Assembly (NCBI RefSeq): GCF_039531105.1
Contig: NZ_BAAAPK010000001.1
Coordinates: forward strand, 1,426,001 to 1,490,000
Direction of reading: 5' to 3'
Length of the DNA stretch: 64,000 nt
Origin: Microbacterium lacus
GTDB lineage: Bacteria; Actinomycetota; Actinomycetes; Actinomycetales; Microbacteriaceae
Made by a program: the position numbers and the translations under genes. Every line of letters begins with the position of its first letter. Within the stretch, counting starts at the first letter, position 1. Of this stretch, positions 1 through 64,000 are shown one piece after another. A model generated the notes under the pieces. It searched no databases and was not told where the DNA came from. It was given only the letters and a program-made list of their open reading frames with translations.

Positions 1-2
1 CC

Positions 3-677
3 CGCACGCTCAAGGCGACTCTGGAAGGCGGCATCGACCGCGCGCTCATGATCGGGAGCGTCTGGGCCCTCGTCGCGATCGGTTTCGTGTCGGTCGCCCG
101 GGAAGGCATCGAGACGACGCTCCTGCTGTGGTCGATGGTGCAGTCTTTCGGAGACGCCCCGGCCGCGCTCCTGGGTGCCCTGCTCGGCCTCCTCACCGCT
201 GTCGTCCTCGGCTGGCTGCTCGCCCGCGGCATGCTCCGGCTCGACCTGCGGCGTTTCTTCCTGTGGACCGGCGCCTTCCTGATCATCGTCGCCGCAGGCG
301 TCCTGGCCTACGCGGTGCATGACCTCCAGGAGGGCGGCGTGCTTCCCGGGCCCTTCGGGGCGCTCGCTCCGACCGACCCCGCGACGGGCGTCGTCGCGGT
401 CGGCCTCGCCGGCTTCCCGTTCGGCTGGGCTTTCGACGTCACCGCGCAGATCGCCCCGGGATCGCCCCTCGCCGCGGTCCTGCAGGCCGCCGTCGGCTTC
501 ATGCCGCAGATGACCTGGCTGCAGGTGATCGCCTGGGTGCTGTACGTCGCGATCGTCGGGACGTTCTTCGTCCGCGGCGCTCGACCCCGCCGCACCCCGG
601 TGCAGGCCGACCAGACTCCCGAAGCCGCGACGCCGGCATCCGTTCCGACCTCCTCCCTACCGCTTGGAGCCGCATGA
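3..677 (+). CDS. efeU: EfeU-type ferrous/ferric iron permease (FTR1 family), 5' end outside window
   Basis: C-terminal 224 codons of an FTR1/EfeU membrane permease that moves iron across the cytoplasmic membrane. The frame is open from base 3, so the true start lies upstream; the ATG at 48 is internal. The visible part has an R-E-G-I-E motif, which matches the REXXE iron-binding signature of the family, followed by several hydrophobic segments and a polar Pro/Thr-rich tail. Its TGA overlaps the ATG of efeO by 4 bases (ATGA), so the two are translationally coupled. Known from family: EfeU works with EfeO and EfeB, both of which follow. The permease identity is secure; only the N-terminus is missing. 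Confidence 0.93.
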   Translation, partial: RTLKATLEGGIDRALMIGSVWALVAIGFVSVAREGIETTLLLWSMVQSFGDAPAALLGALLGLLTAVVLGWLLARGMLRLDLRRFFLWTGAFLIIVAAGVLAYAVHDLQEGGVLPGPFGALAPTDPATGVVAVGLAGFPFGWAFDVTAQIAPGSPLAAVLQAAVGFMPQMTWLQVIAWVLYVAIVGTFFVRGARPRRTPVQADQTPEAATPASVPTSSLPLGAA

Positions 678-1903
678 CCCCCTCCCGCATCCTCGGCGTC
701 GTCGGCGTCGCGGGGCTGACGATCGGCGTGCTCGCCGGATGCGTCGCCAAGACCCCGGCCGCGGCATCCGACACGTTCGCCGTGTCCGCCTCGGACACCG
801 CCTGCGAGGTCTCGGCCGCGACCGCGACGAGCGGAACCGTCGCGTTCGAGGTGACGAACTCGGGCTCCGATGTCACCGAGTTCTACCTGCTCGCCTCCGA
901 CGGGCTGCGCATCGTCGGCGAGGCGGAGAACATCGCCCCCGGCGCTTCGCGCACCCTGACCGTCGTCGCGCAGCCCGGGGAATACGTCACGGTGTGCAAG
1001 CCCGGCATGGTGGGCGACGGCGTCGGTCGGGCGGCGTTCACGGTGTCGGGCGAGAAAGTGCAGATCGACGGGCCGGATGCCGAGCAGAAGCAGCAGGCCG
1101 TCGACCTCTACGCCGCCTTCGTGAAGGACCAGGTCTCCCAGCTCGTGCCGCAGGTCGACGCGTTCGTCACCGCGTACGAGCGCGGCGACGACGAGACCGC
1201 CCGTGCCGCCTACCCGCAGGTGCGGGCGTACTACGAGCGCATCGAACCCATCGCCGAGGCGCTGGGCGACCTCGACCCGCGCATCGACTACCGAGAAGTG
1301 GATGCCGTCGCCGAGGGCCTCGAGTGGACCGGGTTCCACCGCATCGAGAAGGACCTCTGGGTGCCGGCGCAGGATGCCCTCAACGCCGACGGCGAGACCC
1401 CGGCGTGGCAGGGCTGGGCGCCGTCGACGACGCAGGAGCGCGCCGCATACGGTGACCAGCTCATCGCGGACGTGGCCGAGCTCTACGACTACGTGCACTC
1501 CGGTCAGTTCGAGGAGGTGCTGGACGCGCAGGGCGTCGCGGGCCTCAGCAACGGCGCGATCGCGCTGCTGGACGAGGTCGCGACCGGCAAGATCTCCGGC
1601 GAGGAGGACTGGTGGTCGGGGACCGACCTCTGGGATTTCGCGGCGAACGTGGAGGGGTCGAAGATGGCCTTCTCGCTCGTGGAGGAGTTCGCGGCGGGCA
1701 AGGGCGAGGACGGTGCCGCACTGGTCGCCGAGATCGACGCGGGCTATGCGGCACTGGAGGCGTCGCTCGCCGCCCACGGTTCGCTCGCGAGCGGATTCGT
1801 CGGCTATTCCGCGCTGACGGATGCCGACAAGCGCGAGTTCACCGATCTGATCAACGCGCTCGCCGAGCCGCTGTCCCAGCTCACCGTCACCGTCCTGGAC
1901 TGA
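674..1903 (+). CDS. efeO: EfeO iron-uptake lipoprotein: cupredoxin plus M75 (imelysin-like) domain
   Basis: 409 aa extracytoplasmic iron-binding component of EfeUOB. The N-terminus is a lipoprotein signal with lipobox L-A-G-C (Cys23). A cupredoxin-like domain (about residues 30-130) precedes a helical M75 domain (about 150-405) carrying the H-R-I-E form of the HXXE metal motif near residue 222. Full length for the two-domain EfeO class. Start is the ATG inside the efeU stop (ATGA overlap). The family is thought to capture iron, and perhaps copper as oxidant, and deliver it to EfeU. It is anchored to the outer face of the membrane. Confidence 0.94.
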   Translation: MTPSRILGVVGVAGLTIGVLAGCVAKTPAAASDTFAVSASDTACEVSAATATSGTVAFEVTNSGSDVTEFYLLASDGLRIVGEAENIAPGASRTLTVVAQPGEYVTVCKPGMVGDGVGRAAFTVSGEKVQIDGPDAEQKQQAVDLYAAFVKDQVSQLVPQVDAFVTAYERGDDETARAAYPQVRAYYERIEPIAEALGDLDPRIDYREVDAVAEGLEWTGFHRIEKDLWVPAQDALNADGETPAWQGWAPSTTQERAAYGDQLIADVAELYDYVHSGQFEEVLDAQGVAGLSNGAIALLDEVATGKISGEEDWWSGTDLWDFAANVEGSKMAFSLVEEFAAGKGEDGAALVAEIDAGYAALEASLAAHGSLASGFVGYSALTDADKREFTDLINALAEPLSQLTVTVLD

Positions 1904-1904
1904 C

Positions 1905-3176
1905 GTGTCGGAGGAGGACGAGGGTCTGAGCCGGCGGGGTCTCCTGGGGCTGGTGGGCGCCGGCGCCGCCGGGCTCGCGGTCGGCGCGAGTGCCGGGATC
2001 GCCGGAGGGATGGCGATCGCGCGCGCGGAGGCCGCCGAGGACGCCGGGTCCGACGACGACTTCTTCGGCGCACATCAGGCGGGGATCACCACGCCGGTGC
2101 AGGACCACATGCATTTCGCGGCGTTCGACATGATGGCGCGCACCGATCGCGCCGACCTCATCTCCCTTCTGCAGGACTGGTCGTATGCCGCGTCGCGCAT
2201 GACCCGCGGCCTCGAGGTGAGTGCCACCGGCGCCGTGGGCGGATCGCCCGAGGCGCCGCCGGACGACACGGGCGAAGCCCTGGGCCTCGGCGCGAACGGA
2301 CTCACGATCACGTTCGGCTTCGGGCCGACCCTGTTCGACAGCGACGGTGTCGACCGGTACGGCATCGGGGCGCAGCGACCGGCGTCCCTCACGAAGCTGC
2401 CGGCCTTCCTCGGCGACGACCTGGACCCCGAGTCCTCCGGCGGCGACCTGTGCATCCAGGCGTGCGCCGACGATCCGCAGGTCGCGGTGCACGCGATCCG
2501 CAATCTGAGCCGCATCGCTTTCGGCCGGGCGAAGATCCGCTGGTCGCAGATGGGCTTCGGGCGGACGTCCCGCACGACCTCAGCACAGCAGACGCCGCGC
2601 AACCTCTTCGGATACAAGGACGGCACGGCGAACATCCTGGCCGACGATCGCGAGGCGCTCGCCGAGCACGTGTGGGTGGCGGCATCCGATTCGCCCGCGT
2701 GGATGGCGGGCGGCTCGTACCTCGTCGCCCGCAAGATCGCGATGCTGATCGAGACGTGGGATCGCGTGCGCCTGTCCGAGCAGGACGCGATCGTCGGGCG
2801 TGACAAGGGTGCGGGTGCTCCGCTCTCCGGCGGCGACGAGTTCACCGAGCCCGATCTGCAGGCCGTCGACGCCGCCGGCGCGCCGGTGATCCCGGCGCGC
2901 AGTCACGTCCGCCTCGCGCATCCCGACATGAACGGCGGCGTGCGCCTGCTGCGTCGTGGCTACAACTTCGTGGACGGCAACAACGATCTCGGCCGACTGG
3001 ATGCCGGGTTGTTCTTCCTGTCGTACCAGCGCTCGCCCGAGCAGTTCGTCACGATCCAGCGCGCCCTGTCGACCGACGCGATGAACGAGTACGTGCGCCA
3101 CGTCGGCTCGGGGCTGTGGGCGGTCCCTCCCGGGGCCGCGCCCGGTTCGTACGTCGGCGCGGGTCTGTTCGGCTGA
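1905..3176 (+). CDS. efeB: EfeB Dyp-type haem peroxidase, Tat-exported
   Basis: 423 aa, GTG start one base after the efeO stop. The N-terminus carries a twin-arginine signal (S-R-R-G at residues 9-12, then a hydrophobic stretch), so the protein is probably exported folded with its haem. The Dyp signature GXXDG is seen as G-Y-K-D-G near residue 236, and a His-containing R-L-A-H-P segment near residue 338 fits the proximal haem ligand region. In EfeUOB systems EfeB oxidises ferrous iron or handles haem at the cell surface before uptake. It ends one base before the convergent acyltransferase gene, with no obvious terminator between them. Confidence 0.94.
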   Translation: MSEEDEGLSRRGLLGLVGAGAAGLAVGASAGIAGGMAIARAEAAEDAGSDDDFFGAHQAGITTPVQDHMHFAAFDMMARTDRADLISLLQDWSYAASRMTRGLEVSATGAVGGSPEAPPDDTGEALGLGANGLTITFGFGPTLFDSDGVDRYGIGAQRPASLTKLPAFLGDDLDPESSGGDLCIQACADDPQVAVHAIRNLSRIAFGRAKIRWSQMGFGRTSRTTSAQQTPRNLFGYKDGTANILADDREALAEHVWVAASDSPAWMAGGSYLVARKIAMLIETWDRVRLSEQDAIVGRDKGAGAPLSGGDEFTEPDLQAVDAAGAPVIPARSHVRLAHPDMNGGVRLLRRGYNFVDGNNDLGRLDAGLFFLSYQRSPEQFVTIQRALSTDAMNEYVRHVGSGLWAVPPGAAPGSYVGAGLFG

Positions 3177-3177
3177 C

Positions 3178-4386
3178 TCAGCCGTTCTGCCGCGGATCGG
3201 CCGGGCGCCGCGGCGCGCGCGGCACTTCGCGCGGGCGCCGTGATCCGGTCGGGTCCGAGCGACGGCCCTCGCGCCGCGCGAGCGTCGCGTCGGCGAACAG
3301 CCAGCCCGGCCGCGGCTCGACGAGCGGGCGGAAGACCGTCCGCACAGGCTTGGTGGCGAGCCCCAGGGCGATGAGCACCGAGGCGATGATCACGACGGGG
3401 AGCCAGAACCAGGTGGGGTCGAGATCGCGCAGGACGCCGGATTCCCGGAACGGATACAGCACGAACGAGTGCAGCAGGTAGACGTACATCGTGTACTGGC
3501 CGAAGTGCGTCCACCAGTGCGTGCGGCGCGGCAGCAGGGCGAAGAACGCCGCCGACAGCACGAGGGCGATCGCCATGAGCGCCAGTCGGACGCCGCCGGC
3601 CCACCACTCGGTCCCGCCGATCGAGGAGTAGTTCTGGTCGTAGAACAGCCACTGCCGCAGATCGATCTCGCGCCACACGTCTGCGAACAGCCACGCGATC
3701 ACGCCGGCGCCGCCGAGCACCGCCGCTGCGGCGGCGAACACCCACCACGGCCGATCGCGCAGGAGGCGCAGGCGCTCGACGATCTCGCGGTCGCGCAGCC
3801 ACCACCCCAGTGCGAAGAACGGCAACAGTCCGAGCGTGCGCGACAGCGACAGCGTGGAGTCGATGTTCGGCAGGTAGCCGGCGCCGATCGAGATCAGCAC
3901 GGTCCACAGCAGCGGCCAGCGCAGCAGAGCCAGGTACGGCAGGATCAGCCGGAAGATCCCGAGCGCGAGCAGGAACCACAGCGTCCATGACGGCTGCGTC
4001 AGGTTCGGGTTCGCCTGGCCCTCGACGAGCCACTTCGTGAGCGTCCAGAGGGCCTCGAAGATCACGTAGGGCACGAGGATGTCGGTGATCACCCGGGCCA
4101 TTTGACGCGATCCCGGCGCGTCCGACTTCGAGAAGTAGCCCGAGATGATCGCGAACGCCGGCATGTGGAAGGCGTAGATCAGCAGATACAGACCGAGGGC
4201 CGTGTCGGAGTCGTAGATCAGGCGCTGCGAGGCGTGGCCCAGGACGACGAGCACGATGCACGCGAAGCGCGCGTTGTCCCAGAACGGCACGCGGCGCTTG
4301 GGGCGGGGTACGCCGATCTTGCCGGTCGCGGCCGGCGGGGCGGATGCCGCGCTCTGCGGGGCGGGGGCGTTCGTGGAATCAGTCAT
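3178..4386 (-). CDS. Membrane acyltransferase (acyltransferase family 3, fucose 4-O-acetylase-like)
   Basis: 402 aa multi-pass membrane protein with about ten hydrophobic segments. The first segment holds an R-F-A-C-I-V-L-V-V-L-G-H motif, typical of acyltransferase-3 proteins where the His is needed for acyl transfer. Such enzymes O-acetylate cell-surface sugars or lipids; the acceptor cannot be told from sequence. The start chosen (ATG at 4386) gives the usual short polar N-terminus; a longer frame upstream would cross the divergent promoter. The C-terminal 45 residues are Arg/Pro-rich and probably disordered and cytoplasmic. It stands alone, convergent with efeB and divergent from the flavin monooxygenase. 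Confidence 0.8.
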   Translation of the reverse strand: MTDSTNAPAPQSAASAPPAATGKIGVPRPKRRVPFWDNARFACIVLVVLGHASQRLIYDSDTALGLYLLIYAFHMPAFAIISGYFSKSDAPGSRQMARVITDILVPYVIFEALWTLTKWLVEGQANPNLTQPSWTLWFLLALGIFRLILPYLALLRWPLLWTVLISIGAGYLPNIDSTLSLSRTLGLLPFFALGWWLRDREIVERLRLLRDRPWWVFAAAAAVLGGAGVIAWLFADVWREIDLRQWLFYDQNYSSIGGTEWWAGGVRLALMAIALVLSAAFFALLPRRTHWWTHFGQYTMYVYLLHSFVLYPFRESGVLRDLDPTWFWLPVVIIASVLIALGLATKPVRTVFRPLVEPRPGWLFADATLARREGRRSDPTGSRRPREVPRAPRRPADPRQNG

Positions 4387-4411
4387 GACGGCGCTCGCCA
4401 CACTATCCCGG

Positions 4412-4458
4412 GAATAGATTCGACGTGACGGTGTTCTACCGAATACATTCATCTGAAT
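4412..4458. promoter_or_regulatory. AT-rich dyads between divergent genes (possible operator)
   Basis: Two copies of GAATA-N-ATTC (4412-4421 and 4441-4450), 29 bp apart, and an overlapping perfect inverted repeat ATTCA-TC-TGAAT (4447-4458) sit between the acyltransferase and the monooxygenase start at 4499. In a 70% GC background such AT-rich symmetric sites stand out and look like a repressor or activator site. The regulator is not identified; no regulator gene lies next to them. Confidence 0.4.
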
Positions 4459-4498
4459 AGAAACGGATGCCACCGGCATCCTGAACCGGAGAGCGATC

Positions 4499-5725
4499 GT
4501 GAACGACACCACACCCCAGATGCAGTTCGGCATCTTCACCGTGAGCGACATCACGGAAGACCCGACGACCGGCCGGACGCCGAGTGAGGCGGAGAAGATC
4601 CGCAACACGATCACGGTCGCCAAGCACGCGGAGGAGGTCGGACTCGACGTCTTCGCCCTGGGTGAGCACCACAACCCCCCGTTCTGGTCGTCCTCGCCCA
4701 CGACGACCCTCGCCTACATCGCGGCCCAGACCGAGCGACTGATCCTCTCGACCTCGACGACGCTGATCACCACGAACGACCCGGTGAAGATCGCCGAGGA
4801 CTACGCGATGCTCCAGCACGTGTCCGGCGGTCGCAACGATCTGATCCTGGGACGCGGCAACACCGGTCCGGTGTACCCATGGTTCGGACAGGACATTCGT
4901 CAGGGGCTCCCGCTCGCGGTCGAGAACTACGCGCTGCTGCACAAGCTGTGGCGCGAGGACGTCGTGGACTGGGAGGGCAAGTTCCGCACGCCGCTGCAGG
5001 GATTCACCTCCACCCCGCGGCCGCTCGATGACGTGCCCCCGTTCGTGTGGCACGGCTCGATCCGCACGCCTGAGATCGCGGAGCAGGCCGCCTATTACGG
5101 CGACGGCTTCTTCGCGAACAACATCTTCTGGCCGTCGGAGCACTACCAGCGGCTCATCACGCTGTACCGCCAGCGCTTCGCGCACTACGGCCACGGCACG
5201 CCCGAGCAGGCGATCGTGGGCCTGGGTGGACAGGTGTTCATGCGGTCCAACAGCCAGGACGCCGTCCGCGAGTTCCGTCCCTACTTCGACAACGCGCCCG
5301 TCTACGGCCACGGTCCCTCGATGGAGGACTTCACCGAGATGACGCCGCTCACGGTGGGCTCGCCGCAGCAGGTGATCGACCGGTACGCCGGGATGCGCGA
5401 CATCTTCGGCGACTACCAGCGCCAGCTCTTCCTGATGGACCACGCCGGGCTTCCGGTCAAGACCGTGCTCGAGCAGCTCGACATCCTGGGCGGGGAGGTC
5501 GTGCCGGTCCTGCGCAAGGAGCTCGCGAAGAACCGTCCGGCCGAGGTTCCCGACGCGCCCACCCACGCCGCCCTCGTCGCGGCGAAGTACGGCGAGCGGG
5601 GGCCGGTGGAGAAGGTCCCGAACGCGAACCGCGGCGACAACCTCACCGGTGGCTCGCCGTACCGTGAGACCGTCTCTGCCGCGGGCTCGTCCTTCGGTGC
5701 CGCCGCGATGCGGAAGGGTGCCTGA
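4499..5725 (+). CDS. LLM-class flavin-dependent monooxygenase (CE1758-like)
   Basis: 408 aa luciferase-like TIM-barrel protein. The early L-G-E-H-H-N segment near residue 55 is typical of FMN-dependent luciferase-like monooxygenases, and the overall look matches the CE1758 subgroup known from Corynebacterium. These enzymes use reduced FMN supplied by a partner reductase to oxidise a small organic substrate with O2. GTG start at 4499 with GGAGAG a suitable distance upstream. The next gene, one base after the stop, encodes an NADPH-dependent FMN reductase of the matching CE1759 type, so the two form a two-component monooxygenase. Substrate unknown. Confidence 0.85.
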   Translation: MNDTTPQMQFGIFTVSDITEDPTTGRTPSEAEKIRNTITVAKHAEEVGLDVFALGEHHNPPFWSSSPTTTLAYIAAQTERLILSTSTTLITTNDPVKIAEDYAMLQHVSGGRNDLILGRGNTGPVYPWFGQDIRQGLPLAVENYALLHKLWREDVVDWEGKFRTPLQGFTSTPRPLDDVPPFVWHGSIRTPEIAEQAAYYGDGFFANNIFWPSEHYQRLITLYRQRFAHYGHGTPEQAIVGLGGQVFMRSNSQDAVREFRPYFDNAPVYGHGPSMEDFTEMTPLTVGSPQQVIDRYAGMRDIFGDYQRQLFLMDHAGLPVKTVLEQLDILGGEVVPVLRKELAKNRPAEVPDAPTHAALVAAKYGERGPVEKVPNANRGDNLTGGSPYRETVSAAGSSFGAAAMRKGA

Positions 5726-5726
5726 G

Positions 5727-6377
5727 ATGACCACGCGACGCATCGCCGTCATCTCGGCGGGGCTGTCCAATCCTTCGTCGACGCGATTGCTCGCCGATCG
5801 CCTGGCGAACGCGACCCTGCGGGCGCTGAGTGAGATCGGCGACGGCATCGAGGCGGAGGTCGACGTGTTCGAGCTGCGTGATTACGCGCACGACATCACG
5901 AACAACCTGCTCACCGGCTTCGCCCCGGCGGCGCTGGAGAGCATGATCAACACCGTCGTGTCGGCGGATGCCGTGATCGCGGTGACCCCGATCTTCTCGA
6001 CGAGCTACTCGGGGCTGTTCAAGTCCTTCATCGACGTGCTCGACCCGAACGCCCTGACCGGCAAGCCGGTGCTGATCGGCGCCAACGCGGGGACGGCGCG
6101 GCACTCGCTCGCGATCGACTACGCGATCCGCCCTCTGTTCACGTACCTGCACGCCGAGCCCGTGTCCACCGGAGTGTTCGCGGCCTCCAGCGATTGGGGC
6201 GCCTCCGGCGACCAGGTCGCCCCGCTCGGTGAGCGCGTCGACCGCGGCGCGCGCGAGCTCGCCGAGGCCATCGCGCGCCGGACGCCCACGACCGAGGCCG
6301 ATCCGTTCGACCCGGCGAACTATCTCGGTGAGGGCCGCTCGTTCGGTCACCTGCTGGGCGGCCTCGCGGGGGAGTGA
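5727..6377 (+). CDS. NAD(P)H-dependent FMN reductase (CE1759-like)
   Basis: 216 aa flavodoxin-fold reductase that should make reduced FMN for the monooxygenase just upstream. The start is the ATG at 5727, one base after the preceding stop; a longer reading frame back to 5649 is only overlap. The N-terminus (A-V-I-S-A-G-L-S-N-P-S-S-T) forms the FMN phosphate loop, and T-P-I-F-S-T-S-Y-S-G near residue 90 is the second flavin-contacting loop of this fold. The tight spacing and matched subfamily argue for one functional unit. A strong hairpin terminator follows. Confidence 0.86.
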   Translation: MTTRRIAVISAGLSNPSSTRLLADRLANATLRALSEIGDGIEAEVDVFELRDYAHDITNNLLTGFAPAALESMINTVVSADAVIAVTPIFSTSYSGLFKSFIDVLDPNALTGKPVLIGANAGTARHSLAIDYAIRPLFTYLHAEPVSTGVFAASSDWGASGDQVAPLGERVDRGARELAEAIARRTPTTEADPFDPANYLGEGRSFGHLLGGLAGE

Positions 6378-6386
6378 CCGCGCTCG

Positions 6387-6416
6387 GGGCGGGGACGACG
6401 CACGTCGTCCCCGCCC
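6387..6416. terminator. Rho-independent-type terminator after the FMN reductase
   Basis: Perfect 13-bp GC-rich stem with a 4-nt loop (6400-6403), 10 bases after the reductase stop. There is no clear T-run, as is common in high-GC actinobacteria. It separates the monooxygenase operon from the following dehydrogenase. Confidence 0.7.
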
Positions 6417-6516
6417 TCGGCTCGTCCGCGTGCGGAACCACGGCGGGACAGGCACCCTGCTGGTACCGTCGGGAGCACGGAGTCGGTTCGGCCCCCGCTG
6501 AGGGAAGAAGACGATC

Positions 6517-7671
6517 ATGACCGCTTCTGCACCGCTGGTTCTGGGGGTCGTCGGCGTCTCGCGCAAACCCGACGAGCGACGGGTCCCGCTCCACCCCGGC
6601 CACCTCGACCGCATTCCCGATGATCTGCGACCGAGCGTGCTGCTGGAGACCGGGTACGGCCACCGTTTCGGCGTGACCGATGACGAGCTGCGTCCTCTGG
6701 TCGGCGGCATCCTGGATCGCACCGCACTGTTCGCGGCGTCCGACGTCCTGCTGCTCCCCAAGCCGCAGCACGAGGACCTGGAGGAGATGCGAGACGGCCA
6801 CGTGCTGTGGGGGTGGCCGCATCTCGTCCAGGACGAGGTGATGACCCAGCTCGCGCTCGACAAGCGGCTGACCGCGATCGCGTTCGAGGCGATGAACCAC
6901 TGGGGCAGCGACGGCACGTTCGGCCTGCACGTGTTCCACCTCAACAACGAGATCGCCGGATACTGCTCCGTGCTGCACGCGCTCCAGCTGTGCGGCTCGA
7001 CCGGAGACTACGGGCGCCGGCTGACCGCGGTCGTCATCGGCTTCGGTGCGACCGCGCGGGGAGCCGTGACGGCTCTGCGCGCACATGGCGTGCACGACGT
7101 GCGCGTCCTCACCAACCGCCGAACGGCGTCCGTCGCCGCTCCGATCCACGCGGCGCAGATGATCCAGTTCGACCACGACGACGGCCCGTACCTGAGCGAG
7201 GTCATCACCGACGACGGGCGCGTGCCGCTGGCCCCGTTCCTCGCCGAGAGCGACATCGTCGTGAACTGCACGCTGCAGGATCCGAACCGCCCGCTGCTGT
7301 ATCTGAAGACCGCGGACCTCGCGGCGTTCCGCCCGGGCAGCCTGATCGTGGACGTCTCGTGCGACGAGGGGATGGGCTTCGAGTGGGCGCGGCCCACGAG
7401 CTTCGCCGATCCGATGTTCACGGTGGGCCGGACCATCAACTACTACGCGGTCGACCACAGCCCCTCATACCTGTGGAACTCCGCGAGCTGGGAGATCAGC
7501 GAAGCGCTCCTGAGCTTCTTGCCGATCGTCATGGGAGGACCGGCGGCCTGGTCGGCCGATGAGACGATCACGCGGGCGATCGAAGTCAGCGACGGCGAGG
7601 TGCGCAACCCCGCGATCCTCGAGTTCCAGAATCGCAGCGCCGACAAGCCCTACCCCATCCGGAGCGCCTAG
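6517..7671 (+). CDS. AlaDH/PNT-family dehydrogenase (N5-(carboxyethyl)ornithine synthase-like)
   Basis: 384 aa. The N-terminal half has the alanine dehydrogenase/transhydrogenase fold (V-S-R-K-P-D-E-R-R-V-P near residue 14 is the substrate-binding start of that family), and the C-terminal half has a Rossmann core with V-I-G-F-G-A-T-A-R-G near residue 172 for NAD(P). The general look matches proteins annotated as N5-(carboxyethyl)ornithine synthase or saccharopine-dehydrogenase-like enzymes, which reductively join an amino acid and a keto acid. The exact substrate is unproven. ATG at 6517 follows a purine-rich GGGAAGAAG site. Its TAG overlaps the TAG of the convergent gene in a shared CTAG (7668-7671). 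Confidence 0.7.
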   Translation: MTASAPLVLGVVGVSRKPDERRVPLHPGHLDRIPDDLRPSVLLETGYGHRFGVTDDELRPLVGGILDRTALFAASDVLLLPKPQHEDLEEMRDGHVLWGWPHLVQDEVMTQLALDKRLTAIAFEAMNHWGSDGTFGLHVFHLNNEIAGYCSVLHALQLCGSTGDYGRRLTAVVIGFGATARGAVTALRAHGVHDVRVLTNRRTASVAAPIHAAQMIQFDHDDGPYLSEVITDDGRVPLAPFLAESDIVVNCTLQDPNRPLLYLKTADLAAFRPGSLIVDVSCDEGMGFEWARPTSFADPMFTVGRTINYYAVDHSPSYLWNSASWEISEALLSFLPIVMGGPAAWSADETITRAIEVSDGEVRNPAILEFQNRSADKPYPIRSA

Positions 7672-9089
7672 AGGCGGATGTCGGAGGGCCGGCTCAGCTC
7701 GATCCATGCGCTCTGTCTGGCAGGGCCGATGCGCATCACGTCCGCGGCGGCCAGCGGTCCGACGTCGAGCGCGGTGAGGGTCGCGATGTCGAGGACCGGC
7801 ACCTGGAACGTTCGGAACGCCCCCAGCCGGGTGAGGGCGTCCGCGGTGAGATCGATCAACGCGGTCTGATCCAGGACGAATCCGGCCGCAGCGAGCGTGG
7901 GGCTGCCCCCGCGATCGGTCTCGGTCCACGCGGCGATCTTCCAGAACCGACGCGGGATCCGGATGCCGCGATACGGCGGATCGTCCTCCTCGAGCACCGG
8001 CCCGGTCAGGACCGACACCCGCTGATCGGTCGCATCGGCGAACTCCAGCACGTGGTCCTCCAGCCCGACCCACAGATCCTTCGACTGGTTGAACGCGGAT
8101 GCCTGAGGGGCGGCGTTCGTGTAGACGAACGTCGCCTCGGTCGCCGCACGGGCCTCGGCGACGGTTCCCCACCCGGGATCCCGGCGGCGCACCAGATGAC
8201 CGCGGTCGAAGTCGTTGTCGGCGTACACCGCCGGCCCCGTCTGCTCTGCCGCCGGCACGCGCGGGTCCAGTTTCCACTCGCCCGTGCGGGGGAGATCCTG
8301 CAGCGTCGCGCCGTCGATGTTGACGGCGGTCGCCGCGGCGAGCCTGCGGTCCGGGTCCAGGAGCACGGTGAAGCGCGGGTAGTCCAGCCGCGTCAAGGGA
8401 CGACCGGCCGCTGCCCGCGGGAGGCTCACCGGCACGCCGAGGAACGCGGAGTCGTATCCGACGGAGGCGAGCGTGGCGGCATCCATTCGTCCAGCCTGCC
8501 ACCGCCCCAGTCGCTCGGTGCGCGAGACGAGCAGGTCGACTCCGGCGCCCAGCACGAGTGCGGAGGCGACAGCGACGATGACGGCCACCGCTGGGGGACC
8601 GGGCAGCACACGCGCGATCGCCGTGCCGATGACCGCCTGGTAGAGCGCCCACAAGGCGGCGGCGCCCGCCGCGAGCGGCAGATAGCGGCTCATCGGCATC
8701 CGCACGGCGCCGGCCGTCAGATTCACCGCCAGACGGGCGAACGGGATGAACCGAGCCGTGAACAGCACTGCTCCCGATCGCTGCGCGAGTCGCCTCCCTG
8801 CCCAGGAGAAGGCGCGGACCGCTCGCGGATGCCGCATCCATCGCCAGCGCTCGAGCCCGGCGCGGCGGCCGATCGCGTAGCAGGCGAGGTCGCCGCTCAG
8901 CGCGGCCGCGGCGGCGACGCCGATCACCGCGATCAGCCACGGTTGCCCGGTGGAGGCCGAAAGGGCCGCGATCGCCGTCACGGCGACCTCTCCGGGGATG
9001 ATCACCAGGAACGCATCGGCGAGCACGACGACGAAGAGCCCCGGAAGCGCGGCAGCGCTCCCGGCGAGGGCGGTCAGTGCATCGTCCAT
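7668..9089 (-). CDS. Fusion: DedA-family membrane protein + DNA/RNA non-specific endonuclease domain
   Basis: 473 aa in a single uninterrupted frame. Residues about 1-195 are DedA-like: hydrophobic segments, P-G-E-V near 32, and an F-T-A-R-F-I-P-F-A-R motif (110-119) followed by N-L-T-A-G-A. Residues about 215-465 look like a NucA/NUC1-type nuclease: D-R-G-H at 295-298 (the catalytic motif of that family), Y-T-N-A-A-P-Q with Asn325 as expected metal ligand, then F-N-Q and W-x-x-L-E. DedA proteins help move lipid carriers; NUC nucleases cut DNA and RNA with Mg. The last hydrophobic segment (about 164-187) connects the two. The combination is unusual; whether the nuclease faces inside or outside cannot be settled from sequence. 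Start ATG at 9089. Confidence 0.85.
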   Translation of the reverse strand: MDDALTALAGSAAALPGLFVVVLADAFLVIIPGEVAVTAIAALSASTGQPWLIAVIGVAAAAALSGDLACYAIGRRAGLERWRWMRHPRAVRAFSWAGRRLAQRSGAVLFTARFIPFARLAVNLTAGAVRMPMSRYLPLAAGAAALWALYQAVIGTAIARVLPGPPAVAVIVAVASALVLGAGVDLLVSRTERLGRWQAGRMDAATLASVGYDSAFLGVPVSLPRAAAGRPLTRLDYPRFTVLLDPDRRLAAATAVNIDGATLQDLPRTGEWKLDPRVPAAEQTGPAVYADNDFDRGHLVRRRDPGWGTVAEARAATEATFVYTNAAPQASAFNQSKDLWVGLEDHVLEFADATDQRVSVLTGPVLEEDDPPYRGIRIPRRFWKIAAWTETDRGGSPTLAAAGFVLDQTALIDLTADALTRLGAFRTFQVPVLDIATLTALDVGPLAAADVMRIGPARQSAWIELSRPSDIRL

Positions 9090-9236
9090 GGGGTGGGGCC
9101 AGCATGTGGCGGTGCCCTGAACGCACGCCGACCAGTGGTGACGCGACGACGACGCGCGCGGGACGATCACGTGAACTCTGCGGGATCAGCCGCGATCGCG
9201 CAGGTGCGGGCGCCTCCCGGCCTTCACGCTGGAGGA

Positions 9237-11216
9237 GTGAGAGTCGCGCTGATCGCCGAGTCGTTCCTCCCCCACATGAACGGTGTGACCGGATCCGTTC
9301 TGCACGTCCTCGCCCATCTCCGGCGCCGGGGCCATGAGACTCTCGTGATCGCGCCGGATGCGGGCGGACCGACGGATTCGCGCTCAGTCGGGGCGACGCT
9401 GCTGCGCTCGGTCCCGCTCCCGTCCTACCCGCAGGTGCGGGTCGTCGTGGCCGGCGCCGCTCGCCTGATCGACATCCTCCGCGACTTCGCGCCGGACGTC
9501 GTGCACCTGGCGTCGCCGTTCGTCCTCGGTTGGCACGGCGTCCGGGCCGCCGACGCGCTGCGACTGCCGTCCGTCGCGGTCTACCAGACCGACGTGATCG
9601 CCTATGCGCAGCGGTACGGTGTCGCCGGCGGAGCCGCGTTCGCCTCCGCGCACACCGCGCGGCTGCACCGTCGGGCGACGCTCACCCTTGCACCGGGCAC
9701 CGCCGCCGTCGCTCGACTGGAAGGGCTGGGCGTGGACCGCATCCGCCGCTGGGGACGCGGCGTGGATGCCGAGCTCTTCCATCCCGGACGGCGCAGCGCG
9801 GCATGGCGCGAGCGTGTCGCGCCGGGCCGGACGATCGTCGGCTATGTGGGGCGACTGGCCCCCGAGAAGCAGGTCGAGGATCTCCGAGCGCTCGCAGGCC
9901 TGGCAGGGGTGCGACTCGTGATCGTCGGGGACGGGCCGTCGCGCCCGCACCTGGAGCAGGTTCTCCCGGATGCCGTGTTCACGGGCCACCTCGAGGGCAT
10001 CGCGCTGGCCGAAGCGCTCGCGAGTTTCGACGTGTTCGTCCATCCCGGCCAGAGCGAGACGTTCGGACAGACGCTCCAGGAGGCACGCGCGAGCGGTGTC
10101 CCGGTGGTCGCCACCGGCGCGGGGGGCCCGGTCGACCTCGTGCGCAGCAGTGTCGACGGCTGGCTCTATCGGCCGGGCGATCTCGGCGATCTCCGGGAAC
10201 GGGTCGCGGATCTGACCGGCGACGCCGCCAAACGCGCGGCGTTCGCGGCTGCCGCCCGGGAGAGCGTGCGGGAACGCACCTGGTCATCGCTGGGTGATCA
10301 GCTGATCGCGCACTACGACGATGCGCGGGCGCTGCGTCCGCTCGACGACGCGCTGATCGTTCGGGGCGAGAGGCGGATGCCCGCTCCGCCCCACCCGAGA
10401 CAGGAGCTTCCGCGGTGGAGCCGCTACGTCGCGCTGGGCGATTCGCTCACCGAGGGACTGGGCGACACATCGCGCATGCCCGCCGGTCAGTGCCGCGGGT
10501 GGGCGGATCGGCTCGCGCAGCTGCTCGCGCACGCCGGCAGCGCCGGGCGGCATCCGTTCCGCTACGCGAATCTGGCCGTGCGGAGCACGCGCGTGTCGGA
10601 CCTCGTGACGGACCAAGTGCCCAGGGCGCTGGCGCTTCGCCCGGATCTGGTTTCGATCTTCATCGGGGCGAACGACCTCGTCGGCAGGCGACCGGACGCG
10701 AAGGCGCTCGCCGAAGCCGTCGGCAGCGCTGTGCGAGCATTGCGCGCGGCCGGGGCTGATGTGCTGCTGGTCACCCCGGTGCTGCCCCGCCGACGTGCGG
10801 CGAAGCTGTTCGCCGCTCGCTTCGCCGCGTACGCGTCGCACCTGCGCCTCGTGGCGGAGCAGACCGGTGCGCTGCTCCTGGACCTGGACGCGCACCCGCT
10901 CCTGACCGAGCCGGCGATGTGGGCGTCGGACCGCGTCCATCTGCGTTCGGCAGGGCATCGGCACATGGCCTACTGCGCCGCGGGTCTGCTGGGTGTTCCG
11001 GATTCGCGTGAACTCGAGGTTCTGGAGACCTCCCTGCATGCCGATGACGACCCGGACGCGACCGGTGCCGCGTGGCTGCTGCACGACGCGCTCCCATGGG
11101 TGTGGCGCCGCGTCTGCGGTCGCCGTGCAGGCGACGGACGCTCGTCCAAGCACCAGACCTACGTTCGGATCGACGGGCCCGGACATCTGCGCCCGCAGTC
11201 GGTGCGCGCAGACTGA
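9237..11216 (+). CDS. Fusion: GT4 glycosyltransferase + SGNH/GDSL hydrolase
   Basis: 659 aa. Residues 1-375 are a GT4 glycosyltransferase of the PimB/MgtA type: E-S-F-L-P-H-M-N-G-V-T at 8-18, G-R-L-A-P-E-K near 205, and the E-x7-E signature (Glu274, Glu282). Residues about 395-580 are an SGNH hydrolase: G-D-S-L (Ser403), G-A-N-D (477-480) and D-x-x-H (Asp565, His568); the block II Gly position reads Ser450. It may glycosylate a membrane lipid, with the hydrolase removing or transferring an acyl group. The GTG at 9237 fits family N-termini, though GGAGGA touches it directly; GTG at 9171 is an alternative. An internal ATG at 10377, after GAGAGG, could start the hydrolase alone. Confidence 0.84.
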   Translation: MRVALIAESFLPHMNGVTGSVLHVLAHLRRRGHETLVIAPDAGGPTDSRSVGATLLRSVPLPSYPQVRVVVAGAARLIDILRDFAPDVVHLASPFVLGWHGVRAADALRLPSVAVYQTDVIAYAQRYGVAGGAAFASAHTARLHRRATLTLAPGTAAVARLEGLGVDRIRRWGRGVDAELFHPGRRSAAWRERVAPGRTIVGYVGRLAPEKQVEDLRALAGLAGVRLVIVGDGPSRPHLEQVLPDAVFTGHLEGIALAEALASFDVFVHPGQSETFGQTLQEARASGVPVVATGAGGPVDLVRSSVDGWLYRPGDLGDLRERVADLTGDAAKRAAFAAAARESVRERTWSSLGDQLIAHYDDARALRPLDDALIVRGERRMPAPPHPRQELPRWSRYVALGDSLTEGLGDTSRMPAGQCRGWADRLAQLLAHAGSAGRHPFRYANLAVRSTRVSDLVTDQVPRALALRPDLVSIFIGANDLVGRRPDAKALAEAVGSAVRALRAAGADVLLVTPVLPRRRAAKLFAARFAAYASHLRLVAEQTGALLLDLDAHPLLTEPAMWASDRVHLRSAGHRHMAYCAAGLLGVPDSRELEVLETSLHADDDPDATGAAWLLHDALPWVWRRVCGRRAGDGRSSKHQTYVRIDGPGHLRPQSVRAD

Positions 11217-11220
11217 GCCC

Positions 11221-11904
11221 TCAGGCCTGCCAGCGATATTCGGTCTCGGGCCGGCCCGGCGCGCCGTAGCGCGGCGCGCGCGACACACGGCCGCTGTCGG
11301 CGAGGTGCTCGAGATAGCGCCGCGCCGACACGCGGGACATGCCGAGCGCCGCCGCCGCCTCGGACGCCGAGACCGGACCGTGGCTGCGCACGTGAGCGCT
11401 GACGCGCTCGAGAGACTCGGTCGACAGCCCCTTCGGCACGGAGGAGACGGGCGCGGGGCGCAGCGCACCGAGCATCGCATCGATCTCGGACTGGGTTGCG
11501 GGCCCGGATGCCTCGCGTGAGCGCTCGCGGTACGCCCGGTATTGCTCGAGGCGTTCGCGGAACACGGCGAACGGAAACGGCTTGACGAGGTACTGCGCCA
11601 CGCCGAGCCCGACCATCTGGCGGACCACGTCGGCGTCGCGGACGCCGGTGACGGCGATGACGTCCACATCGGCAGCGCGGGCTCGGACATGCCGGAGCAC
11701 GTCCAGACCCGTGCCATCGGGCATCGTCATGTCCAGCAGGACCAGATCGATCCCCTCCGCGGGCGGACGCTCCAGGATCGCGGTGACCGCGGCGCGGGCT
11801 CCCGTGCACTCCGCGACCACCGTGAAGCCCTCCAGACGGCTCAGGTAGGTCCGGTGCAGTTCGAGGGTCAGCGCGTCGTCGTCCACCAGGAGCACGGTGA
11901 TCAT
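11221..11904 (-). CDS. CitB/DctR-type response regulator
   Basis: 227 aa. Receiver domain at residues 1-120 with acidic pocket D8-D9-D10, phosphoacceptor Asp58 (L-L-D-M) and Lys in Y-L-V-K-P-F. The C-terminal part (about 165-225) is a winged-helix DNA-binding domain (S-A-S-E-A-A-A-A-L-G-M-S-R-V-S-A-R-R). This is the CitB/DpiA/DctR class that pairs with CitA/DcuS-type sensors and controls di- and tricarboxylate uptake. ATG at 11904 overlaps the end of the kinase gene by 4 bases. The target is presumably the divergent dctA gene 1.4 kb away; that is inference from context. Confidence 0.9.
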   Translation of the reverse strand: MITVLLVDDDALTLELHRTYLSRLEGFTVVAECTGARAAVTAILERPPAEGIDLVLLDMTMPDGTGLDVLRHVRARAADVDVIAVTGVRDADVVRQMVGLGVAQYLVKPFPFAVFRERLEQYRAYRERSREASGPATQSEIDAMLGALRPAPVSSVPKGLSTESLERVSAHVRSHGPVSASEAAAALGMSRVSARRYLEHLADSGRVSRAPRYGAPGRPETEYRWQA

Positions 11905-13172
11905 GCGTTCCTCCCCGGAAGGATCACGGTGAAGGTCGTCGGGTCGGCGGAGACGTCGACCGCGCCGCCCGCCTCCTCGACGATCGAGCGCACGAGCGCG
12001 AGCCCCACACCCCTGCCCTGGGGTCCCGCGGGCTTCGTGCTGAACCCGTGCTCGAAGATGCGCTCGCCGAGCTCGGGCGGCACGCCTCCACCCGAGTCCG
12101 ACACCGCGATCGACAGTGCGCCGCCCGGCGCGGGGGAGAAGGCCACCCGGACCCAGCGCGGCTCGGGTCCCGTCGCCGCGGCGTCCAGGGCGTTGTCGAT
12201 CAGGTTGCCGACGACCGAGACGGCGTCGACCGGGCTGAGCGTGCTGCGCGGAGCCGCCGGGTCGATGTCGGCCGACCACTCCACGCCCCGCTCCCGCGCC
12301 TGCGGCGCCTTGCCCAGCAGCAGAGCGCCCACGGTCGGGTCGCCGTCCCGGCGGGCGGCTACTTGGTCCACGAGCTCCTGCGACTGCCGTGAGGTCTCGG
12401 TGAGGATGCCGATCGCCTCCTCCGTGCGCCCGAGTTCGAGCAGCGCCACGGCGGTGTGCATGCGATTCCCGTGCTCGTGCGTCTGCGCCCGCAGCGCCTC
12501 GCCGAGGGTGCGCACGGATTCGTACGAGGACACCGCGTCGCGCACGGCGCTGGCCGGCAGGTCGCCGGCGATGCGGCGCGTGAGGCGCCCCGCGAACCAC
12601 GCCGCCGCCAGCCCGATGGCGGCGAGCGCGGCGGCCACGGCGACCACGAACGGAACCTGGCGCAGCACTCCGCTGCCGAGGCTGCCCAGCGTGATGCCGG
12701 CCGAGACGAGCGCGACGACCCCGCCGTCCTGCATCACCGGCACGACCGAGCGCACGGAGGGGCCGAGCGTCCCGGTTGCCTCCTCGGTGAGCTCCCGTCC
12801 CTGCAGCGCCGGCTCGATCGTGCCGAGATAGGGCTTGCCGATCTCGTCGGGATCGCGATGGGTGAGGCGGATCCCGTCGGTGGTCATGATCGTGACGAAA
12901 TCGATCGGCGTCCGCGCCATGATCTCCTCGGCGACCGGCTGCAGCTCCGCCGTCGCCGCCGCATCCGTGCCGCCGGTCACCGCCGCGGCGACCTCGGGCA
13001 TCTCGGCGATCGTGCGGGCGACGGCGAGGGTCACAGCTTCGGCCTGCGCGCGCTGCGTCGTCTGTGCCTGGAGGGCCAGCAGCGCGACCAGAAGACCTGT
13101 GATCACCACGACCGCGCCCAGGAAGGCCAGGAACACCCGCGACGCCGCGCTCGCTCCCGCTTTGCCGGCCAT
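11901..13172 (-). CDS. DcuS/CitA-like sensor histidine kinase without cytoplasmic PAS domain
   Basis: 423 aa. One membrane segment at about 14-34, an extracytoplasmic sensor region to about 170 (T-H-R-D-P-D-E-I-G-K motif typical of the CitA/DcuS periplasmic PAS fold), a second segment at 172-193, then directly the phosphoacceptor helix with H-E-H-G-N-R-M-H (His232) and an HATPase domain with N-L-I-D-N-A-L-D-A. Classical DcuS/CitA have a second, cytoplasmic PAS domain of about 100 residues between membrane and kinase; here only about 30 residues fit. ATG at 13172 is preceded by GAGGAGG. Likely senses C4-dicarboxylates for dctA. Confidence 0.9.
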   Translation of the reverse strand: MAGKAGASAASRVFLAFLGAVVVITGLLVALLALQAQTTQRAQAEAVTLAVARTIAEMPEVAAAVTGGTDAAATAELQPVAEEIMARTPIDFVTIMTTDGIRLTHRDPDEIGKPYLGTIEPALQGRELTEEATGTLGPSVRSVVPVMQDGGVVALVSAGITLGSLGSGVLRQVPFVVAVAAALAAIGLAAAWFAGRLTRRIAGDLPASAVRDAVSSYESVRTLGEALRAQTHEHGNRMHTAVALLELGRTEEAIGILTETSRQSQELVDQVAARRDGDPTVGALLLGKAPQARERGVEWSADIDPAAPRSTLSPVDAVSVVGNLIDNALDAAATGPEPRWVRVAFSPAPGGALSIAVSDSGGGVPPELGERIFEHGFSTKPAGPQGRGVGLALVRSIVEEAGGAVDVSADPTTFTVILPGRNA

Positions 13173-13312
13173 GCCCCTCCTCGGGTGATCGTGCCGCGAC
13201 CAATACGACCACAACTGCCGGGTGGCGGCATCCGTCGCTCAGAGTACTCGCAGGACGGATGCCGGACCGGCAGCCGATAGACAACGAAGTTTCTACTCCC
13301 TCGGAGGCGAAG

Positions 13313-14770
13313 ATGGCTCTTCAGATCCCCAGAACGCAATCGTTCAAGCTGCCCGGCTACAACTGGCGCCGAGGGAAGACGTCGTGGGACCGGCATACCT
13401 GGCTGTACATCTCGGTGATCATCGCCGTGGTCCTCGGCGCCACGATCGGTCTCATCTGGCCGGAGGTCGGCATCGCACTCGAGCCGATCGGCAAGGGCTT
13501 CGTCGCGCTCATCAAGATGATGATCGCCCCGATCATCTTCTGCACGATCGTCGTCGGGATCGGCTCGATCGCGAAGGCCGCGACCGTCGGCAAGATCGGC
13601 GGGCTCGCGCTGCTGTACTTCATGATCATGACGACGTTCGCGCTCGCGATCGGCCTGTTCGTCGGCAACCTCATCCACCCGGGTGAGGGTCTGGACATGT
13701 CGAGCTCGACGTATGACACGTCCACGCTCGAGCCCAAGACGACGCAGGAGTTCCTGCTCGGGATCATCCCCACGACCTTCTTCTCCGCCTTCACGGGCGA
13801 GAGTGTGCTCCAGGTGCTGTTCATCGCCCTCCTCGTCGGCTTCGCGCTGCAGAAGATGGGACCCAAGGGCGAGCCGATCATGACGGCCGTGAAGAACCTG
13901 CAGGCGCTCGTCTTCCGGATCCTCGGGATGATCCTGTGGCTCGCTCCCCTCGGCGCGTTCGGTGCGATCGCCGCGGTCGTGGGCAAGACCGGCTTCGCCG
14001 CCATCGTCAGCCTCGGTGTGCTCATGATCGCGTTCTACATCACGTGCGCGGTGTTCGTCTTCGGCATCCTCGGGACACTGCTGTACTCGGTGGCGCGCGT
14101 GAACATCTTCAGCCTCATGAAGTACCTGGCCCGCGAGTACCTCCTGATCGTCGGCACCTCCTCCTCCGAGTCGGCCCTTCCGCGACTGATCGCGAAGATG
14201 GAGCACCTCGGTGTCGCCAAGCCCGTCGTGGGCATCACCGTCCCCACGGGCTACTCGTTCAACCTCGACGGCACCGCGATCTACCTCACGATGGCGACGA
14301 TGTTCATCGCGACGGGGATGGGGATGCCGATGTCGATCCCCGAGCAGATCGGTCTGCTGCTGTTCATGGTGATCGCCTCGAAGGGCGCCGCGGGAGTCAC
14401 CGGTGCGGGCCTGGCCACGCTCGCCGGCGGCCTGCAGGCCTACCGCCCCGACCTCGTGGACGGCGTCGGTGTGATCGTCGGCATCGACCGCTTCATGTCC
14501 GAGGGGCGTGCGCTGACGAACTTCACCGGCAACGCGGTCGCCACGGTTCTGATCGGAACCTGGACGAAGGAGATCGACAAGCACCGGGTGCGGAGCGTTC
14601 TGCGCGGCGAGCGGCCGTTCGACGAGACGACGCTCTCGGGTGACGACCACGACGGCATGTCGCAGGCGCCGGACGCGGTCGGAGTCCAGGGACTCGAAGA
14701 GGCGGCGGTCGCTGAAGCGGAGGCCAAGGAGCAGCGGGCCCGCGAGCGCGAGTCGGCGCTGAGTCGCTGA
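13313..14770 (+). CDS. dctA: C4-dicarboxylate/proton symporter DctA
   Basis: 485 aa DAACS-family carrier for succinate, fumarate or malate. Multiple hydrophobic segments and the family hallmarks are present: the serine-rich loop G-T-S-S-S-E-S-A-L-P-R near residue 280, followed by T-G-Y-S-F-N-L-D-G-T-A-I-Y, which line the transport site. The ATG at 13313 is preceded by GGAGG with a 5-base gap; the longer frame from 13259 lacks a good site. The gene is divergent from the two-component system, with about 140 bp of shared upstream DNA, which is the usual arrangement for DctSR/DcuSR control. The C-terminal 40 residues are acidic and polar. Confidence 0.93.
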   Translation: MALQIPRTQSFKLPGYNWRRGKTSWDRHTWLYISVIIAVVLGATIGLIWPEVGIALEPIGKGFVALIKMMIAPIIFCTIVVGIGSIAKAATVGKIGGLALLYFMIMTTFALAIGLFVGNLIHPGEGLDMSSSTYDTSTLEPKTTQEFLLGIIPTTFFSAFTGESVLQVLFIALLVGFALQKMGPKGEPIMTAVKNLQALVFRILGMILWLAPLGAFGAIAAVVGKTGFAAIVSLGVLMIAFYITCAVFVFGILGTLLYSVARVNIFSLMKYLAREYLLIVGTSSSESALPRLIAKMEHLGVAKPVVGITVPTGYSFNLDGTAIYLTMATMFIATGMGMPMSIPEQIGLLLFMVIASKGAAGVTGAGLATLAGGLQAYRPDLVDGVGVIVGIDRFMSEGRALTNFTGNAVATVLIGTWTKEIDKHRVRSVLRGERPFDETTLSGDDHDGMSQAPDAVGVQGLEEAAVAEAEAKEQRARERESALSR

Positions 14771-14776
14771 GCTGAC

Positions 14777-14818
14777 ACGGACGAAGGGCCCTCCCGAACG
14801 GGAGGGCCCTTCGTCCGT
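14777..14818. terminator. Strong bidirectional terminator hairpin
   Basis: Perfect 20-bp inverted repeat (14777-14796 with 14799-14818) around AA, 6 bases after the dctA stop and 23 bases beyond the end of the convergent DUF5302 gene. It can serve both strands. Confidence 0.88.
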
Positions 14819-14841
14819 GCGATCGGGGAAGCCGGAGAAGA

Positions 14842-15024
14842 TCAGCCGCTCTTGCGACGGAACTCGCGCTTGGTCACGGCGCCGTGGGTGCCGTGGACGG
14901 CCGAGTCGCCGTCGAGGTGGGACTCGCCCTCGCGGTGCTGGGCGTTCTTCTTCTCGAGTGCTTCCTTGAACTTGCGCTTCATCTCATCGGATGCCGCGCC
15001 GGCGGGCTTGTCCTCGGTGCTCAT
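14842..15024 (-). CDS. Small DUF5302-family protein
   Basis: 60 aa, hydrophilic and highly charged, with the F-K-E-A-L-E-K-K-N core and a C-terminal K-R-E-F-R-R-K-S-G tail typical of the DUF5302 proteins found across actinobacteria. No membrane segment or enzymatic motif; function unknown. A TAGGGT hexamer 6 bases before the ATG suggests a leaderless mRNA. It lies convergent to dctA and divergent from pnp. Confidence 0.8.
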   Translation of the reverse strand: MSTEDKPAGAASDEMKRKFKEALEKKNAQHREGESHLDGDSAVHGTHGAVTKREFRRKSG

Positions 15025-15030
15025 GCCTTC

Positions 15031-15036
15031 ACCCTA
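15031..15036 (-). promoter_or_regulatory. -10 hexamer TAGGGT (leaderless promoter of DUF5302 gene)
   Basis: Reads TAGGGT on the minus strand, 6 bases before the ATG at 15024. No convincing -35 element. Confidence 0.5.
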
Positions 15037-15199
15037 AGCGGGCGGTGTGGCGGGCGCCACCGATGGAAGCCGGTGGGGGACGCCCTGGTAGGATCGGTGA
15101 GGTTGCCCTTGCGGCATCCGCTCAATTCAACATGAGCTCACGGAGCAGGCCGGCAGCTAGCTGGTCCCCTGTGGTGGTCTCCCCGTCGTGTGCACGCCG

Positions 15200-15336
15200 G
15201 GTGGGTTTCTACTGGTGACCAGTGCTGGCGCGATCCGCGGTAGATGCCGCGCGCCGAGATCTGCCTGTTCCTGCTCCTTCGCACACGCTCGCGCGCGAAT
15301 CGCGCGCGCGAGCTAAAACAAAGAAGGAGTGACCTT
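15200..15336 (+). promoter_or_regulatory. Structured 5' leader of pnp (candidate Actino-pnp element)
   Basis: The 312 bases between DUF5302 and pnp hold no gene. The part next to pnp contains three inverted repeats: 15211-15223 (ACTGGT-G-ACCAGT), 15227-15232 with 15250-15255, and a perfect 11-bp GC stem 15287-15297/15303-15313 ending 11 bases before the AGGAG site (15325-15329). An Actino-pnp RNA motif upstream of actinobacterial PNPase genes is described, and PNPase mRNAs are often controlled through a leader hairpin cut by RNase III. I did not align it to the motif, so the match is a proposal. Confidence 0.5.
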
Positions 15337-17628
15337 TTGGAAGGTCCTGAAATCACCGCCGCTGAAGCCGTTCTCGACAACGGCCGCTTCGGCACCCGCA
15401 CCGTCCGGTTCGAAACCGGACGCCTCGCCCAGCAGGCGCAGGGCGCTGTCGCCGCGTACCTCGACGAGGAGACGATGCTCCTGTCGGCCACGAGCGCCGG
15501 CAAGCACCCCCGCGAGGGCTTCGACTTCTTCCCCCTCACGGTGGACGTCGAAGAGCGTTCGTACGCGGCCGGCAAGATCCCCGGTTCGTTCTTCCGTCGC
15601 GAGGGTCGCCCCTCCACCGAGGCGATCCTGGTCTGCCGCCTGATCGACCGCCCGCTGCGTCCGTCGTTCGTCGACGGCCTCCGCAACGAGGTGCAGATCG
15701 TCGTCACCGTGCTCTCGATCGCTCCCGGGGAGTTCTACGACGCCCTCGCGATCAACGCGGCCTCGCTGTCGACCCAGATCTCGGGTCTGCCGTTCTCGGG
15801 CCCGATCGCCGGTGTCCGCCTCGCGCTCATCCCCGGTCACGGCGAGCACGCGGACCAGTGGATCGCGTTCCCGACCGTCACCCAGCTCGAGGAGGCCGTG
15901 TTCGACCTCATCGTCGCCGGTCGCGTCATCACGGACGCGGACGGGAACGACGACGTCGCGATCATGATGGTCGAGGCCGAGGCCACCGAGGGTTCGTGGA
16001 ACCTGATCAAGGGCGGCGCCGTCAAGCCGAACGAGCAGGTCGTCGCCGAGGGCCTCGAGGCCGCCAAGCCCTTCATCAAGGAGCTCGTCGCGGCGCAGAA
16101 CGTCGTGGCGAACACCGCGGCGAAGGAGATCCAGCCGTACCCGGTGTTCCCGGCGTACAGCCAGGAGGTCTACGACTTCGTCGCCGGCCGCGCCTACGAC
16201 CGTCTGGTGCCGGTGTACCAGATCGCCGACAAGCAGGAGCGTCAGAACGCGGATGACGCGATCAAGGACGACGTCAAGGCGCAGCTGCTCGCCGCCGTCG
16301 AGGCGGGGGAGCTTCCCGCCGTCGCGACGCTGGAGTTCTCGGCCGCCTACAAGTCGGTGACGAAGCTGATCGTTCGCGGTCGCATCCTCACCGAGGGCGT
16401 GCGCATCGATGGACGCGGCCTCGCCGACATCCGTCCGCTGGATGCCGAGGTCCAGGTCATCCCGCGCGTGCACGGTTCGGCGATCTTCCAGCGCGGTGAG
16501 ACCCAGATCCTGGGTGTCACGACGCTGAACATGCTCAAGATGGAGCAGCAGATCGACTCGCTGTCGCCCGTCACGCACAAGCGCTACATGCACCACTACA
16601 ACTTCCCGCCGTATTCGACCGGTGAGACCGGCCGCGTGGGCAGCCCGAAGCGTCGCGAGATCGGGCACGGCTTCCTGGCCGAGCGCGCGCTCGTGCCGGT
16701 GCTGCCCAGCCGCGAGGAGTTCCCGTACGCGATCCGTCAGGTCTCCGAGGCCCTCGGTTCCAACGGCTCGACGTCCATGGGCTCGGTGTGCGCCTCGACC
16801 CTGTCACTGCTGAACGCGGGTGTGCCGCTGCGCGCGCCCGTCGCCGGTATCGCGATGGGGCTCGTCTCCGACCAGGTCGACGGTCAGACCCGCTACGCGG
16901 CGCTGACCGACATCCTCGGCGCCGAGGACGCGCTCGGCGACATGGACTTCAAGGTCGCCGGGACGAGCGAGTTCGTCACCGCGATCCAGCTCGACACGAA
17001 GCTCGACGGCATCCCGTCGTCGGTGCTGACCGCCGCGCTGCAGCAGGCGCACGAGGCTCGCCTGACGATCCTCGGTGTGCTGAACGCCGCGATCGACGCC
17101 CCGGACGAGATGGCGCCGACGGCTCCGCGCGTGATCAGCGTGCAGATCCCCGTCGACAAGATCGGTGAGCTCATCGGCCCCAAGGGCAAGACGATCAACG
17201 CGATCCAGGACGAGACCGGCGCGCAGATCTCCATCGAGGAGGACGGCACCGTCTACATCGGCGCGACCGACGGCCCCTCGGCCGAAGCCGCCCGTGCCCA
17301 GGTCAACGCGATCGCGAACCCGACGAACCCGGAGGTCGGCGAGCAGTTCCTCGGAACCGTCGTCAAGATCGCCGCGTTCGGCGCGTTCGTCTCGCTGCTG
17401 CCCGGCAAGGACGGACTGCTGCACATCAGCGAGGTCCGCAAGCTCGCCGGTGGCAAGCGTGTCGAGAACGTCGAGGACGTGCTGGGCGTGGGTCAGAAGA
17501 TCCTCGTGAAGATCACGAAGATCGACGACCGCGGCAAGCTCTCGCTCGAGCCGGTCCTCGAAGAGGCCGCCGACCAGGAGGGGCGCGCCGCGGCGAGCGC
17601 CGGCCCGGAGGCTCCCGCCGAAGGCTGA
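15337..17628 (+). CDS. pnp: Polynucleotide phosphorylase (PNPase)
   Basis: 763 aa 3'-5' exoribonuclease that degrades RNA with phosphate, releasing nucleoside diphosphates. It has two RNase PH-like domains (about 20-240 and 340-570) split by a helical domain, then a KH domain with I-G-P-K-G-K near residue 612 and an S1 domain at about 670-745 ([19 protein letters not shown]). The TTG at 15337 is chosen as start because AGGAG lies 7 bases upstream and homologues begin near this E-G-P-E; the longer frame from 15244 runs through the leader hairpins. No rpsO lies directly upstream. A terminator follows. Confidence 0.95.
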
Positions 17629-17638
17629 TCCTGTCCGT

Positions 17639-17674
17639 GCGATGCCCGTCCCTGTCCGCAGGGGCGGGCATCGC
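17639..17674 (+). terminator. Terminator after pnp
   Basis: 16-bp stem (17639-17654 with 17659-17674, one G-U pair) around TCCG, 11 bases after the pnp stop, followed by a pyrimidine-rich stretch. Confidence 0.8.
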
Positions 17675-17875
17675 CGTTCCTGTCCCCCGAATGGTGGACA
17701 GCGGGCTGCATCATAGCGGCTCGTGACGCAAGCGTTATCCAATATTTACCGACCGGATGCCGGAATGCCCGGGTGCCGCAGATGAACGGCCTACCCTCGG
17801 AACTAAGCGTCGGGGGGCGTGCAGAACTTCGCAGTCACGAAGGCTCCGTCCGGGTGTTCGTGAGGGGGTGGGACC

Positions 17876-18913
17876 ATGACAGGAACCGGAATCGGCTCCG
17901 CGGTCTCCTCGGAGAGCCCGCCCCTGCTGCCCGCGCCGGGCGGCGTGCATCCGTCTGCGCCGATCCCGGTCCAGGGCCCGCCCGTCGGGCAGTCCGTCCG
18001 TGTGAAGCTCGGCGAGACCGACGCCGACGTCTTCCCGCTGATCCTCGGCGGTGCGGAGTTCGGGTGGAACGTCGACCTGGAGACCAGTCACGAGATCATC
18101 GACGCCTTCCTCGAGCGCGGTGGCAACATGCTCCACACGGCGGACAGCTTCTCGGCAGGGCGCAGCGAGCACATCATCGGGCAGTGGCTGCACTCACGGG
18201 GACTCCGCGAGGACATCACCCTCGCGGTCAAGGTCGGCGGTCACCCCGACAACCCGGGTCTCGGACCCGTGAACCTCGTCCGTGCCGTGGAGGCGTCCCT
18301 CACCCGGCTGCGGACCGATCGCATCGACGTGCTGTATCTCGATGCCGCTACCGGCACGGCGACCGAGCTCGAGGAGACGCTCGCGACCGCCGAGTGGCTG
18401 GTCGACTCCGGCAAAGCCCGCGCTCTGGGCGCCGCCGGGTTCACGGCCGCCCAGCTCGTCGAGGCGCGCATCTACGTCTCAGCCGGCTACCCGCGCATCA
18501 CGGTCCTCGACGTGCCGTTCAACGTCCTGCGTCGCCACGAGTTCGACGCGGACCTGCGTCTGGTCGCGGGTGCGCAGGGGATGGCGGTCACGCCGTCGCA
18601 TGCGCTCGAGCACGGCTTCCTCGCGGGTCGTCACCGCACGCGCCTGCGCGGCGGCCTGTCCGTTCGCGGCGCGCAGATCGCCGCGAACATCAACCGTCGC
18701 GGCAGCCGGACCCTGCGTGCGCTCGACTCCGTCGGCACCGATCTCGGAGTGCCCGATGCGGCGGTCGCGGTGGCGTGGCTGCTCGCGCAGCGTCTCGTGA
18801 CGGCGCCGATCGTCAACGCGTATGCCGCCGCGCAGGTGGAGGAACTCGTGCAGGGCGTCGGCGTGCGGCTGAGCCGCAGCCACCTTGCCGAGATCGCCCG
18901 CGCCTCCGTGTGA
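17876..18913 (+). CDS. Aldo/keto reductase-fold protein lacking most catalytic residues
   Basis: 345 aa with the aldo/keto reductase barrel pattern from residue 50 on. The catalytic tetrad looks broken: the position of D in 'DTAxxY' is His87, the Tyr is Phe92 (H-T-A-D-S-F-S-A-G-R-S-E), the His after the D-L-Y-x-L strand is Asp156, and only Lys119 remains. The protein may therefore bind NADPH without ordinary carbonyl reduction, or do different chemistry. The first 40 residues are Pro/Gly-rich and lack a fold. About 200 bp of upstream DNA contains an AT-rich patch (17729-17752) that could be its promoter. Confidence 0.72.
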   Translation: MTGTGIGSAVSSESPPLLPAPGGVHPSAPIPVQGPPVGQSVRVKLGETDADVFPLILGGAEFGWNVDLETSHEIIDAFLERGGNMLHTADSFSAGRSEHIIGQWLHSRGLREDITLAVKVGGHPDNPGLGPVNLVRAVEASLTRLRTDRIDVLYLDAATGTATELEETLATAEWLVDSGKARALGAAGFTAAQLVEARIYVSAGYPRITVLDVPFNVLRRHEFDADLRLVAGAQGMAVTPSHALEHGFLAGRHRTRLRGGLSVRGAQIAANINRRGSRTLRALDSVGTDLGVPDAAVAVAWLLAQRLVTAPIVNAYAAAQVEELVQGVGVRLSRSHLAEIARASV

Positions 18914-18990
18914 CCGGGTCCGCGTCCGAGGCGTGACATAGGCTGGAAGAGTGCCCACGGGCACGCGAATCCCCCGACGAAGTGAGCAGT

Positions 18991-19593
18991 GTGACGCACT
19001 ACATCTATCTCGTGCGGCACGGCGAACACCAGGACGCCGAGCACGGACTCGTCGACGGACCCCTGTCGCCGCGCGGTCGTCGCCAGGCCGCCCTGCTCGC
19101 GGATCGCCTGTCCGGCGTCCCCTTCGACGCCGTGTGGCACTCGCCGCTCGAGCGGGCCAGCCAGACCGCGCGGGCGGTCGCCGAGCGGATGCCGTCGCTG
19201 TCGCCGAAGCCGTCCGCGCTGCTGTTCGACTGCGTGCCCACCGGGATGACCGAGGAGACGCCGAGCGTGTTCGAGCCGTTCTTCGGCGCCGTCACCGAAG
19301 CCGAGATCGAAGCCGGGCGCGCACAGATGGCCGATGCGTCCAGCGAGTACCTCGCCCGCCGCAGCGGCGAGGTCCACGAGCTGCTGATCACCCACAACTT
19401 CGTGATCGGCTGGTTCGTGCGTGAGGTGCTGCAGGCTCCGGACTGGCGCTGGATGACGTTGAACCAGGCGCACTGCGGGCTGAGCGTCATCGCCCAGAAG
19501 CAGGGGCGCCCGTGGACGCTGCTCTCGCACAACGACCTCGCGCACCTTCCGGTCGAGCTGCGCACCGGTCTCCCCGAGGTGTACCCGGTCTAG
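18991..19593 (+). CDS. Histidine phosphatase family protein (phosphoglycerate mutase-like)
   Basis: 200 aa. The N-terminus has the catalytic L-V-R-H-G-E motif, where His becomes phosphorylated, and a second His occurs in L-I-T-H-N-F, the two key residues of branch-1 histidine phosphatases. Substrate cannot be predicted. GTG at 18991 gives the family's usual short N-terminus; GTG at 18982, three codons upstream in frame, is possible. A TAGGCT hexamer at 18939-18944 is the likely -10, giving a leader of about 40 bases. Its TAG is shared with the convergent acetyltransferase (CTAG, 19590-19593). Confidence 0.82.
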   Translation: MTHYIYLVRHGEHQDAEHGLVDGPLSPRGRRQAALLADRLSGVPFDAVWHSPLERASQTARAVAERMPSLSPKPSALLFDCVPTGMTEETPSVFEPFFGAVTEAEIEAGRAQMADASSEYLARRSGEVHELLITHNFVIGWFVREVLQAPDWRWMTLNQAHCGLSVIAQKQGRPWTLLSHNDLAHLPVELRTGLPEVYPV

Positions 19594-20081
19594 CCGCCGG
19601 CGAGGGGCTTGCCGTACCACCGCGTGGCGTTCGGGTTGTCGTTGTACGGATCGATCGCGGTGAAGCCGGCCGTCTCGTACAGGCGCCCGGCGGCCTCGAG
19701 GGTGTGGTGGGTGTCCAGGACCAGCTCGCGCGCGCCGAGGGAGATCGCGCGCTGCTCGAGGTCCTCCATGAGGAGTCGCCCCCACCCGCGACCACGCGTC
19801 TCCGGGCGCAGGTAGAGGTGCTTCACCTCGTACCGCACGCCGAGCGGGCCCTCGTCCACGCGTCGGATGCCGCCGCAGCCGACGGGGTGGGCCTCGGTGT
19901 CCTCGGTCGCGTCGTCCGTGACGACGACGAACACCCCGGCCGGCGGCTCGAACACCGGACGATCCGGGAAGACGGTCGTGTAGGTGTGTCCGGGGAACGT
20001 CGACACCCGCATCGCGAAGTACTCCGCCAGCAGGTCGCGGGCGGCGGGGTCGTCGACGGGGGTCGCGGTGAACGTGGGCAT
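19590..20081 (-). CDS. GNAT-family N-acetyltransferase
   Basis: 163 aa GCN5-related acetyltransferase. The acetyl-CoA loop is seen as R-P-E-T-R-G-R-G-W-G-R-L-L in the middle of the protein, followed by the G-R-L-Y-E-T-A-G-F motif of the last strand-helix. The acceptor is unknown. It starts at the ATG at 20081 with a TACGCT hexamer 6 bases upstream, pointing to a leaderless transcript divergent from dapB. Confidence 0.82.
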   Translation of the reverse strand: MPTFTATPVDDPAARDLLAEYFAMRVSTFPGHTYTTVFPDRPVFEPPAGVFVVVTDDATEDTEAHPVGCGGIRRVDEGPLGVRYEVKHLYLRPETRGRGWGRLLMEDLEQRAISLGARELVLDTHHTLEAAGRLYETAGFTAIDPYNDNPNATRWYGKPLAGG

Positions 20082-20087
20082 CCCCCG

Positions 20088-20093
20088 AGCGTA
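20088..20093 (-). promoter_or_regulatory. -10 hexamer TACGCT (GNAT gene, leaderless)
   Basis: Reads TACGCT on the minus strand with 6 bases to the ATG at 20081. It forms a divergent promoter pair with the dapB -10 at 20133. Confidence 0.5.
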
Positions 20094-20132
20094 GTCGCGG
20101 CCCCGCGCGCGGGCCGGCCGCTTCGTCGCGCC

Positions 20133-20138
20133 TACGAT
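20133..20138 (+). promoter_or_regulatory. -10 hexamer TACGAT (dapB, leaderless)
   Basis: TACGAT with 6 bases (GGAGGG) to the dapB ATG. The purine run is too close to act as an ordinary ribosome site. Confidence 0.5.
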
Positions 20139-20144
20139 GGAGGG

Positions 20145-20957
20145 ATGACGACGCGCGTGGCCCTGGTCGGCGGCACCGGCAAGCTCGGTGGCATCATCCG
20201 CGACGTGATCGAGGCGGACGAGGACTTCGAGGTCGTCGCGGTGCTGTCCTCCCGATCGGACCTCGCCGAGCTCGCCGGCGCCGATCTCGTCGTCGACGCG
20301 TCCACTCCCGCGGTCTCGATCGACGTGGTCCGCGCCGCGGTCGAGCGGGGTGTCAATGTCCTCGTCGGCACTTCCGGCTGGTCGGCGGAACGCATCGCCC
20401 TGGTCCGCCCTCTGGTCGAGGCGGCCGGGACCGGAGCGGTGTTCATCCCGAACTTCTCGCTCGGCTCCGTCCTCGGCTCCGCCCTCGCCGCGGCGGCCGC
20501 ACCGTTTTTCCCGTCGATCGAGATCGTCGAGGCGCATCGCGAGACCAAGGTCGATTCCCCGAGCGGCACCGCTGTGCGCACGGCCGAGCTCATCGCCGCC
20601 TCGCGCGCGGAGGTCGGGCCGGTGGAATCCCCGCACGTGGACCAGCGCGCGCGCGGGCAGCAGGTCGCGAGCGTTCCGATCCACTCGCTCCGTCGCCCCG
20701 GGGTGATCGCTCGGCAGGACGTCGTCCTCTCGGGCGCAGGGGAGTCCCTGACGCTGACCCACGACACCGTCGACCCGGCGCTCGCCTACGCTCCCGGCAT
20801 CCGTATCGCCCTCGCCGCCGCCCGCGACGCCCGAGGGGTGACCGTCGGGCTGGACAGCTTCCTCGACATCGGCATCCGCGTGCCGCGCCCCAGCCGAGAG
20901 CGCCCTTTCGGTGAAGGCGGCGTCCCGGGTCAGGTGGCCCGCGCGACCGGCGTATGA
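20145..20957 (+). CDS. dapB: 4-hydroxy-tetrahydrodipicolinate reductase
   Basis: 270 aa NAD(P)H-dependent reductase of the lysine/meso-diaminopimelate pathway. The N-terminal nucleotide motif is V-G-G-T-G-K-L-G-G (a variant of GxxGxMG). The active-site stretch E-A-H-R-E-T-K-V-D-S-P-S-G-T-A near residue 135 corresponds to the E-x-H-H-x-x-K-x-D-x-P-S-G-T-A signature, with Arg replacing the second His. It works after DapA (26.1 kb) and before DapF (40.8 kb); the three genes are not linked. The stop overlaps the ATG of the next gene (ATGA). Confidence 0.9.
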   Translation: MTTRVALVGGTGKLGGIIRDVIEADEDFEVVAVLSSRSDLAELAGADLVVDASTPAVSIDVVRAAVERGVNVLVGTSGWSAERIALVRPLVEAAGTGAVFIPNFSLGSVLGSALAAAAAPFFPSIEIVEAHRETKVDSPSGTAVRTAELIAASRAEVGPVESPHVDQRARGQQVASVPIHSLRRPGVIARQDVVLSGAGESLTLTHDTVDPALAYAPGIRIALAAARDARGVTVGLDSFLDIGIRVPRPSRERPFGEGGVPGQVARATGV

Positions 20958-21403
20958 GCGCACGCATCGGCGTCGCCGTCATGGCGGTGCTGCTCGCGCT
21001 CTACATCGCCCTCGTCGCTCAGCGCGCGTGGCTGCTGCTGCAGAGCGGTGACGCGGTGGGGATCGCGATGGGCGTGGCGCTCGTGGTGCTCCCGGCGATC
21101 GCCGTCTGGGCGCTGGGGCGGGAACTGTGGTTCGGGTTCCGCGCCGAGCAGCTGGCCCGCCGCCTCGAGTCCGAGGGGGGGATGCCGGACGAGCAGGTCA
21201 CGGTCACCCCCAGCGGCCGCATCGTGCGCGAGGACGCCGATGCCGCCTTCCCGCGCTACCGCGCCGACGTCGAGCAGAGTCCCGAGGACTGGCGGGCGTG
21301 GTACCGGCTCGCGCTCGCGTACGACGCCGCTCGGGACCGCCGGCGGGCGCGGGAGGCCGTGCGCCGCGCGATCAGGCTCGAAGCGGGGGAGCGGAAGGGC
21401 TAG
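20954..21403 (+). CDS. Small membrane protein with C-terminal TPR-like helices
   Basis: 149 aa, translationally coupled to dapB. Two hydrophobic segments (about 5-27 and 36-56) are followed by a charged cytoplasmic part, whose last 45 residues (D-W-R-A-W-Y-R-L-A-L-A-Y-D-A-A-x-D-R-R-R-A-R-E-A) look like a single tetratricopeptide-type helix pair. No enzyme motif. Function unknown; homologues beside dapB in other actinobacteria would need a search. Its TAG is shared with the convergent gene through CTAG. Confidence 0.72.
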   Translation: MSARIGVAVMAVLLALYIALVAQRAWLLLQSGDAVGIAMGVALVVLPAIAVWALGRELWFGFRAEQLARRLESEGGMPDEQVTVTPSGRIVREDADAAFPRYRADVEQSPEDWRAWYRLALAYDAARDRRRAREAVRRAIRLEAGERKG

Positions 21404-22314
21404 CTTCCCGCGGGCGGCACCGCGGCATCCACCGCCTCCTCGACGGTCGCGTGAGCGAACCGGAAGCCGGATTCGGTGAGGACGTTCGGCAGCACGGCGG
21501 CGTCAGTGGTCAGAAGCCCCTCCGTCGCGTCCGCGCCGAGCACGAGCTTCAGGGCGAAGCCCGGTGCGGGGACGACGAACGGACGGTTCATCCGTCGCGC
21601 GAGGGCGAAACCGAGGTCGTTCGCCGTCGCGGTCGTCGGTCCGGTGAGGTTCACGGGACCGGTGAGTCCGGCGTCGATCACGTGACGGATGCCGCGCACT
21701 TCGTCCTCGAGGGAGATCCACGGCCACTTCTGCCGCCCGCCGGCGATCGGGCCGCTGAGGCCGAAGCGCGTCAGCAGGATGAGCGGCTTCAACACGCCTC
21801 GCGCGTGCACGAGGGGGGCGGTCCGCAGCAGCGCCACCCGCGCCCTGTCGCCCGCACCGCGGGCCGCGCTCTCCCACTCGCCGCACAGCTCCGCGAGGAA
21901 CGTGCTGCCGCGGGGGGAGTTCTCGTCCAGGATCGCCCCCGGCGCGGATCCGTAGTACCCGACGGCGGACGCCGAGACGAACGCCGGAGCGTCCGCGCCC
22001 AGCTCGCGGACCGCCCGGGCGATCGCACGCGTGGGGGTGATCCGCGACCACAGCAGGGTGTCCTTGTACGAGCGCGTCCACGGGAAGCGCCCGATCGACG
22101 CACCGTTCAGCCCGACGACGGCATCCGCTCCCGCCAGCACGTCCGGGTCCAGCGCGTCGCCGTCGGTCAGCCACGTGATCTCATCCGGGGACGTGGCCGG
22201 ACGTCGCACGAGGGTGGTGACGGTGATCCCGTCCGCGCGGAGGCTGTCCACGAGCGCCGAGCCGATCAGGCCGGAGGCGCCGGCGACGACGACGCGGCGG
22301 GGGTGGTCAGGCAA
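21400..22314 (-). CDS. TIGR01777-family NAD-dependent epimerase-like protein
   Basis: 304 aa short-chain dehydrogenase/epimerase fold. The N-terminus has V-V-V-A-G-A-S-G-L-I-G-S (Rossmann GxxGxxG), and the S-A-S-A-V-G-Y-Y-G segment near residue 110 is a hallmark of TIGR01777 proteins (YfcH-like). Biochemical role unknown; some relatives affect cell division or sugar-nucleotide metabolism. The only plausible start near the Rossmann motif is TTG at 22314, inside the last codons of the upstream osmC-like gene (8-bp overlap), implying coupled translation. ATG at 22437 would need a 40-residue overlap and is rejected. Confidence 0.8.
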   Translation of the reverse strand: MPDHPRRVVVAGASGLIGSALVDSLRADGITVTTLVRRPATSPDEITWLTDGDALDPDVLAGADAVVGLNGASIGRFPWTRSYKDTLLWSRITPTRAIARAVRELGADAPAFVSASAVGYYGSAPGAILDENSPRGSTFLAELCGEWESAARGAGDRARVALLRTAPLVHARGVLKPLILLTRFGLSGPIAGGRQKWPWISLEDEVRGIRHVIDAGLTGPVNLTGPTTATANDLGFALARRMNRPFVVPAPGFALKLVLGADATEGLLTTDAAVLPNVLTESGFRFAHATVEEAVDAAVPPAGS

Positions 22315-22732
22315 GCGTGGCCTCGAGCGTGATCTCGATGCCGGCGAGCGCCTTCGAGACCGGGCAGTTGGCCTTCGCGTCCGCGGCGATGCGGTCGAAG
22401 TCGTCGCGCGACAGGCCGGGGACGACGGCGTTGACATTCAGGTGGCTGCCGGTGATGCCGGTTCCCGGGGCGAAAGTGACCGATGCCGTCGTGTCGATGG
22501 ACTCCGGCGGGGTGCCGTTCTCGGCCAGGGCGTGCGAGAACGCCATGCTGAAGCACGACGCGTGAGCGGCCGCGATGAGCTCCTCGGGGGTCGTCACCGA
22601 CGTCGAGCCTTCGCTGCGGGCCTTCCAGTTCACTTCGAACGGCCCGATTCCGGAGGATCGGAAGGCGACCTCGCCCGATCCGTCGGCCAGACCGCCCTTC
22701 CAGACGGTGGTTGCTTCGCTCGTGACGCTCAT
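22307..22732 (-). CDS. OsmC family peroxiredoxin
   Basis: 141 aa. OsmC/Ohr fold with the first redox Cys in A-A-A-H-A-S-C-F-S-M (about residue 60) and the second in A-K-A-N-C-P-V-S-K-A-L (about 124), which together reduce organic hydroperoxides. The length and the E-E-L-I-A-A-A-H motif fit the OsmC subgroup rather than Ohr. ATG at 22732 has AGGAGG at an ideal distance. It is cotranscribed with the TIGR01777 gene. Confidence 0.92.
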   Translation of the reverse strand: MSVTSEATTVWKGGLADGSGEVAFRSSGIGPFEVNWKARSEGSTSVTTPEELIAAAHASCFSMAFSHALAENGTPPESIDTTASVTFAPGTGITGSHLNVNAVVPGLSRDDFDRIAADAKANCPVSKALAGIEITLEATLA

Positions 22733-22809
22733 CCGGTCCTCCTGATCGACATGCGCACGCGGCGCCTCGCGGTCGAGCCTAACCGCGGCGCAGGGGGTGC
22801 GCGACCGGA

Positions 22810-23322
22810 TCAGGCGGGAAGATCGCGCGCGCGTCCGATGAGTCCGGCGCGCTGCAGGACCAGGTACAGCTGACATCCGAGGCACAGCCCGAAGGCGGCG
22901 TTGAGGAACGCCGCCACGAACGCCGCCGCGGCGGCGATGGGCAGCGCCCACGCGACGCCGGCGAGGTGGAGGACGAGGCCGATCGAGACGACGAACAGGC
23001 CGACACCCTGCGCGAACCGCGGCGGCCGCGGGTCCTCGAGCTCGGTCGGCGGCGACAGCCGCGGCTGGATGACCGCGCGGTAGAGCGCGCCCCAGGGTGC
23101 GGTCCGCGGAGACAGGACCCCCCACAGGAACAGCGCCCAGATGATCACGAGCAGCACGAAAGCCGGTTCGGCGGCGCGGGCGGCCACCGTGGCGCCGATC
23201 GGCGTCGTGAGGCCGAGGAACACGTCCACGAGCAGCAGGAGTGCGGTGATGCCGGCGGCGAAGCGCGGGCCCCGCGGGTCGATTCCACGCGCCCGGCGGG
23301 CGGCATCCGTTCGATCAGACAT
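22810..23322 (-). CDS. DUF4395 membrane protein
   Basis: 170 aa with four hydrophobic segments and a C-terminal C-L-G-C motif in F-G-L-C-L-G-C-Q-L-Y at about residue 150, the pattern of DUF4395. Its ATG overlaps the end of the thioredoxin-like gene by 8 bases, so the two are coupled. The paired cysteines at the membrane and a thioredoxin-like partner suggest thiol-redox work at the membrane, which is inference. A two-gene unit of this type is common in actinobacteria. Confidence 0.84.
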   Translation of the reverse strand: MSDRTDAARRARGIDPRGPRFAAGITALLLLVDVFLGLTTPIGATVAARAAEPAFVLLVIIWALFLWGVLSPRTAPWGALYRAVIQPRLSPPTELEDPRPPRFAQGVGLFVVSIGLVLHLAGVAWALPIAAAAAFVAAFLNAAFGLCLGCQLYLVLQRAGLIGRARDLPA

Positions 23323-23752
23323 GGGCGTCCTCTCCGGTCAGGCGGTTGAGCTCGAGCTCGAGCACGTCGCGGTTGGGCACGCCGCCGAAACGGGTGCGCA
23401 CGACGCCGGCACCGTCCAGGACCAGCGTCGTCGGCGTCTGCAGGACGTGGAAGTGCTTCGCGATGTCCGGCCGGTGGGTGAGGTCGATGTCGAGGTGCAC
23501 GACGCCGTCGCGCCCGTCCGCGACGGCCGCGAGGGTGCGATGCACGCCCGGGCACCGCGAGCACATCTCGGTGCTGAACTGCAGGAGAGTGGCCGCTTCG
23601 CCCAGCCGGTCCGCACCGAGGCGGGCGGGCTCGACGACCTCGTGCGGGATGTGCCGGCGCGGCCGGCTCTGGCGCCAGCGGAGGAAGACGCCGAACGCGA
23701 CTGTGGCCGCCAGCAGGAGGGCGAGACCGATGAGTGCGTCGACGAGAGTCAC
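23315..23752 (-). CDS. Membrane-anchored thioredoxin-like protein
   Basis: 145 aa. A single N-terminal membrane segment (about 5-24) is followed by a thioredoxin fold with active site C-S-R-C (M-C-S-R-C-P-G near residue 58) and the cis-Pro loop T-P-T-T-L-V. Probably reduces or transfers disulfides together with the DUF4395 partner. The start is GTG at 23752, with TACCCT 8 bases upstream; this supports it over the ATG at 23824, which would add a basic tail before the membrane segment. Confidence 0.84.
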   Translation of the reverse strand: MTLVDALIGLALLLAATVAFGVFLRWRQSRPRRHIPHEVVEPARLGADRLGEAATLLQFSTEMCSRCPGVHRTLAAVADGRDGVVHLDIDLTHRPDIAKHFHVLQTPTTLVLDGAGVVRTRFGGVPNRDVLELELNRLTGEDAHV

Positions 23753-23760
23753 AGCATCCC

Positions 23761-23766
23761 AGGGTA
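23761..23766 (-). promoter_or_regulatory. -10 hexamer TACCCT (thioredoxin-like gene)
   Basis: Reads TACCCT on the minus strand, 8 bases before the GTG at 23752. Consistent with a leaderless or near-leaderless mRNA. Confidence 0.45.
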
Positions 23767-23873
23767 ACTGCTTGCGCCTGAATGGGTGCCGGATGCCGCC
23801 ACTGTGACGGACCCGTCGTAACAAAGCGCGGGGACACGACGAGCGTCGCCGAGCGGCGGGTCGGGGGCGGGGC

Positions 23874-23879
23874 TAGCAT
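23874..23879 (+). promoter_or_regulatory. -10 hexamer TAGCAT (thyA, leaderless)
   Basis: TAGCAT with 7 bases to the thyA ATG at 23887; no ribosome-binding site in between. Confidence 0.5.
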
Positions 23880-23886
23880 CGAGACG

Positions 23887-24692
<806 letters not shown>

Positions 24693-24696
<4 letters not shown>

Positions 24697-25220
24697 CGAC
24701 CCGCATCGGGCTCATCTGGGCGGAGGCAGAGGGCTCGGTCATCGGTCGGGACGGCGGGATGCCGTGGCACGTTCCCGAGGACCTCGCCCACTTCAAGGCG
24801 TTGACCTCCGGGTCGCCGGTCGTGATGGGCCGCGGCACATGGGACTCGCTCGACCCGCGGTGGCGGCCGCTCCCGGGGCGCCGCAACATCGTGGTCACCC
24901 GTCAGGATGCCTGGTCGGCGCCCGGTGCCGAGCGCGCGGCATCCCTCGACGACGCGCTCGAGCTGGCCGCGGACTCGTCGCCGGAGTGGATCTGGGTGAT
25001 CGGCGGGGGAGCGGTCTTCGACCTCGCGATCGGAAGTGCCGACCGGATCGAGAAGACCGAGCTGCGGCATCCGGACGGCTTCGCACCGCAGCCCGGCGAC
25101 GTCATCGCGCCGCAGATCGACCCCGAGCGGTTCGCCGTCGTCGAATCGGCCGCCGCCGAGACGTCCACGAGCGGGATCGGCTACCGGTTCATCCGCTACG
25201 AGCGGCGCGCACCGGCCTAG
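24693..25220 (+). CDS. folA: Dihydrofolate reductase
   Basis: 175 aa, reduces dihydrofolate with NADPH. The N-terminus runs I-G-L-I-W-A-E and [17 protein letters not shown], where Glu is the active-site acid, followed by V-V-M-G-R-x-T-W-D-S-L, the NADPH-binding R-R-N-I-V-V-T-R and V-I-G-G-G-A-V-F. Complete length. It starts in the thyA stop codon (ATGA), a common folate operon. Confidence 0.94.
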
Positions 25221-25223
25221 GCT
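25218..25223 (+). promoter_or_regulatory. -10 hexamer TAGGCT (SDR gene, leaderless)
   Basis: TAGGCT, its first three bases being the folA stop codon, with 7 bases to the ATG at 25231. Confidence 0.45.
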
Positions 25224-25230
25224 CGAGCGC

Positions 25231-25995
25231 ATGGCACGAACCGCACTGATCACGGGCGCGAGCTCCGGCCTGGGCGCCGAGTACGCCCGTCAGCTCGCCG
25301 CGCGCGGCACGGACCTCGTCCTCGTCGCCCGCGATCGATCCGCGCTCACGGCGCTCGCCGACCGGCTCGTCTCGCGACACCGGGTGGAGGTCGAGGTGCT
25401 TCCCGCAGATCTGCTGGATCACCGCCAGCGCCAGAAGGTCGAGCGACGACTGGGCGATGCCGCCCGTCCGATCGACATGCTCGTGAACAACGCCGGGTTC
25501 GGCCTTCCGCTGAGCTTCGCGCGCAACGACATCGAGGACGAGGTGCACCACTTGCGGCTGCACGTCGAGGTGCCCATGCGGCTCACGCACGCCGCCCTCG
25601 GCCCGATGCTCGCGCGCGGCGGCGGGCGGATCGTGAACATCGCGTCGGTCGCCGGTTTCATCCCGCGTTCGACGTACGGGGCGTGCAAAGGCTGGCTCAT
25701 CAGCTTCAGCCGCTGGGCGAACACGCGGTACGCGGCCCGCGGAGTGACCACGACCGCGGTGTGCCCGGGCTTCACGCATACGAACTTCCACGAGCGGATG
25801 GGGCTGCCGCCGGGGCAGGAGGGGCTGGCGGACTGGATGTGGCTCGACGCCGACGACGTGGTCGCGCAGTCACTGCGCGACATCGCCCGCGGCAAGGCGG
25901 TGTCGGTGCCGTCGCTGCGGTACAAGGCGATCGTCGCGCTGACCCGTGTGCTGCCGGCTGGCCTCCTGGCCTCGGTGGGCGAGCGCGGGCGCTGA
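25231..25995 (+). CDS. SDR-family oxidoreductase
   Basis: 254 aa classical short-chain dehydrogenase. The cofactor loop is T-G-A-S-S-G-L-G at residues 8-15, N-N-A-G follows near 88, and the catalytic Ser (S-V-A-G-F) and Y-G-A-C-K are in place. The basic residue in V-A-R-D after the second strand suggests NADP(H). Substrate unknown; the closest general type is the DltE/YohF-like SDR group. Followed by two small perfect hairpins that may end transcription. Confidence 0.85.
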   Translation: MARTALITGASSGLGAEYARQLAARGTDLVLVARDRSALTALADRLVSRHRVEVEVLPADLLDHRQRQKVERRLGDAARPIDMLVNNAGFGLPLSFARNDIEDEVHHLRLHVEVPMRLTHAALGPMLARGGGRIVNIASVAGFIPRSTYGACKGWLISFSRWANTRYAARGVTTTAVCPGFTHTNFHERMGLPPGQEGLADWMWLDADDVVAQSLRDIARGKAVSVPSLRYKAIVALTRVLPAGLLASVGERGR

Positions 25996-26056
25996 GCCGG
26001 GGCACCGCGCCGGTCGTGGGGGCGCTCGCGGCATGTGCGCCGACGCGCGGCCCGTG

Positions 26057-26089
26057 CGGCACCACGTGCCGTGAGGGCGCGAACGCGCC
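26057..26089 (+). terminator. Two adjacent hairpins between SDR gene and dapA
   Basis: CGGCAC-CAC-GTGCCG at 26057-26071 and GGCGCG-AA-CGCGCC at 26076-26089, about 60 bases after the SDR stop. Weak support as terminators; both are short and lack a T-run. Confidence 0.35.
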
Positions 26090-26131
26090 GGGAGGCGACA
26101 GCGCGCGCCGGTGCGGGTACGCGCGAGCCGA

Positions 26132-26137
26132 TACCCT
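26132..26137 (+). promoter_or_regulatory. -10 hexamer TACCCT (dapA, leaderless)
   Basis: TACCCT with 6 bases to the dapA ATG at 26144, which supports that start over the in-frame codon at 26111. Confidence 0.5.
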
Positions 26138-26143
26138 GAGACC

Positions 26144-27121
26144 ATGACGCACACCGCCAATCCGTTCGGTCAGGTGCTCGTCGCGCTCGTCACCCCGATG
26201 ACGGCCGACGGCGAGGTCGACTGGCCCGCCGTCGAGAAGCACATGGACGACGTCATCACCGCGGGCGCCGACGGCATCGTCGTGACGGGAACCACGGGTG
26301 AGACGAGCACGCTGACGGATGCCGAGAAGATCCGCCTCGTCGAATTGGGCAAGGACGTGGCCGCGGGCAGGGCGAAGATCATCACCGGCGGCGGCTCGAA
26401 CGAGACCGCTCACGCGATCGAGCTGTACAAGGCGAGTGAGAAGGTCGGCGCCGACGGCATCATGATCGTCACGCCGTACTACAACAAGCCCACCCAGGCC
26501 GGCGTCCTGACGCACTTCCGGCTCGTCGCGGATGCGACCGATCTGCCCGTGATCCTGTACGACATCCCCGGTCGCACGGGGGTCCCGATCCGGTACGAGA
26601 CGATCCTCCGCATCGCGAAGCACCCGAACGTGCTCGCGATCAAGGACGCGAAAGGCGATTTCAGCGAAGTCAGCCGGGTCCTCAACCAGACCGACCTCAT
26701 GTACTTCTCGGGCGACGACGCAAACGTCCTCCCGCACCTGTCGATCGGCGCGACGGGCCTCATCGGCGTGACGGCGAACATCGCCGCCCAGCCCTATCGG
26801 GCGATCGTGGATGCCGTCAACCGCGGCGACCTGGCGGCGGCGACGGCCGCTCACAAGCAGCTCGAACCGCTCGTGCGTGCCGTCATGACCCACGTCCCCG
26901 GCACCGTCTCGGCGAAGTACATCCTGCACGGCCTCGGCCGGATCGGCAGCCCGCGCGTGCGGCTGCCCCTCGTGGGCCCGGAGGAGTGGGAAGCCGCGAA
27001 GATCGAAGACGAGCTCGCGCTCGTGCGCGATGTCCCGGGCGCGGATTTCTCCAACTTCCGCCCGGACCGCAACGCCGCCGCCGGCGGCGCGCTGCCGAAG
27101 GTCTCCGGAACGACCAGATGA
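26144..27121 (+). CDS. dapA: 4-hydroxy-tetrahydrodipicolinate synthase
   Basis: 325 aa TIM-barrel aldolase that condenses pyruvate with aspartate semialdehyde, the first committed step to lysine and diaminopimelate. Landmarks: G-T-T-G-E-T-S-T-L near residue 46, the proton-relay Tyr in T-P-Y-Y-N-K-P, and the Schiff-base Lys in L-A-I-K-D-A-K-G-D near 170. It is followed after 71 bp by the RNase J gene, a gene pair kept in many actinobacteria, where cotranscription is likely. Confidence 0.95.
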   Translation: MTHTANPFGQVLVALVTPMTADGEVDWPAVEKHMDDVITAGADGIVVTGTTGETSTLTDAEKIRLVELGKDVAAGRAKIITGGGSNETAHAIELYKASEKVGADGIMIVTPYYNKPTQAGVLTHFRLVADATDLPVILYDIPGRTGVPIRYETILRIAKHPNVLAIKDAKGDFSEVSRVLNQTDLMYFSGDDANVLPHLSIGATGLIGVTANIAAQPYRAIVDAVNRGDLAAATAAHKQLEPLVRAVMTHVPGTVSAKYILHGLGRIGSPRVRLPLVGPEEWEAAKIEDELALVRDVPGADFSNFRPDRNAAAGGALPKVSGTTR

Positions 27122-27192
27122 TGCGACGCGCGAAGCGCTGAGCGCTCGCGCGCGCGAAAGCGGATGCCGCGGCATCCCGAGGAAGGCCCCTG

Positions 27193-28869
27193 ATGCCCAG
27201 TACCGTGTACGACCCGCCCGCCCTGGAGGCGGGGACCCTGCGCGTGACCCCGCTCGGCGGTCTCGGCGAGGTCGGCCGCAACATGACGGTGTTCGAGTAC
27301 GCCGGCAAGCTCCTGATCGTGGACTGCGGGGTGCTGTTCCCGGAGGAGCACCAGCCCGGCGTCGACCTGATCCTGCCCGATTTCGAGCCGATCAAGAATC
27401 GCCTCGACGATGTGGTCGGGGTCGTGCTCACGCACGGTCACGAAGACCACATCGGTGCGGTGCCGTACCTCCTCAAGCTCAAGCAGGACATCCCGCTGAT
27501 CGGCTCAGGACTCACGCTCGCCCTGATCGAGGCGAAGCTCAAGGAGCACCGGATCCGGCCGTACACCCTCACCGTCACCGAGGGTCAGCACGAGTCGATC
27601 GGCCCGTTCGACCTCGAGTTCATCGCGGTGAACCACTCGATCCCCGATGCGCTCGCCGTCGCGATCCGCACACCCGCCGGCCTCGTGCTGGCCACCGGTG
27701 ACTTCAAGATGGATCAGCTCCCGCTCGACGACCGGCTCACCGACCTCAGGGCGTTCGCGCGTCTGGGCGAAGAGGGTGTCGACCTGTTCCTGGTCGACTC
27801 CACGAACGCGGACGTGCCCGGCTTCACCCCGCTCGAGCGCAGCATCGGCCCGGTCCTGGACCAGGTGATCGGCAAGGCCCCGCGGCGGGTCATCGTCGCA
27901 AGCTTCTCCAGCCACGTCCACCGCGTCCAGCAGGTGCTCGACGCCGCCGCCGCCCACGGCCGTCGCGTCGCCCTCCTCGGTCGCAGCATGGTGCGCAACA
28001 TGGGCATCGCGGAGGAGCTCGGCTACCTCAACGTGCCCGACGGCGTGCTGATCGACTACAAGAAGGCGCGTGACCTGCCGGACGACAAGATCGTCTACAT
28101 GTCCACCGGCAGTCAGGGCGAACCGATGGCGGTCCTCAGCCGGATGGCCAACAACGACCACGAGATCGACCCGGGCCCGGGGGACACCGTGATCCTCGCC
28201 TCGAGCCTCATCCCCGGCAACGAGAACGCCGTGTACCGCGTCATCGACGGCCTGACCAAGCTCGGGGCGAACGTCGTCCACAAGGGCAACGCGAAGGTCC
28301 ACGTCTCCGGCCACGCCGCCGCCGGCGAACTCCTGTACTGCTACAACATCCTCAAGCCGCGCAACGTCCTGCCGATCCACGGCGAATACCGTCACCTGAT
28401 GGCCAATTCCCGCCTCGCGCAGGACACGGGCGTCCCCGCGGACCGCACGATCCTCGGCGAGAACGGGACGGTGATCGACCTGAAGGACGGTCGCGCCGAC
28501 GTCGTCGGGCAGCTCGACCTCGGTTTCGTGTACGTCGACGGCTCGACCGTGGGCGAGATCACCGAGGCCGACCTGAAGGACCGGCGGATCCTGGGGGAGG
28601 AGGGCTTCATCTCGGTGATCGTCGTGGTGGATGCCGCCACCGGACGCATCATCACGGGCCCTGAGATCCACGCCCGAGGGTTCGCCGAGGACGACACGGT
28701 CTTCGACAGCGTCAAGCCGAAGATCGCCGCGGCGCTCGCGGAGGCCGCCCAGTCGGGGGTGCGCGACACGCACGCGCTGTCTCAGGTCGTACGCCGGGTG
28801 ATCGGGCGCTGGGTCAACCAGCAGCTGCGCCGCCGGCCGATGATCGTGCCCCTCGTCATCGAGGCGTAA
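27193..28869 (+). CDS. rnj: Ribonuclease J
   Basis: 558 aa metallo-beta-lactamase/beta-CASP nuclease with endo- and 5'-3' exonuclease activity in mRNA decay and rRNA maturation. The zinc motif H-G-H-E-D-H lies near residue 81, S-T-N-A-D and S-F-S-S-H-V-H-R (beta-CASP) follow, with P-I-H-G-E-Y-R-H-L near 400. The C-terminal domain is complete. ATG at 27193 has GAGGAAGG upstream. With PNPase in the same window it gives both directions of exonucleolytic RNA decay. Confidence 0.95.
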   Translation: MPSTVYDPPALEAGTLRVTPLGGLGEVGRNMTVFEYAGKLLIVDCGVLFPEEHQPGVDLILPDFEPIKNRLDDVVGVVLTHGHEDHIGAVPYLLKLKQDIPLIGSGLTLALIEAKLKEHRIRPYTLTVTEGQHESIGPFDLEFIAVNHSIPDALAVAIRTPAGLVLATGDFKMDQLPLDDRLTDLRAFARLGEEGVDLFLVDSTNADVPGFTPLERSIGPVLDQVIGKAPRRVIVASFSSHVHRVQQVLDAAAAHGRRVALLGRSMVRNMGIAEELGYLNVPDGVLIDYKKARDLPDDKIVYMSTGSQGEPMAVLSRMANNDHEIDPGPGDTVILASSLIPGNENAVYRVIDGLTKLGANVVHKGNAKVHVSGHAAAGELLYCYNILKPRNVLPIHGEYRHLMANSRLAQDTGVPADRTILGENGTVIDLKDGRADVVGQLDLGFVYVDGSTVGEITEADLKDRRILGEEGFISVIVVVDAATGRIITGPEIHARGFAEDDTVFDSVKPKIAAALAEAAQSGVRDTHALSQVVRRVIGRWVNQQLRRRPMIVPLVIEA

Positions 28870-28880
28870 CACACGGTCGG

Positions 28881-28886
28881 TAGCAT
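28881..28886 (+). promoter_or_regulatory. -10 hexamer TAGCAT (GNAT gene, leaderless)
   Basis: TAGCAT with 6 bases to the ATG at 28893. Confidence 0.45.
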
Positions 28887-28892
28887 CGGGCG

Positions 28893-29384
28893 ATGGCGAG
28901 CTTCCGCGTGCGACCGGCCGTACAGGCCGACGGTGCGTTCCTCGCCGACATGGTCGTCGAGGCGGCGAACTGGCGGCCCGGCGCCGCACGCCCGCGCCAC
29001 GAGGTGCTGAGCGCGCCGGAGCACAGCCGGTACGTCTCGGGCTGGAAGCGTCCGAGCGACGCCGGCTTCGTCGCCGTGGACGCCTCCGGGGAGCCGATCG
29101 GGGCGGCGTGGTACCGGCTGCTGCCGCGCAGCGATCCGGGCTTCGGATACGTCGGCACGGGTGTGCCCGAGCTCATCATCGGTGTCCGCCCCATCTGGCG
29201 GGCGCACGGTGTGGGCCGCACCCTCCTGCAGGCGCTCGCCCAGCAGGCGCGCGCGGACGGCTGCGCGCGGTTGAGTCTCAGCGTGGAACGCGGCAATTTC
29301 GCCGTCTCGCTGTACCGCAGCGAGGGGTTCGCCGTCACGCAGAGCGGGATCGGACGCGACACGATGGTCAAGCGTCTACGCTGA
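28893..29384 (+). CDS. GNAT-family N-acetyltransferase
   Basis: 163 aa. The acetyl-CoA-binding loop is visible as R-A-H-G-V-G-R-T-L-L near residue 110, and the N-x-x-A-x-x-L-Y-R-S-E-G-F motif follows. The N-terminal third has the P-A-V-Q-A-D-G-A-F-L-A start common in GNATs. Acceptor unknown. It lies alone between RNase J and ftsK and appears to have its own leaderless promoter. Confidence 0.83.
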   Translation: MASFRVRPAVQADGAFLADMVVEAANWRPGAARPRHEVLSAPEHSRYVSGWKRPSDAGFVAVDASGEPIGAAWYRLLPRSDPGFGYVGTGVPELIIGVRPIWRAHGVGRTLLQALAQQARADGCARLSLSVERGNFAVSLYRSEGFAVTQSGIGRDTMVKRLR

Positions 29385-29428
29385 CCCCGGGGGCCGCGTC
29401 GCTGCCCTGAATTGTCGGTGCGTCGCCG

Positions 29429-29434
29429 TACCGT
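29429..29434 (+). promoter_or_regulatory. -10 hexamer TACCGT (ftsK, leaderless)
   Basis: TACCGT with exactly six G residues before the ftsK ATG at 29441. Confidence 0.45.
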
Positions 29435-29440
29435 GGGGGG

Positions 29441-32098
29441 ATGGCCAGGAGCACAAGCCCGACCAAGAACGGTCGTGCGCCCGCGAGCGCGTCTTCGCGC
29501 GGGTCCTCGGGCGCCCGCAAGCCCGCGCCCGCCCCCAAGCGCTACGTCGGCGAGGCGGAGAAGCCCCCGGTGATCGTGCGGGCGTGGATGGGCCTCGCGC
29601 ACGCCACGGGCGGACTGTTCCGCGCGTTCGGCCCGGAGACGCTCGAGAAGGACCAGCGCCGCGACGGCCTGCCCTTCCTCATCGTCCTGCTCGCGATCGC
29701 CGGCGCGGTCAACGAGTGGTTCTTCATCGGCAACGACGTCGCCGCGAACATCAGTGCGTTCACCGCCGGCGCCCTGGTCGGTCGCGTCGCGTTCGTGCTT
29801 CCCGTCCTCCTGCTCCTCCTCGCGGGATGGCTCTTCCGGCACCCGGCATCCGTGCACGACAACGGCCGCATCGGCATCGGCTTCACGCTGTTCGTGCTCT
29901 CGATCGCGGGTTTCTGCCATATCGGCGGCGGCCGGCCGCAGCCGCGCGAGGGCCTGCCGGCGCTCAGCGAGGCGGGCGGCGTGTTCGGGTGGATGCTGGG
30001 GGAGCCGCTCGCGCTCCTGCTGACCGACGTCGGCGCGTGCATCGTTCTCGCCGTGATCACCGCGCTCAGCATCCTGATCCTCACCAAGACGCCCCCCAAC
30101 CGCATCGGGCGGCGGCTCGGCGACCTGTACGCCTGGATGTTCGACGCCGAGCGTCCCGAACGCGCGGAGCGGTCCGATCACCCGTTGGACGACGAAGCGG
30201 ATGCCGACGCCGAAGCCTCTCTGCCGTGGTGGCGCCGCAACAAGACCGGTCGCGAGAAGGACGTCGACGGCGGACTCGGGTCGCAGGATCTGACCGAGCT
30301 GCTCACTCCCGGTGCCGTCCAGGGCGGATTCGATCAGGCCGCCATCACGATCCCGCCGCCTCCGCCGGCGGAGGCGCTCACCGAGGTCATCGACCCCGTC
30401 GTGCTCGAGGGCGGTGCGAGGGCGGCGCAGAAGTCCGAGACCGGCATCCTCGGTGACGGCACGACGGAAGACGACGGCACCCTGCCGGGGCTCTCCGGGC
30501 TCGGCGGGGCCGGCCCCCGTCAGGCGCCGTCCTCGCCCTATCGGCTGCCGTCGGTCAACGCGCTCGCCGCCGGGACGCCCCCGAAGGCGCGCTCCGCGGC
30601 CAACGACGCGGTCGTCGCGGCGATCACGAGCGTCTTGCAGCAGTTCCAGGTCGACGCGCGGGTGACCGGATTCTCGCGAGGACCGACGGTTACGCAGTAC
30701 GAGATCGAGGTCGGCCACGGCGTGAAGGTCGAGCGCATCACGGCGCTGCAGAACAACATCGCGTACGCGGTGGCTTCGAACGAGGTGCGCATCCTCGCGC
30801 CGATCCCCGGCAAGAGCGCGATCGGCGTCGAGATCCCCAACACCGACCGCGAGATCGTCACGCTCGGCGATGTCCTCCGTTCCGCAGCCGCGCAGCAGGC
30901 CACGCATCCGATGACGATCGGCGTCGGCAAGGATGTCGGCGGCGGCTATGTCGTGGCGAACCTGGCCAAGATGCCGCACCTCCTCGTTGCCGGCTCCACC
31001 GGCTCGGGCAAGTCGAGCTTCGTGAACTCCATGATCACGAGCCTGCTCATGCAGGCGAAGCCCTCCGACGTGCGCATGGTGCTCATCGACCCCAAGCGCG
31101 TCGAGCTGACCTCCTACGCCGGCGTCCCGCACCTCATCACGCCCATCATCACGAACCCGAAGAAGGCGGCCGAAGCGCTGCAGTGGGTCGTGAAGGAGAT
31201 GGACATGCGCTACGACGACCTCGCGTCGTTCGGCTTCCGCCACATCGACGACTTCAACAAAGCCGTCGTCGCGGGCGAGGTGCAGGTGCCTCCCGGCAGC
31301 GATCGCGTGCTCAAGCCCTATCCGTATCTCCTCGTCGTCGTCGATGAGCTCGCAGACCTCATGATGGTCGCCCCGCGCGATGTCGAGGATTCGATCGTGC
31401 GCATCACGCAGCTCGCGCGCGCGTCCGGCATCCACCTCGTGCTGGCGACGCAGCGACCGTCGGTCGACGTCGTCACCGGACTCATCAAGGCCAACGTCCC
31501 CTCCAGGCTCGCGTTCGCCGTGACGAGCGTGACCGATTCCCGAGTGATCCTCGACCAGCCCGGCGCGGATCGGCTGATCGGTCAGGGCGACGCGCTGTTC
31601 CTGCCGATGGGCGCCTCCAAGGCGCTGCGCGTCCAGGGGGCGTGGGTCAGCGAGGACGAGATCGAGAAAGTCGTCAAGCACGTCACGGCGCAGGCGCGAC
31701 CCGAGTACCGCGAGGTCGCGGTCGCAGCGGAGAAGAAGGAGATCGACGCCGACATCGGCGACGACCTCGAACTGCTGCTTGCGGCGACCGAGCTCATCGT
31801 CTCGACCCAGTTCGGCTCGACCTCGATGCTGCAGCGCAAGCTGCGCGTCGGCTTCGCCAAGGCCGGGCGGCTCATGGACCTGCTCGAGTCGCGCGAGATC
31901 GTGGGACCCTCCGAGGGGTCCAAAGCCCGTGACGTGCTCGTGACGGTCGAGCAGCTGCCGGACGTGCTCGCACGTCTGCGCGGCGACGACCCGCCGGCGT
32001 CGGGCCCGTCGGATCCGGTCGAGGCGCAGTTCGAGGGGTACCCGGTGGTCGAGTCCGACGGTGACGAGGACGCCTGGGGATTGACGGGGCGTGACTGA
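29441..32098 (+). CDS. ftsK: FtsK/SpoIIIE DNA translocase
   Basis: 885 aa. The N-terminal region has about four membrane segments (about 60-215) that anchor it at the division septum; a Pro/Gly-rich linker (250-390) leads to the RecA-like motor with P-loop G-S-T-G-S-G-K-S near residue 518 and Walker [12 protein letters not shown] near 630. The C-terminal winged-helix gamma domain (about 780-845) reads polar DNA motifs. It pumps DNA to complete chromosome segregation. The last codons overlap the alternative GTG of pgsA. The neighbouring ftsK-pgsA-cinA order is typical of actinobacteria. Confidence 0.95.
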
Positions 32099-32099
32099 C

Positions 32100-32672
32100 A
32101 TGGCCGTTCCCCGTCAATTGCCCAACACGATCACGATCGTGCGCATCCTCATGGCGCCGGTCTTCCTCTGGATGCTGCTGGCAGACGGCGGTGCAGACGG
32201 CCCGCTGCGCTGGTGGGCGGCGGTGATCTTCATCGTCGCGATCGCGACCGACGGCATCGACGGCTGGATCGCCCGGCGCTATGAGATCGTCACCGATCTC
32301 GGCAAGCTCCTGGATCCGATCGCCGACAAGGTGCTCACGGGCTTCGCGTTCATCGGTCTGTCGATCCTCGGCGAGCTGCCCTGGTGGATCACGATCGTGG
32401 TCCTCGTCCGTGAGATCGGCATCACGGTCCACCGCCTCGTCGTCGCGAGCGATCACGTCGTCGCAGCCGCCTGGATGGGCAAGCTGAAGACGGTCGCACA
32501 GGCCGTCGCACTGTCGCTCGCACTGCTCCCGCTGTGGACCCTCGTGGGGGAGTGGATCTTCTGGGTCAACGGCATCGCGATGGCGATCGCCGTCGCGCTC
32601 ACGATCGCGAGCGGGATCGATTACGTGCTCACCGAGATCCGCGGCGCGCGTCGCGGACGCGCCGCCCGATGA
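32100..32672 (+). CDS. pgsA: CDP-diacylglycerol-glycerol-3-phosphate 3-phosphatidyltransferase
   Basis: 190 aa membrane enzyme making phosphatidylglycerol phosphate. The CDP-alcohol phosphotransferase signature is seen as D-G-x-D-G-W-I-A-R-R-x8-G-K-L-L-D-P-x-A-D near residue 46. About five membrane segments. ATG at 32100 gives the common short lead before R-Q-L-P-N-T-I-T; GTG at 32091 is an in-frame alternative within the ftsK end. The stop overlaps cinA (ATGA). Confidence 0.92.
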   Translation: MAVPRQLPNTITIVRILMAPVFLWMLLADGGADGPLRWWAAVIFIVAIATDGIDGWIARRYEIVTDLGKLLDPIADKVLTGFAFIGLSILGELPWWITIVVLVREIGITVHRLVVASDHVVAAAWMGKLKTVAQAVALSLALLPLWTLVGEWIFWVNGIAMAIAVALTIASGIDYVLTEIRGARRGRAAR

Positions 32673-33166
32673 CGGATGCCGCGGATCAGCCCACCGCGGG
32701 TCACCTGATCGCGCGGCTCGTCGATCGCGGGTGGACCGTCGCCGTCGCCGAGTCGCTGACCGGCGGGATGGTGGTGTCCTCGCTCGTGGACATCCCCGGG
32801 GCGTCGGCGGTGGTCCGGGGCGGGATCGTGGCTTACGCCACACCGTTGAAGAGCACGCTCCTGGGCGTGGATGCCGCTCTGCTGACGCGGCAGGGCGCGG
32901 TGGACCCCCTGGTCGCCGCGCAGATGGCGGCGGGAGTCCGGTTCGCGACCCGGATCGGCGATCAGCCGACGGATGTGGGCATCGCCACGACGGGGGTCGC
33001 GGGACCGACCGAGCAGGACGGGCACGCCGTCGGTACCGTGTTCGTGGCCGTGGAGACTCCGTCCGCGTCGCGCGTGGTGGAGCTTGCGCTGTCCGGGTCG
33101 CGCGAGCGGATCCGCGCCGAGGCGACAGAGGCAGCGGTGCGCGTCGCTCTGGAGCTGCTGTCCTGA
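32669..33166 (+). CDS. CinA-family C-terminal amidohydrolase (NMN deamidase type)
   Basis: 165 aa, only the CinA C-terminal domain (PncC type); the N-terminal molybdopterin-binding half of full CinA is absent, which is normal for this locus. Motifs: A-E-S-L-T-G-G near residue 30 and G-G-I-V-A-Y-A, then T-T-G-V-A-G-P. PncC-type proteins turn nicotinamide mononucleotide into nicotinate mononucleotide. Coupled with pgsA by ATGA. Confidence 0.9.
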   Translation: MTDAADQPTAGHLIARLVDRGWTVAVAESLTGGMVVSSLVDIPGASAVVRGGIVAYATPLKSTLLGVDAALLTRQGAVDPLVAAQMAAGVRFATRIGDQPTDVGIATTGVAGPTEQDGHAVGTVFVAVETPSASRVVELALSGSRERIRAEATEAAVRVALELLS

Positions 33167-33323
33167 CCGGATCCGCGCGGTCGGGAACATCCGGTGTTTC
33201 GTGTCGGTTACATTCGGCGATTCCCACCCTTTGCCCAGCGCGCAGGATTAGATTGGCCACATCGGGTGTTGTACTGTTATCCACCCGGATAGCGCGGAAT
33301 CAGCAGTGAGGAGGGGGCCCATC

Positions 33324-33632
33324 ATGATCCTGGTACGCCAAGAAATCGGCGAAGTCCTTCGTGACTTCCGCCAGCAGAAGGGTCGGACCCTCCGCCAGGT
33401 CGCGAGCCGCGCGAGCGTGGCACTCGGCTACCTCAGCGAGGTGGAGCGGGGCCAGAAGGAGGCATCGAGCGAGATCCTCGCCTCGGTTGCCGAAGCGCTC
33501 GACGTGCCGATCTCCACGATCATGCGCGAGGTCGGAGACCGCATCTCCGTGCTCGAGGGAATCCAGACCTTCCCCGACGTCGTGCCCGACGACCTCGTCG
33601 CGTCGGTCGACGCCGAGCTCTCGCTGCGCTGA
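33324..33632 (+). CDS. clgR: ClgR-type XRE transcriptional regulator
   Basis: 102 aa with one helix-turn-helix (about residues 25-80): R-T-L-R-Q-V-A-S-R-A-S-V-A-L-G-Y-L-S-E-V and E-R-G-Q-K-E-A-S-S-E-I-L-A. This is the ClgR pattern; ClgR activates clp protease and stress genes in actinobacteria. ATG at 33324 is preceded by GAGGAGGGGG with 6 bases gap, preferred over GTG at 33306, which lies before that site. The synteny cinA-clgR-(DUF3046)-recA supports the call. Confidence 0.9.
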   Translation: MILVRQEIGEVLRDFRQQKGRTLRQVASRASVALGYLSEVERGQKEASSEILASVAEALDVPISTIMREVGDRISVLEGIQTFPDVVPDDLVASVDAELSLR

Positions 33633-33647
33633 TCACGCGCGCTCTTC

Positions 33648-33872
33648 ATGCGTCGCAGTGAATTCGACCGCGCCGTCGCCGATGAGTTCGGCGGAAGCGG
33701 GGCGGCGCTGATATCGGATCTCGTGCTTCCCCGGTTCGGTGAGCGGACGGCGGCGGAAGCGCTGGAGGCCGGCATCCCGCCCCGCGAGGTCTGGCTGGCG
33801 CTGTGCGTGGAGGCCGATGTTCCACTCGAGCGCCGCCATGGTGTCGGACGGCGCGAGCTGCGCTCTTCCTGA
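33648..33872 (+). CDS. DUF3046 protein
   Basis: 74 aa, starting 15 bases after clgR. Carries M-R-x-S-E-F, D-L-V-L-P-x-F-G-x-R-T-A-A-E-A-L-E-A-G and P-x-E-V-W-x-A-L-C, the DUF3046 pattern. The family nearly always precedes recA in actinobacteria; function unknown. Probably cotranscribed with clgR, ending before the strong hairpin at 33896. Confidence 0.87.
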   Translation: MRRSEFDRAVADEFGGSGAALISDLVLPRFGERTAAEALEAGIPPREVWLALCVEADVPLERRHGVGRRELRSS

Positions 33873-33895
33873 CACGGATTCGCGTCCGAGTGCGC

Positions 33896-33929
33896 ACGGA
33901 TCTTCGACGGCGTGTCGTCGAAGATCCGT
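33896..33929 (+). terminator. Terminator between DUF3046 and recA
   Basis: Perfect 14-bp stem (33896-33909 with 33916-33929), loop of 6, followed by a T-rich run at 33929-33938. It sits 24 bases after DUF3046. The remaining 205 bases to recA hold its promoter. I see only half-sites of an SOS box there (TCGAAC at 33984-33989 and again near 34035), no full one. Confidence 0.75.
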
Positions 33930-34134
33930 TCTATGTCTCCGTAGGCTTCTGCACAGCGGATGCCGTACGGCCGCTGTCCACAATTCGAACGTCAGCGCCG
34001 ACCGATGTCGGAGCCCCTTCGTAGTGTGAGCAGCGTCGAACGACACCACTTGCCTTGTCGCAGCATCCCCGCCGAGCCTCGGCGAGGAGCGCGACAGCCT
34101 ACAGGCGACGGAACGCGAGCATAAGGAGCACGCC

Positions 34135-35192
<1,058 letters not shown>

Positions 35193-35193
<1 letters not shown>

Positions 35194-35906
35194 TGACCTC
35201 TTCCGGCGGTGATGGGGGCGAGCACCTCGCCCCCATCACCTACCTCCCGGGTGCCGATCGTCCCGCGGTGTCGAACGAGCCGGCGTACCCGACTGACGAA
35301 CCGGTGCGGTGGGCGGTGCCGCTGGAGTCGTCCGCGGCGCCGTTCGCGCGTGACACCGGCACAGGAGCACCCGAGCCACCCCGCCTCTCCGGTGGAAGCG
35401 AAGCGGAGAGCGGCGAGTCCGCGACGATCGAGGCGGAGGACGCCCTGACCAAGCGACTGCGGCGCAGCGCTCTCTCGGAGCGTGAGGCGCGCGCCTTCCT
35501 CGCGCAGCGCGATGTCGATACGTCGATCATCGAAGCCACCATCGAGCGCTTCGTCGGGCGGGGCTGGATCGATGACGCGGTCCTGGCGGAGCAGCTGCTC
35601 CATGCCGGCACGACCCGCAAGGGTCAGGGGCGTCGAGCCATCGCACAGGCTCTCGCGGCCCGCGGGATTCCTCGCGACATCGCGGACGCGGCCCTCGCGG
35701 ATCTGCCCGACGACGACGCCGAGCGCGCACTCGAATACGCGCGCTCCAAGGCGCACGGTCTGCGCAGCTACGACATGGACACCGCGCTGCGCCGACTCAT
35801 CGGTCAGCTTTCCCGTCGAGGATACGGCGGCTCCGTCGCGTCGACCGCGGCGCGCACGGCGCTCACCGAGAGCAGGGGTGGAACCGGCGGCGTACGGTTC
35901 CGCTAG
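35193..35906 (+). CDS. recX: RecX regulatory protein with long N-terminal extension
   Basis: 237 aa. Residues about 85-235 form the three-helix RecX repeats (L-S-E-R-E-A-R-A-F-L, F-V-G-R-G-W-I-D-D, G-Q-G-R-R-A-I-A-Q-A-L). RecX caps and limits RecA filaments. The first 80 residues are Pro/Glu/Ser-rich, without a fold, and exceed most RecX proteins. ATG at 35193 lies in the recA stop (TGATG); GTG one codon earlier is a trivial alternative. Confidence 0.9.
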
Positions 35907-35956
35907 GGGCATCGCCGCGCGTTAGTCTCAGTCCGGGGCGACCGAGGGGAGACAGG

Positions 35957-36877
35957 ATGGCGATCGAGGTCCGTGGCCTGACCAAGCGCTATCGCGACAA
36001 GGTCGCCGTCGACGACATCTCGTTCTCGGTCGACGACGGCGGTGTGTTCGCCTTCGTCGGGACGAACGGTGCGGGAAAGTCCACGACGATCGGCTGCCTG
36101 ACGACCCTGCTGCCCTTCGACGCGGGCGACGTGCGGGTCTGCGGCCACGACGTGCGCCGGGACGGCGAGAAGGTCCGTGACTCGATCGGGGTGGTCTTCC
36201 AGGAGTCGCTCCTGGATCCGTTGCTGAGCGTGCGCGAGAATCTGCGGCTCCGAGGACGACTGAGTCGCGTTCCCCGTGGTCCTCTCGAGGCGCGGATCGC
36301 GCAGCTGTCCGAGCTCATCGGTCTCGAGGAGATCCTGGACGGGCGGTACGGCAGGCTCTCCGGTGGGCAGCGACGACGGGTGGACATCGCCCGCGCGCTC
36401 CTGCACGAGCCCGCCGTGCTCTTCCTTGACGAACCGACCGCGGGTCTGGATCCCTCGAGCCGCGCGCTGGTGTGGAGCACCCTGCACGCCTTGAGCACCC
36501 ACGGCGACCTCACGGTGTTCCTCACGACCCACTACCTGGAAGAGACCGAGGAGGCGGCACGGGTCTGCGTGATCGACGACGGCCGCATCGTCGCCGACGA
36601 CACTCCGTCCGCCCTCCGCGCCCGCCACAGCCGGAGCGTCCTGACGGTCACGACCGATGATCAGGACGGACTCCTCGCGCTCGCTCACGCGGCCGGTGCC
36701 GATCCCGCGCTGGACGCGGGGGCCGTCGTGATCGGCGTGCCCGACGCGAACATCGCGCGACGCATCCTCTCCGCCCACGGCGACCACGTGCAGGACTTCG
36801 AGTTCCGCCACGGACGCATGGACGATGTGTTCCTCGCTCTCACCGGTCGCACCGCCGCCGAGGTGGGGGCCGCGTGA
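35957..36877 (+). CDS. ABC transporter ATP-binding protein (DrrA-like)
   Basis: 306 aa. Walker A G-T-N-G-A-G-K-S-T near residue 36, ABC signature L-S-G-G-Q-R-R-R near 134, Walker B L-F-L-D-E-P and a C-terminal extension of about 75 residues common in DrrA-type exporters. Paired with the ABC-2 permease that follows (ATGA-type overlap at 36874). Likely exports a drug or lipid; cargo unknown. AGGGGAGACAGG precedes the ATG. This pair sits between recX and miaB, where many actinobacteria have nothing or other genes. Confidence 0.9.
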   Translation: MAIEVRGLTKRYRDKVAVDDISFSVDDGGVFAFVGTNGAGKSTTIGCLTTLLPFDAGDVRVCGHDVRRDGEKVRDSIGVVFQESLLDPLLSVRENLRLRGRLSRVPRGPLEARIAQLSELIGLEEILDGRYGRLSGGQRRRVDIARALLHEPAVLFLDEPTAGLDPSSRALVWSTLHALSTHGDLTVFLTTHYLEETEEAARVCVIDDGRIVADDTPSALRARHSRSVLTVTTDDQDGLLALAHAAGADPALDAGAVVIGVPDANIARRILSAHGDHVQDFEFRHGRMDDVFLALTGRTAAEVGAA

Positions 36878-37752
36878 ACGTCGTCCTCGCCGTGATCCGG
36901 CGGAATCTCCGCATCTTCTTCCGTGACCGCCTGAACGTGTTCTTCTCGTTGCTGGGCGCGGTGATCCTCTTCGGGCTGTACACGCTCTTCCTCGGCAATC
37001 TCCAGACGACCGATCTGACGGATTCCCTCCCCGGAGCGACGAGCGCCGAGGTGCAGGCGTTCGTGGACAGCTGGATGTTCGCGGGGATCGTGCTCATCAC
37101 GACTGTCACGACCGGCCTCGGCGCGCTGTCCGTGCTCGTCGAAGACGATCAGTCGGGCCGATTCCGCGACTTCCTGGTCGCCCCCATCCGGCGTGGACAG
37201 CTCGTGCTGGGGTACCTGCTGGCGGCCGTGATCGTGGCTGTGATCCTGTCCCTCATCGTGCTGGCGGTCAGTGTCGTGTATCTCGGTGTCCTCCGCGGCG
37301 TGTGGCTCGGCGTTCCCGAGATCGCGCGGATCAGCGGCGTCGTGGTGCTCTGCTGCATCGCGTTCACATCCCTGTCCGCGCTCATCGTCTCCTTCGTCCG
37401 GACCAGCGGTGCGTTCTCCGGCCTCGCCACGATTGTGGGGACCGTCCTCGGATTCATCGCCGCGGCCTACATCCCGATCGGCGCCTTCCCCGACGAAGTC
37501 GCCGCGGTCGTCGCCGCCCTGCCGTTCGCGCAGGCCGGGATGCTCCTCCGGCGCGATTTCGCCGGAGACACGCTTCAGACGATCACCGCGGACGCGCCCG
37601 GTGCCGAGGACACGCTCCGTGCCTTCTACGGCATGGATCTCAGCGTCGGAGACTGGGCGGTGCCGGCGTGGTTCGTGATCGGCATCCTCGTCGCGATCAC
37701 CCTGATCTGCACCGTCCTGTCCGCCGTGCGCATCCGCGGGCGCATCCGCTGA
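36874..37752 (+). CDS. ABC-2 type permease
   Basis: 292 aa with about six membrane segments, and the F-R-D-R-L-N-V-F-F-S-L-L-G start typical of ABC-2 permeases. A large first extracytoplasmic loop lies between segments 1 and 2. It starts with GTG at 36874, overlapping the ATPase stop by 4 bases. Together they form a minimal two-gene exporter. Confidence 0.88.
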   Translation: MNVVLAVIRRNLRIFFRDRLNVFFSLLGAVILFGLYTLFLGNLQTTDLTDSLPGATSAEVQAFVDSWMFAGIVLITTVTTGLGALSVLVEDDQSGRFRDFLVAPIRRGQLVLGYLLAAVIVAVILSLIVLAVSVVYLGVLRGVWLGVPEIARISGVVVLCCIAFTSLSALIVSFVRTSGAFSGLATIVGTVLGFIAAAYIPIGAFPDEVAAVVAALPFAQAGMLLRRDFAGDTLQTITADAPGAEDTLRAFYGMDLSVGDWAVPAWFVIGILVAITLICTVLSAVRIRGRIR

Positions 37753-37806
37753 CGGTCCGGCCCCGAGCGGACTCCCCGCGGACCCGCACGTAGAATGGCA
37801 GGCATC

Positions 37807-39351
37807 ATGACCATTCCGTCTTCGGCGCCGACGACGATCGCGCCTTCACCCGCCGCGCTCACCCGCGACGGGTCCGCGCGCACCTACGAAGTGCGCACGT
37901 TCGGCTGCCAGATGAACGTGCACGACTCCGAGCGGCTGTCCGGCTCGCTCGAGAGCGCCGGATACGTCGCGGCAGAGCCGGGCGACGAAGCCGACGTGGT
38001 GATCATCAATACCTGCGCCGTCCGCGACAACGCCGCCGGGAAGCTCTACGGCACGCTCGGACATCTCGCGTCCGTGAAGCGGCGCAAGGACGGCATGCAG
38101 ATCGCGGTCGGCGGGTGCATGGCGCAGATGGACAAGCAGGCCGTGCTCGAGAAGGCCCCGTGGGTCGATGTCGTGTTCGGCACGCACAACATGGGCTCGC
38201 TGCCGAGTCTGCTCGAGCGCTCCCGCCACAACGGAGAGGCAGAGCTCGAGATCCTCGAGGCGCTCGAAACGTTCCCCTCCACGCTGCCGACCAAGCGCGA
38301 CAGCGTGTACAGCGGCTGGGTGTCGATCTCGGTCGGCTGCAACAACACCTGCACGTTCTGCATCGTCCCGAGCCTGCGGGGCAAGGAGAAGGATCGGCGT
38401 CCGGGCGACATCCTCAACGAAGTGCGCCTCCTCGTAGAGGACGGCGCGATCGAGGTGACCCTGCTCGGCCAGAACGTCAATTCGTACGGCGTCGAGTTCG
38501 GCGATCGCCACGCGTTCGGCAAGCTCCTGCGCGCGACGGGAGAGATTCCGGGACTCGAGCGGATCCGGTTCACGAGCCCCCATCCCGCCGCCTTCACCGA
38601 CGACGTGATCGACGCGATGGCGGAGACGCCCGCGGTCATGCCGCAGCTGCACATGCCGCTGCAGTCCGGCAGCGACCGGGTGCTCAAGGCCATGCGTCGT
38701 TCCTACCGCAGCGAGCGGTTCCTCGGGATCCTCGACCGGGTCCGCGATCGCATCCCGCACGCCGCGATCACGACCGACATCATCGTCGGCTTCCCGGGCG
38801 AGACCGACGAGGACTTCGAGGACACGATGAGGGTCGTCGAGCGCGCGCGCTTCTCCAGCGCCTTCACGTTCCAGTACTCGATCCGTGAGGGCACCCCGGC
38901 TGCGACCATGCCCGATCAGGTGCCGAAGGCGGTCGTTCAGGAGCGATACGAGCGGCTGATCGCCCTGCAGGAGCGCATCAGCCTGGAGGAGAACCAGGCC
39001 CAGGTCGGGCGGCAGGTCCAGCTGCTGGTGTCGATGGGCGAGGGCAAGAAGGATGCCGAGACGCATCGACTGACCGGCCGCGCCGAAGACAACCGCCTCG
39101 TCCATTTCGAGGTGCCCGCAGGAAGTGCGGTGCCGCGCCCAGGCGACGTCGTCTCGGTGACCGTCACCCATGCCGCGCCCTTCCACCTGCTGGCGGATTC
39201 GGACGGGTCCCCGCTGCAGATCCGGCGCACGCGTGCGGGCGACGCGTGGGACCGCACGCAGGCCGAGTCCTGCGCCGTGCCGGCACCCGCGCAGAGTGCC
39301 CGCTCGGGCGCCGTACCGCTCGGTCTGCCGTCGCTGCGCGTCGGCGTCTGA
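37807..39351 (+). CDS. miaB: tRNA-2-methylthio-N6-dimethylallyladenosine synthase MiaB
   Basis: 514 aa radical-SAM enzyme that adds a methylthio group to i6A37 of tRNAs. The N-terminal cluster cysteines are in [14 protein letters not shown] and G-G-C-M-A-Q; the SAM cluster is C-N-N-T-C-T-F-C; a TRAM domain is at about 375-450. The C-terminal 60 residues are low-complexity. ATG at 37807 is preferred because the other candidate at 37795 overlaps a TAGAAT hexamer (37791-37796), the probable -10. Works on the product of MiaA, encoded next. Confidence 0.94.
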
Positions 39352-39370
39352 TCATCGAGGCGAGCGGTCT

Positions 39371-40321
39371 GTGATCGACCCGCCGGCGCCGGCCGATCAG
39401 ACCGCGCGACTCATCGCGGTGGTCGGCGCCACCGGCACCGGCAAGTCCGACTTCGCGCTCGACCTCGCCGCCGCGCTCGCGGAGCGTGGCCACTCTGCCG
39501 AGATCGTGAACGCGGACGCGATGCAGCTGTACCGAGGCATGGACATCGGCACGGCCAAACTCGCACCGCACGAACGGCGCGGCATCCCGCATCACCTCCT
39601 CGATGTGCTCGCCGTGACGCAGGAAGCGGCGGTCGCGTGGTACCAGGAAGCGGCGCGCGCCGCCGTCGAGGGGATTCTGGACCGCGGCTCGCACGCGATC
39701 CTCGTGGGCGGATCAGGACTGTACGTCTCGAGCGTGCTGTTCGACTTCCGTTTCCCGCCTCGCGATGAATCGCTGCGCTCCGACCTCGAGGCGGAGCTCG
39801 ACCGCGTCGGACCGGGAGTGCTGTTCGAACGTCTGCGTCTGCTCGACCCCGACACCGCGGCGCGGGTCGACCCCCGCAACGGCCGACGAGTCGTTCGCGC
39901 CCTCGAGATCCTCGCGCAGGGGGAGCGCACGCACGGCGCGGCGCTGCCCGACGCGCCCGAGCGCTGGCGGTCTCCCGAGATCATCGGGCTCGCCGTCCCC
40001 CGCGACGAGCTCGTCGTCCGACTCGACGAGCGCGTCGAGGGCATGTGGCGGGCGGGACTCCTCGATGAGGTGCGTGCGCTGCGCGCGGACGGTCTGGAAG
40101 AGGGGGTCACCGCCCGGCGGGCGATCGGCTACGCCCAGGCACTCGGACAGCTGAGCGGCGCGTTGACGCAGACCGAGGCGATCGCGCAGACGCAGGCCTT
40201 GACACGGCGGTACGCCCGGCGGCAGGTCTCCTGGTTCCGCCGGTACGAGGACGTCACCTGGCTCCCCGCACCTGCCGCCCCCCTGGCGCGGACGGAAGCG
40301 GCCCGCATACTGGGGTCATGA
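39371..40321 (+). CDS. miaA: tRNA dimethylallyltransferase MiaA
   Basis: 316 aa. Transfers dimethylallyl to A37 of tRNAs reading U-codons. The P-loop G-A-T-G-T-G-K-S is near residue 20, followed by [17 protein letters not shown] and G-G-S-G-L-Y. GTG at 39371; 19 bases after miaB. The two act in sequence. ATGA overlap with the next gene. Confidence 0.94.
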
Positions 40322-40737
40322 CAACGATCCGAGCGTTCACCCTCCGAGACACCGAATCCGTCATCGCACTGTGGCAGGCGACCGGGCTCACCCGCTCGTG
40401 GAACAACCCCCACCTGGACATCCAGCGGAAGATGACCGTTCAGCCGGAGCTGTTCTTGGTGGCCGTCGACGGCCACGACATCATCGGCTCGGTCATGGCC
40501 GGATACGACGGTCATCGCGGGTGGCTGTACTACCTCGCGTCCGACCCGCAGCGCCGCGGGCAAGGCATCGGGCGCGCGCTCGTGGAGGCGGCGGAGGAGG
40601 CTCTGCTGGAGATGGGCTGCCCCAAGGTGCAGCTCATGGTGCGCCCGGGCAACGACGAGGCGCTCGGCTTCTACGACACCCTCGGCTACGAGCGGTTCTC
40701 GACCACGACCACCGGCAAGCGGCTCATCGCGGACTGA
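40318..40737 (+). CDS. GNAT-family acetyltransferase (YpeA-like)
   Basis: 139 aa. Acetyl-CoA loop [11 protein letters not shown] near residue 85 and Y-D-T-L-G-Y near 120; the N-terminus [11 protein letters not shown] and L-T-R-S-W-N-N-P fit the YpeA-like group. Coupled by ATGA to miaA, though no functional link is obvious. Acceptor unknown. Confidence 0.83.
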
Positions 40738-40756
40738 GCCGGCACCGCGCTCGCCC

Positions 40757-40762
40757 TACACT
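40757..40762 (+). promoter_or_regulatory. -10 hexamer TACACT (dapF, leaderless)
   Basis: TACACT with 6 bases to the dapF ATG at 40769. Confidence 0.5.
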
Positions 40763-40768
40763 GGCCGT

Positions 40769-41668
40769 ATGCCGCAGACCGTCTCGTTCACCAAGGGTCA
40801 CGGCACCGGGAACGATTTCGTCGTGATCCCCGACGCGGACAGCACGCTCGACCTGAGCGATGACCAGGTCGCCGTGCTCTGCGATCGCCGGTTCGGCATC
40901 GGCGCGGACGGCATCCTGCGGGTCGTCCGCTCGGCTGCGCTGGCCGAGACGTCCTCTGGGGGCACGCGCGACCACGCGGAAGCAGCGGTCGCGGCGGGCG
41001 CCGAATGGTTCATGGACTACCGCAACGCGGACGGGTCTGCGGCCGAGATGTGCGGGAACGGCATCCGCGTGTTCGCCCGCTACCTCGCCGATGCCGGGCT
41101 CGCCCCGATCGATCACTCCCCGGTGCGGATCGGGACGCGCGCGGGCATCAAGTCCGTCACCCGGAGCGAGCTGGGGTTCGAGGTGGACCTGGGCGCCTGG
41201 CGCGTCGAGGACGCGGAGGTGCTCGTGCGCGCGAAAGGACTCGACGTGCCGCGGCCCGGCCTCGGGATCGATGTGGGCAACCCGCATGTCGTCGTCGCGC
41301 TGCCGCACGACGGCGAGCTCGACGCACTGGACTTGACCGTCCGTCCCCAGCTGCACCCCGAGCCGGCGCAAGGCGCGAACATCGAATTCGTGGTGCCGAG
41401 CGATCCCCTGGTGCGCGAAGGCGTGGGCTCGATCCGGATGCGGGTCTTCGAGCGCGGTGTGGGGGAGACGCTGAGCTGCGGCACGGGCGTGGCCGCGTCT
41501 GCGCTGGCCGTCCGCGACTGGGCCGGCGTCGCCGCCCCCGACCGCTGGTCGGTCGAAGTGCCGGGCGGTGTGCTGGGCGTGCGGATGGTCCCGGTGGCGG
41601 GCGAGCTGCACGTGCTGCTGTCCGGGCCTGCGACCCTCGTCTACTCCGGCGAGGTCGCGCTGGCCTGA
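40769..41668 (+). CDS. dapF: Diaminopimelate epimerase
   Basis: 299 aa. Converts LL- to meso-diaminopimelate, needed for the peptidoglycan peptide and lysine. The two catalytic Cys are in A-E-M-C-G-N-G-I-R near residue 95 and L-S-C-G-T-G-V-A-A near 240. The insertion around residues 55-75 is longer than in E. coli DapF, which is normal for actinobacteria. It probably has a leaderless promoter. Confidence 0.94.
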
Positions 41669-41675
41669 CCGCCGA

Positions 41676-42317
41676 TCAGATCACGTCGATCTCGCTCGTC
41701 GGCGGAGAGCCGTGTCGGCGTACCTTGATCACGCGGAATCCGCGCGCCGTCGCCGTTCTGTGCACGCTGAAGCCCGGCGTGAAGGACGCTGCCAGCCAGC
41801 GCTGCAGCGAATCGGATCCGAGGTTGCGCTGCACGACGAGCCACGCGTCGGAGCGCTCGTCCAGGCGCGGGATCCACCGCTCGAGAAGGCCGTGCAGTTC
41901 GTTCTTGCCCACCCGGATCGGGGGATTGGAGCGGATCGTCCGGAACGTGACGTCCTCGGGAACATCGTCGGGGCGCACAGCGTTGACATTGACGAGACCG
42001 AGGTCGTGGGCGTTCCGTCTGACGAGGTCGAGCGCCCGGTCGTTGACATCGACCGCCCACACCGTGGCGTGCGGCGCTTGCATCGCCAGCGACAGCGCGA
42101 TCGGACCCCATCCGCTGCCCAGGTCGAGCAGGTGGCCGCCGGGCGGGGGCGGAGGGGTGTTGGCCAGAAGGACGGCGGTGCCGGAGTCCACGTGATCGGG
42201 GCTGAACACCCCGCCCGCGGTGGTGAGCTCCACCTCGGCACCCGCGAGGGTCGCACGGATGCGGCGGAGGTTCTCTGCACTCGCCGGCGACGCGCTGAAG
42301 TAGTGGTCCCCCGACAT
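41676..42317 (-). CDS. Class I SAM methyltransferase (RsmC-like)
   Basis: 213 aa. SAM-binding D-L-G-S-G-W-G-P near residue 66 and the S-N-P-P-I-R-V-G motif near 130, the N-P-P-[FI/Y] active site of amino-methylating rRNA guanine methyltransferases of the RsmC/RlmG kind. Likely methylates a guanine N2 in rRNA, without the N-terminal half of E. coli RsmC. Convergent with dapF; starts at 42317 with TACGCT 7 bases upstream. Confidence 0.85.
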   Translation of the reverse strand: MSGDHYFSASPASAENLRRIRATLAGAEVELTTAGGVFSPDHVDSGTAVLLANTPPPPPGGHLLDLGSGWGPIALSLAMQAPHATVWAVDVNDRALDLVRRNAHDLGLVNVNAVRPDDVPEDVTFRTIRSNPPIRVGKNELHGLLERWIPRLDERSDAWLVVQRNLGSDSLQRWLAASFTPGFSVHRTATARGFRVIKVRRHGSPPTSEIDVI

Positions 42318-42324
42318 GCTTGCG

Positions 42325-42330
42325 AGCGTA
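42325..42330 (-). promoter_or_regulatory. -10 hexamer TACGCT (methyltransferase gene, leaderless)
   Basis: Reads TACGCT on the minus strand, 7 bases before the ATG at 42317. Confidence 0.45.
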
Positions 42331-42389
42331 GCGGAGAGAGCACCCGGGGGAGCAAGAGCTAGAGTTTACGGGCATCACGGAAGGAACCC

Positions 42390-43910
42390 ATGACGGATAC
42401 CACGAAATCGGACGCTGTGCAGGTCGACGAGGCGGTCGACCCGGTGCAGCGCGTCCTCGACCGAGCGCAGTCCCACGCGGGCGTCCGCGTGTTCGGTGCC
42501 GCTCAGGCGCTGCAGGACACCGCGACCGCGACCTCGTCCGACACGGACGGAGAGCAGTGGGACCGCGAGGAGCGCGCGGCCCTGCGTCGGGTGCCGGGGC
42601 TGTCCACCGAGCTCGAGGACGTCACCGAGGTCGAATACCGGCAGCTCCGCCTCGAGAACGTCGTGCTCGTGGGCGTCCATCCGCAGGGCGAGCAGGAGGA
42701 CGCGGAGAACTCCCTGCGCGAACTCGCGGCTCTCGCCGAGACCGCCGGCGCCGTCGTGCTCGACGGTGTCATGCAGCGCCGACCGCACCCGGACCCGGCC
42801 ACGTACGTCGGGCGAGGCAAGGCGGCGGAACTGCGGGACATCGTCGCCGCGGTGGGTGCGGACACCGTGATCGCCGACACCGAACTCGCGCCGAGCCAGC
42901 GTCGCGCGCTCGAGGACGTTGTGAAGGTCAAGGTGATCGACCGCACGACGGTGATCCTCGACATCTTCAGCCAGCACGCGAAGAGCCGCGAGGGCAAGGC
43001 CCAGGTCGAGCTCGCCCAGCTCGAATACCTGCTGCCGCGCCTGCGCGGCTGGGGCGACTCGATGAGCCGCCAGGCCGGTGGCCAGGTGGGCGCGGGCGGC
43101 GCGGGAATGGGTTCACGCGGTCCCGGTGAGACGAAGATCGAGCTCGACCGCCGGCGGATCCGCACCAAAATGGCCCTGCTGCGCCGACAGATCCGTGATT
43201 TCGCTCCCGCACGCGATGCCAAACGCGCCGAGCGCAAACGCCACACGATCCCTTCGGTCGCGATCGCCGGGTACACCAACGCCGGCAAGTCCAGCCTGCT
43301 GAACCGTCTCACCAGCGCGGGAGTCCTCGTCGAGAACGCCCTGTTCGCGACGCTCGATGCGACGGTGCGCCGTGCCGCTGCATCCGACGGACGCGTCTAC
43401 ACGCTCACCGACACGGTCGGCTTCGTCCGCAATCTGCCGCACCAGCTCGTCGAGGCCTTCCGGTCGACTCTCGAGGAAGTCGGCGAGGCGGACGTGATCG
43501 TCCACGTCGTGGATGCCGCGCACCCCGATCCCGCCGCGCAGCTGCAGACGGTCCGCGATGTGATCGGCGACGTCGGTGCGCGCGACATCACCGAGATCGT
43601 CGTCTTCAACAAGGCCGACCTCGTCGACGAGGACACCCGCCTCGTGCTGCGTGGACTCGAGCCGCGTGCTCTGTTCGCCTCGTCGCGCACCGGTGAGGGC
43701 ATCGATGAGCTGCGCGCGGCGATCGAGGCGGCGCTGCCGCTGCCGGCGGTGGAGATCCGTGCGCTCGTGCCCTACGACCGCGGCGACCTGGTGTCGGCGG
43801 CGCACGAGAGCGGCATCATCGTCTCCGAGACGCACGAGGAGGGCGGTACGGCCCTGCACGCGCACGTGTCCGAGCGTCTGGCGGCGGAGCTCGCGGCGTT
43901 CGCGCTCTGA
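42390..43910 (+). CDS. hflX: GTPase HflX
   Basis: 506 aa ribosome-splitting/rescue GTPase. N-terminal HflX domain (about 90-250; Y-V-G-R-G-K, A-R-x-x-x-x-R-E-G-K-A-Q-V-E-L-A-Q), a coiled linker, and a GTPase domain with G-Y-T-N-A-G-K-S-S near residue 293, D-T-V-G-F and N-K-A-D. The N-terminal 80 residues are acidic and variable. ATG follows GGAAGGAA; a TAGAGT hexamer at 42360-42365 may be its -10, giving a short leader. Confidence 0.94.
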   Translation: MTDTTKSDAVQVDEAVDPVQRVLDRAQSHAGVRVFGAAQALQDTATATSSDTDGEQWDREERAALRRVPGLSTELEDVTEVEYRQLRLENVVLVGVHPQGEQEDAENSLRELAALAETAGAVVLDGVMQRRPHPDPATYVGRGKAAELRDIVAAVGADTVIADTELAPSQRRALEDVVKVKVIDRTTVILDIFSQHAKSREGKAQVELAQLEYLLPRLRGWGDSMSRQAGGQVGAGGAGMGSRGPGETKIELDRRRIRTKMALLRRQIRDFAPARDAKRAERKRHTIPSVAIAGYTNAGKSSLLNRLTSAGVLVENALFATLDATVRRAAASDGRVYTLTDTVGFVRNLPHQLVEAFRSTLEEVGEADVIVHVVDAAHPDPAAQLQTVRDVIGDVGARDITEIVVFNKADLVDEDTRLVLRGLEPRALFASSRTGEGIDELRAAIEAALPLPAVEIRALVPYDRGDLVSAAHESGIIVSETHEEGGTALHAHVSERLAAELAAFAL

Positions 43911-43914
43911 CCCG

Positions 43915-45822
43915 TCAGTCCAGCTCGAGCCGCGCGACCCCGGGCGTGTCGAACCCGAAGACGGCGCCGAGGAACGCCAGCTCGCTCTCGAGAGCCCGGA
44001 TGACGTTCTCCGCCCGCCGGAACCCGTGACCCTCGCCCTCGAACAGGATGTACGCGTGTGGAACCCCGTGCGCGCGCAGAGCGTCGCGGATCGCCTCGGC
44101 TTGCGCGGGCGGAACCACCGGGTCCTCGTCCCCCTGCAGGAGCAACAGGGGGACACGGAACCGCTCGGGTCTGCTCAGCGGTGAGCGCTGGATGTACAGC
44201 TGTTCCGCCTCGGGAAGCGGGCCGATGAGTCCGTCCAGGTAGCGCGCCTCGAAGTCGTGCGTGTCGGTCGCGAGCGTCCGGGCATCGCCGACGCCGTAGC
44301 GCGAGATCCCGGCCGCGAACGTGTCGGTGCTCACGAGGGCGGCGAGCACCGTCCAGCCGCCGGCGGACCCGCCGGCCACCGCCATCCGGCGCGCGTCGGC
44401 GGCTCCGGTCGCTGCGAGGCCGTCGGCAGCGGCGGCGACGTCCTGGACGTCCACGACGCCCCACTGCCCTCGCAGCCGTTCCCGATATGCCCGGCCGTAG
44501 CCGCTGGAGCCCCCGTAGTTCACGTCCAGCACGCCGATTCCCCGGCTGGTGAAGTACGCGATCCGCCCGGATGCCGCACCCCCACGGTGCGCGGTCGGTC
44601 CGCCGTGCACGAGCACGACGTACGGCGGGCGTTCGTCCTCGGATGCCTGGACGCCGGGGTTCCTCGGCGGGTAGTCGAACGCGTGGACGGGGCCGGTCGG
44701 CCCGTCGAACGTCACGGGGCGGGGGCGCGGCATCCATTCGTCGGCCCACTCCGGTGCGCCGCCGTGGACGAGGAGGCCGCCCGACGGATCGTCGACGTCG
44801 ATGATCCGCAGCTCGCTCGGCGCGGTGGCCGAGGAGCCGGAGACGAGCACGCGCGATCCGCGGACGTCCTCGATGCACACCTCTGAGGTGAGGGATGCCG
44901 CGAGCTCGCGCACCGTCCCGTCGGCGTCGATGAGCACGAGGGAATCGTCGCCGTGCGTGCGCACCGCCACGACGCGGCCACCCTCGACGGGGGTGAACCA
45001 GCGCGTGCCCAGTACCCAGATCGGTCCGCCGGTGTCCGCATCTGCGGGCGCCACGGGCCGCCGAGGCAGGTCCGCCGACAGGTGCTCGCGCCACAGGTTC
45101 CAGCGGCCCGAGGTGTCGTCGGCGTACAGCAGGTCGTCATCGCCGACCCACACGGGCTGCACGGGCGAGCTCGAACCTCCCGCGATCGTCGCCCACTCGG
45201 CGACGACGCCGTCCTCCAGGCGGCCCACGCGGACTTCGGACGCGTCCCACGGCATATTCGGATGGTTCCACGCGATCCACGCGATGTGGCGCCCGCTGGG
45301 GGACAGCGCCGGGTGCGCGACGAAGTCGCTGTCGGCGACGATCTCGGTCGGTCCGGAACCGTCCGTCGGGATCGCGACGATCGCGCGAGTCGGCACCGGG
45401 CGGCCGTCGTGGGTCTCGCGGACGGCGAGGAGCGTGCCGTCCTGCCACGACAATCCGCCGTAGCGGTCGCCGGTGCCCGCGGGAGTGAGCGGTCGCGGCT
45501 CCTGGCCCGCCGACAGCGCGTAGACGCGCTGATCGGATCGCTCCACGAACAGCAGGACACCGTCCGGCGTCGCCGTCCACGCGCCGCCACCGTACTCGTG
45601 CACGCGGGACCTCGCGCTCCACGGTGCGGGCAGGACGTCCACGACCGCACCGGACGCGTCGCGGCGGCGGACACCCGTGCGCCCGCCCTGGTCCGCGATG
45701 CCTTCGCCCCACCACACGTCCGCGCCGACGAAGCGTGCACCGTCGATGCGGGGCGTCGCGGCCGACACCTCGGCGGCGGTCAACGGAGAGGGCCAGGATC
45801 CGTAGGGGAGGGTCTGGGTCAT
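43915..45822 (-). CDS. S9-family peptidase (prolyl oligopeptidase/dipeptidyl aminopeptidase-like)
   Basis: 635 aa. N-terminal beta-propeller (to about 370) that filters peptides, C-terminal alpha/beta hydrolase with the nucleophile Ser in G-G-S-A-G-G-W, Asp in G-D-E-D-P-V-V and His in G-E-G-H-G-F, the complete triad. No signal peptide, so likely cytosolic and acting on short peptides. Convergent with hflX. ATG at 45822 with TACGGT 6 bases upstream. Confidence 0.92.
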   Translation of the reverse strand: MTQTLPYGSWPSPLTAAEVSAATPRIDGARFVGADVWWGEGIADQGGRTGVRRRDASGAVVDVLPAPWSARSRVHEYGGGAWTATPDGVLLFVERSDQRVYALSAGQEPRPLTPAGTGDRYGGLSWQDGTLLAVRETHDGRPVPTRAIVAIPTDGSGPTEIVADSDFVAHPALSPSGRHIAWIAWNHPNMPWDASEVRVGRLEDGVVAEWATIAGGSSSPVQPVWVGDDDLLYADDTSGRWNLWREHLSADLPRRPVAPADADTGGPIWVLGTRWFTPVEGGRVVAVRTHGDDSLVLIDADGTVRELAASLTSEVCIEDVRGSRVLVSGSSATAPSELRIIDVDDPSGGLLVHGGAPEWADEWMPRPRPVTFDGPTGPVHAFDYPPRNPGVQASEDERPPYVVLVHGGPTAHRGGAASGRIAYFTSRGIGVLDVNYGGSSGYGRAYRERLRGQWGVVDVQDVAAAADGLAATGAADARRMAVAGGSAGGWTVLAALVSTDTFAAGISRYGVGDARTLATDTHDFEARYLDGLIGPLPEAEQLYIQRSPLSRPERFRVPLLLLQGDEDPVVPPAQAEAIRDALRAHGVPHAYILFEGEGHGFRRAENVIRALESELAFLGAVFGFDTPGVARLELD

Positions 45823-45828
45823 GCCTCC

Positions 45829-45834
45829 ACCGTA
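45829..45834 (-). promoter_or_regulatory. -10 hexamer TACGGT (S9 peptidase, leaderless)
   Basis: Reads TACGGT on the minus strand with 6 bases to the ATG at 45822. Confidence 0.5.
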
Positions 45835-46063
45835 GGCCGGTATCCGAGCCGGCTGCAGGTCCCGATGCGCAGCGGGCGAGTCCGGTGCCGACACAGAGCG
45901 CAACACGGCCTCGCGGCGCGTGTCCCGATCCGATACCGTCGAGCATCATCGCCCGGCACCGACCGGGCTGGAGCGACAGCCGAGCCCGGCACCCGCCCGC
46001 GACGCAGACGCGCCCGTGCGCGTATCGCGGCCGTCCGGCCCACCGACTCGATCTGAAACGCTC
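45835..46063 (+). other. Intergenic region upstream of metF
   Basis: The 241 bases between the S9 peptidase and metF hold no gene. A directly repeated GCCCGGCACC (near 45952 and 45991) and nearby complementary stretches could fold into a leader. I looked for SAM-type riboswitches without a recognisable match. A TACCGT at 45936-45941 could be the metF -10. Confidence 0.3.
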
Positions 46064-47056
46064 ATGACTTTCGACCTCACTGCACCCGCGCCCACCGGCA
46101 GCGCGCCCGTGGTGCCCTTCTCCTTCGAGCTCTACCCGCCCCGGACCGATGCCCGCGAGGCGGCCCTGCACGAAACGATCCGGCAGCTCGCCGCGGTCGG
46201 CCCGCGATTCATCTCCGTCACGTACGGCGCGGGCGGGTCCACCGGTGGGCGCTCGCTCGAGGTCCTGAAGCACATCCGCCGAGAGACGGACGTCGAGCCG
46301 CTCGCCCACCTGACGTGCGTCGGCAACACCTACGAAGGGGCGACCGCGCTCATCCGCGAATTCCTGGATGCCGGCATCCTGAGCTTCCTCGCCCTGCGCG
46401 GCGATCCGCCCGCCGGCGCGGCCGAGGGCGACGAGTTCCTCGGCGATCTCGAGAGCGCCGCCCAGCTGACGCAGCTCATCGGGCGCGTCCAGGCGGAGCG
46501 TTCGCCGTACACCGAGTACGGCATCCCGGGGCTGCCGGGTGCGGTCGGCGTCAACCGCCGCCGGCCCGCGCAGGTCGCGGTCGCCGCGTTCCCGAACGGC
46601 CACCCGCGCTCCCGGCATCCGCGTGAGCACATCGACGCGCTGGTCGCGAAAGAGGCGGCCGGTGCGACGCTCGCGATCACGCAGCTCTTCTTCGACGCCG
46701 AGGACTACCTGCGCTTCGTCGATGAGGCGCGCGACGCGGGGGTCACGATGCCGATCCTCCCCGGCATCATGCCGATCACCTCTCCGGCGCGTCTGCACCG
46801 CGTTCTCGAACTGACCGGCGAAGCGCGGCCGCGCGCGCTCGCGGAAGCGCTCGCACGGGAGAGCACCCCGCAGGATCAGGCACGGATCGGCATCTCCCAC
46901 GCCGCCGAGCTCGCCCGCGAGGTGTCAGACCACGGCGCGCCCGGCGTCCACCTGTACGCGTTCAACAACCACGAGACCGTGCTGGCCGTGCTGCGCGAAG
47001 CCGACCTGCTGGCCACGAGCCCTGTGGGCCGGCGCACGATCACGCCGCACGGATGA
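46064..47056 (+). CDS. metF: 5,10-methylenetetrahydrofolate reductase
   Basis: 330 aa flavin TIM-barrel enzyme producing 5-methyltetrahydrofolate for methionine synthesis. Landmarks: S-F-E-L-Y-P-P-R near residue 23, S-V-T-Y-G-A-G-G near 50, H-L-T-C-V-G and L-A-L-R-G-D-P. ATG at 46064 gives the conserved N-terminal length; no strong ribosome site is seen. It stands alone; no metE or metH in the window. Confidence 0.93.
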   Translation: MTFDLTAPAPTGSAPVVPFSFELYPPRTDAREAALHETIRQLAAVGPRFISVTYGAGGSTGGRSLEVLKHIRRETDVEPLAHLTCVGNTYEGATALIREFLDAGILSFLALRGDPPAGAAEGDEFLGDLESAAQLTQLIGRVQAERSPYTEYGIPGLPGAVGVNRRRPAQVAVAAFPNGHPRSRHPREHIDALVAKEAAGATLAITQLFFDAEDYLRFVDEARDAGVTMPILPGIMPITSPARLHRVLELTGEARPRALAEALARESTPQDQARIGISHAAELAREVSDHGAPGVHLYAFNNHETVLAVLREADLLATSPVGRRTITPHG

Positions 47057-47115
47057 CATCGCGGCTCGATGTCAGGCCGGCACGATCGCGCGTGAGCTGA
47101 CGCCGACCGGTTCGA

Positions 47116-48525
47116 TCACCGTGCCGTGGTCGGGCCGTCGGTCACGACCGTCGTGTCGGTCACGTCCGCGGGGCCGACGGTGTCAGATGCGGGGGACAAG
47201 TCGTCCGCGGCAGCGGGAACGACCGCGTCGTCCCGCCGCTGCAGAAGTTCGAGCGTCCAGCCGACCACGAGTGCGACGACCACGACGAGGAGGATGTCGC
47301 CGACCGTGAGCGGACGCAGCGCGAACAGCCACAGCACGGCGAGGACGGCGATGATCGTGCGCACGAGAACCCGGTAGCGGCCGAGCCACGCTCCGAAGGC
47401 CCCGGTGTCCAGGCCCCGCGCCGCCAGCTGCCGGCGGGCGGACCCGTTGAGCGCCTCCGCGGTCGAGCGGACGCTGCGCGCGGGCTTCGAACGGCCCATG
47501 AGCCAGCCCACCAGTGCGATCAGCACGCCCAGCAGCACGCCCACGAGGGCCGTCTGCTGCATCGCCCCGACCATGCGCTGGTAGATCGCGTCCAGCGCCG
47601 CCGGCGACAGATCCAGATCGCCCGCGACGGTGCTCACCACCACCGTCCCGACCGACAGGCCGGCGACGAGCGTTGCCGCGCCGATCGCGAAGCCGATGCC
47701 CGACCCGAGGATCGCGACGCTCCGTCGCCGGGCGAAGAGGATGCCGAGACCGAAGAGGCCGAGGGTGAGGACGGGCAGCCACCATCCCAGGGCCGCGGTG
47801 AGGGCGTAGCCGGTCCGGATCGCGGCCAGATTGTCCCCTTCGCCGACGATGACGACCTTGTCCACCGACGGGATCAGCTGCGCGATGCCGACGCCGCGGT
47901 CGACGAGGTTCGCCTTCACGCGATCGACGATGGCCCCGAGTTGGATGCCGACTCCGTCCGGGGTCCTCACGACCAGTCCGCCGCCGTCCGATGTCGCCGC
48001 CGTCGTGAGGGCGCGGTGCGCCGCGCGCGTGGCGGTGGCCCAGACGTCCGAGAACGCGTCGGACTGCACCACCCTCGTCACGGTCTGATCGACCAGGCTC
48101 TCAAGGCCGTCCGCCGCGGGAGCCTGGAGGAGCCCGAGGGCCTGCACGGCGCGCGGCGGGAGGCCGAGGTCGGCGATGCCGTCGAACACGTTCGCGGTGA
48201 GCTGGTCGAAGTCGACCTGATCGGTGATCGCGGTCATCGTCTCGTCGATGATGAGTCCCTGCACGGCGGGATCGTCGACGAGCGGCGCGAGTGTGCTGAC
48301 GAACGCGTCCTCCTCCACGAGCTGCACCCGCGCCCAGGCGGCGACGATGGAGGTGGGGACGAGGATCGTCGCGATCACGATGCACAGCGCGGAGACGAAG
48401 GCGCGCCAGCGTGCGGTGCGGGGCTCCGGCGCGACGGCGTCCGTGTCCCGCGCGCGGAGCGCCGCGTTCTCGGCGCGCAGCGCGTCCAGTTCGGCGCGCA
48501 GATCGTCGTCGGTCATGGCGGACAT
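47116..48525 (-). CDS. Large membrane protein of unknown function
   Basis: 469 aa. A short N-terminal coiled coil (L-R-A-E-L-D-A-L-R-A-E-N-A-A-L-R), a membrane segment at about 42-64, a roughly 175-residue extracytoplasmic region, then four to five more segments (about 240-430) and an acidic Asp/Thr/Val-rich tail. No enzyme motif. The same plan (one segment, long outer domain, C-terminal bundle) occurs in uncharacterised actinobacterial proteins. ATG at 48525 has AGGAGG 4 bases upstream. Confidence 0.75.
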   Translation of the reverse strand: MSAMTDDDLRAELDALRAENAALRARDTDAVAPEPRTARWRAFVSALCIVIATILVPTSIVAAWARVQLVEEDAFVSTLAPLVDDPAVQGLIIDETMTAITDQVDFDQLTANVFDGIADLGLPPRAVQALGLLQAPAADGLESLVDQTVTRVVQSDAFSDVWATATRAAHRALTTAATSDGGGLVVRTPDGVGIQLGAIVDRVKANLVDRGVGIAQLIPSVDKVVIVGEGDNLAAIRTGYALTAALGWWLPVLTLGLFGLGILFARRRSVAILGSGIGFAIGAATLVAGLSVGTVVVSTVAGDLDLSPAALDAIYQRMVGAMQQTALVGVLLGVLIALVGWLMGRSKPARSVRSTAEALNGSARRQLAARGLDTGAFGAWLGRYRVLVRTIIAVLAVLWLFALRPLTVGDILLVVVVALVVGWTLELLQRRDDAVVPAAADDLSPASDTVGPADVTDTTVVTDGPTTAR

Positions 48526-48612
48526 GGGGCCTCCTCGGTGCGGATGACCTCATCCTGGCGCAAACGGCCGCGCGGCATCCCACCCGGAACGGGTGATAAT
48601 CGCGCCGGCGGC

Positions 48613-49293
48613 TCAGACGGCGCGCAGGACCGCCACGACCTTGCCGAGCACGACCGCGTCGTCGCCGAGAATCGGCTCGAACGCCGAGTTGCGGGGCAGG
48701 AGCCACGTGTGCCCGTCGCGCTGACGGAACGTCTTGACCGTCGCTTCTTCGTCGAGCATCGCCGCCACGATATCGCCGTTCTGCGCCGTCTGCTGCTGAC
48801 GCACGACGACCCAGTCGCCGTCGCAGATCGCCGCGTCGATCATCGACTCGCCCTGCACCTTCAGCATGAACAGGTCGCCCTTGCCGACGAGCTGACGGGG
48901 GAGAGGGAAGATCTCCTCGACCTGCTGCTCGGCCGTGATGGGCGTACCCGCGGCGATGCGTCCGACCAGCGGCACCATCGCGGCGTCGCCCACGCTCGGA
49001 GCCGTGTCCGCCGGGTTCTCGGTGGACATGCCGGGGAGATCGATCAGCACCTCCATCGCACGCGTCTTGCCGGCGTCGCGGCGGAGGTATCCGCTGAGTT
49101 CGAGCTGGTTGAGCTGGTGCGTCACGCTGGAGAGCGACTTCAACCCGACGGCGTCACCGATCTCGCGCATGCTCGGCGGGTAGCCGTGCCGCGCGATCGA
49201 CCGCTGGATGACTTCCAGGATCGCGAGCTGCTTGTCGCTGAGGCTCTTGCGCCGTCGCGTCTGGGGCTTGTCGCGTCCGCTCGCGTCGCTCAT
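48613..49293 (-). CDS. lexA: LexA SOS repressor
   Basis: 226 aa. Winged helix-turn-helix at about 15-80 ([18 protein letters not shown]), self-cleavage site Ala115-Gly116 (R-I-A-A-G-T-P-I), catalytic Ser150 (G-E-S-M) and Lys187 (T-V-K). ATG at 49293 is preceded by AGGAGCGGG; the longer frame to 49326 is less likely. Represses DNA damage genes until RecA, encoded 14 kb away, triggers cleavage. It is divergent from a LysM gene. Confidence 0.96.
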
Positions 49294-49437
49294 CTGTCCC
49301 GCTCCTGTCTCTCCCGATCCGGGCATCGTCTTCGAATGTCGGAGGTCCGTGGTGGGGTGTTCCCATCGAAACCGTATCCGGTTCGGCTCCGGTGTCCGGG
49401 CATCACGTCCGCGTGTCGCGTTCGAACATCAGAGACG

Positions 49438-49479
49438 TCGAATACCGGTTGACATCGTAGAACATCGAAGATAGCTTCG
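49438..49479. promoter_or_regulatory. Candidate SOS (LexA) operators between lexA and LysM gene
   Basis: Gram-positive/actinobacterial SOS boxes have the core GAAC-N4-GTTC. Here GAAT-ACCG-GTTG (core in 49438-49453) and the perfect dyad CGAAG-ATAG-CTTCG (49466-49479) each match 6 of 8 core bases with correct 4-base spacing. TCGAAC half-sites occur nearby (49422). No perfect box exists, so these are proposals. Confidence 0.4.
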
Positions 49480-49553
49480 GAAGAGAGCTTCGCATCCCGG
49501 CCTCCCGGCCGAGGCGGGGGTGCGAATCTCTTCTCTTCATCCAGGAGGACGAC

Positions 49554-49931
49554 ATGACCGCCATCAGCATTCCGACCCGGTCCTACGGCGACATCGCGGG
49601 GCACCGTGCCACGCGGCTGCGTCTGACGGCCCGCGGGCGACGGGTGCTGGCGTCGATCGCAGCGCTGCCGGCCGTGATCGCCCTGAGTCTTGCGGTCGTC
49701 AGCGGCGGCAGCGCTCTGGCCTCGCGCGACGCCGGCGCGCCGGCGGAGTCGTTCACGACCGTCACGGTGACGGCAGGGCAGTCGCTGTGGTCCATCGCCG
49801 AGCAGGTCGCGCCGGGTGCGGACCCGCGCGATGTGGTCGACGCGATCGTGCGCCTGAACGCGCTCGACGGCGTGACGGTGTCAGCCGGGCAGCAGCTCGC
49901 GATCCCGAGCGAGTACGACACCGCACCCTGA
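49554..49931 (+). CDS. Membrane-anchored LysM protein (YneA/Rv2719c-like SOS division inhibitor candidate)
   Basis: 125 aa. Basic N-terminus, one membrane segment at about 34-54, then a LysM domain at about 68-118 (V-T-A-G-Q-S-L-W-S-I-A-E and L-N-A-L-D-G-V-T-V-S-A-G-Q-Q-L). Position, size and domain match YneA of Bacillus and Rv2719c of Mycobacterium, which lie beside lexA, are SOS induced and halt division. That function here is inference. AGGAGGACGAC precedes the ATG. Confidence 0.85.
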   Translation: MTAISIPTRSYGDIAGHRATRLRLTARGRRVLASIAALPAVIALSLAVVSGGSALASRDAGAPAESFTTVTVTAGQSLWSIAEQVAPGADPRDVVDAIVRLNALDGVTVSAGQQLAIPSEYDTAP

Positions 49932-49977
49932 GTGCCGGCGGTCGCCTCTTCACGCGGACCGGGCGTCGCGGCGGCTC

Positions 49978-49983
49978 TACCAT
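49978..49983 (+). promoter_or_regulatory. -10 hexamer TACCAT (hisC, leaderless)
   Basis: TACCAT with 7 bases to the GTG at 49991. It overlaps the ATG at 49982, arguing against that codon as start. Confidence 0.5.
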
Positions 49984-49990
49984 GGGAGAG

Positions 49991-51076
49991 GTGAGCATCC
50001 GCCTCGATGACCTTCCCCTGCGCGACCACCTCCGAGGGATGACGCCATACGGCGCCCCCCAGGCCGCGCTGCCCGTCGCCCTCAACGTGAACGAGAACAC
50101 CCACCCCGTGCCGCAGGATGTGGCCGACGACATCCTGGATGCCGTCGCGCTCGCTCTCCGGGACGTGAACCGCTATCCCGATCGGGAGTTCACGGCGCTG
50201 CGCGAGGGCTTCGCGGAGTATCTCGGCTACGGGGTCACGCGCGAGCAGATCTGGGCGGCGAACGGCTCGAACGAAGTCCTGCAGCACGTGCTGCAGGCGT
50301 TCGGCGGGCCGGGCCGCACCGCGTTCGGCTTCGCGCCGACGTATTCGATGTATCCGCTTCTGACCCGCGCGACCGGTGCGGAGTGGATCGCCGGCACGCG
50401 CGGCCCGGACTTCTCCGTCGAGGTCGACGACGCGACGAGGCAGGTCGAGGAGGCGGCACCGGATGTCGTCTTCCTCTGCTCGCCCAACAACCCGACCGGC
50501 ACACCGATGAGCCTCGAGGCGATCGCTGCGATCTACGACGCCACGGACGGCATCGTGGTGGTCGACGAGGCCTACCAGGAGTTCGCACCGCACGACGCGG
50601 GATCCGCCCTCGCGCTGCTGCCGGGCCGCGAGCGGATGGTCGTCTCGCGGACCATGAGCAAAGCCTTCGCGTTCGCCGGAGCCCGAGTGGGATACCTCGC
50701 CGCCGACCCCGCGCTCATCGACGCCCTCCGCCTCGTGCGCCTGCCGTACCACTTGAGCGCGCTCACGCAGGCGGCGGCATCCGCAGCTCTGCGTCACTCG
50801 CACACGATGCTCGCGATGGTCGATGAGATCGTCGCACAGCGCGACCGGATGTCAGCCACCCTCGACGCGATCGGTTACGACCCCTACGAGTCCTGGACCA
50901 ACTTCGTGCTGTTCGGCGGCGTCGACGACCCCGCCGCCACCTGGCAGGGTCTGTACGACCACGGGGTACTGATCCGGGATGTCGGCATCCCTCACCACCT
51001 CCGTGTGACGGCCGGCACCGAGCAGGAGACGACCGCGTTCCTGGACGCGCTCGCCTCACTAGACTCGTCCTCATGA
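49991..51076 (+). CDS. hisC: Histidinol-phosphate aminotransferase
   Basis: 361 aa PLP enzyme of fold type I. N-E-N-T-H-P-V-P near residue 34 (substrate arm), [15 protein letters not shown] and the PLP Lys in [12 protein letters not shown] are all present. GTG at 49991 preferred over ATG at 49982 (see promoter). First gene of hisC-hisB-hisH-priA; hisD is not directly upstream. ATGA overlap with hisB. Confidence 0.93.
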
Positions 51077-51687
51077 GCCGCCCCGGAAGCCCCCGCACGG
51101 CTTCGATCCGTCGCTCGACGAGCGAATCCACCGTCGAACTCGAACTCGACCTGGACGGGACGGGCCGCAGCCACATCGACACGACGGTGCCGTTCTTCGA
51201 CCACCTCCTCACGGCGTTCGCGAAGCACTCGCTGACCGATCTGACCGTGCGGGCGTCCGGCGACACCGACATCGACGCGCACCACACCGTGGAGGACGTC
51301 GCGATCGTCCTCGGGCAGGCGATCCGTGAAGCGCTGGGTGACAAGTCCGGCATCTCTCGCTACGGCGACGCCCTCGTGCCGCTGGATGAAGCACTCGCGC
51401 AGGCGGTCGTGGACATCAGCGGACGCCCGTACCTCGTCCACGACGGTGAGCCCGCGGGCTACGAGTTGCACCTGATCGGCGGGCACTTCACCGGTTCGCT
51501 CGTGCGGCACACCTTCGAGGCGATCGCATTCAACGCCGGACTCACGGTGCACGTCCGCGTGCTCGCCGGCCGCGACCCCCATCACATCGCGGAGGCCGAG
51601 TACAAGGCCTTCGCCCGGGCGTTCCGTCAGGCGAAGGCACTCGACCCGCTGATCGAGGGTGTCCCGAGCACGAAGGGTGCTCTGTGA
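51073..51687 (+). CDS. hisB: Imidazoleglycerol-phosphate dehydratase
   Basis: 204 aa monofunctional HisB. The manganese-binding motifs are [18 protein letters not shown] (near residue 70), and [13 protein letters not shown] and [14 protein letters not shown]. Complete length; no phosphatase domain. Overlaps both neighbours. Confidence 0.96.
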
Positions 51688-52361
51688 CGGAATCCGCCAC
51701 GCCGGACGAGCGCGCCGAACGGCCGCTCGTCGCGGTGCTGGACTATGGCTCAGGCAATGTCCATTCCGCCGTCAAGGCGCTCATCGCCGCCGGTGCCGAT
51801 GCGCGCCTGACCGCCGATCGCGGGCTCATCGACGACGCCGCCGGCCTCGTCGTGCCCGGTGTCGGTGCGTTCCGCGCGGTCATGGAGGCGCTTCGTGCCC
51901 GCCGAGGCGACGAGATCATCGACCGGCGCCTCGCGGGCGGTCGACCCGTGCTCGGCATCTGCGTCGGCATGCAGGTGCTGTTCGAGCACGGCGTCGAACG
52001 CGGCGTCGACACCGAGGGCCTGGGGGAGTGGCCCGGCGCGGTCACGGAGCTCGACGCTCCCGTCCTTCCGCACATGGGCTGGAACACCGTCGAGGCCAGT
52101 GAGGGCTCGCGGCTGTTCCGCGGCATCGAGAGCGAGCGGTTCTACTTCGTGCACTCATTCGCCGCGCAGCACTGGACGCTCGAGGTGCAGCGCCCGTTCC
52201 CCGCACCGGCGCTCACGTGGTGCACATATGGGCGCCCGTTCCTCGCGGCTGTCGAGAACGGACCGCTCTCTGCCACGCAGTTCCACCCGGAGAAGTCGGG
52301 GGATGCCGGCATCCGTCTTCTCGCGAATTGGATCGACGGGCTCGGCGGGGCTACCCTCTGA
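51684..52361 (+). CDS. hisH: Imidazole glycerol phosphate synthase, glutaminase subunit
   Basis: 225 aa class I glutamine amidotransferase. The nucleophile Cys lies in G-I-C-V-G-M-Q near residue 92, and the H-x-E pair in Q-F-H-P-E-K-S near 205. It supplies ammonia to HisF, which lies outside the window. GTG start within the hisB stop (GTGA overlap). Confidence 0.94.
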
Positions 52362-52415
52362 GATCGTGCCACCTGCGCGAGCACTGCGCTCCCGCGTCAT
52401 TCCGCACGAGGAGCC

Positions 52416-53162
52416 ATGAACGATTTCGCGTCAACGCCTGAGTTGATCCTGCTGCCCGCTGTCGACGTCGCCGACGGCAAGGCCGTCCGCCTCACGCAGG
52501 GGGAGGCCGGCACGGAGACGAACTACGGCGACCCGGTGGATGCCGCCCTCGAATGGGCGAAGCAGGGCGCCGAGTGGATCCACCTCGTCGACCTCGACGC
52601 GGCGTTCGGACGCGGCAGCAACACCGCGGTGATCCGCAAGGTCATCAAGCAGGTGCGCGGCGTGCAGGTCGAGGTCTCCGGCGGGATCCGCGACGATCGC
52701 AGCCTGGAGGCCGCCTTGGAGAGCGGCGCATCGCGCATCAACCTCGGCACCGCGGCGCTGGAGAACCCCGAGTGGGCGGCGGATGTCATCGGCCGGTACG
52801 GCGATCTGATCGCGGTGGGCCTGGATGTCCGCGGCACGACGCTCGCCGCGCGCGGCTGGACCCAGGAGGGCGGCGACCTGTGGACCGTGCTGGACCGGCT
52901 CGAGGCCGCCGGGTGCAGCCGCTACGTCGTGACCGACGTGACGAAGGACGGCACTCTGCAGGGGCCCAACATCGAGCTGCTCCGTGAGCTCACCGCACGC
53001 ACGCCGAAGCCCGTGATCGCCTCCGGCGGTGTGTCGAGCCTGGACGACATCGCGGCGCTCCGCGACCTCGTTCCCCTCGGCGTCGAGGGCGCGATCGTGG
53101 GCAAGGCCCTGTATGCGGGCGCGTTCACGCTCGCCGAGGCGCTGGATGTCGCAGGGCACTGA
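52416..53162 (+). CDS. priA: Phosphoribosyl isomerase (HisA/PriA)
   Basis: 248 aa (beta-alpha)8 isomerase. Catalytic Asp in [10 protein letters not shown] and second Asp in [15 protein letters not shown] near residue 26 and V-S-G-G-I-R are phosphate loops. In actinobacteria this protein often serves both histidine (HisA) and tryptophan (TrpF) synthesis, and the [14 protein letters not shown] segment fits PriA. Dual activity is inferred. GAGGAG precedes the ATG. Confidence 0.93.
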
Positions 53163-53940
53163 CGGGCATCATCCCCACGCGGGTGATTCGGCCGGGGTCC
53201 CGTGGGAGGGGCGCAGCTTCGAGCCCAATCCTCACTCCGGCGACGACGGTTCGGCCGATCCCGCACTTCTGGCGGCGCTGACCGCGTTCCGGGCGGAGGT
53301 CGCGGCCGGGATTCTGGGCGATGCCGTCGCCGTCGTGGACGCGTATCGGTCGGCTCGGCTCCTGATCCCGCTCCTCGCCGAGAAGGGCGATCACGGCGTC
53401 GGACCGCACGGTCTTGCGGTCGACAAGACTCAGGAGCTCTCGATCGTCACGGTCGCCGCTCCCGACGGACGTCGGGTCCTCCCCGTCTTCACCTCCGTCG
53501 CTGCGATGTCCCGCTGGGATGCCGCCGCCCGCCCGGTGCCTGCCGACGGTCCGCGCACCGCCCTCGCGGCATCCGCGGACGAAACGGATCTGATCGTGAT
53601 CGACCCCGGGTCCGACACGGAGTTCGTGCTGCGCCGGCCGGCGGTCTGGGCGGTCGCGCAGGGGCTGCCGTGGGAGCCGAGCTACACCTCACCCGAGGTC
53701 TTCGCCGGGCTGCAGGCCAGCATCGGCGGCGAGCTCGCCGTGCTCGACCTCTCCGTCGAGGCCGGTGACCCTTCGGGGCGCCTGCGCGGGCCGGAGCTCA
53801 TCGTCCGGCTGGAGCTGATCCACGGTTTGGAGCAGGCGGAGCTGGATGCCGTCCTCGGCCGGCTCGCGAAGCGGTGGGCGGCCGATGACCGCGTGGCGGT
53901 GCTGGTCGATTCGCTGACGGTGAAGCTCATCCGCTCCTGA
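53146..53940 (+). CDS. SseB-family protein
   Basis: 264 aa. Two SseB-like domains are seen: L-L-I-P-L-L-A-E-K with V-L-P-V-F-T-S in the first (about 60-180), and a shorter C-terminal one. SseB proteins are small chaperone-like factors of unclear role in actinobacteria, often encoded beside histidine genes and infC. ATG at 53146 overlaps the end of priA by 17 bases; other starts would cut into the first domain. The C-terminus meets the repeat array region. Confidence 0.82.
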
Positions 53941-53984
53941 TCCTTCCCTCGCCCTCGCCCTCGCCCCCGTCCGTCTCCCGCCGC

Positions 53985-54244
53985 CGACATGGTCCCATTT
54001 CTGCCGAGATGGTCCCTTTTCCCTCGAGATGGTCCCCACCATCTCGGGGGTAAACCCACCATCTCGATGGGGAACGCACCATCTCGGGGGTAAACCCACC
54101 ATCTCGGCGGGAAACGCACCATCTCGGGGGTAAACCCACCATCTCGGGGGTAAACCCACCATCTCGAGGGGAGAACCACCATCTCGAGGGGAGAACCACC
54201 ATCTCGGGGGGAGAACCACCATTCGGGGGAGGACCACCATCTCG
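53985..54244. repeat. 20-bp-period tandem array of ACCATCTCG with an orientation switch
   Basis: The 392-base gap between SseB and the decarboxylase is filled mainly by this array. The 9-mer CGA(G/C)ATGGT occurs at 53985, 54005 and 54025, then its complement ACCATCTCG at 54038, 54058, 54078, 54098, 54118, 54138, 54158, 54178 and 54198, each 20 bp apart, plus a shortened copy at 54218 and a last one at 54236. Orientation flips at 54025-54046, which is a perfect palindrome (CGAGATGGT-CCCC-ACCATCTCG). Spacer bases vary (GGGGTAAACCC, GGGGAGAACC and others). No gene support; binding-site array, repetitive element or RNA scaffold are all possible. Confidence 0.9.
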
Positions 54245-54332
54245 GGGACACGGTTCGGAGAGCGGGTATCTGAGAGGCGGCTTGTCGCTCCTCCTCCCCA
54301 GGAGGAGGATCAGGCTCACGAGGAGGTCAGCG

Positions 54333-55745
54333 ATGACACAGACATCCTTCGACGACACTCGATCCGCCCCCGCGGCGGCAGAGGCCCTCGATCGGGCGCA
54401 CGCGGCTGCCGTGGACTGGTTGACGCGGATGCCGGAGCGCGGCATCCCGGCGACGACCGGCGTCGCCGAGACGCAGTCCCGTCTCGGGCTGGAGCTGCCG
54501 ACCGATCCCGAGCCGCCCGGCGACGTGATCGACGCCCTCATCCGGGCGGTCGAGCCCGGGCTCATGGCGTCGCAGTCGCCGAGATTCTTCGGCTGGGTGA
54601 TGGGCGGCACCCTGCCGGCGTCGCTCGCGGCGGACTGGCTCGTCTCGGCGTGGGATCAGAACGCGGGGATGCGCGAGGTCACGACGGGCGTCGTCGCCGC
54701 AGAGGACCTCGCCGGTCGCTGGCTGTGCGAGCTGCTCGGCCTCGACCCGGCGTGCGACGTCGGCTTCACGACGGGGGCCACGATGGCGAACCTCACCGGT
54801 CTCGCGGCCGCCCGCACGCGCGTGCTCCGCGACGCGGGGTGGGATGCCGATGAGCGCGGGCTCGCCGGGGGTCCGCCGATCAGGTTCCTCGCGGGTGCGG
54901 AGAGGCACGGCTCGGTCGACCTCGCCGCGCGGCTTCTCGGCCTCGGCGCCGCGGAGCTCATCGACGCCGACGATCAGGGTCGCATCCGGCCCGATCTGCT
55001 GGCAGAGGCGCTGGCGGGCAGGTCGGGCCCCACGATCCTCGCGCTGCAGGCGGGAAACGTCCACTCCGGCGCGTTCGATCCGTTCGCGGAGTGCGTGGCT
55101 GTCGCGCACGACGCCGGTGCCTGGGTGCACGTCGACGGCGCATTCGGACTCTGGGCGGGCGCGAGTCCACGATCGCGTCACCTGATGCGCGGCGCGGAGG
55201 ATGCCGATTCGTGGGCGACCGACGCCCACAAGACGCTGAACGTCCCGTACGACTGCGGCGTCGCGATCGTCCGCGACCGGGTGAGTCTGCGCCAGGCGAT
55301 GGGCACCCACGCGAGCTACCTGACCGCAACCACGACCGCCGATGCGGATCCGCACGAGCGTGTGCCGGAGATGTCCCGCCGGGCGCGGGGCGTCCCGGTG
55401 TGGGCGGCGCTGCGATCGCTCGGCACGTCGGGGGTCGCGGCCCTGATGGACCGGCTGACGCGGTCCGCTCAGCTCCTCGCCGACGGGGTCACCGCTGTTC
55501 CGGGGCTGCAGGTGCTCAACGACGTCGTCTTCACCCAGGTCTGCGTCGCCGCGAGCACGGACGAGGCGACCAGAGCGCTCGGCGAGCTGCTCCGCGCCGA
55601 CGGGGTCGCGTTCGCATCCTCCTCGGAATGGCACGGCCGCGCCGTGCTGCGGTTCTCCGTCAGCAACGCCGGCACGGACGACGAAGCGGTCGCCGAGTCC
55701 CTCGCGGCGCTGCGCCGCGCCGCAGAGCGGATCGGAGAGCAGTGA
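54333..55745 (+). CDS. PLP-dependent amino acid decarboxylase (group II)
   Basis: 470 aa. Fold type I group II decarboxylase; the PLP Lys is in T-D-A-H-K-T-L-N-V-P, the PLP Asp in H-V-D-G-A-F-G-L-W-A and T-T-G-A-T-M-A-N-L. The group includes aromatic L-amino acid, glutamate and diaminobutyrate decarboxylases; substrate is not predicted. AGGAGG precedes the ATG. It and the repeat array interrupt the usual SseB-DUF1844-infC order, so local insertion is possible. Confidence 0.86.
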   Translation: MTQTSFDDTRSAPAAAEALDRAHAAAVDWLTRMPERGIPATTGVAETQSRLGLELPTDPEPPGDVIDALIRAVEPGLMASQSPRFFGWVMGGTLPASLAADWLVSAWDQNAGMREVTTGVVAAEDLAGRWLCELLGLDPACDVGFTTGATMANLTGLAAARTRVLRDAGWDADERGLAGGPPIRFLAGAERHGSVDLAARLLGLGAAELIDADDQGRIRPDLLAEALAGRSGPTILALQAGNVHSGAFDPFAECVAVAHDAGAWVHVDGAFGLWAGASPRSRHLMRGAEDADSWATDAHKTLNVPYDCGVAIVRDRVSLRQAMGTHASYLTATTTADADPHERVPEMSRRARGVPVWAALRSLGTSGVAALMDRLTRSAQLLADGVTAVPGLQVLNDVVFTQVCVAASTDEATRALGELLRADGVAFASSSEWHGRAVLRFSVSNAGTDDEAVAESLAALRRAAERIGEQ

Positions 55746-55751
55746 GCGCGC

Positions 55752-55771
55752 GCCCGGTCAGGTGACCGGGC
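55752..55771. terminator. Shared hairpin between convergent decarboxylase and DUF1844 genes
   Basis: GCCCGGTCA-GG-TGACCGGGC, perfect 9-bp arms, just after the decarboxylase stop and over the DUF1844 stop. Plausible bidirectional terminator, though the tight loop would shorten the stem. Confidence 0.45.
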
Positions 55772-56177
55772 CGGTCCACTTCTCGCCGGGGCCTTTGCCG
55801 ATGGGGTCGGGGATGACGGATGCCTCACGGAAGGCCAACTGCAGTGAACGCAGTCCGTCGCGCAGCGACCGCGCGTGCATGTCACTGATCTCGGGAGCCC
55901 CCGCAGTGATGAGTCCGGCCAGCGCGTTGATGAGCTTCCGCGCTTCGTCCAGGTCCTTCTGCGCACCGGGGTCGTCGGCGAGACCGACCTTCACCGCGGC
56001 GGCACTCATGAGGTGCACCGCGGCGGTCGTGATGACCTCGACCGCAGGGACGTCCGCGATGTCGCGGGTCGCGGCCGATGCCGCGCGCTCCTGAGCCTCC
56101 CACCGCGCCTGCCGCTCGGCATCCTGAGCGAGCCGCCCGGCCTGAAGATCGTCGTCGCCGTCCCGAATCGTGTCCAC
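55758..56177 (-). CDS. DUF1844 protein
   Basis: 139 aa, all helical. [21 protein letters not shown] and [11 protein letters not shown] are the DUF1844 signature. The family is normally next to infC in actinobacteria; function unknown. GTG start at 56177, divergent from infC and sharing its upstream DNA. Confidence 0.87.
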
Positions 56178-56191
56178 GTGTCACTCTCTGC

Positions 56192-56449
56192 TAGACTTGC
56201 GCGGGCTTCGGAGCGTTGTGCTCCGGAACGAAAGAGGATCAGATCCCACCCGCGCTTGCCGCTCCAGGCTACCGGGTCATGCACTCCGCCCCGTCCGCTC
56301 GCGGACGGGGTCGCTCCACCGGAATCGCGGTGGGGGTCGGGTGCGCAAGCCGGCGCTCCAGCGCTGTGCGGGTGGAATCGAGTCGCTCTTCCGCCCGCGA
56401 TGCATCCCGCTTCGCGGTGGCCGACACCCGCATGAAAGAGGAGCTCCGC
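56192..56449 (+). promoter_or_regulatory. Promoter and structured leader of infC-rpmI-rplT
   Basis: TAGACT at 56192-56197 is a probable -10, giving a leader of about 245 bases. It contains perfect hairpins at 56289-56310 (10-bp arms) and 56316-56333 (6-bp arms) and ends in AGAGGAG (56437-56443). Operons for IF-3 and L20 are known to use leader RNAs for autocontrol in other bacteria. I cannot assign the class. Confidence 0.5.
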
Positions 56450-57070
56450 ATCAGCGATCCCCGCACCAATGACCGCATCCGCGTGCCCGAGGTCCGCCTC
56501 GTCGGCCCGAACGGAGAGCAGGTCGGCGTCGTACGCATCGAGGTGGCCCTGCGTCTGGCGCAGGATGCCGACCTCGACCTCGTCGAGGTGGCACCCAACT
56601 CGAAGCCGCCCGTGGTCAAGATCATGGATTACGGGAAGTTCAAGTACGAAGCAGCGCAGAAGGCCAAAGAGGCCCGACGCAACCAGGCGAACACCATCCT
56701 CAAAGAGGTGCGTTTCCGTCTGAAGATCGAGGCCCACGACTACACGACCAAGCTCAAGCGCGCCGAGGGCTTCCTCAAGGCGGGCGACAAGGTCAAGGCG
56801 ATGATCCTGTTCCGCGGGCGTGAGCAGTCCCGTCCCGAGCAGGGCGTGCGTCTCCTGCGCAAGTTCGCAGAGGACGTCGCGGAGTTCGGAACCGTCGAGT
56901 CGAGCCCCACGATCGACGGTCGCAACATGGTCATGGTCGTGGCTCCCCACAAGAACAAGTCCGAAGTGAAGACCGAGCAGAACGCCCAGCGCGCTGCGAA
57001 CAAGGAGGCGGCCCGCTCGGCCGCCCACGGCGGTCCCGCCGCGGACGAGGCTCCGGCCGCGGCCGAGTAA
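56450..57070 (+). CDS. infC: Translation initiation factor IF-3, probable ATC start codon
   Basis: 206 aa. Standard IF-3: [15 protein letters not shown] near the N-terminus, [18 protein letters not shown], and F-R-G-R-E domain II. The protein naturally begins at I-S-D-P-R, where the codon is ATC, with AGAGGAG 6 bases before. The next upstream ATG (56432) lies before this ribosome site and would add 6 residues. E. coli infC uses the rare AUU start for autoregulation; ATC here would be the equivalent. Head of infC-rpmI-rplT. Confidence 0.92.
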
Positions 57071-57139
57071 GCCCCACAGACCCCCGCCTCGCGGGAACAC
57101 CCACGAAGCCCGCGAGGGCGACACACGAAGGAACATGAG

Positions 57140-57334
57140 ATGCCGAAGCAGAAGACCCACTCGGGTGCCAAGAAGCGGTTCAAGATCACCGGCAGCGGAA
57201 AGCTGATGAAGCAGCAGGCCGGTATGCGCCACAACCTCGAGGGCAAGGCCAGCAAGCGGACCCGGCGCCTCAACCAGGACCAGGTGCTGTCCCCGGCCGA
57301 CGCCAAGCAGGCCAAGAAGCTTCTCGGCCGCTGA
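57140..57334 (+). CDS. rpmI: 50S ribosomal protein L35
   Basis: 64 aa, [14 protein letters not shown] start and the highly basic R-H-N-L-E-x-K-x-x-K-R-T-R-R-L segment, a full-length match to L35. Second gene of the infC operon; AAGGA before the ATG. Confidence 0.98.
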
Positions 57335-57365
57335 GCGCGCCGAATCACGATAGGAACATTCAGAA

Positions 57366-57749
57366 ATGGCTAGAGTCAAGCGGGCCGTCAACGCCCACAA
57401 GAAGCGTCGCGTCATCCTCGAGCGCGCCTCCGGTTACCGGGGTCAGCGTTCGCGCCTGTACCGCAAGGCGAAGGAGCAGGTCACCCACTCGCTCGTCTAC
57501 GCGTACCGCGACCGTCGCAAGCGCAAGGGCGACTTCCGCCGTCTGTGGATCCAGCGCATCAACGCCGCGAGCCGCCAGAACGGCCTGACGTACAACCGTC
57601 TCATCCAGGGTCTCGGCCTGGCCGGCGTCCAGGTCGACCGCCGCATGCTCGCCGAACTCGCGGTCAACGAGCCCGCGACGTTCGCGTCGCTGGTCGCCAC
57701 GGCCAAGGCCGCGCTGCCCGAGAACGTGAACGCGCCCAAGAGCGCGTAA
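57366..57749 (+). CDS. rplT: 50S ribosomal protein L20
   Basis: 127 aa. [14 protein letters not shown] start, Y-R-G-Q-R-S-R-L-Y and [13 protein letters not shown] are the L20 signatures. Binds 23S rRNA early in assembly; in some bacteria it represses its own operon. Last gene of the operon; a terminator follows. Confidence 0.98.
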
Positions 57750-57766
57750 CACCGGCATCCGCCTGT

Positions 57767-57804
57767 CGAAGGGGCGTCCTCCCGTTTCGGAGGGCGCCCC
57801 TTCG
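57767..57804 (+). terminator. Terminator after rplT
   Basis: 16-bp stem with one G-U pair (57767-57782 with 57789-57804), loop CGTTTC, 17 bases after the rplT stop. Confidence 0.85.
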
Positions 57805-57826
57805 CGTGCGCGCGCCGCCGCCGCTC

Positions 57827-57832
57827 TACACT
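57827..57832 (+). promoter_or_regulatory. -10 hexamer TACACT (RNA methyltransferase, leaderless)
   Basis: TACACT with 5 bases to the GTG at 57838. Confidence 0.5.
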
Positions 57833-57837
57833 GAACT

Positions 57838-58638
57838 GTGCTCGAGAACCCGCGCTCGCCCCGCGTCCGCGCCGTCGCGAAGCTGACCAAGCGCAGTGCA
57901 CGGCAGGAGACCGGTCTGTTCCTGCTCGAAGGTCCGCAAGCAGCCCGCGAGGCGCTCGCGTATCGGCCGGACACCGTCCTGGAGCTGTTCGCGACGCCTT
58001 CAGCGCTCGAGCGGCACACAGATGTGCGGGATGCCGCGCTCGCGGCCGGCCTCGAGGTGGTCTTCACGACTGAGGACGTGCTCGACGCGATGGCCGACAC
58101 GGTCACGCCGCAGGGCATCGTCGCCGTCGCCCGCCAGACCCCGAGCTCGGTGCGCGAGGTGTTCGCCGCATCTCCGCGCCTGGTCGCGATCTGCGACGAG
58201 GTGCGCGACCCAGGCAACCTCGGGACGATCATCCGCGCCGCCGACGCCGCGGGCGCGGATGCCGTCATCCTGACCGGCCGGACGGTGGATCCGTACAACC
58301 CCAAAGTCGTGCGGGCGACCACCGGGTCGCTGTTCCACCTGCCGATCGCGGTGGGTGTCGACCTCGCCTCCGCGATCGACCGCGCACACGCGGCCGGGGT
58401 TCGGGTGATCGCCGCCGACGTGGGCGGCGAGGATTTCCTGGCGTCGCGGCAGATCCTCGCGGAGCCCACCGCATGGCTGTTCGGCAATGAGGCGCGCGGC
58501 CTCGAGGACGATGCTCTCGCGCTCGCCGATCTGGCTCTTCGCCTGCCGATCTACGGCAGCGCGGAGTCGCTCAATCTCGCCACCGCCGCGAGCGTGTGCC
58601 TGTACGAAACGGCTTTCGCGCAGCGTTCGGGGAGCTGA
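57838..58638 (+). CDS. TrmH/SpoU-family RNA 2'-O-methyltransferase
   Basis: 266 aa. A substrate-binding N-terminal part (about 1-95) and the SPOUT knot: E-V-R-D-P-G-N-L-G-T-I-I-R near residue 120, L-F-G-N-E-A-R-G-L near 215 and L-P-I-Y-G-S-A-E-S-L-N-L-A-T-A near 235, the three SpoU motifs. Modifies a ribose in tRNA or rRNA; exact site unknown. Often follows rplT in actinobacteria. Confidence 0.93.
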   Translation: MLENPRSPRVRAVAKLTKRSARQETGLFLLEGPQAAREALAYRPDTVLELFATPSALERHTDVRDAALAAGLEVVFTTEDVLDAMADTVTPQGIVAVARQTPSSVREVFAASPRLVAICDEVRDPGNLGTIIRAADAAGADAVILTGRTVDPYNPKVVRATTGSLFHLPIAVGVDLASAIDRAHAAGVRVIAADVGGEDFLASRQILAEPTAWLFGNEARGLEDDALALADLALRLPIYGSAESLNLATAASVCLYETAFAQRSGS

Positions 58639-58713
58639 CGCACGGCGGTTCCGATCTGATTACAGTCCGGTAAAGGCCGCTGTCAATCACTCGATCGGTC
58701 CACAGCCCGCGCA

Positions 58714-58719
58714 TAGGGT
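58714..58719 (+). promoter_or_regulatory. -10 hexamer TAGGGT (gluA, leaderless)
   Basis: TAGGGT with 6 bases to the ATG at 58726. Confidence 0.45.
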
Positions 58720-58725
58720 GACGGG

Positions 58726-59517
58726 ATGACGACCCCCGACCCCTCGGCACCGAAGACGTCCAACATCGACGTGCGCCGCGGCGAACCGCTCGTGGTGATC
58801 ACCGACGTGCAGAAGCACTACGGCGACTTCCAGGCGCTGCGCGACATCGATCTGACCGTGCACCGCGGCGAAGTCGTCGTCGTGATCGGGCCCTCCGGCT
58901 CGGGCAAGTCCACGCTCTGCCGCACGATCAACCGCCTCGAGACGATCACCTCCGGAACCATCACGATCGACGGGAAGGAACTCCCGAAAGAGGGCAAGGG
59001 GCTCGCCGCCCTGCGCGCGGACGTCGGCATGGTGTTCCAGTCGTTCAACCTGTTCGCCCACCTCACGATCCTCGAGAACGTGACGCTCGGGCCCATCAAG
59101 GTCCGCAAGATGAAGAAGGCCGACGCCGAGCGCGAGGCCAAGGTGCTCCTGGACCGCGTCGGTGTCGGTCATCAGGCGAGCAAGCTCCCCGCGCAGCTCA
59201 GCGGCGGGCAGCAGCAGCGCGTCGCGATCGCCCGCGCGCTCGCGATGAACCCGAAGGTCATGCTGTTCGACGAGCCCACCTCGGCCTTGGACCCCGAGAT
59301 GATCAACGAGGTCCTCGATGTCATGGTCGGTCTCGCCCAGGAGGGCATGACGATGATCGTCGTCACCCACGAGATGGGCTTCGCGCGGAAGGCCGCCGAT
59401 CGCGTGGTCTTCATGGCCGACGGTCAGATCCTCGAGGACCAGAAGCCCGACGACTTCTTCGAGCGTCCGCGCACCGACCGTGCGAAGGACTTCCTCTCCA
59501 AGCTCATCACGCACTGA
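58726..59517 (+). CDS. gluA: Glutamate/polar amino acid ABC transporter ATP-binding protein
   Basis: 263 aa GlnQ-type ATPase: Walker [10 protein letters not shown] near residue 57, signature L-S-G-G-Q-Q-Q-R, Walker [13 protein letters not shown] and H-loop T-H-E-M-G-F-A. The gene order ATPase, binding protein, permease, permease is that of Corynebacterium gluABCD. It drives uptake of glutamate or a related acidic amino acid. The first 20 residues are variable. Confidence 0.92.
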
Positions 59518-59530
59518 CGCCCCGACCAGC

Positions 59531-59574
59531 ACCCGCACGACCCGCACCCGCACGACCCGCACCCGCACGACCCG
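59531..59574 (+). repeat. Three tandem copies of a 15-bp unit between gluA and gluB
   Basis: ACCCGCACGACCCGC repeated at 59531, 59546 and 59561 (last copy one base short). Located in the 107-base gap before the binding-protein gene. It might arise by slippage; a regulatory role is unknown. Confidence 0.8.
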
Positions 59575-59624
59575 AACGTCGGATACGAAACGCACCAATG
59601 GATACGCGACACAAGGAGAATCAC

Positions 59625-60521
59625 ATGCGTAACTCACGAATGCTCGCAGGAATCGGCATCGCCGCAGCCGCGCTGCTCGCCCTCACGGGCTGCAACAGCG
59701 GCACCCCCGGAGCCGACCCGAGCGAAGCGGCCGGCGAAGAGGAGGGCACGTGGTTCGAAGTGGCCACCGACGTCTCGCTCGAGGGCAGCCCGACGTTCGA
59801 CACGATCACCGAGAACGGCAAGGTCCGTATCGGCGTGAAGGAGGACCAGCCCGGTCTCGGCTACCTCGACCAGGCGACCGGTGAGCGCACCGGCTTCGAC
59901 GTCGACATCGCCCGCTGGATCGCGGCATCGCTCGGATACGACGAGGACAAGATCGAATTCACCGCGATCCCCTCGGCGAACCGCGAGCAGGCGCTCGTCA
60001 ACGGTGACATCGACTACTACGTCGGCACGTATTCGATCACCGACAAGCGCAAGGAGCAGATCGATTTCGCCGGCCCGTACTTCATCACGGGCCAGGGTCT
60101 GCTCGTCGCCGCCGACAACGAGGACATCACCGGGGTCGACACCCTCGAGGGTGCCACGGTCTGCTCTGCGACCGGATCGACCTCGATCCAGCGAATCAAG
60201 GACGAGCACCCCGAGGCGTCGACCGTCGAGTTCGACACGTACTCCCAGTGCGTCGAGCAGCTGAAGTCCGGCCAGGTGGACGCGATCACGACCGACCAGG
60301 CCATCCTGATCGGCTACGCCGCGCAGGATCCCGACAACCTCAAGGTCGTCGGTGACGTCTTCAGCGAGGAGCGCTACGGCGTCGGCATCCAGAAGGGTGA
60401 CACCGTGTTCGTCGACTACGTGAACACGCTGTTCACCGACGGCGGCGACATCTGGACGGCCATCTTCGAGAAGAACCTGGGTGCCTCCGGCATCGAGGTC
60501 GAGCAGCCCGCCGTCGACTGA
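59625..60521 (+). CDS. gluB: Glutamate ABC transporter substrate-binding lipoprotein
   Basis: 298 aa. Lipoprotein signal with lipobox L-T-G-C, then an amino acid-binding fold: G-V-K-E-D-Q-P-G-L-G-Y and G-F-D-V-D-I-A-R-W-I-A in lobe 1, T-Y-S-I-T-D-K-R in the hinge region, Q-C-V-E-Q-L-K-S-G in lobe 2. The latter pieces resemble GluB. ATG at 59625 has AAGGAG 6 bases upstream; the frame from 59598 is longer and lacks this. A hairpin follows before gluC. Confidence 0.93.
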   Translation: MRNSRMLAGIGIAAAALLALTGCNSGTPGADPSEAAGEEEGTWFEVATDVSLEGSPTFDTITENGKVRIGVKEDQPGLGYLDQATGERTGFDVDIARWIAASLGYDEDKIEFTAIPSANREQALVNGDIDYYVGTYSITDKRKEQIDFAGPYFITGQGLLVAADNEDITGVDTLEGATVCSATGSTSIQRIKDEHPEASTVEFDTYSQCVEQLKSGQVDAITTDQAILIGYAAQDPDNLKVVGDVFSEERYGVGIQKGDTVFVDYVNTLFTDGGDIWTAIFEKNLGASGIEVEQPAVD

Positions 60522-60527
60522 CCCTGT

Positions 60528-60559
60528 GGTGGCGGCATCCCGCAGCGGATGCCGCCACC
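60528..60559 (+). terminator. Intra-operon hairpin between gluB and gluC
   Basis: Perfect 13-bp stem (60528-60540 with 60547-60559), loop CGCAGC, then a pyrimidine-rich tail. Placed just after the binding-protein gene, it probably ends part of the transcripts or protects the gluB message, keeping more binding protein than permease. Confidence 0.7.
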
Positions 60560-60598
60560 TCACTCTCTTCCCCCGCGACGATCAAGGAGCACCCGGTC

Positions 60599-61246
60599 GT
60601 GAATGTGATCACCGACTACCCCGATCTGTGGGTCCAGGCCCTCATCGGCACGGTCGTGCTGTTCTTCGGCGGTGGGCTCATCGCCATCGTCCTGGGTCTC
60701 CTGATCGGCGCGATGCGCGTCTCGCCCATCCCGATCGCACGGACGGTCGGCACGGTGTACGTCAACACGATCCGCAACACCCCGCTGACCCTGATCTTCT
60801 TCTTCTTCGCCTTCGGGATCCCGCTCCTGGTCGACTTCCGGGTGAACTTCCTCGTGCTGGCGATCTGGGCGCTCGGCATCTACACCGCGACCTACGTCGC
60901 CGAGACGATCCGCTCCGGCATCAACACCGTGCCGGTGGGTCAGGCCGAGGCCGCCCGCGCCCTCGGCCTCACGTTCGGCCAGGTGATGGGCAGCGTCGTG
61001 CTGCCGCAGGCCGCCCGCTCGGTCATCCCGCCCATGATGAGTGTCTTCATCGCCCTGCTGAAGAACACCACGGTCGCCGCGGGCTTCTCGGTCGTGAATC
61101 TCGGCAACATCCGTGCCGAGATGAGTGAGAACGGCGAGAACCAGCTCGTCGTGCTGCTGTGGGTCATGGTCGTCTTCGTCGTCATGGTGCTCCTGCTGGC
61201 GGCCCTGCAGAGAGCCCTCGAGAAGAAGTGGAGGGTCGCGCGATGA
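60599..61246 (+). CDS. gluC: Glutamate ABC transporter permease 1
   Basis: 215 aa, five membrane segments, and the His/Glu/Gln family EAA loop G-Q-A-E-A-A-R-A-L-G-L-T-F-G near residue 120. GTG start at 60599 with AAGGAG upstream. Overlaps the next permease by ATGA. Confidence 0.92.
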   Translation: MNVITDYPDLWVQALIGTVVLFFGGGLIAIVLGLLIGAMRVSPIPIARTVGTVYVNTIRNTPLTLIFFFFAFGIPLLVDFRVNFLVLAIWALGIYTATYVAETIRSGINTVPVGQAEAARALGLTFGQVMGSVVLPQAARSVIPPMMSVFIALLKNTTVAAGFSVVNLGNIRAEMSENGENQLVVLLWVMVVFVVMVLLLAALQRALEKKWRVAR

Positions 61247-62127
61247 CTTCGGTCCTGTACGACGTCCCCGGCCCGCGCGCGATCGCCCGCAACCGCGTCC
61301 TCGGCGCGGTCACCGTGATCGCGGTGCTCGCGATCCTCGGCTTCATCATCTGGCGGTTCGCCGTCACCGGTCAGTTCTCGGCCTCGAAGTGGTCGGCCTT
61401 CACCTACACGCGTGTGTGGGAGCAGTTCGGTCTCGCGACGCTGCGCACGCTGGCGGCGTTCGTCTCCGCGGCGATCGGTGCGCTCGTCCTCGGCTTCGTC
61501 CTCGCGCTCGGCCGCCTGTCGGACCACGCGTGGGTGCGCATCCCGGTGACCGCCGTGATCGAGGTCTTCCGCGCGATCCCCGTCCTGATCCTCATGCTGC
61601 TGCTGTACTACGGGCTGCCGGTCATCGGCATCAAGATGGACACGTACCTCGCGGTCGTCATCGCCCTCATCGTCTACAACGGGTCGGTGCTCGCCGAGGT
61701 CATCCGCGCCGGCGTCGAGTCGCTTCCGCGCGGTCAGGGGGAGGCGGGCTACGCGATCGGACTCCGCAAGAGCGGGGTCATGCGACTCGTGCTGCTGCCG
61801 CAGGCCATCCGGGCGATGCTGCCGGTCATCATCGCCCAGCTCGTGGTGACCCTCAAGGACACGGCACTCGGCTTCATCATCACGTACCCCGAGCTGCTCA
61901 AGTACGCCAAGGACCTCGGTTCCTCGGCGACGCTGGACTCGCCGCTCATCCAGGCCGCGATCGTCGCCGGTGCGATCTACATCTCGCTGTGCCTCCTCCT
62001 GTCCTGGGTGGCGAGCATCGCCGAGAAGCGACTGCGCTCCTCTCCCCGGTCCTCGGTCGTCGTCGGCGCCGGTGAGGCTCCGACGACCGACACCGAGCTT
62101 ATCGTCGCCCAGCGCGACGAGGGGTGA
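61243..62127 (+). CDS. gluD: Glutamate ABC transporter permease 2
   Basis: 294 aa. Five or six membrane segments and the EAA loop G-Q-G-E-A-G-Y-A-I-G-L-R-K-S near residue 168; a longer N-terminal cytoplasmic part than GluC and a Ser/Thr-rich tail. Coupled to gluC; the two form the channel for GluA and GluB. Confidence 0.92.
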   Translation: MTSVLYDVPGPRAIARNRVLGAVTVIAVLAILGFIIWRFAVTGQFSASKWSAFTYTRVWEQFGLATLRTLAAFVSAAIGALVLGFVLALGRLSDHAWVRIPVTAVIEVFRAIPVLILMLLLYYGLPVIGIKMDTYLAVVIALIVYNGSVLAEVIRAGVESLPRGQGEAGYAIGLRKSGVMRLVLLPQAIRAMLPVIIAQLVVTLKDTALGFIITYPELLKYAKDLGSSATLDSPLIQAAIVAGAIYISLCLLLSWVASIAEKRLRSSPRSSVVVGAGEAPTTDTELIVAQRDEG

Positions 62128-62165
62128 GCGGGATCCGGCGGCGGGGGAGCGGCATCCGTCGTCGG

Positions 62166-62171
62166 TAGACT
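62166..62171 (+). promoter_or_regulatory. -10 hexamer TAGACT (pheS)
   Basis: TAGACT with 8 bases to the GTG at 62180. No T-box, leader peptide or attenuator is seen before pheS. Confidence 0.45.
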
Positions 62172-62179
62172 CGTCTTTC

Positions 62180-63220
62180 GTGTCTGACGAACCCGAAATC
62201 ACCCCCGACGCGGTGGATGCCGCTGTCCAGGCGGCACTGGAGGCGATCGGCGCAGCGTCCGATACGCCGGCGCTGAAGGCCGCCCGTGCCGCGCACGCCG
62301 GCGAGGGCTCGCCGCTGGCCGCGTTGAACGCGCGCCTGCGGCAGGTGGCCCCGGAGCGCAAGGCGGAGTTCGGCAAGCTCGTCGGCCAGGCCCGTGCCCG
62401 CGTGAATCAGGCTCTCGCAGCGCGCGAGAGCGTGATCGCCGAGGCCGAGACCGCCGCGAAGCTCGAGAGCGAGCGGATCGACATGACCGCGCTCCCGCAG
62501 CGCGCGCGCACCGGTGCGCGGCATCCGCTCACCCTTCTGCAGGAGCAGATCGGCGACATCTTCATCGGAATGGGATGGGAGATCGCCGAAGGCCCCGAGC
62601 TCGAGCACGAGTGGTACAACTTCGACGCGCTCAACCTCGACGAGGACCACCCGGCCCGCCAGATGCAGGACACGTTCTATGTGGACCCGGTCGCCCGCCA
62701 CCTGGTCCTGCGGACGCAGACGAGCCCCGTCCAGATGCGGTCGATGCTGACCCGCGACCTGCCGATCTACGTCATCTCGCCCGGGCGCGTGTATCGCACC
62801 GACGAGTTCGACGCGACGCACCTGCCGGTGTTCTCGCAGTTCGAGGGACTCGTGATCGACAAGGGCATCACGATGGCGCACCTGCGCGGCACGCTCGACC
62901 ACGTCGCCCGCGCGCTGTTCGGCGCCGAGGCCAAGACCCGCCTGCGCGCGAACTACTTCCCCTTCACCGAGCCCTCCGCAGAGCTCGACCTCTGGCACCC
63001 GACCTTCAAGGGCGGCGCGCGCTGGATCGAGTGGGGCGGTTGCGGGATGGTCAACCCGAACGTCCTCCGGGCGGCGGGAATCGACCCGGAGGAGTACTCC
63101 GGGTTCGCGTTCGGGATGGGGATCGAGCGGACCCTCATGTTCCGCAGCGACGTGCAGGACATGCGCGACATGGCCGAGGGTGATGTCCGCTTCAGCGAGC
63201 AGTTCGGAATGGTGGTCTGA
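62180..63220 (+). CDS. pheS: Phenylalanyl-tRNA synthetase alpha subunit
   Basis: 346 aa class II synthetase subunit. N-terminal coiled coil (to about 100), then H-P-L-T-L-L-Q-E-Q-I near residue 115, motif 2 (G-R-V-Y-R-T-D-E-F-D-A-T-H) near 205 and motif 3 (F-G-M-G-I-E-R). GTG at 62180 is consistent with homologue length. Stop overlaps the pheT ATG (TGATG). Confidence 0.95.
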   Translation: MSDEPEITPDAVDAAVQAALEAIGAASDTPALKAARAAHAGEGSPLAALNARLRQVAPERKAEFGKLVGQARARVNQALAARESVIAEAETAAKLESERIDMTALPQRARTGARHPLTLLQEQIGDIFIGMGWEIAEGPELEHEWYNFDALNLDEDHPARQMQDTFYVDPVARHLVLRTQTSPVQMRSMLTRDLPIYVISPGRVYRTDEFDATHLPVFSQFEGLVIDKGITMAHLRGTLDHVARALFGAEAKTRLRANYFPFTEPSAELDLWHPTFKGGARWIEWGGCGMVNPNVLRAAGIDPEEYSGFAFGMGIERTLMFRSDVQDMRDMAEGDVRFSEQFGMVV

Positions 63221-64000
63221 TGCGCGTCCCGCTGTCGTGGTTGCGTGAGTACGTCGATGTGCCGGCGGATGCCGCTCCCGAGGACGTGCTCGCGGCTCTG
63301 GTGCGCGTCGGCTTCGAAGAGGAGGACGTGCACCGCTTCGAGCTGCAGGGCCCCATCGTCGTCGGCGAGGTGCTCGAGTTCGTCGAGGAGCCGCAGTCCA
63401 ACGGCAAGACCATCCGCTGGTGTCAGGTGCAGGTCGCGCCCGACGGTGAACTCGCCGCCGACGGCGGCCCTGCCGTGCACGGCATCGTCTGCGGCGCCCG
63501 CAACTTCTTCGTCGGCGACAAGGTCGCCGTCACGCTGCCGGGCTCGGTACTGCCCGGCCCCTTCCCGATCGCGGCGCGCAAGACGTACGGACACGTCTCG
63601 GACGGCATGATCGCCTCCGCGAAGGAGCTCGGACTCGGCGACGAGCACTCCGGCATCCTCCGCCTCGTCGAGCTCGGCATCGACGCACCAGTAGGGACCG
63701 ACGCGATCGCGCTTCTCGGCCTGGACGACGTGGCGGTGGAGATCAACGTGACTCCCGACCGCGGCTACGCGCTGTCGATCCGCGGCGTCGCACGCGAGTA
63801 CTCGCACGCCACCGGGGCGGCGTTCACCGACCCGGGGCTCCGTGCGTGGGGCGAGGTGCAGCACACGACCGACGCCTTCCGTTCGACGGTCGCCGACCTC
63901 ACGCCGATCCGCGGGCGCGTGGGGGCGACCGAGTTCGTCACCCGCATCGTGCGCGACGTCGACCCCACCCGGCCGACCCCGGCATGGATGATCTCGCGCC
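63220..64000 (+). CDS. pheT: Phenylalanyl-tRNA synthetase beta subunit, 3' end outside window
   Basis: First 260 codons. M-R-V-P-L-S-W-L-R-E-Y-V start is typical of PheT, followed by a tRNA-binding (OB-fold) domain at about 40-160 (G-I-V-C-G-A-R-N-F-F-V-G-D) and the start of the B3/B4 region with V-E-I-N-V-T-P-D-R-G near 175. The rest, including editing and catalytic-like domains, lies beyond base 64000. ATG overlaps the pheS stop by one base. Confidence 0.95.
   Translation, partial: MRVPLSWLREYVDVPADAAPEDVLAALVRVGFEEEDVHRFELQGPIVVGEVLEFVEEPQSNGKTIRWCQVQVAPDGELAADGGPAVHGIVCGARNFFVGDKVAVTLPGSVLPGPFPIAARKTYGHVSDGMIASAKELGLGDEHSGILRLVELGIDAPVGTDAIALLGLDDVAVEINVTPDRGYALSIRGVAREYSHATGAAFTDPGLRAWGEVQHTTDAFRSTVADLTPIRGRVGATEFVTRIVRDVDPTRPTPAWMISR

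Follow-up and report, generated by a model that had tools for sequence, protein, structure and literature searches.

The 64,000-nucleotide stretch of Microbacterium lacus DNA analysed here (the window; contig NZ_BAAAPK010000001.1, positions 1,426,001 to 1,490,000) contains, at 53985–54244, an array of short repeats phased at 20 bp and disposed in two opposed arms, one of at least 38 such arrays in the genome. The arrays are dispersed, share a common plan and lie mostly 3' of genes; their unit number varies between genomes of the species, and their nine-nucleotide word is conserved within a genome and differs between species. The reading that we prefer, at about even probability, is that of a dispersed, REP-like non-coding family, the units of which would be sites of a putative, coevolving DNA-binding factor and the arms of which would change by whole units. 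A literature search, beyond the reach of which most subscription papers and preprints lay, found no published description of such arrays.

The left arm of the array in the window (53985–54033, plus strand) contains three words in 20-bp steps, CGACATGGT at 53985, which has one mismatch, and CGAGATGGT at 54005 and 54025, with a CCC-type triplet 3' of the word. The arms meet head to head at 54025–54046, where CGAGATGGT, CCCC and ACCATCTCG follow each other with a word-to-word step of 13 bp. The right arm (54038–54206, minus strand) consists of nine perfect ACCATCTCG words in exact 20-bp steps, with triplets mostly of the GG type, and its outer end (54218–54244, minus strand) is made up of a word with a 1-bp deletion at 54218 and a final perfect word at 54236–54244. 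The three plus and eleven minus copies that a sequence-only reading of this DNA had reported, nine of them perfect and exactly 20 bp apart, are all present between 53985 and 54244, while the 22-bp perfect palindrome that it described at 54025–54046 is in fact a 9-bp inverted repeat flanking a non-palindromic CCCC. Its proposal that all sites face one side of the DNA holds only approximately, because at the B-DNA pitch of 10.5 bp per turn 20 bp correspond to about 1.9 turns, near to two. Tandem Repeats Finder scores the two arms at 77 and 265. In Rfam, no family scored above its cut-off over 53000–55000 (the best, mir-642, reached 28 bits against a cut-off of 90), and the array matched nothing in either a plasmid or a phage collection.

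Throughout the M. lacus genome (G000), 95 pairs of the 9-mer are spaced by 18–22 bp (47 forward and 48 reverse), against none for a reversed control, and the single 9-mer has 252 exact matches in 3.54 Mb, against 33 for the control. Thirty stretches around the paired matches, together with the window, yielded 39 clusters; exclusion of the one that lacks an exact word (L031, 7012) leaves the 38 arrays. The excluded cluster is still inside the 279-unit and arm-class statistics given below, and at least one further array, near 937.9 kb, lies outside the 38. In 37 of the 38, plus units face minus units head to head; the other (L034, 6178) is single-armed. The steps between units of the same orientation (n = 278) are 20 bp in 271 cases, 19 bp in four, 38 bp in two and 22 bp in one, and, of the 37 two-armed arrays, 31 have a head-to-head step of 13 bp, four one of 12 bp and two one of 32–33 bp, the last two having a degenerate central unit. 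A lineage-specific repetitive element, one of the possibilities raised earlier, is what this whole-genome search found, with the same word and plan at 38 loci. The arrays are unevenly distributed, many of the listed places being at about 0.67–1.13 Mb of the 3.28-Mb contig C1.

The arrays are extragenic and predominantly 3' of genes. In a raw tally of 94 array intervals from 11 genomes, for which a crude caller supplied the genes and the interval limits were set by hand, the neighbouring genes are co-directional in 54 cases, convergent in 29 and divergent in 11. Where the interval has a facing stop codon (83 cases), this codon is within 60 bp in 65, at a median distance of 29, as placed by the same crude caller.

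Each unit is composed of the word, CGAG[A/G]TGGT, and a spacer that opens with a variable triplet and is pyrimidine-rich thereafter. Information content over the 279 complete units is 1.00–1.97 bits at the nine word positions and 0.21–1.39 at the eleven spacer positions, with the first four word positions being C in 278, G in 272, A in 272 and G in 257. Within an arm the units are alike, the triplet (positions 10–12) matching at 0.79, as tandem duplication predicts. When arms are classed by their triplet as GG-type or other, the two classes are combined in 29 of the 37 two-armed arrays, versus 18.7 when shuffled (p = 0.0013).

A second genome of the species (G277) was compared at loci chosen as array-bearing and mapped onto the G000 array sites, with long flanks that are on average 98.5% identical. 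In the 20 array pairs, unit number is hypervariable, 24 of 40 arms having changed, an equal count with strict and with tolerant spacing. In the 16 arms of equal length, from which alone the rates were taken (51 unit pairs), the word mismatches at a rate of 0.026, or 0.017 when position 5 is left out, against 0.066 for the spacer and 0.015 for the flanks, so that the spacer differs at four times the flank rate and the 9-mer at near the flank rate. The earlier claim of stronger conservation in the 9-mer than in the spacer is borne out among the 279 units and again between the two genomes (0.026 versus 0.066), where a 9-mer no better conserved than its spacer, the mark of neutral duplication, was not found.

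Outside the species, the strict form is rare and the plan is not confined to M. lacus. A three-unit CGAGNNGGT form is present in five of 366 Microbacterium genomes and, in a family sample of 85 genera, in one of 398 genomes, namely G000, the reversed control matching seven of 398 at one to five places each. A word-blind pattern, in which CGAG repeated at 20 bp faces CTCG repeated at 20 bp head to head, matched 81 of 247 genomes, mostly once or twice each. Many single matches among those listed resemble coding sequence. At least five matches were obtained in eleven genomes: G000 (33), G119 (19), G013 (14), G094 (12), G091 (11), G222 (10, a pattern count only), G121 (7), G067 (6), G003 (5), G138 (5) and G232 (5). 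The reversed control gave none in these eleven apart from one in G119, and at most two in any genome. The word-blind counts overstate the number of arrays, because overlapping matches are counted and units of the G094 type, which end in CTCG, make one-way runs match.

The same plan, with CGAG followed by another remainder, was found in ten further Microbacterium genomes, the constancy of CGAG and of the 20-bp step among species being partly imposed, since both are fixed in the search patterns. The words are CGAGAAGGT in the sister species G003, CGAGATGGCC and CGAGGTGGCC in G013, CGAGGTTGTC in G091, CGAGGTCGTAC in G094, CGAGGTCGCC in G138, CGAGTGAGTATTCG in G119, G025 and G067, CGAGAYGGT in G121 and CGAGTTG in G232. 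By script, a head-to-head pair of 20-bp runs was detected at 41 of 57 loci from ten other genomes, most of these loci having been preselected by the head-to-head pattern: 5/5 in G138, 5/5 in G091, 4/5 in G013, 11/12 in G119, 7/10 in G121, 1/7 in G094, 1/1 in G025, 1/2 in G232 and 5/9 in G003, with contig ends and N runs in several, and a doubtful 1/1 in G112, with differing words. The period is 20 or 21 bp depending on the family, about two turns. Alongside its 20-bp family, G121 has a second one, CGAGGGTGC, with a 21-bp period (L410–L414) and, in several arrays, a 26-bp centre, CGAGGGTGCTTTCGAAAGCACCCTCG. The 21-bp pattern has 64 matches in G121 versus 1–31 in the other 246 genomes (reversed control 0–11); this background is taken as coding and not as a clean period control, because 21 is a multiple of three. 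At L412 (contig C1 of G121, about 369.5 kb), 21-bp CGAGGGTGC units form an in-frame run within the gene of a CopA-type copper ATPase. They contribute about 50 added residues with a seven-residue repeat between two conserved parts of the protein, residues 483–540 standing opposite seven residues of the solved homologue 3j09.

A scan of named genomes gave 94 stretches; of 80 loci listed, 44 were read, the remainder being Microbacterium MAG loci. Among those read were two from M. schleiferi and four from Actinomycetota MAG contigs, one of them Acidimicrobiaceae (L138, L142, L173 and L179), in which CGAGTGGGT and CGAGT[G/A]GGT words recur every 20 bp, close to an opposed copy. The shared plan of these four hints that the class may be older than the genus. 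The other loci, as far as their sequence was read, resemble simple tandem duplications or repeats within coding sequence. Carriage by viruses was considered and rejected: in the eight viral-contig stretches with the pattern, different words are simply repeated in tandem with identical spacers, and the roughly 60 bp inspected of each contain no opposed arm.

Six of the nine G003 loci share with a G000 array both the adjoining gene and the side of it on which they lie; L031/L298 and L049/L296 were excluded as shared sites, their arrays being on different sides of the gene. At the six shared sites, 40 of 46 G000 words have AT or GT at positions 5–6, where 30 of 32 G003 words have AA. Among the array intervals of G013, G091, G094, G119 and G138, four of 36 have a gene 3' end in common with a G000 array (the window array with G119, L048 with G013, and L043 and L040 with G138), a small excess over the 0.7 to 1.3 roughly estimated by chance and therefore suggestive, not strong; in G121 this applies to one of 12 intervals (L043). 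At the site 3' of the SseB gene, which is that of the array in the window, a run of at least three CGAG at 20 bp was present in G000, G119 and G067 among the 68 of 70 species loci read, and a shorter CGAG run was seen by eye in G031. In the arrays of G119, G067 and G031 the word is CGAGTGAGTATTCG and supplies the SseB stop codon. The sister species G003 has no array at this site, nor at the lpd–accA site, and arrays have therefore been gained or lost. The array in the window may be independent in origin from that of the G119 group.

Among known systems, the REP and REPIN repeats are closest. According to Di Nocera et al. 2013 (PMC3733652), REPs tagged GTAG or CGTC are dispersed and species-specific, with several families per genome; their sites, often opposed pairs, are mostly 3' of genes between co-directional or convergent ORFs, some are intragenic and in frame, and REP termini can supply a stop codon. 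The same source states that CGTC REPs have no known dedicated transposase and that REP dimers prefer unlike partners, for which its authors suggest protection from clearance. The arrays resemble REPs so described (PMC3733652) in their dispersal as species-specific families, place, number, opposed organisation, preference for unlike partners, in-frame copies and the stop-supplying word. Like REPs, they are extragenic and mostly 3' of genes; unlike them, they have CGAG in place of a GTAG or CGTC tag, no unit palindrome of 20–40 bp, no RAYT in 13 genomes, no stem-loop of the unit's own, and arms in which direct repeats follow each other at a period of 20 or 21 bp. Iteron-type and transposase-end arrays consist of direct repeats of about two turns that are bound by one protein, and the arrays differ from them by their dozens of loci and two opposed arms and in that no replication or transposition gene was seen alongside. 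In VNTR or minisatellite loci the unit number varies between genomes of one species, as it does here, but the arrays have one word and plan at many unrelated loci, and their word and spacer change at different rates.

The array in the window would, under our preferred reading, be one copy of a dispersed non-coding family of REP-like character, seeded mostly just 3' of stop codons. Its 20-bp units, each a site of CGAG and a remainder particular to the species, would be read by a putative sequence-specific DNA-binding factor, which would most likely also spread or maintain the arrays, being perhaps a transposase-derived or nucleoid-type protein. Arms would lengthen and shorten via tandem duplication and deletion of whole units, while the word would be held by recognition, and a genome-wide shift of the word would follow a shift in the specificity of the factor. 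We infer the factor because recombination or gene conversion should homogenise word and spacer alike, yet only the word is kept, and because the words of many loci differ in a concerted way. Such a factor may coevolve with its words, could influence transcription or chromosome structure, and might benefit the host. The multi-site binding platform proposed from the letters alone is still the best reading of the array; its binder did not emerge from the searches for RAYTs and flanking genes. RAYT (Y1_Tnp, PF01797) was found in none of 13 genomes, five of them with arrays, by a search that was positive in five of 14 control genomes. The flanking genes common to arrays are only large paralogous families and true orthologues, and these searches gave no binding protein, adjoining gene or transposase for the arrays. 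Against the preferred reading, conservation of the word within a genome could stem from recent common descent, and the strict CGAGNNGGT form is rare, with its five of 366 Microbacterium and one of 398 family genomes.

Three features, namely the unit length of about two turns, the head-to-head plan and the species-specific word, speak for recognition by a putative protein. We tentatively suggest a new species-specific chromosomal recognition system of Microbacterium, and perhaps of other actinobacteria, in which a fast-evolving trans-acting protein would read the head-to-head arrays 3' of genes, phased at about two turns, and the words would shift in concert with the protein, as dialects over an invariant CGAG. 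The word difference between G000 and G003 at their six shared sites would then be a natural experiment in the genome-wide rewriting of a recognition word. Should recognition be the wrong explanation, the arrays would remain an undescribed, hypervariable REP-like class of actinobacteria, with a possible use in strain typing.

It is possible, though less likely than not, that the arrays are a selfish or neutral repeat with no present-day reader: an ancestral element would have spread, its arms would expand by slippage, and recent descent with ectopic homogenisation would keep the word common. The sporadic presence among species, the hypervariable unit number and the lack of an array in G003 at the SseB and lpd–accA sites all agree with this, and the in-frame run inside the CopA-type ATPase of G121 is what an insertion would give. 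The unequal conservation of word and spacer, which are parts of the same units, and the concerted difference of the word at the six shared sites speak against it.

An RNA element seems unlikely; in this reading the inverted arms, once transcribed, would fold into a long hairpin serving either to terminate transcription or to shield the upstream mRNA at its 3' end. The place of the arrays just 3' of stop codons would suit it, as would the fold of the whole array (z = −3.15), a value that an inverted repeat would tend to yield anyway. However, single units fold no better than shuffled ones (mean MFE of −2.94 for both), units that would face each other in register across the two arms show no greater likeness than those out of register (p = 0.76), and triplet 10–12 matches across arms at 0.24, versus 0.465 for random units of other arrays. 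The two unlike arm classes also show nearly equal numbers for the two orientations (15 and 14). No intrinsic terminator (GC-rich hairpin plus T run) is present at the head-to-head centre of the array in the window, the one terminator-like site, weak and with 0.1 expected, being at 53995–54012 in the left arm. As register makes no difference and the triplet avoids complementarity, pairing between the arms is not what is kept, and selection for the structured RNA that had been suggested for the array is not supported. The avoidance of perfect arm pairing recalls the preference of REP dimers for unlike partners described in PMC3733652.

It is very improbable that the words serve self-recognition or DNA uptake, as species dialects with an invariant core like those of the Neisseriaceae. 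Uptake words are usually dense, genome-wide single words. Neisseriaceae DUS dialects share a CTG core and often stand as inverted pairs at terminators (PMC3630211), and the arrays are like them in their short word, invariant core (here CGAG), species-specific remainder and opposed pairs 3' of genes. Unlike DUS, the arrays have far fewer words, clustered in phased arrays: the 252 exact words lie largely within a few dozen arrays in 3.54 Mb without a dense genome-wide spread, most uptake-sized fragments would contain none, and identity with DUS therefore does not fit. That the array in the window is a local tandem duplication of no wider meaning, as its exact period and the likeness of units within one arm might suggest, is ruled out for practical purposes by the recurrence of word and plan at 38 G000 loci.

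In the window, the SseB N-terminal domain gene (PF07179; plus strand, 53200–53940 being part of it, with the frame open from 53029) lies upstream of the array and its stop ends 44 bp 5' of it. Downstream follow a pyridoxal-dependent decarboxylase gene (PF00282; 54333–55745, plus strand, with an ATG at 54333 and the frame open from a TTG at 54282) and, convergently, a DUF1844 gene (PF08899; 55758–56177, minus strand), which in several relatives without the decarboxylase adjoins the SseB gene. The decarboxylase is an accessory gene adjoining the SseB gene: a homologue, 56–64% identical, is present in the SseB locus of 16 other species among the 70 loci. None of these 16 species has a run of at least three CGAG at 20 bp 3' of the SseB gene, and no link between array and decarboxylase is visible.

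Long hairpins of other sequence were seen 3' of the SseB gene at least in G013 (L389), G054 (L398), G024 (L377) and G113 (L386), several of them with a common AATCGGGG...GGGGCCCCGCTC-like core, in a reading that left minus-strand matches unreversed. At the lpd–accA junction, where 17 loci were inspected, three of them in unreversed minus-strand orientation, opposed repeats of other words were seen by eye, uncounted, in G109 (19-bp steps), G176 and G224. Elsewhere in the window, at 59523–59574, there is a 15-bp tandem repeat, CGACCCGCACCCGCA, of 3.5 copies with 97% matches, unrelated to the array.
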